DNA of 64,000 nt from Oscillospiraceae bacterium (GTDB taxonomy: Bacteria > Bacillota > Clostridia > Oscillospirales > Oscillospiraceae). Positions 1 through 64,000 of this stretch are shown here, piece by piece. Under the pieces are notes generated by a model. It saw nothing but the letters and a program-made list of their open reading frames with translations, was not told the DNA's origin and made no database searches. The DNA lies in NCBI GenBank assembly GCA_021203045.1, contig JAJQBY010000122.1:27419-91418 (forward strand), in the 5' to 3' direction. The first letter of the stretch is position 1; each line of letters opens with the position of its first letter. The position numbers were made by a program, and so were the translations under genes.

Positions 1-1279
1 CCTCGGTGGGCAGAGAGGCGCACACGCCGCCGCACAGGTCGGCCAGGATCTCATACTCATGATAGATGTTGTGGCCCGCGATGCGCCGGCCGGCGTTGGT
101 GAGGATCTCATCGGGGACCCACTGACCGGAGGGGAATTCCACCGCCCGGTGGGCGGACTGCTGTCCGGCGGCGAACACCAGCTCGGCGGTCTGGATGATG
201 TCGCACAGCTTGGAGCGGACATGAGCCTCCTTGGCGATGTCATTCACATCGGCCACCAGAGCGGCCTGGGAGGCAATGACCTCGGACACAGCGGTCTTGC
301 AGCCGGTGTAGGAGTGACGGTGATAGTGGGCGAACATCAGGGCCAGATAGCCGGCATAGCGGCACACGCCCTCGTTGTCACGGCCGCACATGAACACGCG
401 CTCATAGGGTACGAACACGTCGTCGAAAATGGTCAGGGATTCCACATCGCCGATGTGGGCCCAGGGGGCGTCGATGTGGGTGCGCTTGTGATGCTGGCCG
501 GGCAGCGCCATCAGCTTGATGCCCTCCCAGTCGGCGGGCAGCGCGAAGGCCACGGCGTAGTCGGAGTCCTCCTGGTTCATGAATTTGGTCGGCAGCGCAA
601 TGATCTCATCCACATAGGGAGCGCAGGAGTTGCAGATCTTGGCGCCCCGGACGATGATGCCCTTGCAGGGCTTGCCGTCGATGCCGACGCCGTCCACATC
701 CGTCTCCACCACATGGAAGAACTGATCGGGGTCGGGCTGCTGATGAGCCCGCTTATACTTGGGGTTGCGGGAGCCCTTCACGTCCGTCTGGGCGCAGTTG
801 CAGATCAGGTCGTTTTTCTGGCAGTAGGCGATGTACTTCAGCAGGCGCTGATGATACTCGGTGCCGCAGGCCTCGTCGCAGTCATAGGTGACGGAGTACA
901 GGGCGTTCATGGCGTCGGTGCCCATGCAGCGCTGCATGCAGCCGCCCACACGGTGGCAGATAAGACGGGTCATCAGCTGCTTCTTCAGCAGGTCGTCCTT
1001 GCTGTGATGAATGTTTGTGGAACGGTTGATGATGGCGCCTTCCATGCCGGGGATGTTGGACTCAGCCAGACACACGTCAGCATAGCGGGGGTCATTGGCA
1101 GTGTCGTAGCACTGCTTCATGACATAGGTGCCGCCCTGTATCCAATCGGCCAGATCGCGCTCGGCGCCCTGCTTGCCGTTGGAGCGGTCCACCTTCTTGC
1201 CGTGGAGGTATACGTTGGGCTTCATCTTCAGCAATCGGGCCTTGTAGGCCTCATAGTTGCTGACGTATTTCTCTGGCAT
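1..1279 (-). CDS. 4-hydroxybutyryl-CoA dehydratase / 4-hydroxyphenylacetate 3-monooxygenase superfamily protein (3' end beyond window)
   Basis: Reverse-strand reading MPEKYVSNYEAYKARLLKMKPNVYLHGKK... with CMQRCMGTDAMNA and AHYHRHSYTGCK, matching the Cys-x3-Cys and His-x6-Cys [4Fe-4S] ligand motifs of AbfD; RBS AGGAGG 9 nt upstream of the ATG. The + ORF 59..1300 is its antisense shadow. Confidence 0.85.
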   Translation of the reverse strand, partial: MPEKYVSNYEAYKARLLKMKPNVYLHGKKVDRSNGKQGAERDLADWIQGGTYVMKQCYDTANDPRYADVCLAESNIPGMEGAIINRSTNIHHSKDDLLKKQLMTRLICHRVGGCMQRCMGTDAMNALYSVTYDCDEACGTEYHQRLLKYIAYCQKNDLICNCAQTDVKGSRNPKYKRAHQQPDPDQFFHVVETDVDGVGIDGKPCKGIIVRGAKICNSCAPYVDEIIALPTKFMNQEDSDYAVAFALPADWEGIKLMALPGQHHKRTHIDAPWAHIGDVESLTIFDDVFVPYERVFMCGRDNEGVCRYAGYLALMFAHYHRHSYTGCKTAVSEVIASQAALVADVNDIAKEAHVRSKLCDIIQTAELVFAAGQQSAHRAVEFPSGQWVPDEILTNAGRRIAGHNIYHEYEILADLCGGVCASLPTE

Positions 1280-1378
1280 AAGACATTCCTCCTAAATTGA
1301 ACGTAAAGTGAATTGGGAATTTATATTCAAACCGCGCCGGTAGCCCGGTCAGGGACCGGGCGTGGAGGTGAGTTTGCC

Positions 1379-2158
1379 TCAGTTGATGGTCATACCGCCA
1401 TCCACAGGGATCAGCACACCGGTAACATAGCCGGCGGCGGGAGAGGCCAGGAAGGCGATAACGGAAGCGATCTCCTCCGGCTGGGCATAACGGCGCACAG
1501 AGATCATCTTGGTGACGGCGGCCACGTTCTTTTCGTCAGCCATCACGTCCTTGGTCATGTCGGTCAGCACATAGCCGGGAGCCACGGAGTTGCACAGGAT
1601 GCCGAAGCGGGCCAGCTCGTTGGCCATGATCCGGGTCAGATGGGCCACAGCAGCCTTGCAGGAGCCGTAGACCGTGTCGCCGATGGGCGCCTTGATGCCG
1701 GCGGCGGAGGCAAGGTTGATGATGCGGTAGGGGTTCTCCGCGCCCTCGCGGCCCTGCTCCTTCATCTGGCGGGCGGCGAGCTGGCTCATGAAATACAGAC
1801 CCTTCAGGTCGGCGTCCACATAGTTGTCGAAATACTGCTCATCCATATCGATCATCTTCTTGGGCTGGCCGCCGAGACCGGCGTTGTTCACAAGGATGTC
1901 GATGCGGCCGAACCGCTCCACGGTCTTGGCGATCAGCTTCTCCCGGTCTTCTGCCTTCGTCACCTCGCAGGCGACACCGAGAGCGGTGATGCCCTGGCCC
2001 TCCAGCTCCTGAGCCGCCTTATCGCAGGCGTCCTGCTTGCGGCCGGTGATGACCACGGAAGCGCCCAGCTTGCCCATCTCCACAGCGATGGCGTGGCCAA
2101 TGCCGCGGGTGGAGCCGGTGATGACGGCTACCTTGCCGGTCAGATCATAAGTAGACAT
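1379..2158 (-). CDS. SDR-family NAD(P)-dependent oxidoreductase
   Basis: MSTYDLTGKVAVITGSTRGIGHAIA...NNAG...YGSCKAAV...PVDGG: Rossmann GxxxGxG, NNAG and YxxxK motifs; start at MSTYDL preferred. Confidence 0.9.
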   Translation of the reverse strand: MSTYDLTGKVAVITGSTRGIGHAIAVEMGKLGASVVITGRKQDACDKAAQELEGQGITALGVACEVTKAEDREKLIAKTVERFGRIDILVNNAGLGGQPKKMIDMDEQYFDNYVDADLKGLYFMSQLAARQMKEQGREGAENPYRIINLASAAGIKAPIGDTVYGSCKAAVAHLTRIMANELARFGILCNSVAPGYVLTDMTKDVMADEKNVAAVTKMISVRRYAQPEEIASVIAFLASPAAGYVTGVLIPVDGGMTIN

Positions 2159-2431
2159 GATATATGTACCTCTTTTCAATTAAGTTATTCAGCCTGTTAT
2201 TCAAAATGTTTTTCGTCGTGCGCCATAGTTATCATACCAAACAAACGGCGATTGCACAAGTAACAAATATTCACAGGTTAGACGGCTAAATGCCATACGA
2301 TTTGATTTTATCATGAACGCCTCTGAATTTCAACCGTTTCTTACAAAAACCATATAGGCAGTTTTGGATATTAATGGCCGCACAGCAGAGAGAAACAGGC
2401 TCGCCGGGGCATATGCATAATAAGAAAAACC

Positions 2432-2455
2432 GCCCCAGAATATCGATCTGAGGCG
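2432..2455 (-). terminator. Rho-independent terminator after rny
   Basis: ACCGCCccAGAatatcgaTCTgaGGCGGT inverted repeat followed by a T-rich run on the minus strand. Confidence 0.6.
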
Positions 2456-2479
2456 GTCTGTCTTATTTCTCGTCGTTTT

Positions 2480-4030
2480 TTACTTTGCGTAGGCCACGGC
2501 CTTGGTCTCCCGGATCATGTTCACCTTGATCTGGCCGGGATAGGTCAGCTCGTCCTCGATCTTCTTGGCCACGTCCCTGGCCAGGAGGGTCATCTGGTCT
2601 TCGGTGACCTGTTCGGGCTTGACCATAATGCGGATCTCACGTCCGGCCTGAATGGCATAGCAGGACTCGATGCCCGGGAAGGACACGGTGACCTCCTCCA
2701 GTTTTTCCAGACGCTTGACGTAGTTTTCGATATTCTCCCGCCGGGCGCCGGGGCGGCTGGCAGAGATGGCGTCCGCCGCCTGGACGATGCAGGCGATGAC
2801 GGTCTGAGGCTCCACATCTCCGTGGTGAGCGGCGATGGCGTGGATGACCTCGTTGGACTCCTTATATTTCTTCGCCACGTCTACGCCGATGGTGACATGG
2901 CTGCCCTCTACTTTATGGTCGATGCTCTTGCCGATATCGTGGAGCAGGCCCGCCCGCTTGGCGGTGGCGATATCCACGCCCAGCTCCGCAGCTATCAGGC
3001 CGGAGATATGAGCCACCTCTATGGAGTGGTTCAGCACGTTCTGGCCGTAGCTGGTGCGGTATTTCTGCCGGCCCAGGAGCTTCACCAGCTCCGGGTGCAG
3101 CCCGTGGACGCCGGTCTCGAACACGGCGCGTTCGCCTTCGGCCTTGATGGTGGCGTTGACCTCCTTCTGGGCCTTGGCCAGCATTTCCTCGATACGGGCA
3201 GGATGGATGCGCCCGTCCGCGATCAGCTTCTCCAGCGCGATACGGGCCACCTCGCGGCGCACCGGATCGAAGCAGGAGATGGTGATGGCCTCCGGCGTGT
3301 CGTCGATGATAAGATCGACCCCGGCCAGCGTCTCGAAGGAGCGGATATTCCGTCCCTCACGGCCGATGATGCGGCCCTTCATCTCATCGTTGGGCAGGCT
3401 GACGACGGAAACGGTCACCTCGCTGGCGTGGTCGGCGGCGCACCGCTGGATCGCCAGGGCGATGATCTCCCTGGCCCGTTCCTCGGCCTCCTCCTTGTAC
3501 TGCGCCTCGATCTCCCGCACCTTAACCGCCTGCTCATGGGTCACCTCGTTGGCGAGGTTCTCGATCAGCAGGGCCTTGGCCTCCTCTACCGTATAGCCGG
3601 AAATACGCTCCAGCTCGGCCTGCTGCGCCTCCTTGATCTGCTGAATCTCCTCCTGCTGCTTCTCCACCTCGGAGATCTTTTTGGTCAGAAGCTCATTTTT
3701 CCGGTCGATGGCATCGGTCTTCTTGTCCAGATGCTCTTCCTTCTGCTGGAGCCGGTGCTCCTGCTTGGAGAGCTCCGCTCTCCGTTCCTTGACCTCGCGC
3801 TCGTATTCGGTGCGATTTTTGTGTATTTCTTCCTTTGCCTCCAGGAGAGACTCCCGCTTTTTGTTCTCCGCAGATTTTATGGCCTCATTGAGTATTCTCT
3901 TTGCCTCCTCCTCCGCAGAGCTTATCTCCCGCTCGCCTACGCGCTTGCGGTAATATACGCCCAGAAAAAACGCACATACCAGCAGAACCAGTCCCAGTGC
4001 GATCAGAAGGATCACTAACCATGTAGACAT
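2480..4030 (-). CDS. rny: Ribonuclease Y (KH + HD domains)
   Basis: N-terminal TM helix ([22 protein letters not shown]), coiled coil, KH region [17 protein letters not shown] motif [11 protein letters not shown]; start refined to MSTWLV. Confidence 0.96.
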
Positions 4031-4296
4031 AAAAGCTATACACACCTCCATTTCATCAAAATTTTTCACGCGAACCGGCAGAGGGGAACGCCCTGCCAGG
4101 CTTATTACGCTTACGCCAGCCGGATATATGCAGTCTGCGGCCCAGACCGTACAGATATCCAGTCTGTAACTAATTAATTGTAAAACCAACCCGGTCTTAT
4201 GTCAAGTAAAAAAGTTCACACAATCGTAACAAGTTAACAAAAAACCGCCGGAAACGGTCATAACCGCTTCCGGCCTGAATAAACAAGGATTTTGAT

Positions 4297-5031
4297 TCAC
4301 GCTTTCAGGGCTGCGATAAGCTCCGTGAGGAGGTTCACGCCCTCCGACTCCAGCAGAGCGTCCGGGGTCAGCATGGGCAGGCGGGCGTTCAGATCCGTCA
4401 CCGTCCACACCCCATGGCTGCGAATGGCCTCCACCTCCAGGATGCCCCGCAGACCCATGGCCTCCGCCGCGGCCCGGGCCGTATCCATCAGGGCCCGGCT
4501 GTCCTCCGCCGGCTGGCACTGCGCCCCCGTCCGGCAGCGGCCGCTGAACGTCAGGCGCCCGGGGGCGAAGGCAGTATAGCGCCCGGGAACGCCGATGACC
4601 ACGGCGCTCCACACCGGGCCGTCCAGCTCCTCCTGGGCCACAAAACCGGCGTTCACTGCGCCGCCCACCTCGCAAAAGTCCTCCGTCACCCAGATGCCCC
4701 GGCCAAAGCTGCCCTTATCCGGCTTGACGATATACGGCTCCGAGCCCTCGGGAAAATAGGCGGGTATGGGAATGCCGTTCGTGCGCATAAATTCGTCCGA
4801 CGCCAGCCGCGACCGGGTCAGCTCCCAGGCCTGACCGTCGAACAGCGCTCCTTCCCCCTCCGCCAAAGCCAGAAGCGTCTCGTCCTCCGTGGCCGGGAGG
4901 ATGTAGTCATAATCCGTCAGAGACGGGCACTCCCCCGCTCCTTCCAGAACGGTCAGCTCCATCCCGGCGGCCCGGCCGAGCCGGACGGCCTGCTCCCCTA
5001 AAGGGCCTCCGCCCAAGATCAGCAGTTTCAT
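4297..5031 (-). CDS. PylC-like ATP-grasp ligase (C-terminally short)
   Basis: MKLLILGGGPLGEQAVRLGRAAGMELTVLE...YIVKPDKGSFGRGI...GLRGILEVEAI...VTDLNARLPMLTPDALLESEGVNLLTELI; resembles the recalled PylC sections PLKGIMDVEAI / [27 protein letters not shown]. Confidence 0.6.
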   Translation of the reverse strand: MKLLILGGGPLGEQAVRLGRAAGMELTVLEGAGECPSLTDYDYILPATEDETLLALAEGEGALFDGQAWELTRSRLASDEFMRTNGIPIPAYFPEGSEPYIVKPDKGSFGRGIWVTEDFCEVGGAVNAGFVAQEELDGPVWSAVVIGVPGRYTAFAPGRLTFSGRCRTGAQCQPAEDSRALMDTARAAAEAMGLRGILEVEAIRSHGVWTVTDLNARLPMLTPDALLESEGVNLLTELIAALKA

Positions 5032-5094
5032 AGTGTTTCTCCTTTAAAAAAAGCGGGGCAAAGAAATGCTTTGCCCCAAACCTTTTTGACTTTC

Positions 5095-5346
5095 TTAGCC
5101 TTGCAGGCCGTTTTCCTGGCGTTCCATGTTCTCCACCACTACATCGAAGATATCCCCCAGGGAGGAGGCATACTCCAGCACCTTCCAGGGTACGTTGGTG
5201 TGGAAGTGGATCTTTATCAGGTCCTCATCCCCCACCGCCAGCAGGCAGTCTCCGGGGATATTCTCCATGATATAGTCGTGGATGGCGTCCTCATCCAGGT
5301 CATGTCCTTCGATGAGAAGCTGTGTGTCAAATCGAAATTCCAGCAT
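5095..5346 (-). CDS. Small stand-alone protein resembling the C-terminal domain of FakA / DAK2-type proteins
   Basis: DYIMENIPGDCLLAVGDEDLIKIHFHTNVPWKVLEYASSLGDIFDVVVENMERQ; start refined to MLEFRFD with upstream AGGAG. Confidence 0.65.
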   Translation of the reverse strand: MLEFRFDTQLLIEGHDLDEDAIHDYIMENIPGDCLLAVGDEDLIKIHFHTNVPWKVLEYASSLGDIFDVVVENMERQENGLQG

Positions 5347-5477
5347 TTCGTGATTTCTCCTACATATGTACTCAGTGATTTTTGCGCGTCCTTTCGGGCC
5401 GCTTCCGTAGTATACGGCATATTCTAGCACATATACGTCCGTATGTCAAAAACTCTGAGAGAAAAAATATGCAGCGC

Positions 5478-6653
5478 TTACGCCTGGGCGCAGGCGGCCC
5501 CGATGCGGGTCAGCGCCTCCGACAGCAAGTCGTCAGGGATATTCAGGGCAGGGAGAAGACGCATCTTATCCTTTGCCGTAAGGACCAGAACGCCGTTTTC
5601 CCGGCAGGCGGCCACCACGTCCTTGACAGGCTTTTTGGTCTTGACGCCAATCATCAGGCCCATGCCGGTGACGCTCTCCACGCCCTCTGCGGCGGACAGC
5701 GTATCGAAGATCATTTTGGACTTTTTCCGTACCCCGACCAGCACATCCTCCGTCAGACGGGAGAATATGCTGATAGCCCCGGCGCAGACGGCGGGGTTGC
5801 CGCCAAAGGTGGAGCCGTGGTCGCCGGGGGTGAACACATCCGCCACCCGTTCGCCCAGCATGCAGACGCCGATGGGAAGGCCGCCTCCCAGGCCCTTGGC
5901 AGTGGTGACGATGTCCGGCTCCAAGCCCAGATTCATATAGCCATACAGCGCACCGGAGCGGCCATTGCCCAGCTGCACCTCGTCCGCGATCAGGAGAAGC
6001 TCCTCCTTCGCCGCCACATCCTTCATGGCCTGGACAAAATCGGCGGGCAGAGGCAGAACGCCTCCCTCCCCCTGAACGGCCTCGAACATGATCGCCGTCG
6101 CGTTATGCTCCGCCGCCAGGGCGGCAAGGGTCTCCGGCTTCGCCGTGTCGGCATATACGAAGCCCTCTGTCAGCGGGGTGAACTGCTGATGGAACACATC
6201 CTGTCCTGTGGCGGCCAGGGTGGTGATGGTCCGGCCGTGGAAGCTGTTTTTCAGGGTGATGATGGTGTGGTGCCCCGGTCCCTTGGTCTGCTCGCCCCAC
6301 TTCCGGGCGGCCTTGATGGCGCACTCATTGGCCTCCGCGCCGGAGTTTCCGTAGAACACCTTCTTCATCCCCGTGGCCTGGCAGAGCATCTGCGCCAGCT
6401 CCGCGCAGGGGGCGCTGTAAAACAGATTCGAGGTGTGCTGGAAACGGCCCAGCTGCGCCGTGACCGCATCGATCCACGCCTGATCGGACACGCCGAAGGC
6501 GTTCACGGCGATGCCGGTGCCCATGTCGATATATTCTTTTCCTTCCACGTCCCGCACAAGGCTTCCCTTGCCCTCGGCGATCTCCACCGGGAACCGGGCA
6601 TAGGTGTGGGCAACGTATTCATCGTCAAGCTGTTTCGTGGTTTTCGTTCCCAT
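5478..6653 (-). CDS. argD: Acetylornithine aminotransferase
   Basis: Class-III PLP aminotransferase: NSGAEANECAIKAARK, SFHGRT, IADEVQLGNGRSG, TTAKGLGGGLPIG; within argCJBD. Confidence 0.93.
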   Translation of the reverse strand: MGTKTTKQLDDEYVAHTYARFPVEIAEGKGSLVRDVEGKEYIDMGTGIAVNAFGVSDQAWIDAVTAQLGRFQHTSNLFYSAPCAELAQMLCQATGMKKVFYGNSGAEANECAIKAARKWGEQTKGPGHHTIITLKNSFHGRTITTLAATGQDVFHQQFTPLTEGFVYADTAKPETLAALAAEHNATAIMFEAVQGEGGVLPLPADFVQAMKDVAAKEELLLIADEVQLGNGRSGALYGYMNLGLEPDIVTTAKGLGGGLPIGVCMLGERVADVFTPGDHGSTFGGNPAVCAGAISIFSRLTEDVLVGVRKKSKMIFDTLSAAEGVESVTGMGLMIGVKTKKPVKDVVAACRENGVLVLTAKDKMRLLPALNIPDDLLSEALTRIGAACAQA

Positions 6654-7521
6654 GCTTTATATCCTCCATTACCATAGTTCCGACACCCTCGTCGGTCAAT
6701 ATCTCCAGCAGGATGGAGTGGCCGACTCTTCCGTCCAGCACCACCACCCGGTTCACGCCCCGGTGGATGGCGTCAATGCAGCACTCCACCTTGGGTATCA
6801 TGCCCCCGGATATGACCCCCTGGTCGAACAGCTCCACCAGGCCGGGGATATCGATGACCTTGATAAGGCTGTCCGGGTCATCCTTGTCCCGCAGGATACC
6901 GGCGATATCCGTCATCATAAAAAGCCTCTCCGCGCCGACAGCTCCGGCGATATAGGCGGCGGCGGTATCTGCGTTTATGTTGTATATGTTTCCCTGATCG
7001 TCCCAGCCGATGGAGGAGATCACAGGGATATAGCCCTGATCCATCAGATCCAGCAGCACCTGCACGTTCACGCCGGTGATGCGGCCCACATAGCCCAGCG
7101 CCGGGTCCTTCATATCCGCCTGTATCAGCCGGTCGTCCACGCCGGAAAGGCCGATGGCCTTTACGCCCTTCTGGCCCAGGAGATTGACGAGCGTCTTGTT
7201 CACCTTGCCGGAGAGCACCATCTGAACGATCTCGATGGTCTCCTTATCCGTGACCCGCAGGCCGTTCTTGAATTCCGATTTTTTCCCGAATTTTTCCAGG
7301 GTCTTGTTGATCTCCGGGCCGCCTCCGTGTATCAGAAGCACCCGTACGCCCACCATCCGCAGAAGGGCGATGTCCTCCATCACCTGCTGCTTCAGCTCCG
7401 GGCTGACCATGGCGTTTCCGCCGTATTTCACCACGATGATCTTGCCGTGGTATTTCTGGATATAGGGCAGGGCCTGGGTCAGTATTTCCGCCCGGTCCTG
7501 ATTCGTCGCCTTCTCTGTCAT
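6625..7521 (-). CDS. argB: Acetylglutamate kinase
   Basis: KIIVVKYGGNAM...LLIHGGGPEI...GLSGVDDRLI...NINADTAAAYIA; overlaps the argD start. Confidence 0.95.
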   Translation of the reverse strand: MTEKATNQDRAEILTQALPYIQKYHGKIIVVKYGGNAMVSPELKQQVMEDIALLRMVGVRVLLIHGGGPEINKTLEKFGKKSEFKNGLRVTDKETIEIVQMVLSGKVNKTLVNLLGQKGVKAIGLSGVDDRLIQADMKDPALGYVGRITGVNVQVLLDLMDQGYIPVISSIGWDDQGNIYNINADTAAAYIAGAVGAERLFMMTDIAGILRDKDDPDSLIKVIDIPGLVELFDQGVISGGMIPKVECCIDAIHRGVNRVVVLDGRVGHSILLEILTDEGVGTMVMEDIKHGNENHETA

Positions 7522-7534
7522 AGCCGTCTCCTGC

Positions 7535-8746
7535 TCAGCTGCGGTAATCGCCGTTTATTTTAACGTAATCATAGGTCAGGTCGCAGCCCCAGGCTGTGGC
7601 GCTGCCCTCGCCCTCATGGAGGGTGATAAGGATATTGATCTCCTTTTCGGAGAGCACCTTCTTGGCCTCCTCCTCGGAGAAATCGACTCCTGCGCCGTCC
7701 CGGCAAACCTCCACAGTCCCGGCCCGGGACGCAAAGGAGACCCCGATCTGGTTCACGTCCACATCCGCGCCGCTGTAGCCGATGGCGCACAGGACCCGGC
7801 CCCAGTTGGCATCCGCGCCGAACATGGCGGCCTTCAACAGGGAGGAGCATATGACCCCCTTGGCAGCGGTTTTGGCCGTGGCCTCGTCCTTGGCTCCGGT
7901 AACCCGGCACTCCAAAAGCTTTGTGGCCCCCTCCCCATCGGCGGCGATGGAGCGGCACAGCCAGACGGTGACCGTATTCAGCGCCTGCATGAATACATCG
8001 AAGTCCGGGCCCTCTCCCGTGATGGGGCTGTTCCCCGCCATACCGTTCGCCAGAACGGTCACCATATCGTTGGTGGAGGTATCCCCGTCCACAGAGATCA
8101 TATTGAACGTGCCCTTCACGTCCCGGGACAGCGCCTTCTGTACCATGGCGCTGTCGATGGCGCAGTCTGTGGTGATGAACACCAGCATGGTAGCCAGATT
8201 CGGGTGTATCATACCGGAGCCCTTGGCCATTCCGCCCATACGGCAGGGGACGCCGCCGATCTCAAACTCCACAGCGATCTGCTTCATGGCCGTGTCCGTG
8301 GTCATGATGGCCTCCGCCGCCGGGCTGCTGTCCAGAGACAGACCGGCCACCAGGCCGGGAATGCCGGCGGCAATGGGAGCGATATCCAGCCGCTGGCCGA
8401 TAACGCCGGTGGAGGCCACCAGCACATCCTCCGTCGGGATGGACAGCGCCGCCCCCGCCAGGCGGCACATCTCCTCCGCCACGGCAGGGCCGTCCGCATT
8501 ACAGGTATTGGCGTTGCCGCTGTTGCAGATGATGGCCTGGGCCATGCCGTCCGCAAGGTGCTTTTTCGTCACCAGAAGGGGCGCACCCTTCACCAGGTTG
8601 CTTGTATACACCGCCGCAGCGGCGGCCTTCCTCTCGCTGTATATCAGCGCCAAATCCCGCTTCGTCCGGCTCTTTCGCACGCCGCAGTGGACGCCGCTGG
8701 CCTGAAAGCCCTTCGGGGCGCACACGCCCCCCTGAATGATGTTCAT
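7535..8746 (-). CDS. argJ: Bifunctional ornithine acetyltransferase / N-acetylglutamate synthase
   Basis: GGVCAPKGFQASGVHCGVRK, MAKGSGMIHPNLATMLVFITTD (autocleavage TML), WGCDLTYDYVKINGDYRS. Confidence 0.96.
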   Translation of the reverse strand: MNIIQGGVCAPKGFQASGVHCGVRKSRTKRDLALIYSERKAAAAAVYTSNLVKGAPLLVTKKHLADGMAQAIICNSGNANTCNADGPAVAEEMCRLAGAALSIPTEDVLVASTGVIGQRLDIAPIAAGIPGLVAGLSLDSSPAAEAIMTTDTAMKQIAVEFEIGGVPCRMGGMAKGSGMIHPNLATMLVFITTDCAIDSAMVQKALSRDVKGTFNMISVDGDTSTNDMVTVLANGMAGNSPITGEGPDFDVFMQALNTVTVWLCRSIAADGEGATKLLECRVTGAKDEATAKTAAKGVICSSLLKAAMFGADANWGRVLCAIGYSGADVDVNQIGVSFASRAGTVEVCRDGAGVDFSEEEAKKVLSEKEINILITLHEGEGSATAWGCDLTYDYVKINGDYRS

Positions 8747-8803
8747 TCTGTTTCTCCTCTATTACTCCAACGTATCTATAATGTTGCTATGCCGATGCCA
8801 TGC

Positions 8804-9733
8804 TTACAGCACCAGGCCCTCGGTCTCGGCCGCCCCCAGAATCAGGTTCAGGTTCTGCACGGCGGCGCCGGAGGCGCCCTTGCCCAGATTATCGAACCGG
8901 GCAGTCAGCAGAAGGCGCTCACTGTTTCCATGAACGGATATCTCCATCCCATCCTTCCCGGACAGCGCCCCGGCGGAGAGAAAGCCTTCCTCCTCCTCGT
9001 CCGACCGATAGGTCACCACAGGGCCGGCATACTTGCGTGCATAGGCCCCCCGCACGTCTGCTTCCGTCCCCTTCAGGTCCCGGCCGAACAGGGCCACCGT
9101 GACCTCCATGCCGCTGTAAAAATCCCCCACGATGGGGCAGAACACAGGGGCTGTGGTCAGGCCGGTAACGGCGGTCATCTCCCGCAGGTGCTTGTGGCTC
9201 TGGTTGAGGCCATACTGCCGGGGCGCGTCCAGAAGCCTGTCCCGCTCCGGGGCCTCGTACTGCCCGATCATTTTCTTGCCGCCTCCGCTGTATCCCGTCA
9301 GGGAATGGCACACCAGCGGCGTATCCGGAGCGATCAGCCCCGCTTCCACCAGGGGATAGACCAGGGCGATAAAGCCGCTGGCATGACAGCCCGGGTTGGC
9401 AACGCGCCGGGAGGACATGACCCCCGAACGGAATTTATCTCCCAGCTCGGGAAAGCCATATACGAACCGGCTGTCCGTCCGGTGGGCGGTGGACGCATCC
9501 AGCACCGTGACGGCCGGGTTTTCCACCATGCTCACCGCTTCCCTTGCCGCCTCGTCCGGCAGGCACAGGATAGCCACGTCGCATCCGTCATTGAGCATCT
9601 CCCGCTTGGCGGCCTGCTCCTTTTTCAGCTCCTCCGGCAGCTGCACCAGCTGGATATCCTCCCGCCCCTCCAGGCGCTGGTGAATGCGCAGGCCCGTGGT
9701 GCCGGCACTGCCGTCGATAAATATGCGATTCAT
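8804..9733 (-). CDS. argC: N-acetyl-gamma-glutamyl-phosphate reductase
   Basis: MNRIFIDGSAGTTGLRIHQRL, VANPGCHASGFIA, HSLTGYSGGGKKM. Confidence 0.94.
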   Translation of the reverse strand: MNRIFIDGSAGTTGLRIHQRLEGREDIQLVQLPEELKKEQAAKREMLNDGCDVAILCLPDEAAREAVSMVENPAVTVLDASTAHRTDSRFVYGFPELGDKFRSGVMSSRRVANPGCHASGFIALVYPLVEAGLIAPDTPLVCHSLTGYSGGGKKMIGQYEAPERDRLLDAPRQYGLNQSHKHLREMTAVTGLTTAPVFCPIVGDFYSGMEVTVALFGRDLKGTEADVRGAYARKYAGPVVTYRSDEEEEGFLSAGALSGKDGMEISVHGNSERLLLTARFDNLGKGASGAAVQNLNLILGAAETEGLVL

Positions 9734-9874
9734 GGCGCGACCGCCTCCCGTTTTTTATGAATAGGTTCTTATTTTAATGCCCGATGATTGTATTTTCAAG
9801 GGATTATTCACGAATTTTTTGAATATTATCAAATTTTTTCAGAAATTTTTCGGAGTTTATGCAGGCCTATGCAG

Positions 9875-11344
9875 TCAGCTCCGACGTCTTGCCGCCCGTT
9901 TTTTGCTGCTGCACCACACGTCCGGGGTGAAAAGCATGATGACCGGGAATATCTCCAGCCTCCCCATAATCATGCACAGGCACAGCACCAGCTTGGAGGC
10001 CCTGCTCCACACGGCAAAGCTTCCCATCGGCCCCACCAGGCCAAGCCCCGGCCCGATATTCGACAGGCAGGATATAACGCTGGTGACCGTGGTCTCCAGA
10101 TCCAGCCCCTCCAGGGACAGGAGCAGACTCACCCCGATGACCAGCAGGGCATACAGCAGCAGATAGATCAGGGTGCTGCGGATGGTCTCCGTGCCGATGC
10201 GCTCCCCGTCCAGGGTGACCCGGTTCACGGAGCGGGGAAACAGCTGCCTGTGCAGCTCCTGCCCCGCCGCCTTCACGGCAATCATGCAGCGGGACACCTT
10301 GATGCCGCCGCCGGTGCTTCCGGCGCAGGCGCCCACCAGCATCAGCAGCAGAAGCATGGTCCGGGAATAGGCGGGCCAGAGGTTAAAGTCCGCCGTGGCA
10401 TAGCCGGTGGAGGACATGATGGCCGTCACCTGGAAGAAGGAATACCGAAGGCTCTGGACGAAGCCGCCGTACTGGGCGCTGATGTTCAGGCCGATGGTGA
10501 CGGTGGCAAACACGATGATGATCAGATAGCAGTACAGCTCCTGGCTTTTGAAGCCCCGGATGGAGCGCTTGATCAGCGCGATATAATACAGGTTAAAGTT
10601 TATGCCGAACAGCAGCATAAACACGGCCGTGACGATCTCCACATAGGCGCTGCCATAGCCCCCTATGCTTGCGGCCAGAACGCTGAAGCCGCCGGTACCG
10701 GCGGTGCCGAAGGCCGTCACCAGCGCATCGTACAGCGGTAGTCCTCCGCACAGGAGCAGAGCGGTCTCTATCACCGTCAGGGCGATATAGATCTTATAAA
10801 GGGTGCGGGCCGTCTGGCGCATACGGGGCAGGAGCTTGCCCTTCACGGGGCCCGGCACCTCCGCCCGGAGCAAATGCATGGAGTGCTCATCGTCCATGGG
10901 CAGCACGGCCATCATGAACACCAGCACTCCCATACCGCCGGTCCAGTGAGAAAAGCTGCGCCAGAACAATATCCCCTTCGGCAGGGACTCCACATCCGTC
11001 AGAATGGAGGCCCCCGTAGTGGTGAAGCCGGATATAATCTCAAACAGGGCGTCGATGTAATTGGGGATGGCCCCGGAAAACACAAAGGGCAGCGCCCCGA
11101 AAAGGGAGATAATGGTCCAGCTCATGACCACAGAGACGAAGCCCTCTCTGGTATGCAGGCTTCCGGCGGCGCCGCGCCCCAGAAGCCAGAGCACACCGGC
11201 CGCCACCAGCACAATCAGCACGGTCCACACAAAGGGCAGCACGCTTTCCCCATATATGGCCGCCGCAGCCAGCGGCGCCAGCAGCAGGCCCGCCTCTATC
11301 AGCAATATGCGGGACAGCACCCGCCACAGCATACGATAGTTCAC
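9875..11344 (-). CDS. trkH: TrkH-family potassium uptake protein
   Basis: Polytopic; ISGFTTTGASIL, HWTGGMGVLVF, FGTAGTGGFS, GACAGSTGGGIK selectivity-filter repeats. Confidence 0.93.
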   Translation of the reverse strand: MNYRMLWRVLSRILLIEAGLLLAPLAAAAIYGESVLPFVWTVLIVLVAAGVLWLLGRGAAGSLHTREGFVSVVMSWTIISLFGALPFVFSGAIPNYIDALFEIISGFTTTGASILTDVESLPKGILFWRSFSHWTGGMGVLVFMMAVLPMDDEHSMHLLRAEVPGPVKGKLLPRMRQTARTLYKIYIALTVIETALLLCGGLPLYDALVTAFGTAGTGGFSVLAASIGGYGSAYVEIVTAVFMLLFGINFNLYYIALIKRSIRGFKSQELYCYLIIIVFATVTIGLNISAQYGGFVQSLRYSFFQVTAIMSSTGYATADFNLWPAYSRTMLLLLMLVGACAGSTGGGIKVSRCMIAVKAAGQELHRQLFPRSVNRVTLDGERIGTETIRSTLIYLLLYALLVIGVSLLLSLEGLDLETTVTSVISCLSNIGPGLGLVGPMGSFAVWSRASKLVLCLCMIMGRLEIFPVIMLFTPDVWCSSKKRAARRRS

Positions 11345-11347
11345 GTC

Positions 11348-12706
11348 TTATCCTCGCAGAATGTGATCCAGGCAGGTCAAGCCCTTTTTGGTGGTCACGG
11401 CCAGCACGCTGTCCCCGGCCCATATCTCGTCCTCGCCGCCGGGAATCAGGCACTTACCGTCCCGGATGATGGCCGCCAAAAGCACATCCCGGCGGATGGG
11501 AAGCTTTTTCAGCGGCGTATTCACGCAGGGGGAGCCCACCCCCGCCCGGAATTCCAGGACCTCCAGCTTTCCATCCATGATGTGGCGGAGCATCTCCACG
11601 CCGCTGGCATCGCTGGCGTTTTCCATATTGCGGACATACTGGAGCACGGACTGGGCCGTAATGACCTTGGGGCGCACAGGCTCCTCCAGGCCGAAGAACG
11701 CCGCCAGGGATACGAAATGCTCCTCGTTCACCTTCAGCACCACCTTGTCCACGCCCACGTTTTTGGCATAGGCGGCAAGAATCAGGTTTACCTCATCCGA
11801 GCCGGTGATGAGCACCAGGGCGTCCATGGCCTGCAGGCCCTCCTCCTCCAGAACCTCCGGACGGGAGCCGTCACAGCAGACCACCTCCGCCTTGGGCAGG
11901 AAGTCCTTGTCCTGAACGCATTTTTCTGGGTCCTTTTCCACCAGCTTCACATGGATGCCCATATCCAGCAGCTGCCGGGACAGATACACCCCCACACGGC
12001 CTCCGCCCACGATCATCACATATCTGGCGCTGCGCTTGAAGATATCCATGGATTTGAAGAAGCTGTATATCTGCTTGGGCGCGCCCACCACGCCGAGAGC
12101 GTCCCCCGGCTGGAGGATGAAATCGCCGCCGGGGATATGCACCTGCTCCCCCCGGCGCACAGCGCACACCAGAACGCCACGGCCGTAATGCCCATGCAGC
12201 TCCCGGATCGCCGTGCCGCACAGGGGGTTTTTCTCCCCCAGGGCAAACTCCACCAGCTCCGCCTGGCCCTTGGCGAAGGGCTCCACCTTGGTGGCGGAGG
12301 GAAAGCGCAGCACCCGGCTGATCTCCCCGGCGGCGGACGCATCCGGGTTAATGGTCATGGAAAGGCCCAGCTCCTCCTGCAGGAGAATCACCTCCTGATA
12401 GTGATCCCGCTGGCGGACCCGTGCGATGGTGCGCCCCGCTCCCAGCTTTCGTCCCACCATGCAGCAGAGGATGTTGGTCTCGTCGGAGTTGGTGGCGGCG
12501 ATCAGAAGATCCGCATGCTCCGCCCCGGCCAGCTTCAGAAGCTCGATATCCACGCTGCCGCAGATGGATATGACATCCAGGGATGTATTCACCAGGGCAA
12601 TCCGCTCCGGGTTCCGGTCGATCACCGTCACGTCATGGCCGTCTCTGGCCAGATACTGGGCCAGCGTGAAGCCGGTCTTTCCCGCGCCCACAAGAATGAT
12701 ATTCAT
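11348..12706 (-). CDS. trkA: Trk system K+ uptake regulator TrkA (two RCK units)
   Basis: MNIILVGAGKTGFTLAQYLARDGHDVTVIDRNPER and a second IVGGGRVGVYLSRQLLDMGIHVKLVEKD; immediately upstream of trkH. Confidence 0.93.
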   Translation of the reverse strand: MNIILVGAGKTGFTLAQYLARDGHDVTVIDRNPERIALVNTSLDVISICGSVDIELLKLAGAEHADLLIAATNSDETNILCCMVGRKLGAGRTIARVRQRDHYQEVILLQEELGLSMTINPDASAAGEISRVLRFPSATKVEPFAKGQAELVEFALGEKNPLCGTAIRELHGHYGRGVLVCAVRRGEQVHIPGGDFILQPGDALGVVGAPKQIYSFFKSMDIFKRSARYVMIVGGGRVGVYLSRQLLDMGIHVKLVEKDPEKCVQDKDFLPKAEVVCCDGSRPEVLEEEGLQAMDALVLITGSDEVNLILAAYAKNVGVDKVVLKVNEEHFVSLAAFFGLEEPVRPKVITAQSVLQYVRNMENASDASGVEMLRHIMDGKLEVLEFRAGVGSPCVNTPLKKLPIRRDVLLAAIIRDGKCLIPGGEDEIWAGDSVLAVTTKKGLTCLDHILRG

Positions 12707-13004
12707 AGCCGCTCCTGTGAAAAAACAAAATTAAGGTATATCCCATCAGGAAATATAGCACCTGCACGGACTTCCGTCAAGTCCGCCTGTATAAATGTTT
12801 TCCCGGCATGCTTCGACATAATGGGACAGCATTCGACCTTAACAATGTGGAATATTCAGTTGAAAATGGTGAAAACCACAAGCTTTTTTGAAATATGGGC
12901 CATCCCTCAGACATATCCTACAAAATTTATTTTACAAATGGGACAGAATCTATTATAATAAGTAGTTGTCAACCTGAAACTGATTTTTGCAAAGGAGAAA
13001 CCCA

Positions 13005-14258
13005 ATGACAAAAAAGCTCATAGCGCTCGCAGTCTGCCTGTGCCTGATACTCGCCATGGCCGGCTGCAGCAGCAGTAAGATCGAAACATACTCCGAGGAC
13101 GACACAGCCGCCGCCACAACAGCGCCAGATTCCTCCGTCCCCACCGACGACGATGCGGACGCCACCGATGACGCCGACACCGCAGCGGAGGACACCGTTG
13201 AAGCCCAAGGCTATGCCGCCTTTGATGCAGATGAGGTCGTCGGCACCGTGAACGGCTCCGACGTGACCTGGCGGGAGTATTATTACTGGCTGAACTACTA
13301 TACCTCCTATGTGCAGTATCTGGCCTACAGCTACGGCGTGACTCTCTCCAGCTGGGACGCCTATGAGCTGTCCTCCTCCTACACCAACGCCGAGGTGGTC
13401 ATCCTCAACGCCCAGAGCGCCGTTTCCCAGTACCGGGCTGTGGAGGCCATGGCCGAGGAGTACGGCATCACCCTGGACGAGGAGGACCAGGAGTCGATGG
13501 AGAGCACCTATCAGTCCGATGTGGATACCTATGCCGGGGACGGAGACGGGGAGGTCACCGATGAGGAGATCGCCGCCTTTGAGGACTACCTGGCCGAGCA
13601 GTTCATGGATATGGACCTGTATACCTATCTGAACACAATCCAGTATCTGGATGAGGACCTGTTCATCTACCTTTACGGCGAGGACGGCTCCGGCGTCACC
13701 GACGAGGAGGTCGCCGCCTATGTGGAGGAGAACGGCCTGATGGCCGCGAAGCACATCCTGCTGATGACCGTCGATTCCAGCACCGGCGAGGCCCTGACCG
13801 ATGAGGAGATCGCGGAAAAGGAGGCCACCATCCAGGAGCTTTATGACCAGCTCATCGCCGTGGAGGACCAGGACGAGATGATCGCCCTGTTCGACGAGCT
13901 GACCGCAGAGTATACCGAGGACACCGGCTACGACTATTACCCGGACGGCTATATCTTCGCCGAGGGTGAGATGGTAGAGGAATTCGAGGACGCCGTGGAG
14001 GCGCTGGAGGAATACCAGCTCAGCGAGATCGTGGAGTCCAGCTATGGCTACCACATCATCCTGCGCATCCCCGTAGACGGTGACGCGACCTACAGCGTCA
14101 GCACCACCTATGGCTCCTATTCCCTCCGCTACTACATCGCCAGCGAGACCTTCACCGATCTTCTGGATGAGTATACCACCGCCGCGCAGGATGCCGCTGT
14201 GTGGAACGACGGCTTCGGCACCGACACTATGGACATCGCAGCCGTGTTCGAGCTGTAA
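13005..14258 (+). CDS. Peptidylprolyl isomerase lipoprotein (PrsA/SurA-like, parvulin domain)
   Basis: Lipobox LAMAGCSS; AAKHILLMTV ... SEIVESSYGYHIILRIPVD parvulin signature. Confidence 0.85.
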   Translation: MTKKLIALAVCLCLILAMAGCSSSKIETYSEDDTAAATTAPDSSVPTDDDADATDDADTAAEDTVEAQGYAAFDADEVVGTVNGSDVTWREYYYWLNYYTSYVQYLAYSYGVTLSSWDAYELSSSYTNAEVVILNAQSAVSQYRAVEAMAEEYGITLDEEDQESMESTYQSDVDTYAGDGDGEVTDEEIAAFEDYLAEQFMDMDLYTYLNTIQYLDEDLFIYLYGEDGSGVTDEEVAAYVEENGLMAAKHILLMTVDSSTGEALTDEEIAEKEATIQELYDQLIAVEDQDEMIALFDELTAEYTEDTGYDYYPDGYIFAEGEMVEEFEDAVEALEEYQLSEIVESSYGYHIILRIPVDGDATYSVSTTYGSYSLRYYIASETFTDLLDEYTTAAQDAAVWNDGFGTDTMDIAAVFEL

Positions 14259-14285
14259 GCCATAGAATATCCTGTTAATAAAGCA

Positions 14286-14325
14286 GCCGCCCCGTTATCG
14301 AAGGATAGCGGGGCGGCTTGTGTTA
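14286..14325 (+). terminator. Rho-independent terminator
   Basis: Perfect stem GCCGCCCCGTTATC-GAAG-GATAGCGGGGCGGC followed by T-rich sequence. Confidence 0.75.
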
Positions 14326-14334
14326 TCCGGCAGG

Positions 14335-14592
14335 TTATGAAAATTTCACCACAGCGGCCTGGGCGCCGGACAGCTTCATATGGACACCCTTGGAGGCGGC
14401 GGCCTGCTCCAGCATGGTCTGAAGCCTGGAGGCGTTGGCGTTTATACATCTGGCCGCCAGATCCTCCTTGGCGCCGTCCGGAAGGACGCGGGCAGCCATG
14501 GCCGCGGCGGAGCCGGCCACGCCTCCGCCAGTCAGCGCCTGGATAGCGGCCTCATAGTCCACCTCACTGACATACATCTTCAGCTCTATCAT
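14335..14592 (-). CDS. Hypothetical small protein
   Basis: 85 aa ORF MIELKMYVSEVDYEAAIQALTGGG..., close spacing with upstream 14597..14959. Confidence 0.65.
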   Translation of the reverse strand: MIELKMYVSEVDYEAAIQALTGGGVAGSAAAMAARVLPDGAKEDLAARCINANASRLQTMLEQAAASKGVHMKLSGAQAAVVKFS

Positions 14593-14596
14593 AGGC

Positions 14597-14959
14597 TCAT
14601 ATCTCCCAAAAACGCTTTTTCTTGCCGGCAGGGCGGGGTCTGGCCCGGCGCAGATAAAGATAGAGGATATCCAGCACCAGCAGAGCGATCAGCATAACGG
14701 TCATCCAGTTCTCAAAGGCGGCCTGCCAGACGGCCGCGTCCCCTGTCAGATAGCTGAAGCACAGATAAGCCGCCGCCAGGCACAGCCAGGCGCAGACCAA
14801 ACCTATATCCGCCCAGTGCTGGCGCTTTGCCAGCTTCTCCTTGTCGTGCCTGGGGTCTTTCACCATCCTCCGGCCCATAAATTCAAACACACAGGCTATC
14901 AGCAGCGCCGCGGGCCCGGCAATGCCCAGCCCAAAGCTCAGAATCGCACCAACGCTCAT
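14597..14959 (-). CDS. Hypothetical membrane protein
   Basis: 120 aa with about three predicted TM segments by eye. Confidence 0.7.
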   Translation of the reverse strand: MSVGAILSFGLGIAGPAALLIACVFEFMGRRMVKDPRHDKEKLAKRQHWADIGLVCAWLCLAAAYLCFSYLTGDAAVWQAAFENWMTVMLIALLVLDILYLYLRRARPRPAGKKKRFWEI

Positions 14960-15178
14960 AAACAGTTCCTCCTTGGTCTAACTTTTCCGATGATCTTTTT
15001 TTCCGCATAGCGGGGGCACGGCTGCCCGATTTATAAATAATAATGGATATTATACCACCAAAGACCTTGATTTGCACCATTGACTGTGATATATTTATTT
15101 TATTACCAAACATTAATACTTTGTTCACATCTGCTGAGCAGAGGAACGTGTTTTGGAGAAATCGAAAGGAATGAAAGT

Positions 15179-18172
15179 ATGAAGAAAATCCTTGCCCTGG
15201 TGCTTGCAGCAGCCATGATGCTCTCTCTGGGCTCCTTCGCTCTCGCGGCGGAGGACGACATCCAGACGCAGGGCGGCTGGGAGTACTACATCAACGACGA
15301 TGGCGGCGCTGTCATCGTCTCCGCGCCGGACACCGTGAAGTCCACCATGGCGGTGTTCATCCCCGGAGAGCTGGGAGGCGCACAGGTGGTGCAGTTCGGC
15401 ACCGGCACGCAAAACGTCATGTCGAACAACAAAAACAGCGGCAACTATGTTCTCTACCCCGAGGGGCTGGAGACCATCTCCGCCATTTCCACCTATGACT
15501 TCAACGACACTGTTGGCTGGTCCATCCCCGCCTCCGTCACAGACGTGACCGCCGGCTCCTGGTCCAGCTGCGGCGGCGCGCTGTATGCCTTCGCGGACAG
15601 CGCCGCGGCGGAGGTCAGCGGCAAGACCATCATCGATGCGGAGGAGAACACCCTGGCCTTCACCATCTCCGGCAGCGAGGGCGGCTATGTCACCCCCGAG
15701 GGCACCTATTATGTCCCCACGGCCATGACCGAGGGCGGCTTCTCTGTGGAGATCATGATCGAGTCTGCGGAAAACTATAAGATCGCCTCCGTCACCGTGG
15801 ACGGAGAGATCACCGCCTATGACACCAAGACCACCTCCGCCAAGGTCACCTATGATCTGGCGAACCTGACCGACGGCTCCGCCGTCATCGTGGAATTTGA
15901 GCCGCTGGCCGAGGGCGAGACCGAGGATCGGGATTTCTCCGAGGCAGAGACCGAGCAGGTCATCGATATCCTGGACGGAGCTGTGGCCGACGGCGTGGAG
16001 CTGCCGGACGACGTATACTACGCCGGCTACACCAGCACCTCCGATTATGAAAACGCCCTGGGCATCTGCACCGGCGACTACTATGTCTATGAGGGCCAGC
16101 TCTATATCATGATCGAGTGCAACCAGGACTCCACCTTCACCACCAAGGCAGAGGCCATCAACTACTATTACGAGACCGACGGCTGGGTCTATGGTCAGGA
16201 CTATGACCTGATCAAGCTCTGGGTCTATGGCTCCAGCGGCAGCTCCTCCATGGGCGGCGGCTCCGGGGAGTCCTCCGGCGAGACCAGCGCCTCCGGCGAG
16301 GCTTCCGCAGAATCCCTGGCCGCAGAGATCACTTTGACGACGGAGAGCCTGGGCTTCGGCGGCTCCTCCGGCTTCAACGCCTGCTATCTCTATAAGCTGG
16401 TGAACACCGGCGACGGCAGCGACAGCCCCATCAACGATTATGTTCAGATCAACGGCGGCACCAACGAGGCCTGCCTGATGGCCGAGGGCGTGGGCACCTA
16501 CACCGTCACCGAGTTTACCGCCTGGGGCTCCCAGCACGGCGCCGGCCCCTCTGAGTGCCTGAACTTCTTCGGCAACGGCTCTCAGATCCATGTGAACGGC
16601 GGCACCGGCGAGAAGCTGACCACTTCCGACATTCTGGAGGAGGGCACCACCACCCGTCTTGTGCTGAACCAGACTCACGTTCTGGGCGAGGCCAACTCCG
16701 TTTACGCCACCGGCCAGGGTCAGCTCGTCATCGAGGGCGGCGACTACTTCTCCTGCGAGAGCTGCGGCCACGGGCCCTATTGCTCCCTGGGCGGCCAGAT
16801 CCTCATCAACACCGATGGCACCAACCTCATCGATGAGGACGGCGTCATCAACATCACCGACCCCCAGGTAGAGGAGATCCCCGATTACAGCCTGGCCGGC
16901 ATGGAGCAGGATGAGGAAGGGAACAACTATCTCACCCTGAACGAGCACGACGACGATGTGACCGTGATCGTCACCGGCATGGACGCCGGCACCTGCCTTG
17001 CCACCGACTCCGGCGGCGGCGTCATCGTTGCGAACAAGGTGGTCACCAAGAGCTACGGCCTGCGCTCCGCCGGCGTTTACACCATCGGCTCCAACGAGTC
17101 CTGGGTATACCTCTATAACTCCACCTGCACCTCCATGCAGGACGCGGGCCTGTGCTCCGCCTCCTCCGGCTATGCTTACGCCTTCAACTGCCGTCTCCAG
17201 GGCCCCCAGGGCCTGAAGACCCGCGCCTCTACCGATTCCAGCACCGAAAACTCCGGCCTGTGGGTAGTCAACTCCCGGGTGTCCGCCTACTTCGATGCGG
17301 AGGACTTTGAGGACGCCTATCCTGTGGGCAGCCCCGACGAGATGATCGAGACCTACGGCGAGGCCGCCGGCATCGAAGCATGGGACGAGGAAAACGAGAC
17401 CTATGTGGAATACCTGACCCGCGCCGACGAGGCCCTGTATCAGGCCATCATGGTGGACGGCTCCATCTCCTTCGATATGTCCAGCACCATGGTGCTGTTC
17501 GTGGACCCCGCCAATACGGACAAGTATAATTCCGGAAGCCTTCTGTGGTGGTTCGTTGACCGCTCCCTGACCCCCGGTCATTCCGGCGGCAATAAGTTCG
17601 CGGTCATCTATGTCACCGGCTCCCAGGCTCCCATCAGCGTGGATTCCACCCTGCTGATCAACGACAACTACACCTACTATGGCCCCGAGTCCGAATGGTA
17701 TCTGGGTCTGACCGAGGCGGAGCAGGCCGAATACACCCCCGCCGATAACCTGCTGGTCTCCGTGGAGAACGGCGGTGTGGCCAACCTGACCTTCACCAAC
17801 GAGAACTCCTCTACCTGCTGGGATCTGACCGGCGAGTCCGATGAGACCTGCGAGCTGGTGGGCGACTTCTATCTGTCCGTTCCCTGCGACGGCTCCGAGC
17901 CCGGCACCACCGCCGGCGCTGTGAACGAGATCAACGCCGCGTTCATCAATTCCGAGTGGACCGGCTGCGTCAAGTATGCCGACGACACCGGCGTATGCGC
18001 CCTGTCCTTTGACGCCGACTCCTCCTGGACCGTCACCGAGGAGACCACCATCGACTCCCTGACCATCGAGGACGGTGCCGTCATCAACGCCACCATGACC
18101 GTAAACGGCGTGGAGACCGAAATCACTGCCGGCACCTATGAGGGCGAGATCGTCCTCACCCCGCTGGCCTGA
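15179..18172 (+). CDS. Large secreted acidic protein, right-handed beta-helix-like, with SGESSGETSASGEAS linker
   Basis: Signal peptide MKKILALVLAAAMMLSLGSFALAAEDD; C-terminal module WTVTEETTIDSLTIEDGAVINATMTVNGVETEITAGTYEGEIVL shared with the 49281 protein. The 818-aa minus ORF is antisense. Confidence 0.85.
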   Translation: MKKILALVLAAAMMLSLGSFALAAEDDIQTQGGWEYYINDDGGAVIVSAPDTVKSTMAVFIPGELGGAQVVQFGTGTQNVMSNNKNSGNYVLYPEGLETISAISTYDFNDTVGWSIPASVTDVTAGSWSSCGGALYAFADSAAAEVSGKTIIDAEENTLAFTISGSEGGYVTPEGTYYVPTAMTEGGFSVEIMIESAENYKIASVTVDGEITAYDTKTTSAKVTYDLANLTDGSAVIVEFEPLAEGETEDRDFSEAETEQVIDILDGAVADGVELPDDVYYAGYTSTSDYENALGICTGDYYVYEGQLYIMIECNQDSTFTTKAEAINYYYETDGWVYGQDYDLIKLWVYGSSGSSSMGGGSGESSGETSASGEASAESLAAEITLTTESLGFGGSSGFNACYLYKLVNTGDGSDSPINDYVQINGGTNEACLMAEGVGTYTVTEFTAWGSQHGAGPSECLNFFGNGSQIHVNGGTGEKLTTSDILEEGTTTRLVLNQTHVLGEANSVYATGQGQLVIEGGDYFSCESCGHGPYCSLGGQILINTDGTNLIDEDGVINITDPQVEEIPDYSLAGMEQDEEGNNYLTLNEHDDDVTVIVTGMDAGTCLATDSGGGVIVANKVVTKSYGLRSAGVYTIGSNESWVYLYNSTCTSMQDAGLCSASSGYAYAFNCRLQGPQGLKTRASTDSSTENSGLWVVNSRVSAYFDAEDFEDAYPVGSPDEMIETYGEAAGIEAWDEENETYVEYLTRADEALYQAIMVDGSISFDMSSTMVLFVDPANTDKYNSGSLLWWFVDRSLTPGHSGGNKFAVIYVTGSQAPISVDSTLLINDNYTYYGPESEWYLGLTEAEQAEYTPADNLLVSVENGGVANLTFTNENSSTCWDLTGESDETCELVGDFYLSVPCDGSEPGTTAGAVNEINAAFINSEWTGCVKYADDTGVCALSFDADSSWTVTEETTIDSLTIEDGAVINATMTVNGVETEITAGTYEGEIVLTPLA

Positions 18173-18203
18173 GCAAGCGAAAATAATTCCAAGCAGTAAG
18201 CAG

Positions 18204-18237
18204 CCCCCTGCGGCAAATGCCGCAGGGGGTTCGTTTT
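18204..18237 (+). terminator. Rho-independent terminator
   Basis: CCCCCTGCGGC-AAAT-GCCGCAGGGGG followed by TTCGTTTTT. Confidence 0.8.
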
Positions 18238-18251
18238 TGGGAAAGAGGCTA

Positions 18252-19616
18252 TCACATCATCCCAAGATACCGCTTCACGGCGGCGTTGGCTTTTTCGGCT
18301 ACGGCGGCCTCGTCTATGCCGGTCAGACGGCCGTGGTCCACCACGATTTTGCCGTTGCAGACGGTATAGTCCACCGCCCCCTTCAGCCCCACGGTGCAGA
18401 GCATGGATTTTACATCAAACTGCGCTCCCACCAGCTCCAGTCGGTTCAGGTCTATCAGGAAGAAATCCGCCGCCTGGCCCACGGCCAGGGAGCCCAGCCG
18501 TTCCCGGCCCAGGAGCCTGGCCCCGCCCCGGGTAGCCACCTTCAGCAGATCATACCCGCTGGGGGCGGCCTGGCTCCATTGCAGGCGGTGAAGCAGGTAG
18601 GCCACCCGCAGCTCCTCCAGATGATTCGACCCGTCGTTGCTGGCAGAGCCATCCACGCCCAGGCCCACGGGAACACCCAGGGCCAGCATTTGCGGAAGCT
18701 TCGCCACCCCGGAGGACAGCTTCATATTGGACACCGGGCAATGGGCCACGCCGGTACCTGTCTCTGCCAGAAACCGCAGCTCCTCCTCCGTGAAGTGAAT
18801 GCCGTGGGCATACCACACATCCGGCCCTGTCCAGCCCAGGCTCTCCATATATTCCAACGGCCGCATATGGAAATGCTCCAGGGTGAACCGCTCCTCGTCC
18901 AGGGTCTCCGCCAGATGGGTATGCAGCCGGACGTTCAGCTGCCGGGCAAGTCTGGCCGACTGACGCAGCAGCTCCCCGGTGACGCTGAAGGGGGAGCAGG
19001 GCGCCAGGGCCACCTGATGCATGGCGTAGGGGCTGTCGTCATGGAACGTTTCCACCGCCTTTTGGGAATCGGCCAGGATCTCGTCCACGGTCTGCACCAC
19101 ACTGTCCGGCGGCAGGCCCCCGTCCTTTTTGCTCAGATCCATGCTGCCTCTTGTGGCATGCAGACGCAGGCCCAGATCGTCCGCCGCGGCGAACTGGGCC
19201 TCCAAAATGCCCTGGCCCCGGTCCCGGGGAAAGACATAGTGGTGATCGAGACAGGTAGTGCAACCGTTTTTCAAAAGCTCCCCCATGCCGGTCAGGGAGC
19301 TGTAATAGGCCGTCTCTCCGTCCACGTTTTTCCATATCTCATACAGGGCCGTCAGCCATGGAAAAAGCTCCATATTCTGCACCTGTGGCAGGTTCCGGCT
19401 GAAGGTCTGGTATAGGTGGTGATGGGTATTGATGAGCCCCGGATACATGACCATATGAGAAGCGTCTATGACCTCGTCCGCCCCCATATCCGCAGCCTCC
19501 GGCCCGATGGAGACGATCACGCCGTCTCTGACCAGAAGCTCCGCATTTGTCAGCACCCGATCCTCATCGTCGCAAGTCACGAGCTGACCGATATTTTTTA
19601 CAAGCAGGGTCCCCAT
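18252..19616 (-). CDS. Amidohydrolase, 8-oxoguanine deaminase / TRZ-ATZ family
   Basis: MVMYPGLINTHHHLYQTF, LHTHLAET, AHGIHF, VGLGVDGSASND; start refined to MGTLLVKN. Confidence 0.87.
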   Translation of the reverse strand: MGTLLVKNIGQLVTCDDEDRVLTNAELLVRDGVIVSIGPEAADMGADEVIDASHMVMYPGLINTHHHLYQTFSRNLPQVQNMELFPWLTALYEIWKNVDGETAYYSSLTGMGELLKNGCTTCLDHHYVFPRDRGQGILEAQFAAADDLGLRLHATRGSMDLSKKDGGLPPDSVVQTVDEILADSQKAVETFHDDSPYAMHQVALAPCSPFSVTGELLRQSARLARQLNVRLHTHLAETLDEERFTLEHFHMRPLEYMESLGWTGPDVWYAHGIHFTEEELRFLAETGTGVAHCPVSNMKLSSGVAKLPQMLALGVPVGLGVDGSASNDGSNHLEELRVAYLLHRLQWSQAAPSGYDLLKVATRGGARLLGRERLGSLAVGQAADFFLIDLNRLELVGAQFDVKSMLCTVGLKGAVDYTVCNGKIVVDHGRLTGIDEAAVAEKANAAVKRYLGMM

Positions 19617-19704
19617 TGCTTTTCCTCCCTCACACAATACGATATGCTCCAGTATAACAGGAAACCGCCATCCCGGCAATCCCTTCGGCGGCACAGAACG
19701 AAAA

Positions 19705-19737
19705 GGAGCCTGCCATCGTCCAAGGATGGCAGGCTCC
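19705..19737 (-). terminator. Rho-independent terminator
   Basis: GGAGCCTGCCATC/GATGGCAGGCTCC inverted repeat downstream of the 19771 CDS. Confidence 0.7.
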
Positions 19738-19770
19738 TCTCAATTTCGCTTATTTACAGGCCGTATACGA

Positions 19771-20916
19771 TCAGTCCGCAGTCAGACTCGGGTCGAACGC
19801 GGGGATCTCATACACGCCGCCGGCCTCTACGAATTCATCATAGGTCATAGCGGCATAGCCCCACCAGGTAGCATCGAACATCATATCGGCGGGCATAGTG
19901 GTGTAGTCGGAGGCGTCGATCAGGGCCTCGAACTCCAGATACTGCTCATCGGAAACGGCGGGGACAGCGGCCACATACTCCTTCAGATAGGCATGATAGG
20001 CCTCCTCAGAGGTATCGCCGCCGGCGGCGGTCTCATACTGGGCGGCAAACTCCTCATAGGTCATGGCAACGCCGGATTCCAGCATACCGCCATAGAGCAT
20101 CTCAGCGGGGAAGGTAGTATAGTCGCCAGCCTCGATCAGAGGCATGAACTCATTTTCCACCTGGTCCTCGGTCATAGTGGAGTTGATCTCCAGCTCGGCC
20201 AGCAGGAACTCATGGATATACTCGATGTAAGCCGCATCGATGTCGATCTCGCCGTTGATGGCATACCATGCCTCATAGGTCATGGGAAACTCGACTCCAT
20301 CGGGAGCCTGGTCAACCTCGCCGCTGCCGGTGAAGTTCAGGATGCTCTCATCCTCGGGGGTCTCCGCAGCCTCCAGGGCCTCGGTCAGGCTGGCCTCGTT
20401 GCCCTGCCAGAAGCTGTCCTCCATCAGGGTCTCATAGAGGTATTCCTTGTATTCGTCGAACATGGGATAGGGGTCGTCAGACGCCTCGCCGGATGCCTCA
20501 CCGGAAGCAGAGGCTTCGGCCTCACCCTCGGTGATGGTGGGGAACTCAGCATCCGTCTCGTCCGGGTTGGGGGTAACGGTGACGGTGATGTCCTCCTCGA
20601 TGCCGGAGATGGTGACGGTCTCCGCCGTGGGATAGGCGTTGGGGCCGCCGGTGGTGATGTTGGAATAGGCGATCTCACCGCCGGTGGTGGTCACGCCGGA
20701 GCCTTCCTCACCGTCCGCAGTGGGGCCCATATCGCAGGGCGCAGCGCAGGAGATGGAGAACACGAAGTCCTCGCCCGCGGCCACCTCATAGGTCTCATAG
20801 ACCGAGCCGTCCATGCCGTTGATGATGGTGACGGTGTAGCTGTCCGCAGCCATAGCTGTGACGCCAAGGCACAGGCACAGCGCCAGGGCAAGGGTCAATG
20901 CAAGAAGTTTCTTCAT
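19771..20916 (-). CDS. Secreted acidic protein with SGEASGEAS linker and tandem DYTTxPAxM repeats
   Basis: Signal peptide MKKLLALTLALALCLCLGVTAMAAD; EASASGEASGEASDDPYPMFDEYKEY. Confidence 0.85.
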   Translation of the reverse strand: MKKLLALTLALALCLCLGVTAMAADSYTVTIINGMDGSVYETYEVAAGEDFVFSISCAAPCDMGPTADGEEGSGVTTTGGEIAYSNITTGGPNAYPTAETVTISGIEEDITVTVTPNPDETDAEFPTITEGEAEASASGEASGEASDDPYPMFDEYKEYLYETLMEDSFWQGNEASLTEALEAAETPEDESILNFTGSGEVDQAPDGVEFPMTYEAWYAINGEIDIDAAYIEYIHEFLLAELEINSTMTEDQVENEFMPLIEAGDYTTFPAEMLYGGMLESGVAMTYEEFAAQYETAAGGDTSEEAYHAYLKEYVAAVPAVSDEQYLEFEALIDASDYTTMPADMMFDATWWGYAAMTYDEFVEAGGVYEIPAFDPSLTAD

Positions 20917-21067
20917 TTTTACAAGCCTCCTTAAAAATTAGCTCTTGGCTATGTCAAATATTATACAGCCGCGTCCAACAAATGTCAAAGCAAAAACAGC
21001 GGAAATCCGTCAGATAACAAATTTTAAATAATTCCCCTGCTCCCGGCAGGGAAATCCCGACTATGAA

Positions 21068-21104
21068 AAAAGGTCCGGAGCCAAACGGTTCCGGACCTCT
21101 CTTT
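21068..21104 (-). terminator. Hairpin terminator-like element (possibly bidirectional)
   Basis: AGGTCCGGAGCC-AAAC-GGTTCCGGACCT flanked by A-run and T-run. Confidence 0.7.
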
Positions 21105-21123
21105 TTGCCGCCCTTCCGGGCGA

Positions 21124-21199
21124 TGGAGCTAGTGATGTGACTCGAACACACGACCTGCTGATTACGAATCAGCTGCTCTACCGACTGAGCTACACTAGC
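21124..21199 (-). tRNA. tRNA-Thr (anticodon CGT), CCA encoded
   Basis: Reverse complement GCTAGTGTAGCTCAGTCGGTAGAGCAGCTGATTCGTAATCAGCAGGTCGTGTGTTCGAGTCACATCACTAGCTCCA: acceptor GCTAGTG/CACTAGC, loop TTCGTAA, T-loop TTCGAGT. Confidence 0.96.
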
Positions 21200-21440
21200 A
21201 CAAGCAGAAATTATTTTAGCATAGCCCCCCGCCAAAGTCAACAAAAAATTGACCGGGCATGCCGCTTCCGGCGCGCCCCCGGCGCTCTCCGCATAAAGGG
21301 GGTTTCCTTTTTCTTAATATTGTGTTATAATTTTTTTGTTTTTACTTTTTTCGACGATTGATCTACCCCCGTCGCCGGAACAAATTATCCGGCAGGGCAT
21401 ACATAATACCACCATTCAGAAAGGACCGAGCTTTATCGTC

Positions 21441-23156
21441 ATGCACAGTAATATAAGGCGCCTTACCGCCATTCTCTGCTCCCTCGCCCTTGTGTTCACA
21501 CTGGGCACTGCCGCCCTTGCGGACGAGAATGCAGACACGGCAGCGGCGCAGGATACCGCCACTACCGCGGAGACGACCTCTACAGACAGCACGACAGCTG
21601 CGGATACGTCCACAGCGGACACCTCATCATCTGACACCTCCGACGCCTCTACATCCGGCACAGAAGCAGGCGATGCCGCCTCAGAAAGCACAGACGCCGG
21701 CACGGAAAACAGCACGGATACGGAAACTCCGGAGGAGCCCTCCACAGAAGACGCTGCCGGTGAAACGGAAGACAACCCCGAAAATACCAGCGGAGAAACC
21801 AGCGAAACCGGCGAGGCGGATGATGACACAGACGCCTCCGCCGAAAGCGGCGATACAGCGTCTACCAGCAGCACCAGCTCCAGCAGTACAAGCAGCAGTA
21901 GCAGCAGCTCCTCCACCCGCTATGCGGTATCGGAGCCGGAGGGCGATACCCACGAGCTCTATCTGACCCAGCTGGAGAGCAACACCTGCACCCTGGCCTC
22001 CGCCGCCATGCTGATACGTAATTACATCTATCTGAACGGCAGCGATGTCTGGCAGGAGTTCGGAGAGTCCGACATCCGCTCCGTCGCCTGGAACGACGGT
22101 CTGCGCTACAGCTTCACCTATACCTACGGCGGCTATTCCATAAGCGTCGCCCAGGAGGATTTGAGTTCCCCCTCTGTGGAAACGCTGAAATCCCTTCTGG
22201 ACAGGCACCCCGAGGGCATCGTCCTCTATTGCGGCAACGCCCCTCATGCGGTGCTGCTGCTGGACTATGAGGAGGACACCTTCTACTGCGCCGATCCGGC
22301 ACAGCTTTGCAGCGGCAAGCGCATCGCCCTGGAGGACTCCTGGCTCAGCTCCTATTATCAGGGACAGGATGCGATACTGGCAAACGTCACCAGCTACTGG
22401 TATATCGCCAGCGCCGTCAGCCCCCTGGAGGACAGCGGCCTGACCTGGACCTGGGACGGCAGTACGCTGACGATCTCCGGCGAAGGAGCGCTGCCGGACG
22501 AGGGGACCATAGACACCGCTCCCTGGGCCCGGTATAAGGACTATGTGGCCGAGGTCGTGATCGAGGAGGGCGTCACAAATATTCCGTCCTATGCCTTTTA
22601 TAACTATGTCAGTCTGACCTCCGTCACCCTGCCGGAGACGCTGGAAACCATTGGCGCACGGGCCTTTTTCGGCTGCGGGAGTCTGGAGGCCGTTGCGATT
22701 CCGGAAGGGGTATATGAGATCGGCCAATACGCCTTCGCCCTCTGCACCAGCCTGACAGAGCTTACCGTCCCCGGCAGCGTGACAGTCATCCAAAAGGGTC
22801 TGTGCTACAGCTGCGAGAGTCTGGCCGCCCTGACCCTCAGCGAGGGGACGGAGGCCCTCGAGGCCAGCATCATATACGGCGCCGCCCTGACCGGCATCAC
22901 CCTCCCCGCCAGCGTGACCTCCATCGCCGCCAAGGCCTTCCAAAGCTGCGAAAGCCTGACCGCGATATATTATACCGCCGAGGAAACGCTCCTTCTGCTG
23001 GAGGACGCCGTATTTACCGGCGAGGTGGCCTTCCTCCCTGCCGATGAGCAGGAGGAGGCTTCCCCGGAGGAATCGCTTTCGGAAGAACCGGCGGACGCAG
23101 AGGAAACCGCCGTTTCCGTTGAGGTGACCTTCGCAGCGGACGAGGCGCTGATCTGA
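21441..23156 (+). CDS. Secreted protein: Ser/Thr-rich linker + C39/papain-like cysteine peptidase domain + BspA-type leucine-rich repeats
   Basis: Signal peptide; TSSTSSSSTSSSSSSSS linker; LESNTCTLASAAMLI ... NAPHAVLLLDYEEDTFYCADP (Cys and His); repeats I[PG]xxAFxxCxSLxxVxLPxxVxxI. Confidence 0.85.
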   Translation: MHSNIRRLTAILCSLALVFTLGTAALADENADTAAAQDTATTAETTSTDSTTAADTSTADTSSSDTSDASTSGTEAGDAASESTDAGTENSTDTETPEEPSTEDAAGETEDNPENTSGETSETGEADDDTDASAESGDTASTSSTSSSSTSSSSSSSSTRYAVSEPEGDTHELYLTQLESNTCTLASAAMLIRNYIYLNGSDVWQEFGESDIRSVAWNDGLRYSFTYTYGGYSISVAQEDLSSPSVETLKSLLDRHPEGIVLYCGNAPHAVLLLDYEEDTFYCADPAQLCSGKRIALEDSWLSSYYQGQDAILANVTSYWYIASAVSPLEDSGLTWTWDGSTLTISGEGALPDEGTIDTAPWARYKDYVAEVVIEEGVTNIPSYAFYNYVSLTSVTLPETLETIGARAFFGCGSLEAVAIPEGVYEIGQYAFALCTSLTELTVPGSVTVIQKGLCYSCESLAALTLSEGTEALEASIIYGAALTGITLPASVTSIAAKAFQSCESLTAIYYTAEETLLLLEDAVFTGEVAFLPADEQEEASPEESLSEEPADAEETAVSVEVTFAADEALI

Positions 23157-23226
23157 CAGTCTCAAAAACAAGTCGTGGCATCGAACCGATTGGTCCGATG
23201 CCGCGATTTATTTTTTGCTTATCCCT

Positions 23227-25167
23227 TTATTGTATTGCCTCCACCAGGGTCTCCAGCAGGGCGGAGAAATCAACGTCATAGTCGTATTCATAGCCGCCGA
23301 TCAGGACCTGCACATCCTCATCCATCTCGACCCAGGCATAGAAGTCCAGGCATCTGTCCCCATCGTCGTAGGTGTAAACGACATACAGGTAGGTAACATC
23401 CCGTCCGCCGATTGTGACTGTCTCCGGTCCGGAGATCTCCACATCCGCGTAAAATTCCTCATAAATCTCGAAGCTGTCCCCGTAGTAGTACTCCATATCC
23501 TCCGCTGTGTAGTCCGTATACAGAGAATAATAGGCCCAGGCATAGGTATTATTTTCATCCAGGTCAAAGCAGAGCCAGGTGCTGTCAGAGCTGTCAGCGT
23601 CGATAACGTATCCTGCCGGAACGGCAATGCTCACGGTGTTGTCGGAATAGCCGTCCTCCAGGATATAGATCCCGTCCTCACTGGATACCTCCGCCTCGTC
23701 AGTATCAGTAACAGTATAGATGTCAGAATTGACCGCCTCCACCAGCGTCTCCAGCAGGGCGGGGAGGTCCGTATAGGTTTGCAGCTCCTCCATATCGGTG
23801 TATTCAACGCCGCCTATCAGAAGATACTGATCCTCCGCCAGCTCGGCCCACGCGTAGAACTCCAGCTCCCAGCCGCCTTCGTCATAGCCACAGACAACGG
23901 CAATATAGGTCACATTCAGCCCGGCGATGACAGAGGTCTGAAGATCAGTGACCGCAACAGCATCATAGTAATCGGTGTAATCCTCGAAGGAATCCCCAAA
24001 GTAGTACTCCATGTCCTCCGCCGTGTAGTCGGTATACAGGGAATAATATATCCAGGCGTATCCGCTGTCGTCATCCGTGACTGCGTCAAAGCAGAGCCAG
24101 ATGCTGTCGGAGGAGTATTCATCGATGGTATGTCCTGCCGGAACGGCGATGTTCACGGCGGAGCCGGTATACCCGTCCTCCAGAACATAGGTACCGTCCT
24201 CGTTGACCACAAGGGCGTAATCATCCTCATCGTAGCTATACAGCTCGTCATAGGAGACGGCGGATTCAATGACCTCCTCCGGCACGGTGATCTCATCCAC
24301 GTTGTTAAAGCCGGTATAGTTAACCGTCACCACGCAGGGCTCCATGGAGAAGTCAACGCCGTCCTCTGCGCTCAGTTCGATGGATGTCTCCATCGCGGCG
24401 GTCAGGCCGTCTCCAAAGTCTATCGTAGCCTGAACAGGCAGCAGGGTCTCCGTATCCAGCAGGAGGGCCTCCTCCACCGTAAGGCCGGAATAGTCCACTC
24501 CGCCCATCAGGCTGTCAAGGCCCATCTCCTCATACAGCGACTGCAGATCGTCCCCCTGGAGCTGGCAGGTCAGCACAAAGCACTCTGTGCCGTTCACCTT
24601 TTCGGTCTCCTCCGCCAGGGTGTAATCGGTCGCTATGTTCAATATGGAATAATTATCCATCACATCGGCATCTATCCCGTCGATCTCCATTTTGTACCAC
24701 TCGCCATCGACGCCGGAATAGGTCACATAGACCCCATCCTCCAGCACCACATAGGTCTCCGTAGTGGTCGTCATGCTCTCATCTTCAAAATCAGCCTCAT
24801 AAGCAATGGTAACGGCCACATAAGCGGTCTCCGGGTCGCTCGTCACCTGATAGGTATAGCCCATATCCATGACCATATTTTCTTCATCCACGGTCATATC
24901 CATGGTGAAGCTCATCTCCATGGTCATACTGGAGATGTCCTCCATGTTCTCCTGCATAGCTGTCAGAAGGCTCTCCGCTGTCAGCTCCGCCTCTGCCGTC
25001 AGTTCTTCCTCCTCCGGAGCCTCATCCAGCGTCTCCTCCGCAGCCGCCGACTCCGCGACCTCCTGGGCCGCCTCCATAACCGCGCTGCCGGTACCGCCGC
25101 TGCATCCGGCCAGGGCCAGAAGGAACAGCATAGCCAGAGCCAGCAGCAGAGCAGTTGTTCTTTTCAT
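23227..25167 (-). CDS. Lipoprotein with tandem duplicated C-terminal domain
   Basis: Lipobox LLALAGCSGG; two copies of YxLEDGY...SxDSxWLCFD...YYSLYTDYTAEDMEYYxGDSFExY... . Confidence 0.85.
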   Translation of the reverse strand: MKRTTALLLALAMLFLLALAGCSGGTGSAVMEAAQEVAESAAAEETLDEAPEEEELTAEAELTAESLLTAMQENMEDISSMTMEMSFTMDMTVDEENMVMDMGYTYQVTSDPETAYVAVTIAYEADFEDESMTTTTETYVVLEDGVYVTYSGVDGEWYKMEIDGIDADVMDNYSILNIATDYTLAEETEKVNGTECFVLTCQLQGDDLQSLYEEMGLDSLMGGVDYSGLTVEEALLLDTETLLPVQATIDFGDGLTAAMETSIELSAEDGVDFSMEPCVVTVNYTGFNNVDEITVPEEVIESAVSYDELYSYDEDDYALVVNEDGTYVLEDGYTGSAVNIAVPAGHTIDEYSSDSIWLCFDAVTDDDSGYAWIYYSLYTDYTAEDMEYYFGDSFEDYTDYYDAVAVTDLQTSVIAGLNVTYIAVVCGYDEGGWELEFYAWAELAEDQYLLIGGVEYTDMEELQTYTDLPALLETLVEAVNSDIYTVTDTDEAEVSSEDGIYILEDGYSDNTVSIAVPAGYVIDADSSDSTWLCFDLDENNTYAWAYYSLYTDYTAEDMEYYYGDSFEIYEEFYADVEISGPETVTIGGRDVTYLYVVYTYDDGDRCLDFYAWVEMDEDVQVLIGGYEYDYDVDFSALLETLVEAIQ

Positions 25168-25256
25168 CGTGCTTATCTCTCCTTTTACATTTTGTTGGGT
25201 CTTGTCATATTTTATAATACTACAAATTCCGCCGGTTGTCACTTTAAAAAACTGTA

Positions 25257-25712
25257 TTATTCCGGTAAATTTCGCAAATTCTGAAAAAAGTCTCGCAGAA
25301 GGGCGGCACACTCATCTTCCATAACGCCGCCGTATATGGCGGGGTGGAAGCCATAGCGCTCCTCGAACAGATTCAGCACACTGCCACAGGAGCCGGTGAC
25401 GGGCTCCCTGGCCCCATATACCACCATGGGCAGGCGGGCGTTGATCACCGCCCCGGCACACATGGGGCAGGGCTCCAGGGTCACATAGAGGGCGCACCCG
25501 TCCAGCCGCCAGGTGTTCAGGGCCCGGCACGCCTGGGATATGGCCTCGATCTCCGCATGGCAGACGGCGCTGCGCCGCTCCTCCCGCCGGTTCCGGCCCC
25601 GGCCTATCACCTGGCCTTCCCGCACCACCACAGCTCCCACCGGCACCTCCCCGGCCTGGGCCGCTTCCCGGGCCAGGGCCAGAGCCAGGGTCATATAGTC
25701 CTCCCGCTCCAT
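25257..25712 (-). CDS. tadA: tRNA adenosine(34) deaminase
   Basis: CHAEIEAI and TLEPCPMCAGAVINARLPMVVYGA zinc-deaminase motifs; start refined to MEREDYM. Confidence 0.94.
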   Translation of the reverse strand: MEREDYMTLALALAREAAQAGEVPVGAVVVREGQVIGRGRNRREERRSAVCHAEIEAISQACRALNTWRLDGCALYVTLEPCPMCAGAVINARLPMVVYGAREPVTGSCGSVLNLFEERYGFHPAIYGGVMEDECAALLRDFFQNLRNLPE

Positions 25713-25738
25713 GGCTTTTCCTCCCAATACAGGTTCTC

Positions 25739-26545
25739 TTATTCTGCCAGCTCCAGGCAAAAGCTGTAATTCACCGTGCCGCTGTAGCTGTCCGCATCGT
25801 CCCAGACAGCGGTGACCTGGTAGACATACCCGGCCTGCGCCTCGATGGTCTCTCCATCTATGGCCACCGTCCGGACAACAAGCAGGTCAGCGTCGTCGCT
25901 CCAAAAGCTTTCGTCCCAGCACTGGACGGAGATCATGTCCGGGGCCATTTCGAACTTCATGCAGACGGTGACCGTCTCCTCCGTGACGGAAAGGACAGGA
26001 ATATCCGTCTCATACAGCGGAGCCGCGTCGGACTGAACGCCGAGCACACCGCCGCCGCTTTGATATTCCCAGGAATAGGTCCCCAGCGCGGCCGCGATCT
26101 GCTGCTCCTCATAGCTCACTGCCAGGGCCGGAGGCTCTCCCAGCTCCATGGACATCGAGCCCGCGCTGCTCACTCTGGTAAAGCCAAGCACGACGGCGAG
26201 AAGGATAAAAAGCAGCGTCAGCACCACGAAGGCGATCAGCACTCCGGCGACCACCCGCCAGATGCGCCGGGCCCGGCGGTTTTTCACCGCCAGCTGTTCA
26301 TTGATGCGGGCCAGCTGCTCCGCCACGTCGCTGATATTTTCCTCCTGTACCGGCGGCGCGCCCAAAAGCTGGTTCACGGACACTTCGAAAAGCTCCGCCA
26401 GTCTTTGCAGCATTTCTGCATCCGGGACGGAAAGGCCCTTCTCCCACTTCGAGACCGTCTGCCGCACCACATGCAGCCGGACGGCCACCTCCTCCTGTGT
26501 GAAGCCCTTGGATTTGCGCAGGGCCTTGATGTTGTCGGATAACAT
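25739..26545 (-). CDS. XRE-family transcriptional regulator with TM segment
   Basis: MLSDNIKALRKSKGFTQEEVAVRLHVVRQTVSKWEKGLSVPDAEML; TM VVAGVLIAFVVLTLLFILLAVVLGF. Confidence 0.88.
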   Translation of the reverse strand: MLSDNIKALRKSKGFTQEEVAVRLHVVRQTVSKWEKGLSVPDAEMLQRLAELFEVSVNQLLGAPPVQEENISDVAEQLARINEQLAVKNRRARRIWRVVAGVLIAFVVLTLLFILLAVVLGFTRVSSAGSMSMELGEPPALAVSYEEQQIAAALGTYSWEYQSGGGVLGVQSDAAPLYETDIPVLSVTEETVTVCMKFEMAPDMISVQCWDESFWSDDADLLVVRTVAIDGETIEAQAGYVYQVTAVWDDADSYSGTVNYSFCLELAE

Positions 26546-26648
26546 ATGCGATCCCTCCAATATGTTTTGGTTTTCGCCTCCATCATAAGGGGAAACACAT
26601 CCGTTGCGCAAGCAACGGGAAGTAACATCAGCCCTTACAGGACACAGA

Positions 26649-26682
26649 GCGCCCGCGAATGTTCCCGCGGGCGCTTCGTTTT
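26649..26682 (-). terminator. Hairpin terminator-like element
   Basis: GCGCCCGCG-aatgttc-CCGCGGGCGC with adjacent T-run. Confidence 0.6.
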
Positions 26683-26689
26683 TCGAGCA

Positions 26690-28009
26690 TTAGTTTGTCG
26701 AATCCTCTACCACCTCGCCGGTGTTGCCGCCGTCGGCGGCCAGGGACTGGACGGTGGTGCGCAGGGTGGATATGGAGCCGCTGTCGCAGACATAGTAGGT
26801 CCCCACCACCTGCTGGATGGTATCCCCGATGAAATACAGAATCGGCCCGGAGCCGTCGGACAGCGTGACGGATATGGTGATGGTATCGCCCTCCGCCTCC
26901 GTCTGGGATTCGCTGGTCACCGTCATGGCGGTGACGGCCTGGACGAAGGAGACCGCCGTATCTCCGCTCAGAGTGAGATATCCGCTCTGTCCATCGATGG
27001 AGTAGCTGACATAGACCCCGCTGACGGTCAGATCGCTGTTTCCGGCGGCTGCGTCCGCCGCGGTCTGGAAATCCTCCCGCAGGCCGGTGATGAGCCCGCC
27101 CTCGAAGGCCTCCGTCTCCGTCTGGGGCACGATGCTGATATAAGCCAGGACTTCCGTGCCGCTGAGCCAGTAATACACCGGCCCATAGTCGGAGGACGTT
27201 GTTACGGTCAGGCAGGAATCTGTGAATGTAAAGGTATAGGTCGTCCCATCGGACATGGTGAAGATATAATCCGTCGAGGTGGTCAGATCGATATTCTGAT
27301 CGGGGCTTGCCTCCACACCGGTGACGGTAGCGCCGGCCAGCAGGCTGAACACAGTGCGGATCGTCTCCTCATCGGTGGCGGTCATGGTGGCGCCTCCGTT
27401 GGTGCGGCGGCCCACAGAGACAGGAAGGTTTTCCTCGAACTCATCCGCGAAGGCCCGGACGCCGTCGTCAAAATACAGGTCGAACAGGTCATAGCTGCTG
27501 TCATACACCGGGAAGGTCAGGGCAAAAAGCGCCTCCCCGCCGGTATAGGTATAGCTGCCTGTATAGGTGGTCAGCACCGAGCCGTTAAAGGTGACGGAAT
27601 AGGCCGTCCCATCGGACATGGTGAGGGTATAGGTATAGCCGGTCCCCTCCTGGGCCGCGTCCTCCTCCGCCCGGCCGGTGACGGTCATGTCCTTCAGGGC
27701 GTCGCAGGCGGCGATGATGGAGGCCCGGTCGAACACCGGGGAGACGCTGCCGTCCCCCTCCTGGCAGCTCAGGGCCACAGGAGTGTTCTCATAATAGCTC
27801 TCCCCGAGCTCGTCCCAGCCCATGAAGGCATAGAAGGATTTCTCCGTGAAATCCTCATCCTCCGTCTGGCCCAGCTGGGGGCTGATGGACGCCGTGACAT
27901 CCTCCTCCGTCCCGTCCGACGACCCCGGCATGATGCTGACAAAGCCGCCGCAGGCAGTCAGCCCCAAAAGCATAGCCAGCCCGCAGCACAGCGCTAAAAG
28001 TTTTTTCAT
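26690..28009 (-). CDS. Lipoprotein with internal repeats
   Basis: MKKLLALCCGLAMLLGLTACGG lipobox; repeated MTVTG...TMSDGTxYxxTF...Y modules. Confidence 0.82.
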   Translation of the reverse strand: MKKLLALCCGLAMLLGLTACGGFVSIMPGSSDGTEEDVTASISPQLGQTEDEDFTEKSFYAFMGWDELGESYYENTPVALSCQEGDGSVSPVFDRASIIAACDALKDMTVTGRAEEDAAQEGTGYTYTLTMSDGTAYSVTFNGSVLTTYTGSYTYTGGEALFALTFPVYDSSYDLFDLYFDDGVRAFADEFEENLPVSVGRRTNGGATMTATDEETIRTVFSLLAGATVTGVEASPDQNIDLTTSTDYIFTMSDGTTYTFTFTDSCLTVTTSSDYGPVYYWLSGTEVLAYISIVPQTETEAFEGGLITGLREDFQTAADAAAGNSDLTVSGVYVSYSIDGQSGYLTLSGDTAVSFVQAVTAMTVTSESQTEAEGDTITISVTLSDGSGPILYFIGDTIQQVVGTYYVCDSGSISTLRTTVQSLAADGGNTGEVVEDSTN

Positions 28010-28092
28010 ATCCGTCCCATCCTTCCGGTGAAATGGCATTATTTTTATAGGATGATCTATTATAGCATAGCTTTTTGATTTGGAAAAGAGGG

Positions 28093-29742
28093 TCAGAGCA
28101 CCGCCGCCTCATACGTCCCCTCGTCCCGATTCACAGTGCAGCGGACGGTCTGGCCGCCGCCGGTGCGGATAAAGGTCAGCCTGCCGTTTCCTGCCTGCTC
28201 AAAGTGGATATCTCCCACCCGCAGGGCGGGAAGGCTGTTTTTCATCTGCGCCAGAGAGCGGTAAAGCGCCTGCATTTTTTCGTCCTCCCGGCCCCAGGGG
28301 AAGGGCAGGCGGCACATGGGGTCCGGCCCGCCGGTCATACCGGCCTCGTCCCCATAATAGATCAGGGGAGAGCCGGGCAGAGCAAACTGCAAAAAGGCGG
28401 CGACACGCCGCTCCCTCTCCCCGGGCAGAAGGGTGCCGATGCGCTGGGTATCATGGGAACCCAGAACGGTCATACAGCAGTCCAGGGCCCCGGCGGGATA
28501 GTTTTCCGCGATGGTCATGACGGTCTCCGCCAGCTGCTCGCCCCCCTCCCGGCCGGAGGCGAAGGCCATAATTGGCTTGCGGAAGGGATAATTGATGGCC
28601 CCGTCCAGTTCCGCGCCGGTGAAATAGGTGCGCCGCACCCCATAGCTGACCTTGTTGGACACATCCTCCCATACCTCGCCGATGACGACAGCCTCCGGCT
28701 TTTCCGCCTTCACCCGGCGGCGCAGGGCGGCGATGAACGCATCCGGCAGCTCGTCCGCCACATCCAGGCGGAACCCGTCTGCGCCCAGGCGGAGCCACTT
28801 AGCCACCACGCCCTGCTCTCCCAGGATAAATTCCATATAATCCGGGTCCAGCTCATTCACGCAGGGCAGCGTATCAAATCCCCACCAGCAGGTGTATTTG
28901 GAGGGAAATTCCTGAAAATCGTACCACTTATAGTAAGGAGAACCGGCTCCTGCCGACACCGCTCCCCCACCGAAGCGTTTTTCCCCGTCAAAATAGACGC
29001 TGTCCCGGCCCGTGTGGGAGAACACCCCGTCCAGCACCACACGAAGCCCACGGCTGTGGGCCTCCCGGCACAGGCGGACAAAATCCTCCTCCGTCCCCAG
29101 CATAGGGTCGATGCGGGTATAGTCCGCCGTGTCATACCGGTGGTTGGAAGCGGCCATAAAGATGGGGTTCAGATACACCACGTTCACCCCCAGCCCGGCG
29201 ATATAGTCGAGCTTTTCCGTGATGCCGTTCAGGTTCCCCCCCGCAAAGTCGGAGGCGTCCCGGGTGGCGGGAACGAAGCTGTCAAAATCCCGGAGGATGT
29301 ACGGCTCCATCTTATCCGTCAGGTCGCAGTCGCCGCTTTTTGCAAAGCGGTCGGGGAATATCTGGTAGTATACCGCGCCCCTGTAGCTCTCCGGCGGCCG
29401 GTAATCCGCCGGCAGAACGGACAGCTGCCACCGGTCCCCCAGACCGATGTTGGTGCCGTCCCCCGCCTTAAACAGGTCGTAATCCCCGTTTTTGTCCCAG
29501 ATGTGGAAGCAATAGAAATACAGCCCCGCCGTATCCGGGGCAAAGGTGGTCCCGAACAGGTCATAGTCTCCCGCTCCTTCCTGCTTTTCCAGCGGAACCT
29601 CCAGTCCCTCCGCCGTCAGAATCACCCGAAAGGCCCCGCACTCTGCGGGGATATGTATGCAGATACGGCAGTCCTGCCCTGCCCAGACCGGGCCAAAGGG
29701 CGTTTTATACGCTTTATCCCGGCTGTTATATAATATATTCAT
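28093..29742 (-). CDS. GH13-family alpha-amylase / neopullulanase-like glycosidase
   Basis: GVNVVYLNPIF, RVVLDGVFSHTG, GFRLDVADEL, VVIGEVWED, VLGSHDTQRIGT: GH13 conserved regions. Confidence 0.92.
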   Translation of the reverse strand: MNILYNSRDKAYKTPFGPVWAGQDCRICIHIPAECGAFRVILTAEGLEVPLEKQEGAGDYDLFGTTFAPDTAGLYFYCFHIWDKNGDYDLFKAGDGTNIGLGDRWQLSVLPADYRPPESYRGAVYYQIFPDRFAKSGDCDLTDKMEPYILRDFDSFVPATRDASDFAGGNLNGITEKLDYIAGLGVNVVYLNPIFMAASNHRYDTADYTRIDPMLGTEEDFVRLCREAHSRGLRVVLDGVFSHTGRDSVYFDGEKRFGGGAVSAGAGSPYYKWYDFQEFPSKYTCWWGFDTLPCVNELDPDYMEFILGEQGVVAKWLRLGADGFRLDVADELPDAFIAALRRRVKAEKPEAVVIGEVWEDVSNKVSYGVRRTYFTGAELDGAINYPFRKPIMAFASGREGGEQLAETVMTIAENYPAGALDCCMTVLGSHDTQRIGTLLPGERERRVAAFLQFALPGSPLIYYGDEAGMTGGPDPMCRLPFPWGREDEKMQALYRSLAQMKNSLPALRVGDIHFEQAGNGRLTFIRTGGGQTVRCTVNRDEGTYEAAVL

Positions 29743-29853
29743 CCGTGCCCTCCTGTGGGGAATATGATCGCAGGGATTTATTATATCACAAGCCGGCTTC
29801 TGAAAAAAGCCCCCGCCCCGCTCCCAATATTTTCAAAAAAGTGGCCCGCCCTA

Positions 29854-29882
29854 TTGACAAATACCCCCACAGGGTATATAGT
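29854..29882 (+). promoter_or_regulatory. Promoter (TTGACA-17-TATAGT) with CsoR-like operator palindrome in the spacer
   Basis: TTGACA 29854-29859, ATACCCCCACAGGGTAT 29861-29877, TATAGT 29877-29882; precedes csoR-copA. Confidence 0.8.
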
Positions 29883-29934
29883 AGGGCCGTCATGGGCATA
29901 CTACCACACGCGCAGAAGGAAGGAGACAGTCTGT

Positions 29935-30246
29935 ATGGGAGAGCCGGAATATTGCAGTCATTGCAGCATGAAAACCAAAGAGCGGCCGGAGGAGGAATAT
30001 AAAAAGCTGATGAACCGCCTCAACCGCATAGAGGGACAGGTCCGGGGCCTGAAGGGCATGCTGGAGCGGAACGCCTACTGTACAGATATCCTGGTGCAGT
30101 CCTCCGCCGTGTCCGCCGCCCTGAACGCCTTCAACAAGGAGCTGCTGGCAGATCATATCCGCACCTGCGTGACGCAGGATATCCGGGAGGGCCGAGACGA
30201 GGTCATCGACGACCTGCTAGCTACCCTGCAAAAGCTGATGAGATAA
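29935..30246 (+). CDS. csoR: CsoR/FrmR-family metal-sensing transcriptional repressor
   Basis: [54 protein letters not shown] with C...H..C ligands; next to copA. Confidence 0.9.
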
Positions 30247-30260
30247 AGGAGGGTTTTTCT

Positions 30261-32825
30261 GTGGAACAATATACTGTGACCGGCATGAGCTGCGCGGCCT
30301 GCTCCGCCAGGGTGGAGAAGGCCGTGTCCAAGGTGCCGGGCGTGACGAGCTGCTCTGTCAGCCTGCTGACCAATTCCATGGGCGTAGAGGGCAGCGCCTC
30401 TCCCCAGGCTGTCATATCCGCCGTCACCGCGGCCGGCTATGGGGCGGCCCTGAAGGGCGGCTCCGGCGGCAGCCAAAGCGCCTCCTCGGCCTACGCCGCA
30501 GAGGAGGAGGCCCTGCGGGACCACGACACGCCGGTCCTGAAGCGGCGGCTCATCGTGTCCCTGGTGTTTTTGCTGGCGCTGATGTACTTCTCCATGGGGC
30601 ATATGATGTGGGGCTGGCCCCTGCCCGCCTGGTTCGAGGGCAATCACGTGGCCATGGGCCTTGTGCAGCTGCTGCTGTGCGTCGCCGTCATGATTATAAA
30701 CCAGAAATTTTTCATCAGCGGCTATAAAAGCCTGGCAAACCGCGCCCCCAACATGGACACTCTGGTGGCCCTGGGCTCCTCCGCCTCCTTCGCCTGGAGC
30801 GTATACGCCCTGTTCGCCATGACGGACGCCGTGGTGAAGGGAAACGAGACGCTGGTCTCGACCTATATGGACGAATTTTATTTCGAGTCCGCCGCCATGA
30901 TTCTGACGCTGATCACCGTAGGAAAGCTGCTGGAGGCCCACTCCAAGGGCAAGACCACGGACGCGCTGAAAAGCCTGATGAAGCTGGCGCCCAAGACCGC
31001 CGTTCTGGTACGGGACGGCGGCGAGGAGACCGTCCCCATCGACCAGGTGCAGAAGGGAAACATCTTCGTGGTGCGCCCGGGGGAGAACATCCCTGTGGAC
31101 GGGATCATCCTGGAGGGAGCCACCGCCGTGAATGAATCCGCCCTGACCGGGGAGAGCATCCCTGTGGACAAGGGCGAGGGGGACGCAGTCTCCGCCGCCA
31201 CGGTGAATCAATCCGGCTTTATCAAATGCCAGGCCACCCGCGTGGGCGAGGACACCACCCTCTCTCAGATCATCAAAATGGTCAGCGATGCCGCCGCCAC
31301 CAAGGCTCCCATTGCCAAAATCGCAGACAGGGTCTCCGGCGTGTTCGTCCCGACCGTCATCGCCATCGCGGTCGTCACAACGGTCGTATGGCTCCTGGTG
31401 GGGCAAACCTTCAGCTTCGCTCTGTCCCGGGGCATCTCCGTGCTGGTGATCTCCTGCCCCTGCGCCCTGGGTCTGGCCACGCCGGTGGCCATCATGGTAG
31501 GAAACGGCAAGGGCGCCAAAAACGGCATTCTGTTCAAGACCGCCGTCTCTCTGGAGGAAACAGGCAAAACCCAGATCGTGGCCCTGGATAAGACCGGCAC
31601 CATCACCAGCGGCGAGCCCCGTGTGACCGATCTGGCACCGGCGGACGGATTCACGGAGGCGGAGCTTCTCTCCATCGCCTGCGCCCTGGAGGCGAAAAGC
31701 GAACACCCCTTAGCGAAGGCCGTTATGCTCAGGTCCTCCCAGGAGGGGATTGTCCCGGCGGAGGTCACAGATTTCCAGGCCCTGCCCGGCAACGGTCTTT
31801 CCGGCCTGCTGGACGGAGAGCCTGTCATAGGCGGCAGTATGCGCTTCATCGGCGGCGAAACAGCTATCCCCGCCGGACTGCTGTCCAGGGCGGAGGCCTT
31901 CGCCGAGGACGGCAAGACCCCCCTGCTGTTCACCCGGGGCGGCCGCCTGGCCGGTATCATCGCCGTGGCGGACGTTATCAAGGAGGACAGCCCCCAGGCC
32001 GTCCGCGAGCTGCAAAACATGGGTATCAGGGTAGTTATGCTCACCGGGGATAACGAAAAGACCGCCCGAGCCATCGGCCGCCAGGCCGGTGTAGATCAGG
32101 TCATCGCCGGGGTGCTGCCTGACGGCAAGGAGGCCGTCATCCGCCGCCTGCAGCAATACGGCAAGGTAGCCATGGTGGGAGACGGCATCAACGACGCCCC
32201 CGCCCTGACCCGGGCAGATATGGGCATCGCCATCGGCGCCGGGGCCGACGTGGCCATCGATGCGGCGGACGTGGTGCTGATGAAAAGCCGTCTCTCCGAT
32301 GTGCCCGCCGCCATCCGCCTCAGCCGGGCCACGCTGCGGAACATACATCAGAACCTGTTCTGGGCCTTCTTTTATAATTCCATCGGTATCCCCCTGGCCG
32401 CCGGTGTGTTCATCTCCCTGACCGGGTGGAAGCTCAATCCCATGTTCGCCGCCGCCGCCATGAGCCTGTCCTCCTTCTGTGTGGTGTCGAACGCCCTGCG
32501 GCTGAATCTGTTCGACCTGCGCAGCCCGAAGCGTGACCGCCGGGTCAGGCATGAGGCCGCGCTCCCCGACCTCTCCGCCCAAACGGAGCCGCAGGCCGCA
32601 GAAGCCGCTTCAGCCGCCGCCGTCATTCATATCAAGGGCATGATGTGCGTACACTGCGAGGCCCGCGTCAAGGAGGCGCTGGAGGCCATCCCCGCCGTAC
32701 AGGAGGCCGTGCCCGACCACCAGACCGGCACCGCCGCCGTCACCCTCACCGCCCCGCTGGATAAAAAGGCGGTCAAGGCCGCCGTCAAGGATGCAGGCTA
32801 TAAGGTGACCGGCTTCACAGAATGA
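30261..32825 (+). CDS. copA: Copper-translocating P-type ATPase with N- and C-terminal HMA domains
   Basis: GTG start; [56 protein letters not shown]. Confidence 0.95.
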
Positions 32826-32918
32826 CCTGCGCTGCCGCGCCATATCAGAAAACAGCCCCCGCCGCCGGAAAAATGACCCGGCAGCGGGGGCTGCTGTTAT
32901 GTAGATATAGGGGGGATA

Positions 32919-33167
32919 TTAAAGCTCTCTGTGACAATAGGGGCAGGAGGTACGGGAATGGGACAGCAGCGGCAGCCCCCGCCCGCAGTGAGGACAGCGG
33001 GTAGCGATTCCGGCCCATACCAGGCCCAATATGGCGGCAGCCAGTCCCCCAAAGGGCAGGACCAGCGCCCACGCCTGGCCCGCGGCATACAAGCCTACGC
33101 CCAGCGCCGTGATGGCCGCCCCGGCGGCCACTGTATACCAGGCGCTCCGTTTTTGCTCCAGCTTCAT
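32919..33167 (-). CDS. Small membrane protein with C-terminal zinc ribbon
   Basis: Two hydrophobic segments then CPHCGRGLPLLSHSRTSCPYC; RBS GGAGGTGG before MKLEQ. Confidence 0.75.
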   Translation of the reverse strand: MKLEQKRSAWYTVAAGAAITALGVGLYAAGQAWALVLPFGGLAAAILGLVWAGIATRCPHCGRGLPLLSHSRTSCPYCHREL

Positions 33168-33358
33168 AACAGCCACCTCCTGTTTCTGTTTATTTTCATT
33201 ATAAGGACAGATGGTAAAGCCGGATAGCGCTAAGCGGAAAAATCTATGTCCGACAAATGTAAAATCCGTGCAAAAAGGGCAGTCAGCCGGGCGTATAGCG
33301 TCTCCTTTCCCGGTGTGTTATAATAAGCTCACACCGCACAGACGAAAGGAGCGCCCTC

Positions 33359-34102
33359 ATGACCGTGACCGTCACCTATATCCTGCACAGCGGCTTTCTG
33401 CTGGAGTGGGAGAACTGCTATATGCTGTTCGACTACTATAAAGGCACCCTGCCGCCCCTCAATCCGGAGAAAAAGCTGCTGGTATTCGTCAGCCACAGCC
33501 ATTCCGATCATTTTAATCCCGCCATCCTCACCCAATTCGCCGCCCGGCAGAATACCGCATACATTATCTCCACAGAGGCAAAAAGCGCCGTCCGCAAGGC
33601 GCTGCGGGCGGCGGGCCTCGATATAAGCGACCGGGAGATAAGCTTTCTCCCCGCCTGGGCGGACGGGACCTTTTCCGACGGGACCGGGAACGCCGTCCAG
33701 GTCCATGCGCTGCGCTCCACAGACGCCGGAGCCGGCTTTTTCCTGGAATACCGGGAGCGGAATATCTATCACGCAGGCGATCTGCACTGGTGGAGCTGGC
33801 CCGGCGAGCCGGAGGAGGAGAACCGGCAGATGATCGCAGACTATAAGAAGGAAACGGAATACCTCCGGGGCCGTCATATCCATCTGGCCTTCAACCCCCT
33901 GGACCCCCGGCAGGAGGAGGATATGTGCCTGGGCATGGACTATCTGCTGTCCATCGCGGATATTGACCACCTGTTTCCCATGCACACCTGGGAGGAATAC
34001 GACGTGGCCCAGCGGTTTATGAAAGAGACCAGGCGCCTGACAGCCGGCACCGCCTTCCACCCCCTGGAGCGGTCCGGTCAGTCCTGGGATATAGAGCTGT
34101 AA
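33359..34102 (+). CDS. MBL-fold metallohydrolase
   Basis: FVSHSHSDHFN, IYHAGDLHWW metal-ligand motifs. Confidence 0.85.
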   Translation: MTVTVTYILHSGFLLEWENCYMLFDYYKGTLPPLNPEKKLLVFVSHSHSDHFNPAILTQFAARQNTAYIISTEAKSAVRKALRAAGLDISDREISFLPAWADGTFSDGTGNAVQVHALRSTDAGAGFFLEYRERNIYHAGDLHWWSWPGEPEEENRQMIADYKKETEYLRGRHIHLAFNPLDPRQEEDMCLGMDYLLSIADIDHLFPMHTWEEYDVAQRFMKETRRLTAGTAFHPLERSGQSWDIEL

Positions 34103-34107
34103 GGAGG

Positions 34108-34233
34108 TACTGGCACGGGAGGGCTATACCGTATCCCGGGCCTATTCCGGCACGGAAGCGCTGCTGGTGCTGGAGAGAGTAAAGCCGGATTTAATTCTCC
34201 TGGACTTAATGCTGCCGGGGCTGAGCGGGGAGG
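34108..34233 (+). pseudogene. Response-regulator receiver-domain remnant (truncated at both ends)
   Basis: No start codon; frame reads VLAREGYTVSRAYSGTEALLVLERVKPDLILLDLMLPGLSGE, the receiver phospho-Asp region, then runs into antisense cca. Confidence 0.8.
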
Positions 34234-35564
34234 CTCTCCTCCCACAGCCGGGCCGCCTGTTCCAGCAGGGGACCCCGCTCATTTGACAGCTCCCCGGACA
34301 GCACCTGCTGGAACAGGGTTTCCAATATCCGCCCCACGGCGGGGCCCTCCGGCACGCCCAGGGCCAGGATATCCCGGCCGTTCACGGCCATGTCCCGTTT
34401 GGAAAAGCACTGCTCCCGGGCCAGCACGGATTCCATGGCCTGCTCCGACCGGCCGATCACAGCCAGATTCCGCTCTCGCACCGCCTGGCCCCGGTCATCC
34501 GAATCCGCCCGCCAGCAGGCCAGAAGCTGGCGGCAGGTGTCCTCCCCCAGCTTTGCCAGCAGCCGCCGGGCGCCTTTTTCCGTCTGGGGCGGCTCGATGT
34601 CGTGATATTCGATCAGCAGCATCACATGACGGCGGGTGGCGTTATCGCACCGCAGGCGGCGGAGCAGCTCGTCCGCCATGGATGCCCCGGTCTCCGCGTG
34701 GCCGTAGAAATGGCCCACTCCCACCTCGTCCGTGAAATACCGGGCGGGCTTTCCTATATCATGGAGGAGCATGGTCAGCCGCAGCACCGGGTCCGGGGCG
34801 ATGGCATCCACCGCCATGGTGGTATGGGTCCATATGTCGTGGATATGATTGGGGTTATTCTGCCAAAAGCCTTGCTGAGGGGCAAGCTCCGGCATGAACA
34901 CATAAAACACCGGGGCAAAATCCCGCAGCATCCGCCCCGCGCCGGGGCCCGGGAGCAGGCCCGTCAGCTCCTTGAATATCCGCTCCGGGGATATCCTTTC
35001 CAGAAGCTCCCGCCGGGCCAGCAAAGCCCCGGCAGTGTCCGGCTCGATCTGAAAATCAAGCCTTGCGGCAAATCGCAGGGCCCGCAGGATGCGCAGAGCG
35101 TCCTCTCCGAACCGGGCCGACGGGTCGCCGACGCAGCGTATGATGCCCGCCGCCAGATCCGCCTGCCCGCCGAAGGGATCGATGACGGCCCCGTCCGGGG
35201 CCAGGGCCATGGCATTGACGGTAAAGTCCCGCCGGGCCAGGTCCTCCTCCAGCCCCGCCCGGAAGGATACCTCCTCCGGATGCCGGCCGTCCAGATAGGC
35301 TCCGTCCCGCCGGAAGGTGGTCACCTCCACCGGGCCGCCCTCCGTCAGCGCCGTCACCGTGCCGTGCTTCATGCCCGTCTCCACAAAGCGCAGGCCGGGC
35401 AGGGCCGCCTCCGTCTGGGCCGGGAGAGCGGCGGTGCATACATCCCAGTCCGCCGGAGACTGTCCCAGCAGGCTGTCCCGGACGCATCCCCCCACCGGAT
35501 AGGCCGGATAGCCGCTCCGCCCCAGGCTCTCCAATATCTGCCGCACATGGACCGGTATATCCAT
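34206..35564 (-). CDS. cca: CCA tRNA nucleotidyltransferase (HD domain)
   Basis: YPVGGCVRDSLLGQSPADWDVCT, RRDFTVNAMA, RILRALRFAARLDF, LHDIGKP. Confidence 0.93.
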   Translation of the reverse strand: MDIPVHVRQILESLGRSGYPAYPVGGCVRDSLLGQSPADWDVCTAALPAQTEAALPGLRFVETGMKHGTVTALTEGGPVEVTTFRRDGAYLDGRHPEEVSFRAGLEEDLARRDFTVNAMALAPDGAVIDPFGGQADLAAGIIRCVGDPSARFGEDALRILRALRFAARLDFQIEPDTAGALLARRELLERISPERIFKELTGLLPGPGAGRMLRDFAPVFYVFMPELAPQQGFWQNNPNHIHDIWTHTTMAVDAIAPDPVLRLTMLLHDIGKPARYFTDEVGVGHFYGHAETGASMADELLRRLRCDNATRRHVMLLIEYHDIEPPQTEKGARRLLAKLGEDTCRQLLACWRADSDDRGQAVRERNLAVIGRSEQAMESVLAREQCFSKRDMAVNGRDILALGVPEGPAVGRILETLFQQVLSGELSNERGPLLEQAARLWEESLPAQPRQH

Positions 35565-35708
35565 TTCCGCCGGACCTCCCTCCGAAAATTGGGTCTTGTT
35601 TTTACCCATCGTGTATGATATAGTTAGTATATTATACCGCGGAAATCATAGTGTAAGCAATTATATTTTTTGATCTTCCCGCGACGGACCGGCGAGGAGG
35701 TGTATCCC

Positions 35709-36110
35709 ATGTCCATGAATATCCACGAGTCCGCAGAGGACTATCTGGAAGCCATCTATATGCAGTCCATCAAAAAGGGCTATGTCCGCTCCATCGACAT
35801 CGCGAATTCCTTGGGCTTTTCCAAGCCCTCCGTCAGCGTAGCCATGAAGCACCTGGAGGAAAACGGCTATATCCACCGGGACGAGGACCGTTTCATCCAC
35901 CTGACGGATAAGGGCCAGGCCATCGCCAGCCGCATCTACGAACGGCATGAGACGCTTGCAGCCTTTCTCATGGCGCTGGGCGTCTGCGAGGAGACCGCCT
36001 ATAAGGACGCCTGCAAGATCGAGCACGATATCAGCAATGAGAGCTTCCGCTGCCTGCAGGCCTATGCCCGGGTCAATATGGATGCCTTCAGCGGCAAAAA
36101 GGACCAGTAA
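35709..36110 (+). CDS. DtxR/MntR-family metal-dependent transcriptional regulator
   Basis: HESAEDYLEAIYMQSIKKGYVRSIDIANSLGFSKPSVSVAMKHLEENGYI ... HETLAAFLMALGV ... ACKIEHDIS. Confidence 0.92.
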   Translation: MSMNIHESAEDYLEAIYMQSIKKGYVRSIDIANSLGFSKPSVSVAMKHLEENGYIHRDEDRFIHLTDKGQAIASRIYERHETLAAFLMALGVCEETAYKDACKIEHDISNESFRCLQAYARVNMDAFSGKKDQ

Positions 36111-36119
36111 AAAAACAAG

Positions 36120-36158
36120 ACCCGCCGCCCCAGGAAAAACCTGAGGCGGCGGTTTTTT
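36120..36158 (+). terminator. Rho-independent terminator
   Basis: CCGCCGCCccAGG-AAAAA-CCTgaGGCGGCGG-TTTTTT. Confidence 0.8.
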
Positions 36159-36189
36159 ATGCCGTTCTCTTATCCGGTGCGGCGCAGTA

Positions 36190-36408
36190 TCAGAGCGCTT
36201 CTGACGACGGCTGCCAGCCCGGGTCCACCAGGGAATCCACATAGGAACGCATTTCCTCCCTGGAGCGGATGCGGCCGGTCTTTTCGATCACCTGCCGCCG
36301 CTGCGCTTCCGTCAGCCCCGCGAACACATCCATGGCGTCCGGATTCTGGGCCAGAGCCATGCCAAAGCCCAGGGGGATGCCCTCCCCATTGACAAAATTC
36401 TGGTTCAC
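36190..36408 (-). CDS. Hypothetical small protein
   Basis: GTG start candidate; VNQNFVNGEGIPLGFGMALAQNPDAMDVFAGLTEAQRRQVIEKTGRIRSREEMRSYVDSL. Confidence 0.7.
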   Translation of the reverse strand: MNQNFVNGEGIPLGFGMALAQNPDAMDVFAGLTEAQRRQVIEKTGRIRSREEMRSYVDSLVDPGWQPSSEAL

Positions 36409-36451
36409 CGTTTCATCACCCGGCCTATAGTTTGGCCGGGCGGAGGCATTC

Positions 36452-37294
36452 CTATGCGTCTGCCCCCTCGTGGAGCCGGCGGCAGAGGGCAATCTCCTCC
36501 GCATAGCCCTCCTCCTCGTTGGGCGTCTCCAATATGAAGGGCAGCCTTTCCAGCACCGGATGGGTCACGATGCGGGCAATGGCCTCCAGGGGGAACACGC
36601 CCTCCAGCAGCTTTGCGTGCCGGTCCTTCTTAGCGCCCAGGGGGTTTTTGCTGTTGTTCAGATGGACGGCCTTCAGTCTATCCAGTCCGATGACCCGGTC
36701 AAACTCCGTCAGCACCCCGTCCAGATCGTTCACCACGTCATAGCCTCCGTCCCAGATGTGGCAGGTATCCAGGCAGACGCCCAGCTTATCCTTCAGCTCC
36801 ACCCGGTCTATGATGGCCCGCAGCTCCTCAAAGCGGCCGCCCAGCTCGCTGCCCTTGCCGGCCATAGTCTCCAGCAGGACGGTGGTGGTCATGGCGGGAA
36901 ACAGCACCTGGTTCAGCACCTCCGCCGTCTTTTCTATGCCCACATCCGTCCCCTGGCCCACATGGCTGCCGGGATGGAAGTTATAATACTGCCCCGGTGT
37001 GTATTCCATCCGCTGCAGATCGTCCCGGAAAGTCATCAGGGCGAATTCCCGGACATTTTCCTTGGCCGCGCAGGGATTCAGGGTATAGGGCGCGTGGGCC
37101 ACCAGGCTGCCGATATCCCTTTCCCGGCAGAATGCCTCAAAGGCGTCTACATCCGCCGGGTCGATAGCCTTGGCCGCGCCGCCCCGGGGATTTCTTGTGA
37201 AGAAGGCAAAGGTATTGCCTCCCAATGCGTCCGCCCGCTTTCCCATGGCCAGATAGCCTCCCGCAGCGGATATATGACATCCAATTCGGAACAT
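36452..37294 (-). CDS. nfo: Deoxyribonuclease IV (AP endonuclease, Nfo family)
   Basis: IGCHISAAGGYLAMGKRADALGGNTFAFFTRNPRG, NFHPGSHVG, LLETMAGKG, VCLDTCHIWDGGYD, VHLNNSK. Terminates with TAG. Confidence 0.92.
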   Translation of the reverse strand: MFRIGCHISAAGGYLAMGKRADALGGNTFAFFTRNPRGGAAKAIDPADVDAFEAFCRERDIGSLVAHAPYTLNPCAAKENVREFALMTFRDDLQRMEYTPGQYYNFHPGSHVGQGTDVGIEKTAEVLNQVLFPAMTTTVLLETMAGKGSELGGRFEELRAIIDRVELKDKLGVCLDTCHIWDGGYDVVNDLDGVLTEFDRVIGLDRLKAVHLNNSKNPLGAKKDRHAKLLEGVFPLEAIARIVTHPVLERLPFILETPNEEEGYAEEIALCRRLHEGADA

Positions 37295-37548
37295 GTTCTC
37301 TCCTCGCTTTTTATATTTTTCCATGAATCGCCGGTTTCTCTGAAATTTTGCCGGAACCCATCATTATTTCATACTAATTTCATAATTACGCCGTACTATA
37401 GAAAGGCGGAACGGGGTGTCATGTCCCCCTATATTTATTATCCATTGTACCACATCGCCAAATGTGATACAATAAAAAAGCGGATTTTCCGCTTTTGCGT
37501 CGAATCGGCGCACCCCGCAAAATCGATCATACGGGAGGAACTATTATT

Positions 37549-37767
37549 ATGGGAAAACACATCAAGACCTGGAATATACTCAGCCGCCTGCTGTTTCTTC
37601 TGGTTTTCGTCGTCTCTATCGGCGTATTCTTCATGACCCACACCGGGGACAGCTGGGTGGATTTCGCCATCAACATGGCCTTCGACGCCATCGCCGTGCT
37701 GTTTCTCGTCATCTATTTTGAGACCTGCGCCCGCTGGCCAAGGCAGTCTGGGCGCTGGACTCCGTGA
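37549..37767 (+). CDS. N-terminal part (TM1-TM2) of ZorA/MotA-like proton-channel protein, frameshifted
   Basis: MGKHIKTWNILSRLLFLLVFVVSIGVFF...FAINMAFDAIAVLFLVIYFETCAR then out of frame; coding continues in the 37764 ORF frame from about 37734. Confidence 0.75.
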   Translation: MGKHIKTWNILSRLLFLLVFVVSIGVFFMTHTGDSWVDFAINMAFDAIAVLFLVIYFETCARWPRQSGRWTP

Positions 37768-39299
37768 CGCGGGACATCCGCTCCTCCGGAGACGACCAGA
37801 AGGCCCTCTGGGCCAGATACAGCCGGGACCGCGCCCCCTTCGGCTGCCGCCGGCTGGATGAGCGGTACGCCGCCTATCTTCAGGAGACCCAGCGCCTGCA
37901 AAGGCAGAACGCCCTGACCGCCGACTGCGATATAGAGGATTATATCGACGAGGACACCATATACGCCGCCGTAAACAAGCCCTTCTGCGACCAGTTGGGC
38001 GGCATCATGAGCGGCCTGGGCATCCTGTTCACCTTCATCGGCCTGGTATACGGCCTGCGGAATTTTGACGCCTCCTCCGTGGACATGATGCAGACCAGCA
38101 CCCAGGCGCTGATGGCGGGCATCAAGATCGCCTTTTTGACCTCCATCTTCGGTCTTATCTATTCTCTGCTGTTCAACCTGGTATATAAAAACCTTCTCCG
38201 CAACGGCATCCAGGCCGTCCGGGATTTCCAGGACGCCTATACCGAGCGGGTCCGCCCCAGCAACGAGCACGCCGCAGAAAACGCCATGCTCCGTATGCAG
38301 TCGGAGCAGAACGACGCCCTGGAGCGGTTCGGCACCAGCGTGGGCGATCAGATCAGTGAATCCATCATCACCCTGATGCAGCCCATGATACAGCAGCTTC
38401 AGGACAGCATCAACAACTACGTCACCGTATCCATCGAGGATCAGCGGGCCGGCATGGATAAGGTAGTCCGCTACTTCCTGGAGAATATGAACACCGCCAT
38501 GGGCAGCATATTCGTCCAACTTAAGGCCCGGACAGAGGACCTGACCCGCTGGGAGAAGGACACCATCGACAGCTTCCGCACCATGTCCGAAAGCATCGGC
38601 AAGACAGCGCGGGATCTGGCCCAGACCCAGACCTACTGCCAGGATATGATACGGACCATGGCCGCCTATACGGATACCATCCAGTCCCTGACCACCGCCC
38701 AGACCACCGTGGTGCAGGGGATGGAGAGCTTCATGGACGACTACCGCCGCCACCACGAGACGGAGGACACCCTGGTTCGCTCCATGTCCTCCGCCGCCCA
38801 GACTGCCGCCGCCAGCATGGACAAGAGCCTGGTGGTGGCCCAGTCCATCCAGCGCATGGCCGATCAGATGGAAAATGCGCAGCGCACCAGCAGCCAGCAG
38901 ACCGCAGAGGCCGGACGTCAGATGGCGGACGCCGCCCGCTCCGTGCAGGAGATGGCCGGGTCCGTCACCACGGATATCAACGCCGCCGCCGCCCGTCTGG
39001 AGCGGGCCGCCGGAGATCTGGACGGAGTCATGTCCCGCAGCATCAGCGACAGCCTGGCTCAGATGGATGACAGTCTGGCCCGCCTGAACGACAGCCTGAA
39101 CCACACGGCCTCCATCGTGACCAACGTAGCCCAGGCCCTCCGGGCCATGCCCAAGACCGTCAGCTCCCTGGACGGAGACATCAAGGCCTCCGCCAAGACC
39201 ATCGACACAGAGCTGAAGCTTCTGCTGAAGGCCGTGTCCGATACCCAGAGGAGCCTGTCCCGCTTTAACGCCGACCTGGATCGCCGGATCGACCGCTGA
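37764..39299 (+). CDS. ZorA/MotA/ExbB-like channel protein (TM3-TM4 plus long coiled-coil tail); likely joins 37549
   Basis: GGIMSGLGILFTFIGLVYGL ... TSTQALMAGIKIAFLTSIFGLIYSLLFNLVYKNLL, then about 350 aa helical tail. Upstream in-frame LAKAVWALDSVTRDI shows coding extends 5' of the annotated GTG. Confidence 0.82.
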   Translation: MTRDIRSSGDDQKALWARYSRDRAPFGCRRLDERYAAYLQETQRLQRQNALTADCDIEDYIDEDTIYAAVNKPFCDQLGGIMSGLGILFTFIGLVYGLRNFDASSVDMMQTSTQALMAGIKIAFLTSIFGLIYSLLFNLVYKNLLRNGIQAVRDFQDAYTERVRPSNEHAAENAMLRMQSEQNDALERFGTSVGDQISESIITLMQPMIQQLQDSINNYVTVSIEDQRAGMDKVVRYFLENMNTAMGSIFVQLKARTEDLTRWEKDTIDSFRTMSESIGKTARDLAQTQTYCQDMIRTMAAYTDTIQSLTTAQTTVVQGMESFMDDYRRHHETEDTLVRSMSSAAQTAAASMDKSLVVAQSIQRMADQMENAQRTSSQQTAEAGRQMADAARSVQEMAGSVTTDINAAAARLERAAGDLDGVMSRSISDSLAQMDDSLARLNDSLNHTASIVTNVAQALRAMPKTVSSLDGDIKASAKTIDTELKLLLKAVSDTQRSLSRFNADLDRRIDR

Positions 39300-39310
39300 G
39301 GAGGTGCCCT

Positions 39311-40309
39311 ATGGCAAGACGAAACCGAAAGCCAACGGAATTTCAGGAGGTATCCTATTGGCAGTCCTATTCCGACATGATGGCCGGGGTACTGCTGATG
39401 TTCATCCTTATCATCTGCGGCACGCTGTTTGTGCTGATGCAGGTGAAAAATTCCTATGACGCCAGCGAGCTGGAGCTGCAGCAGCGGGAGGCCGAGCTGG
39501 AGGAGGAGATCTCCGAAAAGCTGGGCTACATCGACCTGACCGAGGCCCAGCAGGCCCTTCTGGACGAGCAGCAGGCCCAGCTGGATGAACAGCAGGCAGA
39601 TCTGGACGCCGCCCAGGAGGCTCTGAACGCCCGGGAGCTGGAGCTTGAGGAGGCCCTGCTTCTTCTGGCCCAGCAGCAGGAGGAGTTGGAGGTCAAGGAG
39701 ACTCAGATCCAGGATCAGGAGACCGCTCTGGCCAGCCAGCAGGCTCAGCTGGAGGAGATCATCGGCGTGAAGAAGGAAATCATCGCCGCCCTGTCCGAGG
39801 CCTTTGCAAACACCGATCTGAGTCTGACTGTGGATTCCCAGACCGGCGCCATAACCCTGGACGCCAGCGTCCTGTTCGACTATAACAGCGCCGACCTGAG
39901 CGAGGAGGGCAAGGAGACCCTGGCCGCCTTCCTGCCTGCTTATTTTGACGTGGTGCTGTCCGATGAATACATCGACTATATCTCTGAGATTATCATAGAG
40001 GGCCATACGGACACCTCCGGCTCCTATATCTACAACCTGGAGCTGAGCCAGGAGCGGGCCGCCTCCGTGGCCGCCTATTGTCTGGACGACGATCAGGCCA
40101 TCTTCTCCTCCGATATGCTCAGCCTGGTGCGGGAGCTGGTCTCCGTCGGCGGCCGCTCCTGGAGCAGCCCCATATACGCCAGCGACGGCACGGTGGACGC
40201 AGACGCCAGCCGCCGGGTGGAAATAAAATTCCGCCTGTCCGACGAGGAGATGGTCGATCAGCTTCTCGAGGTCCTGGACAGCTACAGCTCCACTGACGAC
40301 GCCGGGTAA
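39311..40309 (+). CDS. ZorB/MotB-like OmpA-domain protein
   Basis: Single TM with Asp (SYWQSYSDMMAGVLLMFILIICGTLFVLM), Glu/Gln-rich coiled coil, OmpA_C: IIIEGHTDTSGSYIYNLELSQERAASVAAY...DADASRRVEIKF. Confidence 0.88.
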   Translation: MARRNRKPTEFQEVSYWQSYSDMMAGVLLMFILIICGTLFVLMQVKNSYDASELELQQREAELEEEISEKLGYIDLTEAQQALLDEQQAQLDEQQADLDAAQEALNARELELEEALLLLAQQQEELEVKETQIQDQETALASQQAQLEEIIGVKKEIIAALSEAFANTDLSLTVDSQTGAITLDASVLFDYNSADLSEEGKETLAAFLPAYFDVVLSDEYIDYISEIIIEGHTDTSGSYIYNLELSQERAASVAAYCLDDDQAIFSSDMLSLVRELVSVGGRSWSSPIYASDGTVDADASRRVEIKFRLSDEEMVDQLLEVLDSYSSTDDAG

Positions 40310-40367
40310 AGCGCCTGGTAACGACAAAAGCCAACGTAAACCATACACAACAAATCGAAATCGCGGG

Positions 40368-40396
40368 AGACAGCTTTTGTCTCCCGCGATCGGTTT
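40368..40396 (+). terminator. Hairpin terminator
   Basis: ATCGCGGGAGACA-gctt-TTGTCTCCCGCGAT followed by CGGTTTT. Confidence 0.7.
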
Positions 40397-40408
40397 TATG
40401 AAGAATTG

Positions 40409-40846
40409 TTATTCCTCGGTGGTGCTGGCGCCTCTGCGGCGGCGGCGCTGACGTCCCTCTGCGGGGCCGGCGGCAGGAACCGCGCTCTGGTAGCACTCCT
40501 GAGTGGTGCAGCGCTTGCGCCGGTGGTTGTTCCACTCCATGGTGTTGTTCTCCAGGCTCCACAGGATATTCCCTGCGGCCTGAGCGGAGATATCGCAGCC
40601 GGGGGTGGTGATGATGACATTGCATATCTCACGCACCAGCTCCAGATCGTCATCCTCCGCGTTGCCGGTGGTCAGATCGGTGAGGATCTGGGTCAGCTGG
40701 GTCATGCCGTCCCGGCCCATGACGTTTTTGCCGTCCGTGCCCTCACGGGTGTTTTTAGCGATATCCAGCGCCCACTTCACAGGGCACATACCCGGCTGAA
40801 GGGTGTCCCTGGAGGGGATGGTATAGGAATTTTCTTCTTGATACAT
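40409..40846 (-). CDS. Stand-alone protein resembling the NuoF C-terminal Fe-S domain
   Basis: MCPVKWALDIAKNTREGTDGK...LTTGNAEDDDLELVREICNVIITTPGCDISAQAAGNILWSLENN; REGT and Cys pattern similar to the NuoF N3-cluster domain. Confidence 0.6.
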   Translation of the reverse strand: MYQEENSYTIPSRDTLQPGMCPVKWALDIAKNTREGTDGKNVMGRDGMTQLTQILTDLTTGNAEDDDLELVREICNVIITTPGCDISAQAAGNILWSLENNTMEWNNHRRKRCTTQECYQSAVPAAGPAEGRQRRRRRGASTTEE

Positions 40847-40860
40847 TTCTCCCGGCCTCC

Positions 40861-42987
40861 TTATTTGATGGAATACTCAGTCCACAGGCGGTTCTGCTTG
40901 ATCTCACGGCGCAGATCGCACTGGAGGCAGCGCTCGGACTCGCAGCCAGCCCGCTGGCAGGTATAGGTGGTGAAGACGGACTGATCCGGGTTCGCAAGGC
41001 GCTCCTCCGGGGTAAGCAGATCCATTTCCACGCGGGGCAGCTTGGCGAAATCCTCCACCTTGCCGATGGCAGGGTTCAGGGTGCGCTCCACCAGGGTCTC
41101 ATCGATCTGGCCGTCACCGCCCAGATACTGGTCGACGATGGGCACGACCTCCCGGGCCTGCGCGATGGCCTTGATGACAAAGCTGATACCGGTGATAACG
41201 TCGCCGGCGGCGAACACGCCGTCCAGGCTGGTGATATGCTCCGGCTTGCCGTTGGCGGGGTTGATGGGGAAGCCGCGGGACAGGTCGATGCCGAAGTTCT
41301 CGAAATCGTCCAGGCCGGGGCGCTGGCCGGTAGCGAAGATAACGGAATCGCAGGGGATGACCATCTGGCTGCCCTCCTCCGCCACCTCGGTGACGCGGCC
41401 GGTGGCCTTGTCATAGGTAGAGGAGATGACCGTATGTACCCGCAGGCCGGTGACCTGATCGGGAGTGCCCTCGATGGCCTCGAAGGAGCGGCCCGGGAAG
41501 GAGATGATGCCCTCCTCGCGGCCCTGGACCTGATCCTCCTCATCGGCGAGGATCTTATCGCCCTTCTCCAGGCAGGCCAGGTTCACGGTCAGGCCCTTGC
41601 GGACCAGCGTACGGGCGCAGTCATAGCCCACGGAGCCGGCGCCGATGATGCAGACCGTCTTGCCCAGCTTATCCATGCTCTCTCCGGCGTGGATCTCCGC
41701 CAGGATATCGATGGCGCAGTAGACCTGCTTGAAGTCGGAGCCGGGGATGGGCAGCTTTTTGCCCTTGGACACGCCGGCGGCGATCAGCACCGCGTCATAG
41801 TCCTTTTTCAGGGCCGCCACATCGGAGATCTCACAATTGCACTCATAGTCCACGCCGGAGTCCACGATGTATTGCAGCTCCTCCTGCACCGCCTCCAGAG
41901 GCAGACGATAGGAGGGCATACCGCTGGTCATGGGGCCGCCCAGCTGAGGACGCTTCTCAAAGACCTTCACGTCGTGGCCCAGCTTATTGAGATAATAGGC
42001 GGCGGTCATGCCGCAGGGGCCGGCGCCGATGACGGCGACCTTCTTGCCGGTGCGGGGCTTGTGGAAGCCCTTGGTCTTCCAGGTCTGATCCTTGTCGTTT
42101 TCCACGGCAAAGCGCTTCAGATCCCGGATGGCGAGAGGCTCGCCCAGGGCCTTGTGCTTGCACCCGGTCTCGCACAGGTGGTTGCAGATATAGCCCAGGG
42201 TGTGGGGGAAGGTGACCTTCTCCCGGATGATGCCCACCGCGTCGGTATAGCGGCCTTCCTTCACCGCCCGGATATAGGCGGGGATGTCGATATGGGCAGG
42301 GCACTCCACCTGGCAGGGCACGATGCTCTGCTCGGCGGGCACATCGGCCCGGAACAGACCCTCCATGTCGGTCAGAGCGCCGGTGGGGCAAACGGCCACG
42401 CAGGCGGAGCAGAAGCGGCAGCCCGCCTCCGCCAGAGGAACATCGCCCTCCGTGCCGATGTAGGTCTCACCGTTTTTCTTGTTGTACTGCAAAATACCCA
42501 CCTGACGCAGATCCCGGCAGGCCCGCACGCAGCGGCCGCACTGGATGCAGCGCTCCATCTCACGGCTGACGATGGGGTTCACAGTATTGATGTTGTTGCA
42601 GTTTTTGATCACATGATGCATCCGGGCGTGGACCACGCTCAGGTACTGCATCAGGGTCTGCAGCTCGCACTTGCCGAAGCGCTTGCAGCCTGTGCAGTCA
42701 TGGGGATGGCCGGCCAGCATAAGCTCCATGGCCACCCGGCGGCGGTGCATCAGATCGTCGCTCTTTGTCGTAACGCGCATTCCCTCCTGCACTTTCAGCT
42801 CGCAGGAGCAGACGGCGCCCTCTGTCCCTTCCACATTTACCACGCACAGCTTACAGTTGGACTGCACGGGCAGATCGGGGTGGGAACACAGATGGGGAAT
42901 ATAGATATCCGCGGCCAGGGCGGCGTCCAGTACGGACTGCCCCTCTGCGGCTTCTATTTCCCGCCCGTCGATATACAGTTTCACCAT
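40861..42987 (-). CDS. NuoG/HydC-type Fe-S domain fused to GltD-like FAD/NAD(P) oxidoreductase
   Basis: [2Fe-2S] region ...SNCKLCVVNV, HPHDCTGCKRFGKCELQ, two 4Fe-4S motifs (CIQCGRCVRAC, CRFCSACVAVCP), then VAVIGAGPCGMTAAYYLNKLGHDVKVFEKR and CIIGAGSVGYDCA. Confidence 0.9.
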   Translation of the reverse strand: MVKLYIDGREIEAAEGQSVLDAALAADIYIPHLCSHPDLPVQSNCKLCVVNVEGTEGAVCSCELKVQEGMRVTTKSDDLMHRRRVAMELMLAGHPHDCTGCKRFGKCELQTLMQYLSVVHARMHHVIKNCNNINTVNPIVSREMERCIQCGRCVRACRDLRQVGILQYNKKNGETYIGTEGDVPLAEAGCRFCSACVAVCPTGALTDMEGLFRADVPAEQSIVPCQVECPAHIDIPAYIRAVKEGRYTDAVGIIREKVTFPHTLGYICNHLCETGCKHKALGEPLAIRDLKRFAVENDKDQTWKTKGFHKPRTGKKVAVIGAGPCGMTAAYYLNKLGHDVKVFEKRPQLGGPMTSGMPSYRLPLEAVQEELQYIVDSGVDYECNCEISDVAALKKDYDAVLIAAGVSKGKKLPIPGSDFKQVYCAIDILAEIHAGESMDKLGKTVCIIGAGSVGYDCARTLVRKGLTVNLACLEKGDKILADEEDQVQGREEGIISFPGRSFEAIEGTPDQVTGLRVHTVISSTYDKATGRVTEVAEEGSQMVIPCDSVIFATGQRPGLDDFENFGIDLSRGFPINPANGKPEHITSLDGVFAAGDVITGISFVIKAIAQAREVVPIVDQYLGGDGQIDETLVERTLNPAIGKVEDFAKLPRVEMDLLTPEERLANPDQSVFTTYTCQRAGCESERCLQCDLRREIKQNRLWTEYSIK

Positions 42988-43239
42988 AGTTCATGACACC
43001 TCGTGCTTTATTTCTGACAACTTTATATTAACATAGAAACCGCCACAATGGTAGACATTTTTTATAATTAATTTCTTCACATAATGAAATTTTTTGCCTC
43101 GCGGCCTGTCAGCCGGGGAAAATTCCATTATTTACCGGATAAAATACCCGCAGCCCTCAGCAGTCCGCCGGGCCGCCGCAGAATCCCGGACAGCTTCAAG
43201 TACGTTCATGCTCGTTTCATGCCGATAAACTGAAGATTA

Positions 43240-43539
43240 TCAATCCCTCAGTCCTGATTTGACAGATATCCCAAAAATCTGATAATCGTATTTTGTCACA
43301 CCCTGCAATTCGTCTTCCGGCATGAAATTGCCTTCTATGTCAAAGGAATAGCCCAACCCTGAGTAATGACCGGAACCGCCATCGTCGGCACCGTCTTGCA
43401 CAATACAGAATAACGGTTTTTCAAAGCTTGTTACCCGCATAAAATCAACTATCCCAACAATGAGCCAAAGCAAAAGTATGGCTGCAATTACAATACATAT
43501 CTTTTTCCTGATATTTCCTTTTCTGACTGCCTTATTCAT
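43240..43539 (-). CDS. Hypothetical single-TM protein
   Basis: MNKAVRKGNIRKKICIVIAAILLLWLIVGIVDFM...; AT-rich region. Confidence 0.6.
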   Translation of the reverse strand: MNKAVRKGNIRKKICIVIAAILLLWLIVGIVDFMRVTSFEKPLFCIVQDGADDGGSGHYSGLGYSFDIEGNFMPEDELQGVTKYDYQIFGISVKSGLRD

Positions 43540-43738
43540 CCTGCAGCGCCTTTCATTTTTCACTGTTTTGTCATGATACGCCATTATACATCATCCGGCT
43601 TTCGTTGACCAGACAGCTCTCCGGGGTTTTAGGTTTGGCAATTTAAATTTTCCCAGCATGGCTACCCTAATGCTTGATCTTCACGCTGCAATACCGGACA
43701 AAAAAGAAGACCATCGCCGGAATCACTTCCGACAACGG

Positions 43739-43921
43739 TCAATCTGTTTCTTCGTCCTGTTCTTCCATATTCGATAACGCAAATCGTATCGCCTGAACAA
43801 GAAATTCGTTCCGGCTTATTTCTGCATCTGCCGCCTTTTTATCTACCTCTCTTAGCGTATCAACTGGTATTCTCATAGAAATAACTTCTTTTTCCGGCTT
43901 GTGTGCTATAAATTTTGGCAT
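43739..43921 (-). CDS. Ribbon-helix-helix (CopG/Arc-like) small DNA-binding protein
   Basis: EKEVISMRIPVDTLREVDKKAADAEISRNEFLVQAIRFAL. Confidence 0.75.
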   Translation of the reverse strand: MPKFIAHKPEKEVISMRIPVDTLREVDKKAADAEISRNEFLVQAIRFALSNMEEQDEETD

Positions 43922-44023
43922 TCAACCACTTCCTGTATTGCTTATTTTATCTCATTGTGGTAAGATATAATATATTCTTTATTCAATATCGTTTTTCAAA
44001 TACAAACTAAGGAGTGGAAGATT

Positions 44024-44257
44024 ATGGCAATGATTAACTGTCCAGAGTGCGGAAACAAGGTTTCAGACAAGGCTCGAAACTGCCCACAGTGCGGGTGTCC
44101 GATTGACACAAACGTGTACTGTCCAAAGTGCGGAAGTAGTAATGTAAAAGTGATAGGCGACGCCAGCAAGGTTGTATCTGTTGCTATGTGGGGAGTTCTA
44201 GCAGCTAACAAGGTAAAAAGCAACTATGTGTGCTTGAATTGCAAACACAAGTTTTAA
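44024..44257 (+). CDS. Zinc-ribbon domain protein
   Basis: CPECGNKVSDKARNCPQCG and CPKCGSSNV ... CLNC. Confidence 0.8.
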   Translation: MAMINCPECGNKVSDKARNCPQCGCPIDTNVYCPKCGSSNVKVIGDASKVVSVAMWGVLAANKVKSNYVCLNCKHKF

Positions 44258-44438
44258 ACAATGTAGAATTTTATTAAAAAGAATGCTTGTTTACTGCTTT
44301 TTGATTGGCTAAATAAGCATATTTCTCTAACACCTATCCTTCTTGATAGCGCAGTCTTTCATCGCTCATTTTATAGGTCAAAAATTGGTTAAATCTCCCG
44401 CAAATTAAATCATCCGCAAAACAGAAGGGGAACGAAAC

Positions 44439-45320
44439 ATGAAACGACTCTATTATATTTTTTTAGTAATGGTCTTGGCTATATTACCACTTGGTGGATG
44501 CAGTACACAGAACCAGGCAACAGAAGTGGTCTCCATTTCACAAGAATTTCCTATGGAAACCTCGAATTCGGAACTAAGTGAATCGGAAGTAGAAGGTATA
44601 ACGAGTACAGTCTTAGATAATCAGATAATTACCACCGAATCCGAAGAAGAAGTGATTTCTAACTCCAGCGCAATTGCAATCTTAAACGATGCCATTGACA
44701 ATATCAATGCTGCAACTAATGAAGTAATAGATGCTTTACAGTACTGGAATGATAACGATTTTAATACCGCTGAGGACATTCTTTCTTATGAGTTGATGTG
44801 GACTGATATCATGCTTGAGCTTACCCAGTTAGCTAATGAGTTTAGCGAATCGCAACCGTCAGAGGATTACCAATCAGCATGGGCAACAATACACGATAAC
44901 ATATTAGACGGTGCAATGGCTTTAGTAGAGTGTTCATCCTTGGATGCTGACAATGATGGAACAATAACCGGCAGCGAAGCAAAGTCACAACTTGAATTAG
45001 GCAGTTCTGAATATGTAATTTACATGGACTCTGCGCTTACAAACATTGCGGCACTAACACTTGCTATCACCGAAGATAGTCAACAAACTTCAGTGAGCAA
45101 ATCAATATCCACAAGCCAGCCAACATCGGTTCCCTTTACCAACAAATATGGAACAAGAACAACTATATGTGCGCATGCTGGTTGTACGAATTATATCGCA
45201 AGTTCTGGCGACACGAATTGTTGCACCGTCCATTCAAATAAATGCGCAGAGTGTGGATGCTATATAGACGAAGACGCACTTTTTTGTATAGATTGTATAG
45301 TCGAAGCGCTTGGTCAATAA
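44439..45320 (+). CDS. Lipoprotein with C-terminal Cys/His-rich (zinc-finger-like) domain
   Basis: Lipobox LPLGGCST; C-term CAHAGCTNYIASSGDTNCCTVHSNKCAECGCYIDEDALFCIDC. Confidence 0.8.
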   Translation: MKRLYYIFLVMVLAILPLGGCSTQNQATEVVSISQEFPMETSNSELSESEVEGITSTVLDNQIITTESEEEVISNSSAIAILNDAIDNINAATNEVIDALQYWNDNDFNTAEDILSYELMWTDIMLELTQLANEFSESQPSEDYQSAWATIHDNILDGAMALVECSSLDADNDGTITGSEAKSQLELGSSEYVIYMDSALTNIAALTLAITEDSQQTSVSKSISTSQPTSVPFTNKYGTRTTICAHAGCTNYIASSGDTNCCTVHSNKCAECGCYIDEDALFCIDCIVEALGQ

Positions 45321-45348
45321 AATATTTCATTAACCAGAGGGGAAATTC

Positions 45349-46005
45349 ATGGAATGTTCTAATGCTACCAAAAGTCCAAGCAAAACGACTTTGATAAAGT
45401 GGCTTATTACAGGCGCAGCTATTATTGTAGTTTTAGTTATGATAATTGCAAAGCCCGTAAGGATGGCTAACAGTCGTAAGCAATACGTTGCAGAAGCTGA
45501 AAATATATTATATAACTACGGTATTGAGGATGCAGATATATCAATTGCTTACGCATACAAATATTCTGATTACAACGTTTATTACCTAAATGTAGACTCC
45601 CCGGAAATCGAAGAACTAAGTGATTCGGATATTTACGAGATCGTTAAAAGCATTGACAGCATCAATATATACGTTAAAAACAGAGATTATCTTGTGCTAA
45701 GCTATGTTTCATCCGGCGGAAACAGTTATTCCATTGACGTTCTTAACGACAATATTTTAGAACAAAATGGAGCCGATATATACAATAACGCTTTGCAGGA
45801 TAAAACCAGCATGGCTTTTAAAGTCGAAGTATATCAATGGATTGAGGACAGATACGAATATTACGACTCTAAGGACGGCAAATACACTGGCGATAAATAC
45901 ACCGATACAATTTTTTCCGAAGCGGCATCACATTTTGGCGTTTCCGAATCGAAGATTAAAGAGATCTGGTCTGATTATGACGTGGCTCTAGAAGCATGGG
46001 GATAA
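45349..46005 (+). CDS. Hypothetical membrane-anchored protein
   Basis: TM LIKWLITGAAIIVVLVMIIAKPV then soluble region. Confidence 0.7.
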   Translation: MECSNATKSPSKTTLIKWLITGAAIIVVLVMIIAKPVRMANSRKQYVAEAENILYNYGIEDADISIAYAYKYSDYNVYYLNVDSPEIEELSDSDIYEIVKSIDSINIYVKNRDYLVLSYVSSGGNSYSIDVLNDNILEQNGADIYNNALQDKTSMAFKVEVYQWIEDRYEYYDSKDGKYTGDKYTDTIFSEAASHFGVSESKIKEIWSDYDVALEAWG

Positions 46006-46091
46006 CACATAAATCAGGTATTTCTTGAAAATCCCTCTCCACGCTGTTATAATAGGTTCATTCACCTTGTTGATTTGGAGGGTTTTTTGGA

Positions 46092-47489
<1,398 letters not shown>

Positions 47490-47570
47490 CCGGATAAAAT
47501 AGCATAACGGCCCGCCCCCGCAAAATGGATTAACAGAGGGGGCGGGCATCGTATATAATAAATCCACACG

Positions 47571-47713
47571 AATCGAAGCGTTTGCGGACGTAACCGCAGA
47601 ACGCCGGACAAGCTGTCGAAGGGGAAGATCTGCCGGAGGGTCCGCGGACGTATCCGAGGCCAGAGGAAGGCAACGTCTCTCCGCCTCCGGCTCTTGTCCG
47701 GCGCTTTATTTTT
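47571..47713 (+). ncRNA. Candidate structured leader RNA / riboswitch upstream of MATE gene
   Basis: CGCCGGACAAG (47602-47612) pairs with CTTGTCCGGCG (47693-47703); nested GCCGGAGG/CCTCCGGC; two hairpins with GG-ACGTA(A/T)-CC; T-rich run after the long stem. Confidence 0.7.
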
Positions 47714-47728
47714 CAGGAGGACCTACCT

Positions 47729-49048
47729 ATGGAGCTATTGACTGACGATATTCGGCGGCTTTACCGAAAATTCCTGCTGCCCGGCCTGGGCGGGGCCCTG
47801 GTGATGACCATATACAGCTTTGTGGATTCCATCGCCGTGGGCCAGGCGGAGGGCCCTGTGGGGGCGGCGGCCATGGCGGTGATCGGCCCGCTGTTCGGCG
47901 TGAGCGTGTTTCTGGCCATCATGTGCGGCGTGGGCGGCTCTGTTCTGATGAGCGAGGCCAGGGGCCAGGGGGACTGGGACAAGGGAGACACTTACTTTAC
48001 CTCCTCCGTGCTGCTCATGGGAATACTCACACTGGTCTCCTGGCTGGCTCTGCTCCTATTCGGAGAGTCCGTCATGGCCTTTTTCGGCGCAGAGGGGGAG
48101 GCTCTGACCATGGTGATGAAGTACGCCCGGTGGCTCATCGGCTTCTGGCCGGCCATCATCTTCCCCATCTTCCTGGGCGCCTTCATCCGCAATGACGGAG
48201 CCCCCGGTCTGGCCACCGGGGCCGTGATCGCCGGCGGCGTGCTGAATATGTTCGGGGACTGGTTTCTGGTGTTCTTCCTGGGCCTTGGCATCCGGGGCGC
48301 GGCCATGGCCACAGTGGCCGGCACGATCATGCAGTCTGCGGTCATGATCTCCTATCTTTTCCGCAGGTCCTGCCGCCTGCGGCTGCGCCGCCCCCGCAAT
48401 TCGGGAAAGGCCATGGGACAGATTCTGTCCATCGGCTTCGGAGCCGGAGTGCTGGATCTGGGCACCGTGTTCATCGGGGTCGTCACCAACAATCAGCTGA
48501 TGAAATACGGCGGCGCGGCGGCGCTGGCAGTCTATGGAGTGCTGACCACCGTCACATCCCTGTTCCAATCCCTGTTCGGCGGGGTGGGGCAGGCCATCCA
48601 GCCTATCGCCTCCACCAACTTTGGCGCAGGGCAGACAGAGCGGATAGGACGGCTGCTCCGCCTGTCCCTGACCACCGTGCTGGGGATGGGCGCAGCCTTC
48701 GTCCTGATCGGGGAGCTGTTTCCTGCCGGACTTACGCGGCTGTTTATGTCTGCCTCGGAGGAGGTGCTGGCCATCGCGCCGGGGCTGGTGCGGCGGTATT
48801 TTCTGGTGTTCCTGCCTCTGGGGGTCACGGTGCTGGCCACCTATTATCTCCAGTCCATCCTGCGGTTCCGGATGTCCATGGCCGTATCGGTGTTGCGCAG
48901 CTTCGCCCTCAGCGGCCTGATGCTGTGGCTGCTGCCCATGGCCCTGGGAACAAACGGCGTCATGCTGGCCCTCCCCGTCTCGGAAATCCTGACCGCCACC
49001 GTCGCCGCCCTCTGCATCCGCCACAGCGGGGTCCGGTTCGTTGAGTGA
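47729..49048 (+). CDS. MATE family efflux transporter
   Basis: 12-TM-like profile; FVDSIAVGQAEGPVGAAAMAVIGP; FGGVGQAIQPIASTNFGAGQ. Confidence 0.92.
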   Translation: MELLTDDIRRLYRKFLLPGLGGALVMTIYSFVDSIAVGQAEGPVGAAAMAVIGPLFGVSVFLAIMCGVGGSVLMSEARGQGDWDKGDTYFTSSVLLMGILTLVSWLALLLFGESVMAFFGAEGEALTMVMKYARWLIGFWPAIIFPIFLGAFIRNDGAPGLATGAVIAGGVLNMFGDWFLVFFLGLGIRGAAMATVAGTIMQSAVMISYLFRRSCRLRLRRPRNSGKAMGQILSIGFGAGVLDLGTVFIGVVTNNQLMKYGGAAALAVYGVLTTVTSLFQSLFGGVGQAIQPIASTNFGAGQTERIGRLLRLSLTTVLGMGAAFVLIGELFPAGLTRLFMSASEEVLAIAPGLVRRYFLVFLPLGVTVLATYYLQSILRFRMSMAVSVLRSFALSGLMLWLLPMALGTNGVMLALPVSEILTATVAALCIRHSGVRFVE

Positions 49049-49052
49049 AACG

Positions 49053-49088
49053 AAAGGGACAGCGCCCGCCCGGGGCGCTGTCCCTTTT
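49053..49088 (+). terminator. Rho-independent terminator
   Basis: AAAGGGACAGCGCCC-gccc-GGGGCGCTGTCCCTTTT. Confidence 0.75.
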
Positions 49089-49280
49089 ATCACGCTGTAT
49101 GTCAATATTCCTTTTCCGAAAAATCCCGACTGTCAGCGGGAACGTCAGAACAAAGCTCAGCAGGGAGACGGCCAAAGTAAAGACGCTGCCGCTGCTCCTG
49201 ATAGAACGCCCGGCTCCGGGCGGACAAAAACCTCCCCCGCCGTTGGGCGGGGGAGGCTGGGATAGGTTATGCGCTGAAAA

Positions 49281-51287
49281 TCACGCAGTGGGGAAATCCT
49301 CACCGGGATAGTTCTCGGCCATCCAATCGCCGTAGTCCATAGCTCCGATCACGGAGTTGATATCGGAGAAGGGAGCGATGTAGGGGCTGGCAGCGGCATA
49401 GATGTCGTCGGGGATGCCGCTCTGAGAGGCCATGAAGCTGTCAGCCTGAGCGATCTCCGCCACATACTCACGATACTCGTCGAAGTGGGGATAGGCGCTC
49501 TCGTCCAGGCCTTCGTTCATGCTCTCATCAAAGCCGGCGGGGGTGTCGCCTGCGGCTTCGTCGGCAGCGGCCTCGGTCTCAGCCTCGGCCTCGGCAGTCT
49601 CAGCGGGAGCGATAACGATGTCGCCCTCCCAGGTGCCGCCGGCGGACACGTCCACTTCCTCGCCGTCCACGGTGACGGTGCCGTTCACGACGCCGCCCTC
49701 AGCCACGGTCAGGACGCTGATGTTGGACTCGCCGGTGACGTTCCAGACAGAGGTCTCGTCCACGGTGACGGTGGAGATGGTGCCGGTGCCGTCGAAGTAG
49801 GTCTCGGAATCCAGGATCCAGTAGCAATACTCGTCGGCCATGGCCTCCTCAGACCACATGGCGTCCCACTGGTCCTTGTCGATGGTGACGAAGGCGCCGG
49901 ACCAGGTGGAGTTGACCAGGTTCACGGTGGCGTTGCGCTGATAGTCATAGCTGTCCACATCGCCGGAGATGTCGCTGTCGGTGATGGTCAGGTCGGTGCC
50001 CTTGCCGGTCATATCATCGGAGGCCAGGGCGTAGCGGCTCATGGAGTCGGAGTTCAGAGCGGTCAGCAGCAGAACGCCGGTGTAGCTCTCGGCGGTGACG
50101 TTGGTCAGGTCGATGTCAGCGCTGGTGGACTTCACCAGGATGTTTGCGCCCTTGACCAGCTGGATGTACTCCGCCACGGCGGGGCCGTAATCCACGTCCC
50201 AATCGGTCAGGGTGGCGTTCTCGTCCAGCTCGGTGCTGGTGATGATATCGGTGTCCTCCAGATCAAGGATAGCGGTGTAATCAGAGCTTGCGCCGCTGCC
50301 CATCATGTCGGGGGAGTGGAGCTGGAAGTCGTTGCGTCCGGCCTCCACCAGGGAGCGGCCGTCGCCATAGTTTTCGGTCACCTCATAGTCCTCCGGCAGA
50401 TAGGCCAGGACGTCCTCGTCCGCAGCCGCGCCGTTGCGCATATGAATTTCGCCGTTGTTGGAGATGATGGCGCCCACCTCGGCGCTGGTCAGGGTGCTGG
50501 CATAGAACCAGTCCACGCAGGAGGTATCGGCATAGGTGCCGTAGCCGCCGTACAGGGCCGCAGCGGTGGAATCATAGCTGTAGAAGGTGAAGCCGCTCTG
50601 GGCGGAGTCGGTGCTCATGGCGGCCCAGCCCTCGGTCTCCACATAGGAGCCGTAATAGTAGGTCTGGGACTGGCCCACGGACATGTTGGCCCGGGCATAG
50701 CCGGAAATCAGCAGGCCCAGGTTGGAGGGGGGATCGGCGATGTCATCGGTATAGCCCTCCTCGTCGCCGGTGGCGCCGGTCTGGATGATGCTGGAGTTGA
50801 TGACCACCATCACGCCGGTGGACTCGCAGTCAACGGTATAGTTGCCGTTGCGGCCGCCCTTGCCGTTGTTGACGAAGGTGCAGTTTTCGATGATCAGGGT
50901 GCCGCTGGTGACGCCGGCAATGTAGCCGCCGGCCGCGTCCTCATCCACATCCTCCGTCACCTCTTTGGTGATGGTGGAGTTGGAGATGGTGAACGTGCCG
51001 CCGGTCACCTGGAAGCCGTTGGTGGTGAAGGAGGTGATGGTCATCTCAATGCCATCGGCTCCCTCGTCCGTGACCTCGCCGGTGATCTCAACGCCCTCGA
51101 CCTCGTTTGCGGTGACGCCGTCCTCGGTGATGGTGTAGGCAGTGCCGGTGGCAGCCGCATCCGCATTCATGGACAGGGCCGTCTCATCAGAGGCCTCCCC
51201 GGACGCCTCGCTGGTGGCGAACGCGCCCACACTCAGCAGCAGGCACAGGGCCAGCGCCAGGGCAAGGATTTTGCTCAGTTTCTTCAT
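49281..51287 (-). CDS. Secreted acidic beta-helix-like protein with SEASGEAS N-terminal linker
   Basis: Signal peptide MKKLSKILALALALCLLLSVGAFA; SVWNVTGESNISVLTVAEGGVVNGTVTVDGEEVDVSAGGTWEGDIVI; C-term PHFDEYREY. RBS abuts the glgP stop. Confidence 0.85.
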   Translation of the reverse strand: MKKLSKILALALALCLLLSVGAFATSEASGEASDETALSMNADAAATGTAYTITEDGVTANEVEGVEITGEVTDEGADGIEMTITSFTTNGFQVTGGTFTISNSTITKEVTEDVDEDAAGGYIAGVTSGTLIIENCTFVNNGKGGRNGNYTVDCESTGVMVVINSSIIQTGATGDEEGYTDDIADPPSNLGLLISGYARANMSVGQSQTYYYGSYVETEGWAAMSTDSAQSGFTFYSYDSTAAALYGGYGTYADTSCVDWFYASTLTSAEVGAIISNNGEIHMRNGAAADEDVLAYLPEDYEVTENYGDGRSLVEAGRNDFQLHSPDMMGSGASSDYTAILDLEDTDIITSTELDENATLTDWDVDYGPAVAEYIQLVKGANILVKSTSADIDLTNVTAESYTGVLLLTALNSDSMSRYALASDDMTGKGTDLTITDSDISGDVDSYDYQRNATVNLVNSTWSGAFVTIDKDQWDAMWSEEAMADEYCYWILDSETYFDGTGTISTVTVDETSVWNVTGESNISVLTVAEGGVVNGTVTVDGEEVDVSAGGTWEGDIVIAPAETAEAEAETEAAADEAAGDTPAGFDESMNEGLDESAYPHFDEYREYVAEIAQADSFMASQSGIPDDIYAAASPYIAPFSDINSVIGAMDYGDWMAENYPGEDFPTA

Positions 51288-51298
51288 GTGTTCTCCTT

Positions 51299-53689
51299 TC
51301 ATATTTGCCAGATATTTCCGGCATATTCTTGAATCGCGCGGTCGGCGGCAAAGGAGCCGGATTCCGCGATATTCACAAGGGATACCCGGGCGGCTGCCCG
51401 GGGGTCGGCCAACAGGCTGTACAGCCTGTCGTGGGCCTGGCGGTAGCTGGGGAAGTCGGCCAGGAGCATATAGGGGTCGCCGCCATAGAGCAGGCCGGCC
51501 ACAAGGTCTGAATAGCTTTTCCCGTCCGCGAAGCCGGTGCTGAAGCGATCAAGCACCGCCTTCGTCACCGGGTCATTGTCATAATAGTCGTGGGGCCGGT
51601 AGCCGGGGCGCAGGGCCTCCACCTCCTCCGCATGCAGGCCGAACAGGAACATATTCTCATCCCCCAGCAGGCGGTGCATCTCCACATTGGCTCCGTCCAG
51701 GGTGCCGATGGTGATGGCTCCGTTCATCATGAGCTTCATATTGCCGGTGCCGCTGGCCTCCTTGCCGGCGGTGGATATCTGCTCCGAAACCTGGGCCGCG
51801 GGCATCAGCTTCTCCGCCATGGACACCCGGTAGTTGGCGGCGAAGAATACCTGGAGCTTCCCATCACAAACCGGGTCTGCATTTATATCCGCGGACAGGG
51901 AATTCAACAGCTCTATGATCCGCTTCGCGGTCACATAGCTCCCAGCGGCCTTGGCCCCAAAGACAAAGGTGCGGGGCAGGAAGTCCATGTCAGGGTCGTC
52001 ATGGAGCCGCTGCTGAAGACTGGTGATGAGCATGGCCGCCAAAAGCTGCCGCTTATATTCATGCAGGCGCTTGACCTGCACATCCAGCACCGCGCCGGGG
52101 TCGGGCGACACTCCCTGCTGCCTTTCGAGCCAGCGGGAGAAGGACTGCTTGTTCTGATATTTTATCTCGTTCAGCCGGTCAAGGACGGCGGTGTCGTTTT
52201 CATACTTATGGAGCATGCGCAGCTCCTCGGGGTTTGTGATGAACCCGGGACCGATCAGCTCCCGCACAAGGCCGGCCAGGGCCGGATTTATCTGATCCAG
52301 CCAGCGCCGGTGGTCGATGCCGTCGGTGACGAAGGTATACCGCTCAGGCCGGAGGCTGCACACGTCTGCGAACAGGCGGCTGGTCAGTATCTGTCCATGA
52401 AGCGTGGACACGCCGTTTATCTTGAAGCACACGGCCTGGCAGAGGTTCGCCATATGCACCTGTCCACCGGACAGAATCAGGCACCGCTCCACCCGGGCCT
52501 CGTCCCCGGCGAATTTCTCCCGGAGATAGGCGCTCCAGCGCAGATTCAGCTCCCGAATCACCTGCCATACCCGGGGCAGAAGGGACTGCACCAGGCCCTG
52601 AGGCCACTTTTCCAGCGCCTCGGACATGACGGTGTGGTTCGTATAGGCCACGCTGCCCTCCACGGCAGTCAGAGCCTCGTCCCAGCCCAGGCCGTCCCCA
52701 TCCATGAAAATACGCATCAGCTCCGGGATGATCAGGGCCGGGTGGGTATCGTTTATCTGCAAAACGTGGTGCTCCGGGAAGGAGCGCACGTCTCCCCAGG
52801 CGGCCCGGTGCTTCTTTACGATATCCTGGGCTGTGGCGGAGACGAAGAAATACTGCTGCTTCAGGCGCAGCTCCTTACCCTGAAGATGGTCGTCCGCCGG
52901 ATAGAGCACCTTGGTGATGACCTCCGTCATGGTGCGCTCCTCCATGGCCTGCATATATTGCCCGCCGGAAAAGAGATACATATCCAGCTTCTGGGGGCTT
53001 CGGGCCTCCCAGAGCCGCAGGGTGTTCACCCGGTTCCCGCCGTATCCGGCGATCAGCATATCACGGGGCACGGCCAGCACGCTGGTATACCCGGTCTGCC
53101 GGGTATGGCAGGTGCCGGTATAATCCCATTCCTCCTCCACATGGCCGCCGAAGCGCACCTCGCAGGTGTCCTCCTCCCGGGGGACCAGCCAGCCCTGGGC
53201 GCCCAGACGCCAGTCGTCCGCCTCCTCGGTCTGGCAGCCGTTTTCCATCACCTGGCGGAAAAGGCCCAGCTCATAGCACAGAGAGTAGCCTGTGGCCGGG
53301 ATATCCAGGGTAGCCATGCTGTCCATATAGCAGGCAGCCAGACGGCCCAGGCCGCCGTTTCCAAGGCCCGCGTCCGGTTCCGTCTCGAATATATCGGCAG
53401 CGCTGCGGCCCATCTCCTCCAGCGCCTGGGTCAGAGCCTCTCCCAGCCCCAGGTTATAGGCATTTTTCATCAGGCTCCGGCCCAGCAGGAACTCCAGGGA
53501 CAGATAATGGACCTGCCGCTGCTCCCGCTCCGGCTGGGCGGCCAGGGTGCGGCTCATGATCTCCCGTATGACCATGGCCGACGCCTGGAAAACCTGGCCG
53601 TCCGTGGCCTGCCGGCCTGTAACGCCGAAATGGGCGCATAGCTTATCCTCGATTGCAGCGTGCAGCTCGCTGCCCGTGATTTCTGCCAT
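51299..53689 (-). CDS. glgP: Glycogen/starch/alpha-glucan phosphorylase
   Basis: LGNGGLGRLAACYMDSMATL; PLP site EASGTGNMKLMMNGA; VKRLHEYKRQLL. Confidence 0.95.
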   Translation of the reverse strand: MAEITGSELHAAIEDKLCAHFGVTGRQATDGQVFQASAMVIREIMSRTLAAQPEREQRQVHYLSLEFLLGRSLMKNAYNLGLGEALTQALEEMGRSAADIFETEPDAGLGNGGLGRLAACYMDSMATLDIPATGYSLCYELGLFRQVMENGCQTEEADDWRLGAQGWLVPREEDTCEVRFGGHVEEEWDYTGTCHTRQTGYTSVLAVPRDMLIAGYGGNRVNTLRLWEARSPQKLDMYLFSGGQYMQAMEERTMTEVITKVLYPADDHLQGKELRLKQQYFFVSATAQDIVKKHRAAWGDVRSFPEHHVLQINDTHPALIIPELMRIFMDGDGLGWDEALTAVEGSVAYTNHTVMSEALEKWPQGLVQSLLPRVWQVIRELNLRWSAYLREKFAGDEARVERCLILSGGQVHMANLCQAVCFKINGVSTLHGQILTSRLFADVCSLRPERYTFVTDGIDHRRWLDQINPALAGLVRELIGPGFITNPEELRMLHKYENDTAVLDRLNEIKYQNKQSFSRWLERQQGVSPDPGAVLDVQVKRLHEYKRQLLAAMLITSLQQRLHDDPDMDFLPRTFVFGAKAAGSYVTAKRIIELLNSLSADINADPVCDGKLQVFFAANYRVSMAEKLMPAAQVSEQISTAGKEASGTGNMKLMMNGAITIGTLDGANVEMHRLLGDENMFLFGLHAEEVEALRPGYRPHDYYDNDPVTKAVLDRFSTGFADGKSYSDLVAGLLYGGDPYMLLADFPSYRQAHDRLYSLLADPRAAARVSLVNIAESGSFAADRAIQEYAGNIWQI

Positions 53690-53719
53690 ATGATATCTCC
53701 TTGCTTTGAAAATTCAGTT

Positions 53720-54838
53720 TTATACCGTGTGGCCCTTGGGTATCACACTTGGCAGCCGGTCGCTGCCTGCCAGGAAGCATCCCTCCGTGACGGTGCAGTC
53801 CTTATCTGCGATGACGCTCTTTAGCTGAGCATTCTCCTGCACCACCGTGTCCTGCATGATGACGCAGTTTTCAAGTCTGGCCCCGGCAGCCACCCGGACG
53901 CCGCGGAAAAGGATGCAGTTTTGAATCTCCCCCTCCACATAGCAGCCGTCCGCCACCAGGCAGTTTTTCACCTTGGCCCCGTCGCCGTAATAGGTGCTGG
54001 ACTCCGCCCGCTCCTTGGTGCGGATGGGGCGGGTCTCCCAGGGGAACAGATCGGCGCGCACCTCCGGCCGGAGCAGGTCCATGCTGGCCCGGTAATAGTC
54101 CCCCACGCAGGTGATGCGGCTGAAATACCCCTCGTGGATATAAACGGCCATTTTGCCGCCCTGGGACAGGAAGTGGGCCAGGGCGTCCCGGTGGAAGTGG
54201 GTGCGGCGGCCGTCAGAGCAGTAGTCCATCAGCTCCAGCAGCAGCTCTTTTTTCAGGATATAGATCTCCGTAGAGGCCAGCTCCTCTCCTGCGCCGCCAT
54301 GGGAAAACAGCAGCGTCCCGGCGAAGCCGTCCTCCCCCGGCACCAGCCGGTGATGGGCGAAGGGGGGATTTTCCCGGGTGCAGACGGCGGTGATGCCGGC
54401 CCCGGAGGCGGCGTGGATCTCCAGCGCAGCCGCCAGGTCTACATTCGCCACCCAGTCTCCGGCAGCCAGGACGATGTCCTCCTGCTGGATATCCCGGATA
54501 TAGGAGCTGACGGAGCGCAGCGCCTCCATGCAGCCGCCGAAGTGCCCGGAGTGGGATTCCGGCAGGCCGAAGGGCGGCAGCAGCCGCAGGCCTCCCCGGC
54601 GGCGGGAAAGGTCCCAGTCCTTTCCGCTGGAGAGATGGTCCAGCAGGCTCTGATAATCCCGTTCCATGATAACGCCCACATCCCGCACCCCGGCGTTCAC
54701 CATGGCGGAGAGGGCGAAGTCTATCAGCCTGTATCTGGCCCCATAGGGAATAGAGGCGCTGTTTCGGTTGGCTACCAGCTCGCCCAGGGCGGGCTCGGAG
54801 CCAAGGGTATAGAGGATACCGTGCAGATCGTTTCTCAT
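53720..54838 (-). CDS. glgD: Glucose-1-phosphate adenylyltransferase subunit GlgD
   Basis: Nucleotidyltransferase plus left-handed beta-helix hexapeptides; ATGA-type overlap with glgC. Confidence 0.9.
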
Positions 54839-56034
54839 ATCGTCGCCACCAAATCATCATAGAGCATGGCGCCCGGCACCACCAGGGCGCCAGGGCCGAT
54901 GGTGATGTCCGGCCCGCAGGTAGCAACGCCCCAGCGGTCCGAACCGTCCGGCGCGGTGCCCACATGGGCCCCGGCGCATACCCGGACGTTCTCTCCCAGA
55001 ATGGCGAAGCGCACCTCCGCGCCCCGCTCTACCACAGCTCCGGGCATCAGGACGCTGTATTCCACCCGCGCCCCGGGTTCGATGCGCACCTGGCTGGAAA
55101 GGACGCTGTTGAATACCGTCCCCTCCACCACGCAGCCCTCCGTCACGATGGAGTGGCGGATATCGGCCTCCGGCCCCGCCACATGGGGCGGGCGAATGGG
55201 GTTCCGGCTCAGGATGGGCCAGGAGGGGTCGTAGATATCCAGGGTGCCGGGGCTGAGAAGATCCATGTTGGCGTCCCAGAGGCTGGTGATGGTGCCCACG
55301 TCCCGCCAGTAGCCGTCAAAGCGGTAGGGCCACAGCTTCTCCCCGGACGCCAGAAGCTTGGGGATGATGTCCTTGCCGAAGTCCCGGTGGCTGTCCGGGT
55401 CGTTCTCATCGTCGATCAGGGCCTGGCGGAGTATCTTCCAGTCGAAGATGTAGATGCCCATGGAGGCCATATCGCTCTTTGGTTGGGGCGGCTTTTCCTC
55501 AAATTCGCTTATGTATCCGTCCGGCCCGATATTCATGATACCGAAGCGGCTGGCCTCCAACATGCTGACCTGGATCACCGCGATGGTGCAGGCGGCCTCA
55601 TGCTCCTTGTGCTCCTGGAGCATTTTGGAGTAGTCCATCTTATAGATATGGTCGCCGGAGAGGATCAGAACATATTCCGGGTCCCGGATGTCGATGAAAT
55701 CCATGTTCTGATAGATGGCGTTGGCGGTGCCAGAGAACCAGTTTCCCTTCTCCCCCTCCGTCATATAGGGAGGCAGGATAAATACGCCTCCGTCCTCCAT
55801 TTCCAGATCCCAGGGCCGCCCTGTGCCCACATAGGCGTTCAGGGACATGGGCCGATACTGGGTCAGCACGCCCACGGTGTCGATGCCGGAGTTTGCGCAG
55901 TTGGACAGGGGGAAGTCAATGATGCGGTACTTCCCGCCGAAGGGGATGCCGGGCTTTGCCATGTTCGCGGTCAGCGCATACAGCCGCGACCCCTGGCCCC
56001 CCGCCAGCAGCATGGCGATACATTCCTTTTTCAT
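54835..56034 (-). CDS. glgC: Glucose-1-phosphate adenylyltransferase
   Basis: [51 protein letters not shown]. Confidence 0.95.
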
Positions 56035-56148
56035 GAAAGCCTCCCTTTTTATTGGGTCTGTTTGGACGGCGCAGAAATGTCCCCCGCCCAGGCAGGCCTT
56101 GATTCTACGGACGGTATGAATATGCTGATATATGCTATATGCCGGTTT

Positions 56149-56736
56149 TTATTTGTTGTAGGTGTTCATGGCCTTATCCGGGCCATAGCGGATATAGTCC
56201 TCCACCGCGCCCGCGGCCCGGGCGCAGGCATCGGAAAAAAGCTCCCAGTCCTGGTTCCGGGGGACCTCCAGCACCCAGTCGATCTGCTCCTGGCCTCCGG
56301 AGGCCGGCGCGCCCACGCCGATGCGGATGCGGGGAAACTCCTGGCTCCCCAGATGGGCGATAACGCTTTTCAGTCCGTTATGACCTCCGGCGGAGCCCTT
56401 CGTCCGGATGCGGAGCTGGCCGCAGGGGAGATGGATATCGTCGCTGACCACCAGCACCCGCTCCGGGGGAATTTTATAGAACCGGGCGGCCTGGCCCACG
56501 GCCTGGCCGGACTCGTTCATATAGGTCTGGGGCTTCATCAGAAGGACCTGCTCCTCTCCCATAGGGCAGACGGCAGTCAGAGCCCGGAACCGCAGCCGGG
56601 TGACAGACACGTCCTTTTCCTTCGCCAGGGCGTCCGCCGCCATAAAGCCCGCGTTGTGGCGGGTGGCGGCATATCGGGGGCCGGGGTTTCCCAGAAACAC
56701 CGCCAGCCACTGCACGCCGCCGTTCCTTCCAAGCAT
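56149..56736 (-). CDS. pth: Aminoacyl-tRNA hydrolase
   Basis: LAVFLGNPGPRYAATRHNAGFMA; LLMKPQTYMNESG; GSAGGHNGLKSV. Confidence 0.94.
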   Translation of the reverse strand: MLGRNGGVQWLAVFLGNPGPRYAATRHNAGFMAADALAKEKDVSVTRLRFRALTAVCPMGEEQVLLMKPQTYMNESGQAVGQAARFYKIPPERVLVVSDDIHLPCGQLRIRTKGSAGGHNGLKSVIAHLGSQEFPRIRIGVGAPASGGQEQIDWVLEVPRNQDWELFSDACARAAGAVEDYIRYGPDKAMNTYNK

Positions 56737-57698
56737 CAGTCGAACAGGGAGGACAGGGACTCGTCCTCATAGATGCGGTGGATGGAGGTGGCAAACAGAG
56801 GCGCCACAGACAGATAGCGGATCTTGTCCACCCTGGGCTTATCCTTGGGGTAGGGAATGGTATCCAGCAGAAGAAGCTCCTCCAGGCAGCTGTTCTCAAT
56901 CCGCTCCAGCGCCGGTCCGGAGAGAACGCCGTGGCTGGCACAGGCATATATCTTGTTCGCGCCGCCGATCTCCCGCAGGGCCTTGGCCGCTCCCACCAGG
57001 GAGCCGGCGGTATCCACCATGTCGTCCAGGATGATAACGTCCTTTCCCTCCACGTGGCCGATCAGGTTCATGGCCTCAGACTGGTTCGCCTGCTCCCGGC
57101 GCTTGTCCACGATGGCAAGACCGGTGCCCAGCTTCATGGCGAAGGTCCTGGCCCGGGATACGCTGCCCACGTCCGGGGAGACCACGATAAGGTTTTCGTT
57201 GTTCGCACCGAAGCGCTTCAGGTAATGGGCGGAGAAGATATTGCCCCCCACCAGGTTGTCCACAGGGATATCGAAAAAGCCCTGTATCTGAGAGGCATGG
57301 AGATCCATGGTCAGCACCCGGTCGGCTCCGGCCTCCGTGATAAGGTTCGCCACCAGCTTGGCGGAGATGGGGTCACGGCTCTTGGCCTTTCTGTCCTGCC
57401 GGGCATAGCCGAAATACGGCATCACAGCGGTAATGCGGCCTGCGGAGGCCCGGCGCATGGCGTCGATCATCACCAGCAACTCCATCAGGTTATCGTTTAC
57501 CGGCCCACAGGTGGACTGCACCAGAAACACGTCCGCACCCCGCACCGGCTCATACACCGAAATGGAGCACTCTCCGTCCGCGAAATGAGAACAGTGCATA
57601 TTGCCCAGGGATATATTCAGACAGTCGCATATATCCTGGGCCAGCTTGGGCGTGGCGTTTCCGCTGAAGACCTTGACCTCTTTTCCATGTGTTATCAT
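56736..57698 (-). CDS. prs: Ribose-phosphate pyrophosphokinase
   Basis: FSGNATPKLAQDIC; PYFGYARQDRKAKSRDPISAKLVANL; VIILDDMVDTAGSL. Confidence 0.95.
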   Translation of the reverse strand: MITHGKEVKVFSGNATPKLAQDICDCLNISLGNMHCSHFADGECSISVYEPVRGADVFLVQSTCGPVNDNLMELLVMIDAMRRASAGRITAVMPYFGYARQDRKAKSRDPISAKLVANLITEAGADRVLTMDLHASQIQGFFDIPVDNLVGGNIFSAHYLKRFGANNENLIVVSPDVGSVSRARTFAMKLGTGLAIVDKRREQANQSEAMNLIGHVEGKDVIILDDMVDTAGSLVGAAKALREIGGANKIYACASHGVLSGPALERIENSCLEELLLLDTIPYPKDKPRVDKIRYLSVAPLFATSIHRIYEDESLSSLFD

Positions 57699-57944
57699 TT
57701 TTTCATGTACCCCCTACCCTAAAGACGATCTTTGTATTTTTTATGTATGTGGATATGATTCCACGCTTATTATAACAAACGGACAAATCAAAAGAAAGAC
57801 CTTTGTGATTTTTCATGCGGATAGCGGATATTTTTTTGATTTTTTCTGTTTGTGGCCCTTTCCGTTCGAACAGGACGGCAGACATATATGAAAAGGGCCG
57901 CATCAAAACGGCTGGTTTCGATGCGGTCCCTGTTTTTGTGGCGG

Positions 57945-59015
57945 TCAGTCCGCCGGGGTCAGCGTGTAGGAGAAGGCTTCGCCGGCACAGGAGCCGGTCA
58001 GCTCGATCTCCGTGATGCTGTCTGTGTCCGTCAGACGGTTGAATACATACCAGGTATGCGTCTCTCCGTCCGCAGACGTCAGCGCCAGGTTATACACGTT
58101 CTTCTCATCGCTTTCGACAGTATATTCGCTGCCATCCGCATAGCGGATGATGATCTCATCTGTCAGATACTCGTCGGTCTCCTCCGACGCCCCGCTCCGG
58201 GGCCAAGCAATCTCCATGCCCACAGCGGAAACCGACGCCGTCAGCTCCCCATCCGAGAAGGTGCCGGCAGGGACCCTGCCCTCGGCGGCAATGGTAACGT
58301 ATTCCCGTTCTATTTCCGCCGTGTCCCCAAGATCGGTGACCACGGCCACCTCCAGCCGGATGTTCTCCCCGTTCAGCTCCTCAAAGGGCGCGAAGTAGCA
58401 GGCATACCGGCGGCAGGTATCGGTGCTGTCGTCCTCCAGCAGCAGGCTGGTAAAATCGACAAGCTCTCCCTGGCCGGTCTGGGCATTGAGCGTATACCCC
58501 TCCGATGCACTCTCATCGGGAAAGCCGTTGGGATTTTCCACAGTGACAGTGGCAGCGCCGATACCATTTTCATCCATCACCGCATCCTCCACCGTAAAGG
58601 TATAAGCTCCGATGGTGACGCTGGCCTGCACCTCCGTCACATACGCGCCCACAAGGGTCTGCGCCTGCTCGTCGTCCGCCTCGACCCGCTCCACGGCGGG
58701 GTAGCTCTCCTGACTGACAGCGCTGCCGGTCTCATCTGTCTTGTCCAGGGTATAGGCTTCGTGGCCGGTGCCGTTATCCCCGAAAGCATCCCGGAAAAAT
58801 CCGGTGTGGGCCGCCGCAGCCAGGGCGCTGCCTATCAGCAGCACGGCCACCGCCGCCGCGATCAGCCCCGTCCGTGCGGTCATCCGAACGGTCCTTTTTA
58901 TTTTCTCATGCTCGTGTTTCATAGGTCTGTCCTCCAATCCGCGCAGGGTACGATCTACCCTGTCCCGGAAAGAGGCGGGGACCTCGTCAAAAACATCGTC
59001 CCAGGGGTTTTTCAT
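57945..59015 (-). CDS. DUF4179-like anti-sigma factor-type membrane protein
   Basis: Cytoplasmic N-term, single TM GLIAAAVAVLLIGSALAAAAH, large extracytoplasmic domain; overlaps the sigma gene stop. Confidence 0.75.
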   Translation of the reverse strand: MKNPWDDVFDEVPASFRDRVDRTLRGLEDRPMKHEHEKIKRTVRMTARTGLIAAAVAVLLIGSALAAAAHTGFFRDAFGDNGTGHEAYTLDKTDETGSAVSQESYPAVERVEADDEQAQTLVGAYVTEVQASVTIGAYTFTVEDAVMDENGIGAATVTVENPNGFPDESASEGYTLNAQTGQGELVDFTSLLLEDDSTDTCRRYACYFAPFEELNGENIRLEVAVVTDLGDTAEIEREYVTIAAEGRVPAGTFSDGELTASVSAVGMEIAWPRSGASEETDEYLTDEIIIRYADGSEYTVESDEKNVYNLALTSADGETHTWYVFNRLTDTDSITEIELTGSCAGEAFSYTLTPAD

Positions 59016-59485
59016 ACCTCCTGCACCTCCTGTAAATATGATCTCAGCATCTTCCTGGCCCGGTGGAGCCTGGACTTGACGGTACCCTCCGGCAGACGCA
59101 GCATGGCGGCGGTCTCCCGTATATCATAGCCCTCGACGTAGTGAAGGATGACCGGCAGGCGGTACGCCTCATCCAGGGACATCAGCGCATCCCGCAGCGC
59201 CCGCCCCTCCTCCGGGGCGGCCTCCTGCTCCCGGCGCACCTCCTCAATATCCACAAAGCGGCTTTCCTGCCGCTGGATGCTGTGGCACTGGTTTATCAGG
59301 ATGCGCACGACCCAGGTTTCAAAATACTGCTCCTGCCGCAGGCCGGACAGCCTCTCCCACGCCCTCAGGATGGTCTCCTGCACCGCGTCCTCCCGGTCCG
59401 CCTCGCTTCGCAGCAGGCCGCAGCTCACACGGTAGAGGGTCCCCGTCACAGCGGTGATGCGCCGGGTGAATTCCTCCTTGGTCAT
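59012..59485 (-). CDS. ECF-type RNA polymerase sigma factor
   Basis: DREDAVQETILRAWERL (region 2), LPVILHYVEGYDIRETAAMLRLPEGTVKSRLHRARKML (region 4). Confidence 0.92.
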   Translation of the reverse strand: MTKEEFTRRITAVTGTLYRVSCGLLRSEADREDAVQETILRAWERLSGLRQEQYFETWVVRILINQCHSIQRQESRFVDIEEVRREQEAAPEEGRALRDALMSLDEAYRLPVILHYVEGYDIRETAAMLRLPEGTVKSRLHRARKMLRSYLQEVQEV

Positions 59486-59611
59486 CGTCTCACTCCCTTG
59501 CCCGGAATTTGCTCTCACAGACGTCTGTATTTATTAGACGCGGCAGACGCCCGAAAGGTTCGGAGGTCAAAAAAATTTTGAGACTGCCCTGGCAGGCAGT
59601 CTCATTTGTTA

Positions 59612-59869
59612 TCAGGTATTCTCCCCGATCAGCGCAAGCTTTTCGGCGCGGGTCAGGGCTTTGATCGCAAGCTCCCGGTTCAGGGCGGCGGGCTTATCGG
59701 GACACAGCTCCCGGTATACAGGCTCCACAGGCCGGCGGCTGCGGGTATATTTGGCCCCCGTCCCGGCGTTGTGCTGCCGGGCCCGGCGCTCCACATCCGT
59801 GGTGATGCCGGTATACAGGCTGCCGTCCGCACAGCGGAGGATATAGACCCAGTACGGTGTCTCTGTCAT
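59612..59869 (-). CDS. GIY-YIG nuclease family protein (YhbQ-like)
   Basis: WVYILRCADGSLYTGITTDVERRARQHNAGTGAKYTRSRRPV; 85 aa. The longer 59612..60382 ORF 5' part is out-of-frame with 59866..60447. Confidence 0.92.
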   Translation of the reverse strand: MTETPYWVYILRCADGSLYTGITTDVERRARQHNAGTGAKYTRSRRPVEPVYRELCPDKPAALNRELAIKALTRAEKLALIGENT

Positions 59870-60447
59870 GCCGCCTCTCCCTGCGGCGCAGGGCGTTCCT
59901 CCCGGATGGCCAGGGCCACGCACAGAAGCCCCGCCATGATGCACAGCACCGACCACTCCTGGAACCACTCGGGCCAGGTAAACACCGTGCGGTGGACGAT
60001 CAGATCCAGCACGACCGCATGGAAGGTAAGGGGCAGGCCGAACGGGGGGAACAGCAGCTTCCGCAGGGGCAGGATACTGAAGGCCGTCAGGCCGTACAGC
60101 ACAGCCACCAGCAGATACAACAGCGTGCACAGCGTCTGGTGCCACCAGACGAAGGTCCCCGCCTTCAGGATGAAAAACAGCACGCCCAGCAGGGCCGGGA
60201 AAAAGCTGATTCGCAGGGATATCCTGCCGGGATACAGCAGGCACAGGCAGAACAGCACGCAGGCCCCCAGCGGCAGGACCCCGTGGACATACACGCCGGC
60301 GGCAGCCGTGTCCTCCGGCCAGGCGAGCCACCAGGCCAGCCGCAGGCCGAAGGACAGGACCATGAACCCTACCGCGGCCCACACAGCTCCCTTCGGCTCG
60401 ATATAGTAGCTGATGCGCGTCTGCCGGGCGGACAGATCACTGCTCAT
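59866..60447 (-). CDS. Polytopic membrane protein
   Basis: Multiple hydrophobic segments; start MSSDLSARQ; 4-nt overlap with the GIY-YIG gene. Confidence 0.75.
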   Translation of the reverse strand: MSSDLSARQTRISYYIEPKGAVWAAVGFMVLSFGLRLAWWLAWPEDTAAAGVYVHGVLPLGACVLFCLCLLYPGRISLRISFFPALLGVLFFILKAGTFVWWHQTLCTLLYLLVAVLYGLTAFSILPLRKLLFPPFGLPLTFHAVVLDLIVHRTVFTWPEWFQEWSVLCIMAGLLCVALAIREERPAPQGEAA

Positions 60448-61315
60448 CGTCAAAAATGAACTTGCAGGAGCACTGGAAGCAGATGGAGCGGTTGGATTTC
60501 TGAATGGTGCCGCAGATGGGGCAGATGATCTCGATGGGAGGCCGCTCGCCGAAGTGAGCCACCTTCTCCTCCCGGTCCACCTCCGAGCTGACACCGGGCA
60601 GGGGCCGCCCCTCCGGTCTGGCGCTGGGGACGTTGCGGTATTCCGGCTCCGAAAGCTCCTTGTCCAGGCGGCTGCGGACGGCCTGGAGCTGCTGCTTCTT
60701 TTCCAGGGTCTTGTTGTAGTACCCCTCCGCCACCCGGCCGGTGGCGTTGAAGGCGATCAGCCAGTCATAGAAGATATTCAGGTTCCCGATGTTGTGCAGG
60801 CGGCGGCGCTTCAGCGCCTCATTGCCCTCCAGCAAGCCGTCCAGATATTCGCTGACCTGGATCAGAGCGGCCAGATAGTTTATCATGGGGATATACACGT
60901 CCGGCAGGGTCAGACCCTGAGGATGGGACAGATCCCAAGTATAGAAGAACAGGGGCGAGGGGGCCTTGGTGTTCTCCTTCCGGGCGATGCTGGTGTAGAT
61001 GCGGGTCAGCTCATTATACTTGGTGCTGGTCAGGTTTATCAGATCCACCGCCACCCGGCCCATAAACTTCGAGGTGTCCTCCCCGGCCCGCTCCGCCATG
61101 GCGAAGGCGTCCTGGGTGCTGTAAATCAGGGCGGTGGGGTCGCCGTCCAGGAGGGTGCTCTGCCAGGTGCGGGCCACGCCCCGTCCATGGACAGCCACAT
61201 AGGAGTCCGGATCGGCCTCCAGGGCCTTGGCATATTCTGTTTCCGCGTCCGCATACCGGCCGGCCGCCAGATCCCGGTCGGCCAACGTCAGAAGTTTTTC
61301 AACAGCAGGGGTCAT
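60437..61315 (-). CDS. TPR-like protein with C-terminal zinc ribbon
   Basis: AGRYADAETEYAKALEADPDSYVAVHGRG; C-term IEIICPICGTIQKSNRSICFQCSCKFIF. Confidence 0.75.
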   Translation of the reverse strand: MTPAVEKLLTLADRDLAAGRYADAETEYAKALEADPDSYVAVHGRGVARTWQSTLLDGDPTALIYSTQDAFAMAERAGEDTSKFMGRVAVDLINLTSTKYNELTRIYTSIARKENTKAPSPLFFYTWDLSHPQGLTLPDVYIPMINYLAALIQVSEYLDGLLEGNEALKRRRLHNIGNLNIFYDWLIAFNATGRVAEGYYNKTLEKKQQLQAVRSRLDKELSEPEYRNVPSARPEGRPLPGVSSEVDREEKVAHFGERPPIEIICPICGTIQKSNRSICFQCSCKFIFDDEQ

Positions 61316-61507
61316 AACGGCTTCCTCCGTAGATTAGAAATTTTATAATACTGATGTATCATCTGTCATATTATTACTTGTATTTTAGCCTGAAACGGGC
61401 CGGAAATCAAGGCTATCCTGTCATTTTACGGAAGAAATATCTTCAGACCGGCCCGTCACGAACCGGTCTTTGACACAATGTCGTATTTGTGGTATTGTAA
61501 TGGAGTT

Positions 61508-62548
61508 ATGAAAAATCGAATTTTGTCATTGATAGCGATCATACTGCTGCTAGTCTCCCTGACCGTCATATTGGTGGTCCTGGTGGTGCGGAACGTCCAG
61601 CAGACAGAACCGGAACCGGAAGCAGTCGAGCCCACTCCCACCGTGGACCCCTATGAGGGCCTGGTGCAGGTCTCCGATGGAGACGGCGGTACTATGTGGG
61701 TAGATGAGGCCGAAAACCTGACGCCCTTTTCTCTGGATGTCTCCGCCTTCTCCGTTACGGACAGTACCGCCGTCTACAACGGGGACGACGCCACCCTCGT
61801 TCTTGGCATAGATGTCTCCGAGCACCAGGGCACCATCGACTGGCAGGCCGTGGCGGACGCAGGGATAGAATTTGCCATCATCCGCTGCGGCTGGCGGGGC
61901 TATAGCGGCGGAAGCCTGAACGCAGATACCATGTTCCAGGAGAATGTGGAGGGAGCTCTGGCCGCCGGGCTGGAGGTAGGAGTCTACTTCTTCTCTCAGG
62001 CCGTCAGCATTGTGGAGGCGGCGGAGGAGGCCATCATGACCCTGGAGCTGATCGACGGGTACGACATCACCCTGCCAGTGTTTTTCGACTGGGAGAAGAT
62101 CGGAGCCGGGGAAACCGCCCGCACGGACAACGTGAACGGAAACACCCTGACGGAATCCTGCCTGGAGTTTTGCCAGCTGATCGAATCGGAGGGCTATGAG
62201 GCCGGGGTATACGCCTATCTGAATCTGGCCTATTTTACATACGACCTGAATCAATTTCAGGATCTGACCATCTGGATGGGAAATCCCGGCTCTCAGCCGG
62301 ATTTCTACTATGACCACAGCTTCTGGCAGTATTCCTTCACCGGCAGCGTGGACGGCATCGAGGGAGATGTGGACATGGACGTGATGTACGTCTACACCGG
62401 CACCGACGCCTCAGAGGCGGAGACAGATACAGCTACAGACGAGGACGCGGAAACCGCCGCCCCGGAGGAGACGACGGTCACAGCGGATACAGACGAGGGC
62501 GCGGAGACCGCCGGCGAGGCGGTATCGGCGCAGGAGGAAGAAAATTGA
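61508..62548 (+). CDS. GH25 lysozyme-like secreted/anchored protein with acidic C-terminal tail
   Basis: LGIDVSEHQGTIDWQAVADAGIEFAIIRCGWRGY ... LPVFFDWEK ... FWQYSFTGSVDGIEGDVDMDV. Confidence 0.92.
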   Translation: MKNRILSLIAIILLLVSLTVILVVLVVRNVQQTEPEPEAVEPTPTVDPYEGLVQVSDGDGGTMWVDEAENLTPFSLDVSAFSVTDSTAVYNGDDATLVLGIDVSEHQGTIDWQAVADAGIEFAIIRCGWRGYSGGSLNADTMFQENVEGALAAGLEVGVYFFSQAVSIVEAAEEAIMTLELIDGYDITLPVFFDWEKIGAGETARTDNVNGNTLTESCLEFCQLIESEGYEAGVYAYLNLAYFTYDLNQFQDLTIWMGNPGSQPDFYYDHSFWQYSFTGSVDGIEGDVDMDVMYVYTGTDASEAETDTATDEDAETAAPEETTVTADTDEGAETAGEAVSAQEEEN

Positions 62549-63021
62549 TCATACTGAAAAAAGAGGATCTCCATGACCAGGCGGGCATGGAGCGGGCCTT
62601 TCAGGGCTATTTTGAGGACGTGGCAAAGCAGTGCGACGGCACCTTCAACGCCATGCTGGGCATGTCCTTCGTGGACTGCGACTATGCCAGGCGCCAGGTG
62701 ACGCTGCGGATGCACACAAAGGCCTGGATGGCCAACCCCAGCGACATCCTCCACGGAGGCGTCACCGCTGCGGTGCTGGATCTGACCATGGGCCTGCTGG
62801 CCCGGTACTGCACCGGCGGCCACATGACCCCCACCATCAGCATGGATGTCAGCTATCTCTCCCCCATCCCCCTGGACGATATCCTGGTCGTCCGGGCCCG
62901 GATCACCCGCCCCGGCTTCACCATCTGCTACGCCACCGGCTCCGCCTGGGTCGAGGGAAAAGAAAACGCCCCCGCCGCCACTGCGTCAGGGACGTATTAT
63001 GTGTCGAAGAAAATGGGATGA
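62545..63021 (+). CDS. PaaI-family hotdog thioesterase
   Basis: DILHGGVTAAVLDLTMGLLA. Confidence 0.88.
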   Translation: MIILKKEDLHDQAGMERAFQGYFEDVAKQCDGTFNAMLGMSFVDCDYARRQVTLRMHTKAWMANPSDILHGGVTAAVLDLTMGLLARYCTGGHMTPTISMDVSYLSPIPLDDILVVRARITRPGFTICYATGSAWVEGKENAPAATASGTYYVSKKMG

Positions 63022-63071
63022 CCCCATGACCGCAAACGCGCCGCGAGGAGAGCTCACGGCGCGTTTTTCTT

Positions 63072-63509
63072 TTATTCCGGCTTTTGTTCCCCGGGCTGCG
63101 GGGCCAGCTCCTCCAGGAGCTGATAAAACTCCGGCCAGCGGCGTTTGAGGCTGACAGGACGGCCCGCGTCCGCCAAAAAGCAGTGAACGCTCTCCGCCGT
63201 GCAGACGGTCTCTCCGTCCACGGTCATAGTATAGCCCAGGGTCAGCTTAGCGGCCTTCAGCTCCTTGATATACACGGATACCTCCAGCACATCCGGGAAG
63301 GTGGTGCTCCGCTTATACTGGCAGCTCACGCTCAGCACCGGAGAGGCCAGCCCCTCCCGCTCCATGCGGTCATAGCCCCAGCCCAGCTGGTCCATGAAAT
63401 CGATCCGGGCCTCCTCCATATAGTGCAGGTAGTTGGCGTGGTGCGTCACCTGCATTTTATCCGTTTCGTAGTACTGCACCTTCCGCCGGTAAGCTTTTAT
63501 TGAGATCAT
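63072..63509 (-). CDS. YbgC/FadM-like acyl-CoA thioesterase (hotdog)
   Basis: VQYYETDKMQVTHHANYLHYMEEARIDFMDQLGWGY. Confidence 0.9.
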   Translation of the reverse strand: MISIKAYRRKVQYYETDKMQVTHHANYLHYMEEARIDFMDQLGWGYDRMEREGLASPVLSVSCQYKRSTTFPDVLEVSVYIKELKAAKLTLGYTMTVDGETVCTAESVHCFLADAGRPVSLKRRWPEFYQLLEELAPQPGEQKPE

Positions 63510-63513
63510 CGCT

Positions 63514-64000
63514 TCAGAAACTGTCCCTCATTTTCTTTTCCGTTTTGTTGCCCCACTTCACCTTCGGCTCCTTATGCTCCAGCAGGCGGAAAATGCTGCC
63601 CCGGTTCCGCCAGACGATCACCAGCGCCATAAACAGCGCCAGCGTGCCCGCAAGCCCCTTCAGGTTCTCGGCGGAGATAAATATCCAGGCGGCGGGAGCC
63701 CCTGCCACGCAGGCGCACAGGCCCGCCAGCGACACATACTGGGAAAAGGCGATCACGATGATATACACCGCGGAGGCCACCAGCCCCACACGCCAGTCCG
63801 CCAGCCACAGGGTGAGCACACAGCAGAGTATGCCCTTGCTGCCGCGGAACTTGTTCTGGACGGGGTAGATATTGCCCAGCATCAGGCAGAACCCGGCGAA
63901 CAGCTTGCCGATGACCGGGAACCCGTCTCCCGGGATGGACAGCAGCAACGCCCCCAGCAGCACGGCGATGACGCCCTTAAGGATGTCCACGCCCATAACG
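63514..64000 (-). CDS. PlsY-like (glycerol-3-phosphate acyltransferase family) membrane protein, N-terminus beyond window
   Basis: VDILKGVIAVLLG ... MLGNIYPVQNKFRGSKGI resembles LDILKG and GHxFPxxxxFKGGKG of PlsY, with substitutions. Confidence 0.7.
   Translation of the reverse strand, partial: VMGVDILKGVIAVLLGALLLSIPGDGFPVIGKLFAGFCLMLGNIYPVQNKFRGSKGILCCVLTLWLADWRVGLVASAVYIIVIAFSQYVSLAGLCACVAGAPAAWIFISAENLKGLAGTLALFMALVIVWRNRGSIFRLLEHKEPKVKWGNKTEKKMRDSF

Follow-up and report, generated by a model that had tools for sequence, protein, structure and literature searches.

The RNA leader of about 160 nt that stands before a MATE-family exporter gene in the window (the whole 64,000-nt stretch of Oscillospiraceae DNA analysed here) probably belongs, as a diverged tandem member, to a class of riboswitch-like RNAs, widespread and uncatalogued, that would control exporter genes by terminating transcription. 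The conservation of this class, its covariation, its linkage to exporters, the duplication of its module and the overlap of that module with a terminator are established by computation. A structured, terminator-bearing, riboswitch-like MATE leader had been proposed in an earlier note made from the letters of the window, and family conservation and covariation bear that proposal out.

The leader and its surroundings

The leader, like each of its features described below, lies on the forward (+) strand; it is promoter-driven and has an intrinsic terminator at its end, just 5' of the exporter gene. Its promoter (47530..47559) consists of TTAACA, an 18-bp spacer and TATAAT, a match to the consensus at 11 of 12 positions, and the congener equivalent is TTGACA/TATAAT. 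From the promoter position, transcription is expected to start near 47566. Since a good promoter thus lies between asnS and the leader, the leader is an independent 5' UTR. At the other end are the terminator 3' arm (47693-47703) with its U tract (47705-47713), together 47693..47713, an AGGAGG ribosome-binding site (47715..47720) and the gene that would be regulated, a MATE-family exporter of 439 aa (47729..49048; Pfam MatE, 4.3e-29). In a consensus scan of the leader, the long loop kept the terminator from being recognised as a textbook one; its arms and U tract are nevertheless conserved across the leader family.

Two neighbouring features deserve mention in their own right. Between asnS and the leader, at 47510-47547, there is a perfect 10-bp inverted repeat, GCCCGCCCCC/GGGGGCGGGC, with the -35 box of the leader promoter in its loop and no T tract behind it; it may be a terminator for asnS or serve the leader promoter as an operator. 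Beyond the MATE gene, before a glycogen phosphorylase gene, an ORF of 673 aa on the opposite strand (49281-51302, -) has a signal-like start and a repetitive sequence, and no Pfam match was found for it.

Base by base, the fold described in the earlier note holds up well. The 11-bp stem 47602-47612/47693-47703 is present exactly as claimed, the T-rich tract at the leader end is found at 47705-47713, and the two near-identical hairpins carry the hexaloops ACGUAA (47588-47593) and ACGUAU (47648-47653). For the segment 47571-47728 the minimum free energy is -65.5 kcal/mol (z = -1.98), with 8 of 200 shuffled sequences folding as well, and the leader of a same-genus homologue gives z = -4.1. Fold energy alone is thus modest evidence for the window, and the real evidence is that of conservation and covariation. 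A long-range pairing of 47578-47589 with 47640-47651, predicted for a partial window transcript, was discarded because it is missing from the congener fold. The leaders were also read by eye for a conserved upstream ORF, and no consistent start codon was seen.

A family of exporter leaders

A covariance model built from two leaders, that of the window and that of one congener (R1), was searched over 394 genomes of the order and matched L010 (E = 1.9e-9) and L011 (6.7e-8; per-genome E values), in both of which the leader ends a few tens of bases 5' of a MATE gene. A model from four sequences (R2) matched L013, L014 and L016-L021, again 5' of MATE genes. Two further matches to these models, L012 and L022, were poor, showed no leader-like sequence and were rejected as false.

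The core of the family is UCAUC-GGAG-[P1]-GGAUAA-GAUG, of which the window keeps part: a stem P0 (CAUC/GAUG), an internal loop GGAG/GGAUAA and a hairpin P1. The 3' strand of this core, GGAUAAGA, is at the same time the terminator 5' arm and can pair with UCUUAUCC to form the terminator instead. A scan for the core pattern, covering 84,980 species, gave at least 120 loci, of which about 6 would be expected by chance (a rough estimate); L095 and L126 look like such chance or aberrant matches. Among the matches listed, the Bacillota are represented by Clostridium, Faecalibacterium, Butyrivibrio, Oribacterium, Holdemania, Acidaminococcus and Lapidilactobacillus, the Bacteroidota by Bacteroides, Paraprevotella, Odoribacter, Alistipes and Muribaculaceae, and the Spirochaetota by Treponema and Brachyspira; metagenome bins named Elusimicrobiales and Lentisphaeria also occur. 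Since the pattern itself fixes P0, GGAG and GGAUAA in these loci, the variation of all three is known from the model-found members only. By eye, some of the latter have another P0, such as UGC-U-C with G-GCA in L176 and L021. L176, L177, L178, L180, L182 and L021 form a subtype in which P0 is GCUC or GCGC with GGCN, likely bulged, around the same GGAG/GGAUAA loop.

The linkage to exporters is close. A MATE gene lies within 3 kb on the same strand in 105 of the 120 listed loci, and in 104 of these 105 it is within 400 bases. The other 15 listed loci, which have no MATE call, include 6 with too little sequence to judge and four that lie 5' of other exporters, of the MFS (L108, L117) or ABC (L112, L130) type. 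A third model (R3), built from single-aptamer members only, was searched over 291 genomes of the class with no gene or pattern filter, and all 10 of its matches head MATE genes or operons, judging from the translated genes. At L140 and L181 the leader and the MATE gene are separated by a cytidylate-kinase-like gene (in L140 a Pfam Cytidylate_kin2 match), a hint that the exporter has a co-regulated partner. No earlier description of the leader family was found, by gene, motif name or sequence string, in the open-access papers searched.

The covariation check across homologous leaders, suggested in the earlier note, gave a strong result. In the R3 alignment of 100 distinct sequences, which leans toward its model, 82.9% of pair cells are standard, compared with 73.3 +/- 0.7 when partners are shuffled; there are 158 two-sided changes against 61 in shuffled alignments, and structures slid along the alignment are at most 49.5% paired. 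P1 covaries strongly: in a structure-free scan of the ungapped 29-nt P1 regions, five nested P1 pairs rank among the first ten, with terminator and P2 pairs coming up as well. The terminator 3' arm, which is free of any constraint from the pattern, is complementary at 10 or more of 13 pairs in 116 of the 120 listed members, and a U run follows it in 101 of the 120.

The loops of P1 and P2 appear to kiss, judging from their complementarity, which averages 3.56 and compares with a shuffled mean of 2.03 and a maximum of 2.95 in 300 shuffles. The paired loop sequences are CGCA/UGCG in ten cases, with CGGU/ACCG, CGUA/UGCG and CAUA/UGUG also found. The expression platform is more variable at three loci, L112, L130 and L181, where the terminator is formed from GAUG or from the 3' half of P2 and not from GGAUAAGA, while the aptamer is the same. 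These alternative platforms would fit an aptamer that excludes termination in every case.

The tandem form and the state of the window copy

A second module lies inside the terminator in 16 of the 116 accepted pattern members listed (about one in seven copies), and the tandem form is found also in L010, L011, L013, L016, L018, L175, the window and the same-genus G015. In the nested module a pairing P0' encloses GGAG, a hairpin and then GGAUAA, or a variant of it. Over 20 nested copies the P0' pairing has a mean of 4.30, compared with 2.56 (maximum 3.60) in shuffled sequences, a value that is biased upward because the boundaries were chosen by pairing. R3, which had no tandem member in its training set, also matches nested copies, namely those of L036 (2e-5), L011 (0.001), L016 and L035 (both 0.007) and L072 (0.008). 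Tandem riboswitches likewise have two copies of one module per leader, the difference being that in this family the terminator hairpin of the first copy encloses the second.

Each of the 20 nested second loops examined carries CGUA. Among first loops it is present in 15 of the 16 tandem pattern matches, compared with 8 of 100 single members (Fisher p = 2.6e-12, which is inexact as the sequences are related). These counts agree with the suggestion of the earlier note that the repeated loop is functionally meaningful, and a nested second aptamer with CGUA in both loops explains the duplicated ACGUA hairpins it had noticed. The conserved part of the duplicated hairpin is CGUA, the longer GCGGACGUA identity being peculiar to the window lineage.

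R3 matched neither module of the window, so that the membership of the window rests on the R1/R2 chain to L010 and L011. These models join the window to L010 (E = 5e-11) and L011 (2e-9), in 76 kb, and R3 in turn places L010 and L011 in the exporter-leader family. The window also has the family's terminator overlapping the aptamer 3' strand and an exporter gene downstream. On this sequence evidence, the window leader is best read as a diverged, derived tandem member of the family.

Its first aptamer is not intact, reading AAUC-GAAG ... GGACAA-GCUG against the family CAUC-GGAG ... GGAUAA-GAUG. The eroded 5' strand, AAUCGAAG (47571..47578), aligns with family CAUCGGAG, has no R3 match and differs even from the congener leader, which is otherwise 95% identical; the two congeners read AUCGAAGCG and AUUUAGGCU here. 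It is followed by the P1 hairpin (47578..47604), whose loop ACGUAA (47588-47593) has the CGUA kept in tandem members, and by the terminator 5' arm CGCCGGACAAGCUG (47602..47615), the equivalent of family GCCGGAUAAGAUG, which is the aptamer 1 3' strand.

The second aptamer is kept, as UGCC-GGAG-[ACGUAU hairpin]-AGAGGAA-GGCA. In the best fold the P0' 5' strand UGCC (47631..47634) pairs with 47669-47672; P0', which pairs more than shuffled sequences do across the 20 nested copies, is perfect in the congener (AUUUGCC/GGCAAAU) and only 4 bp in the window. The 5' strand of the internal loop is GGAG (47635..47638), as in 18 of the 20 nested copies listed, and the P1' hairpin (47639..47661) carries the loop ACGUAU (47648-47653). 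The 3' strand, AGAGGAA (47662..47668), replaces what is mostly GGAUAA in the family, and its AGARGA form is common to L010 (AGAGGA) and Faecalibacterium prausnitzii L034 (AGAAGA). Both window loops contain ACGU, which is self-complementary, and could therefore kiss with 4 bp.

The nested 8-bp stem described in the earlier note involves this same region and survives in part. The complementarity of 47632-47639 with 47684-47691 (GCCGGAGG/CCUCCGGC, spanning 47632..47691) is present, but the pairing is outside the best fold and costs about 7 kcal/mol if forced. It is found in the window and the congener and is missing from more distant homologues, where the apical part folds instead as a second aptamer with its own stem. 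A possible role for this alternative pairing is that of a lineage-specific switch hiding the GGAG of aptamer 2.

The leader is single-copy in its own genome and was found in one other genome among 60 relatives, with 90% identity. A MATE orthologue is present in 6 of 35 congeneric genomes (87-90% identity), five of them with upstream sequence; two of the five (the window and G015) keep the leader, and in the other three no leader RNA is present and the promoter is a plain TTGACA/TATAAT one. Conservation upstream of orthologous MATE genes, a check that the earlier note asked for, is thus patchy within the genus; in other genera and families, homologous leaders stand before MATE genes. The leader has been gained or lost within the genus, and the MATE gene does not need it. 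The three leaderless orthologues (L004, L005 and L007; 87-90% identical) amount to a natural comparison, inside one genus, of the gene with and without its leader.

Could the window copy then be a relic, a constitutive partial terminator 5' of the MATE gene left behind as aptamer 1 eroded? The loss of P0 and GGAG from aptamer 1, the sharp difference of its 5' segment between two congeners, the expression of the MATE orthologue from a plain promoter in three related genomes and the want of an R3 match all point that way. Against this, outside the 5' segment the leaders of the two species are about 95% identical, both CGUA loops and the nested aptamer included, and P0' is perfect in the congener, even if reduced in the window. 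We regard the relic as doubtful, though as a serious alternative and the strongest of those considered.

Proposed mechanism and comparison with known RNAs

In the mechanism we propose, the aptamer module would be made up of the stem P0, the asymmetric purine internal loop GGAG/GGAUAA and the hairpin P1, with its 3' strand GGAUAAGAUG doubling as the intrinsic terminator 5' arm. Without ligand, the terminator would form and the exporter would be off. A ligand on the GGAG/GGAUAA loop would steady P0 and the contact between the loops of P1 and the next hairpin, the terminator could not close, and the exporter would be on. We infer both ligand binding and this ON direction, the latter because the same strand cannot be in the aptamer and the terminator at once. 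Tandem members have their second module within the terminator, and there both loops in contact would contribute CGUA. For the window, where aptamer 1 is without P0 and GGAG, we infer that the loops ACGUAA and ACGUAU kiss and that the copy continues to switch, sensing being left to the nested aptamer 2 and this loop contact.

A conserved RNA-binding antiterminator protein, and not a metabolite, might instead act on the GGAG/GGAUAA module. A conserved internal loop joined to a terminator is also typical of antiterminator targets, and tandem modules recall the target sites of ANTAR proteins and PyrR. However, the leaders occur in several phyla and no regulator gene was noticed beside those of the family, which makes a protein-controlled attenuator improbable. 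An ANTAR target in particular was rejected: ANTAR hexaloops need A1 and G4, a rule that ACGUAA and ACGUAU break, and the loops of most family members are different again.

As to what might be sensed, the internal loop resembles that of an artificial RNA. The FMN aptamer selected in vitro has an AGGAUAU/AGAAGG internal loop, and so shares with the family a purine internal loop in which a GGAUA strand faces a GRAG strand. One strand position and one closing pair differ, and the window has AGAGGAA in place of GGAUAA. MATE proteins include the flavin exporter YeeO, homologues of which have been reported in Bacteroidaceae (PMC12934955). By analogy, a planar ligand, perhaps a flavin, is a weak lead.

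Few bacterial MATE exporters have a known natural substrate, and a conserved RNA sensor would report what the pumps are for: with such an RNA before hundreds of MATE genes, the ligand is presumably what the pump has to expel. Gut Clostridia and Bacteroidales commonly carry the family, which offers a direct, ligand-screenable handle. We put at about even the chance that it is a phylum-spanning riboswitch class that serves the multidrug exporters of gut bacteria and responds to some toxic compound, perhaps a planar aromatic one (a flavin or a flavin breakdown product being one lead), with a tandem subgroup and, in the window, a nested aptamer that took over after the first had decayed. As a regulatory architecture the nested tandem form is unusual, and in the window such a switch can be seen decaying or being rewired.

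Known classes were considered in the earlier note, which named the Na+/Li+ riboswitches and the mepA motif (guanidine-IV). Neither assignment is upheld. Searches against Rfam 15 (Na+, Li+, guanidine-I/II/III, yjdF and others), run at gathering and at relaxed thresholds, gave no relevant match to any family, either in the window or, at a relaxed E value, in 24 homologous loci. Guanidine-II (mini-ykkC) resembles the leader in having two similar hairpins with ACG in loops able to kiss. Its simple stems are capped by ACGR tetraloops and lack a GGAG/GGAUAA internal loop. It was rejected: the window loops are hexaloops, ACGUAA and ACGUAU, those of other members are CGCA, CGGU or unrelated, and RF01068 is not matched.

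Guanidine-IV is apparently missing from Rfam 15, and the comparison with it is one by eye, of published positions with the loops. That the leader belongs to this class (mepA, GGAM-1) or to its Gd4v variant would be suggested by a similar logic, in which two hairpins have kissing loops, the second lies in an intrinsic terminator, and MATE genes are among the targets (PMC7736828, PMC9788692, PMC12186494); transcription control is of the ON type in those RNAs, as proposed here. The conserved sequences are different. In guanidine-IV as published, the second loop is G-U-x4-G, the kissing pairs are C30-G71 and A29-U72, there are no conserved ACG trimers, and the terminator stem is part of the binding structure. 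The family has P0 and GGAG/GGAUAA, and an aptamer strand that serves as the terminator 5' arm (GGAUAAGAUG), in which its conservation is strongest, unlike guanidine-IV. The architecture thus differs, the P2 loops do not have the guanidine-IV spacing, and the signature G66 U67 ... G72 (Lactococcus lactis numbering) with A-C/G-U kissing was found in none of the 120 listed members.

Gene context tells the same way. SMR/sugE and transaminase genes dominate guanidine-IV and Gd4v, with sugE/SMR the most frequent for guanidine-IV, whereas the family is linked to MATE and rarely to MFS or ABC genes; no SMR/sugE or transaminase gene was identified 3' of the leaders among the matches listed, and the R3 set likewise has no identified SMR gene. 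Gd4v combines a guanidine-IV-like core with transaminase or GNAT genes; the core here differs and no such genes were identified. Three leaders 5' of SMR genes (L149, L151 and L161), with UAGGCC loops and terminators, are guanidine-IV look-alikes that also have no Rfam 15 match, so that absence from Rfam alone does not prove novelty. They share nothing visible with the leader family and are not matched by R3. Membership of guanidine-IV or Gd4v is thus very unlikely. Least probable of all is that the element senses nothing and is just an ordinary long hairpin or an inverted repeat of the DNA, a reading that would suit the window's z of only -1.98 but is already contradicted for the family by the compensatory changes in P1 and P0', the sequence-conserved unpaired loops and the exporter-only gene linkage across phyla.
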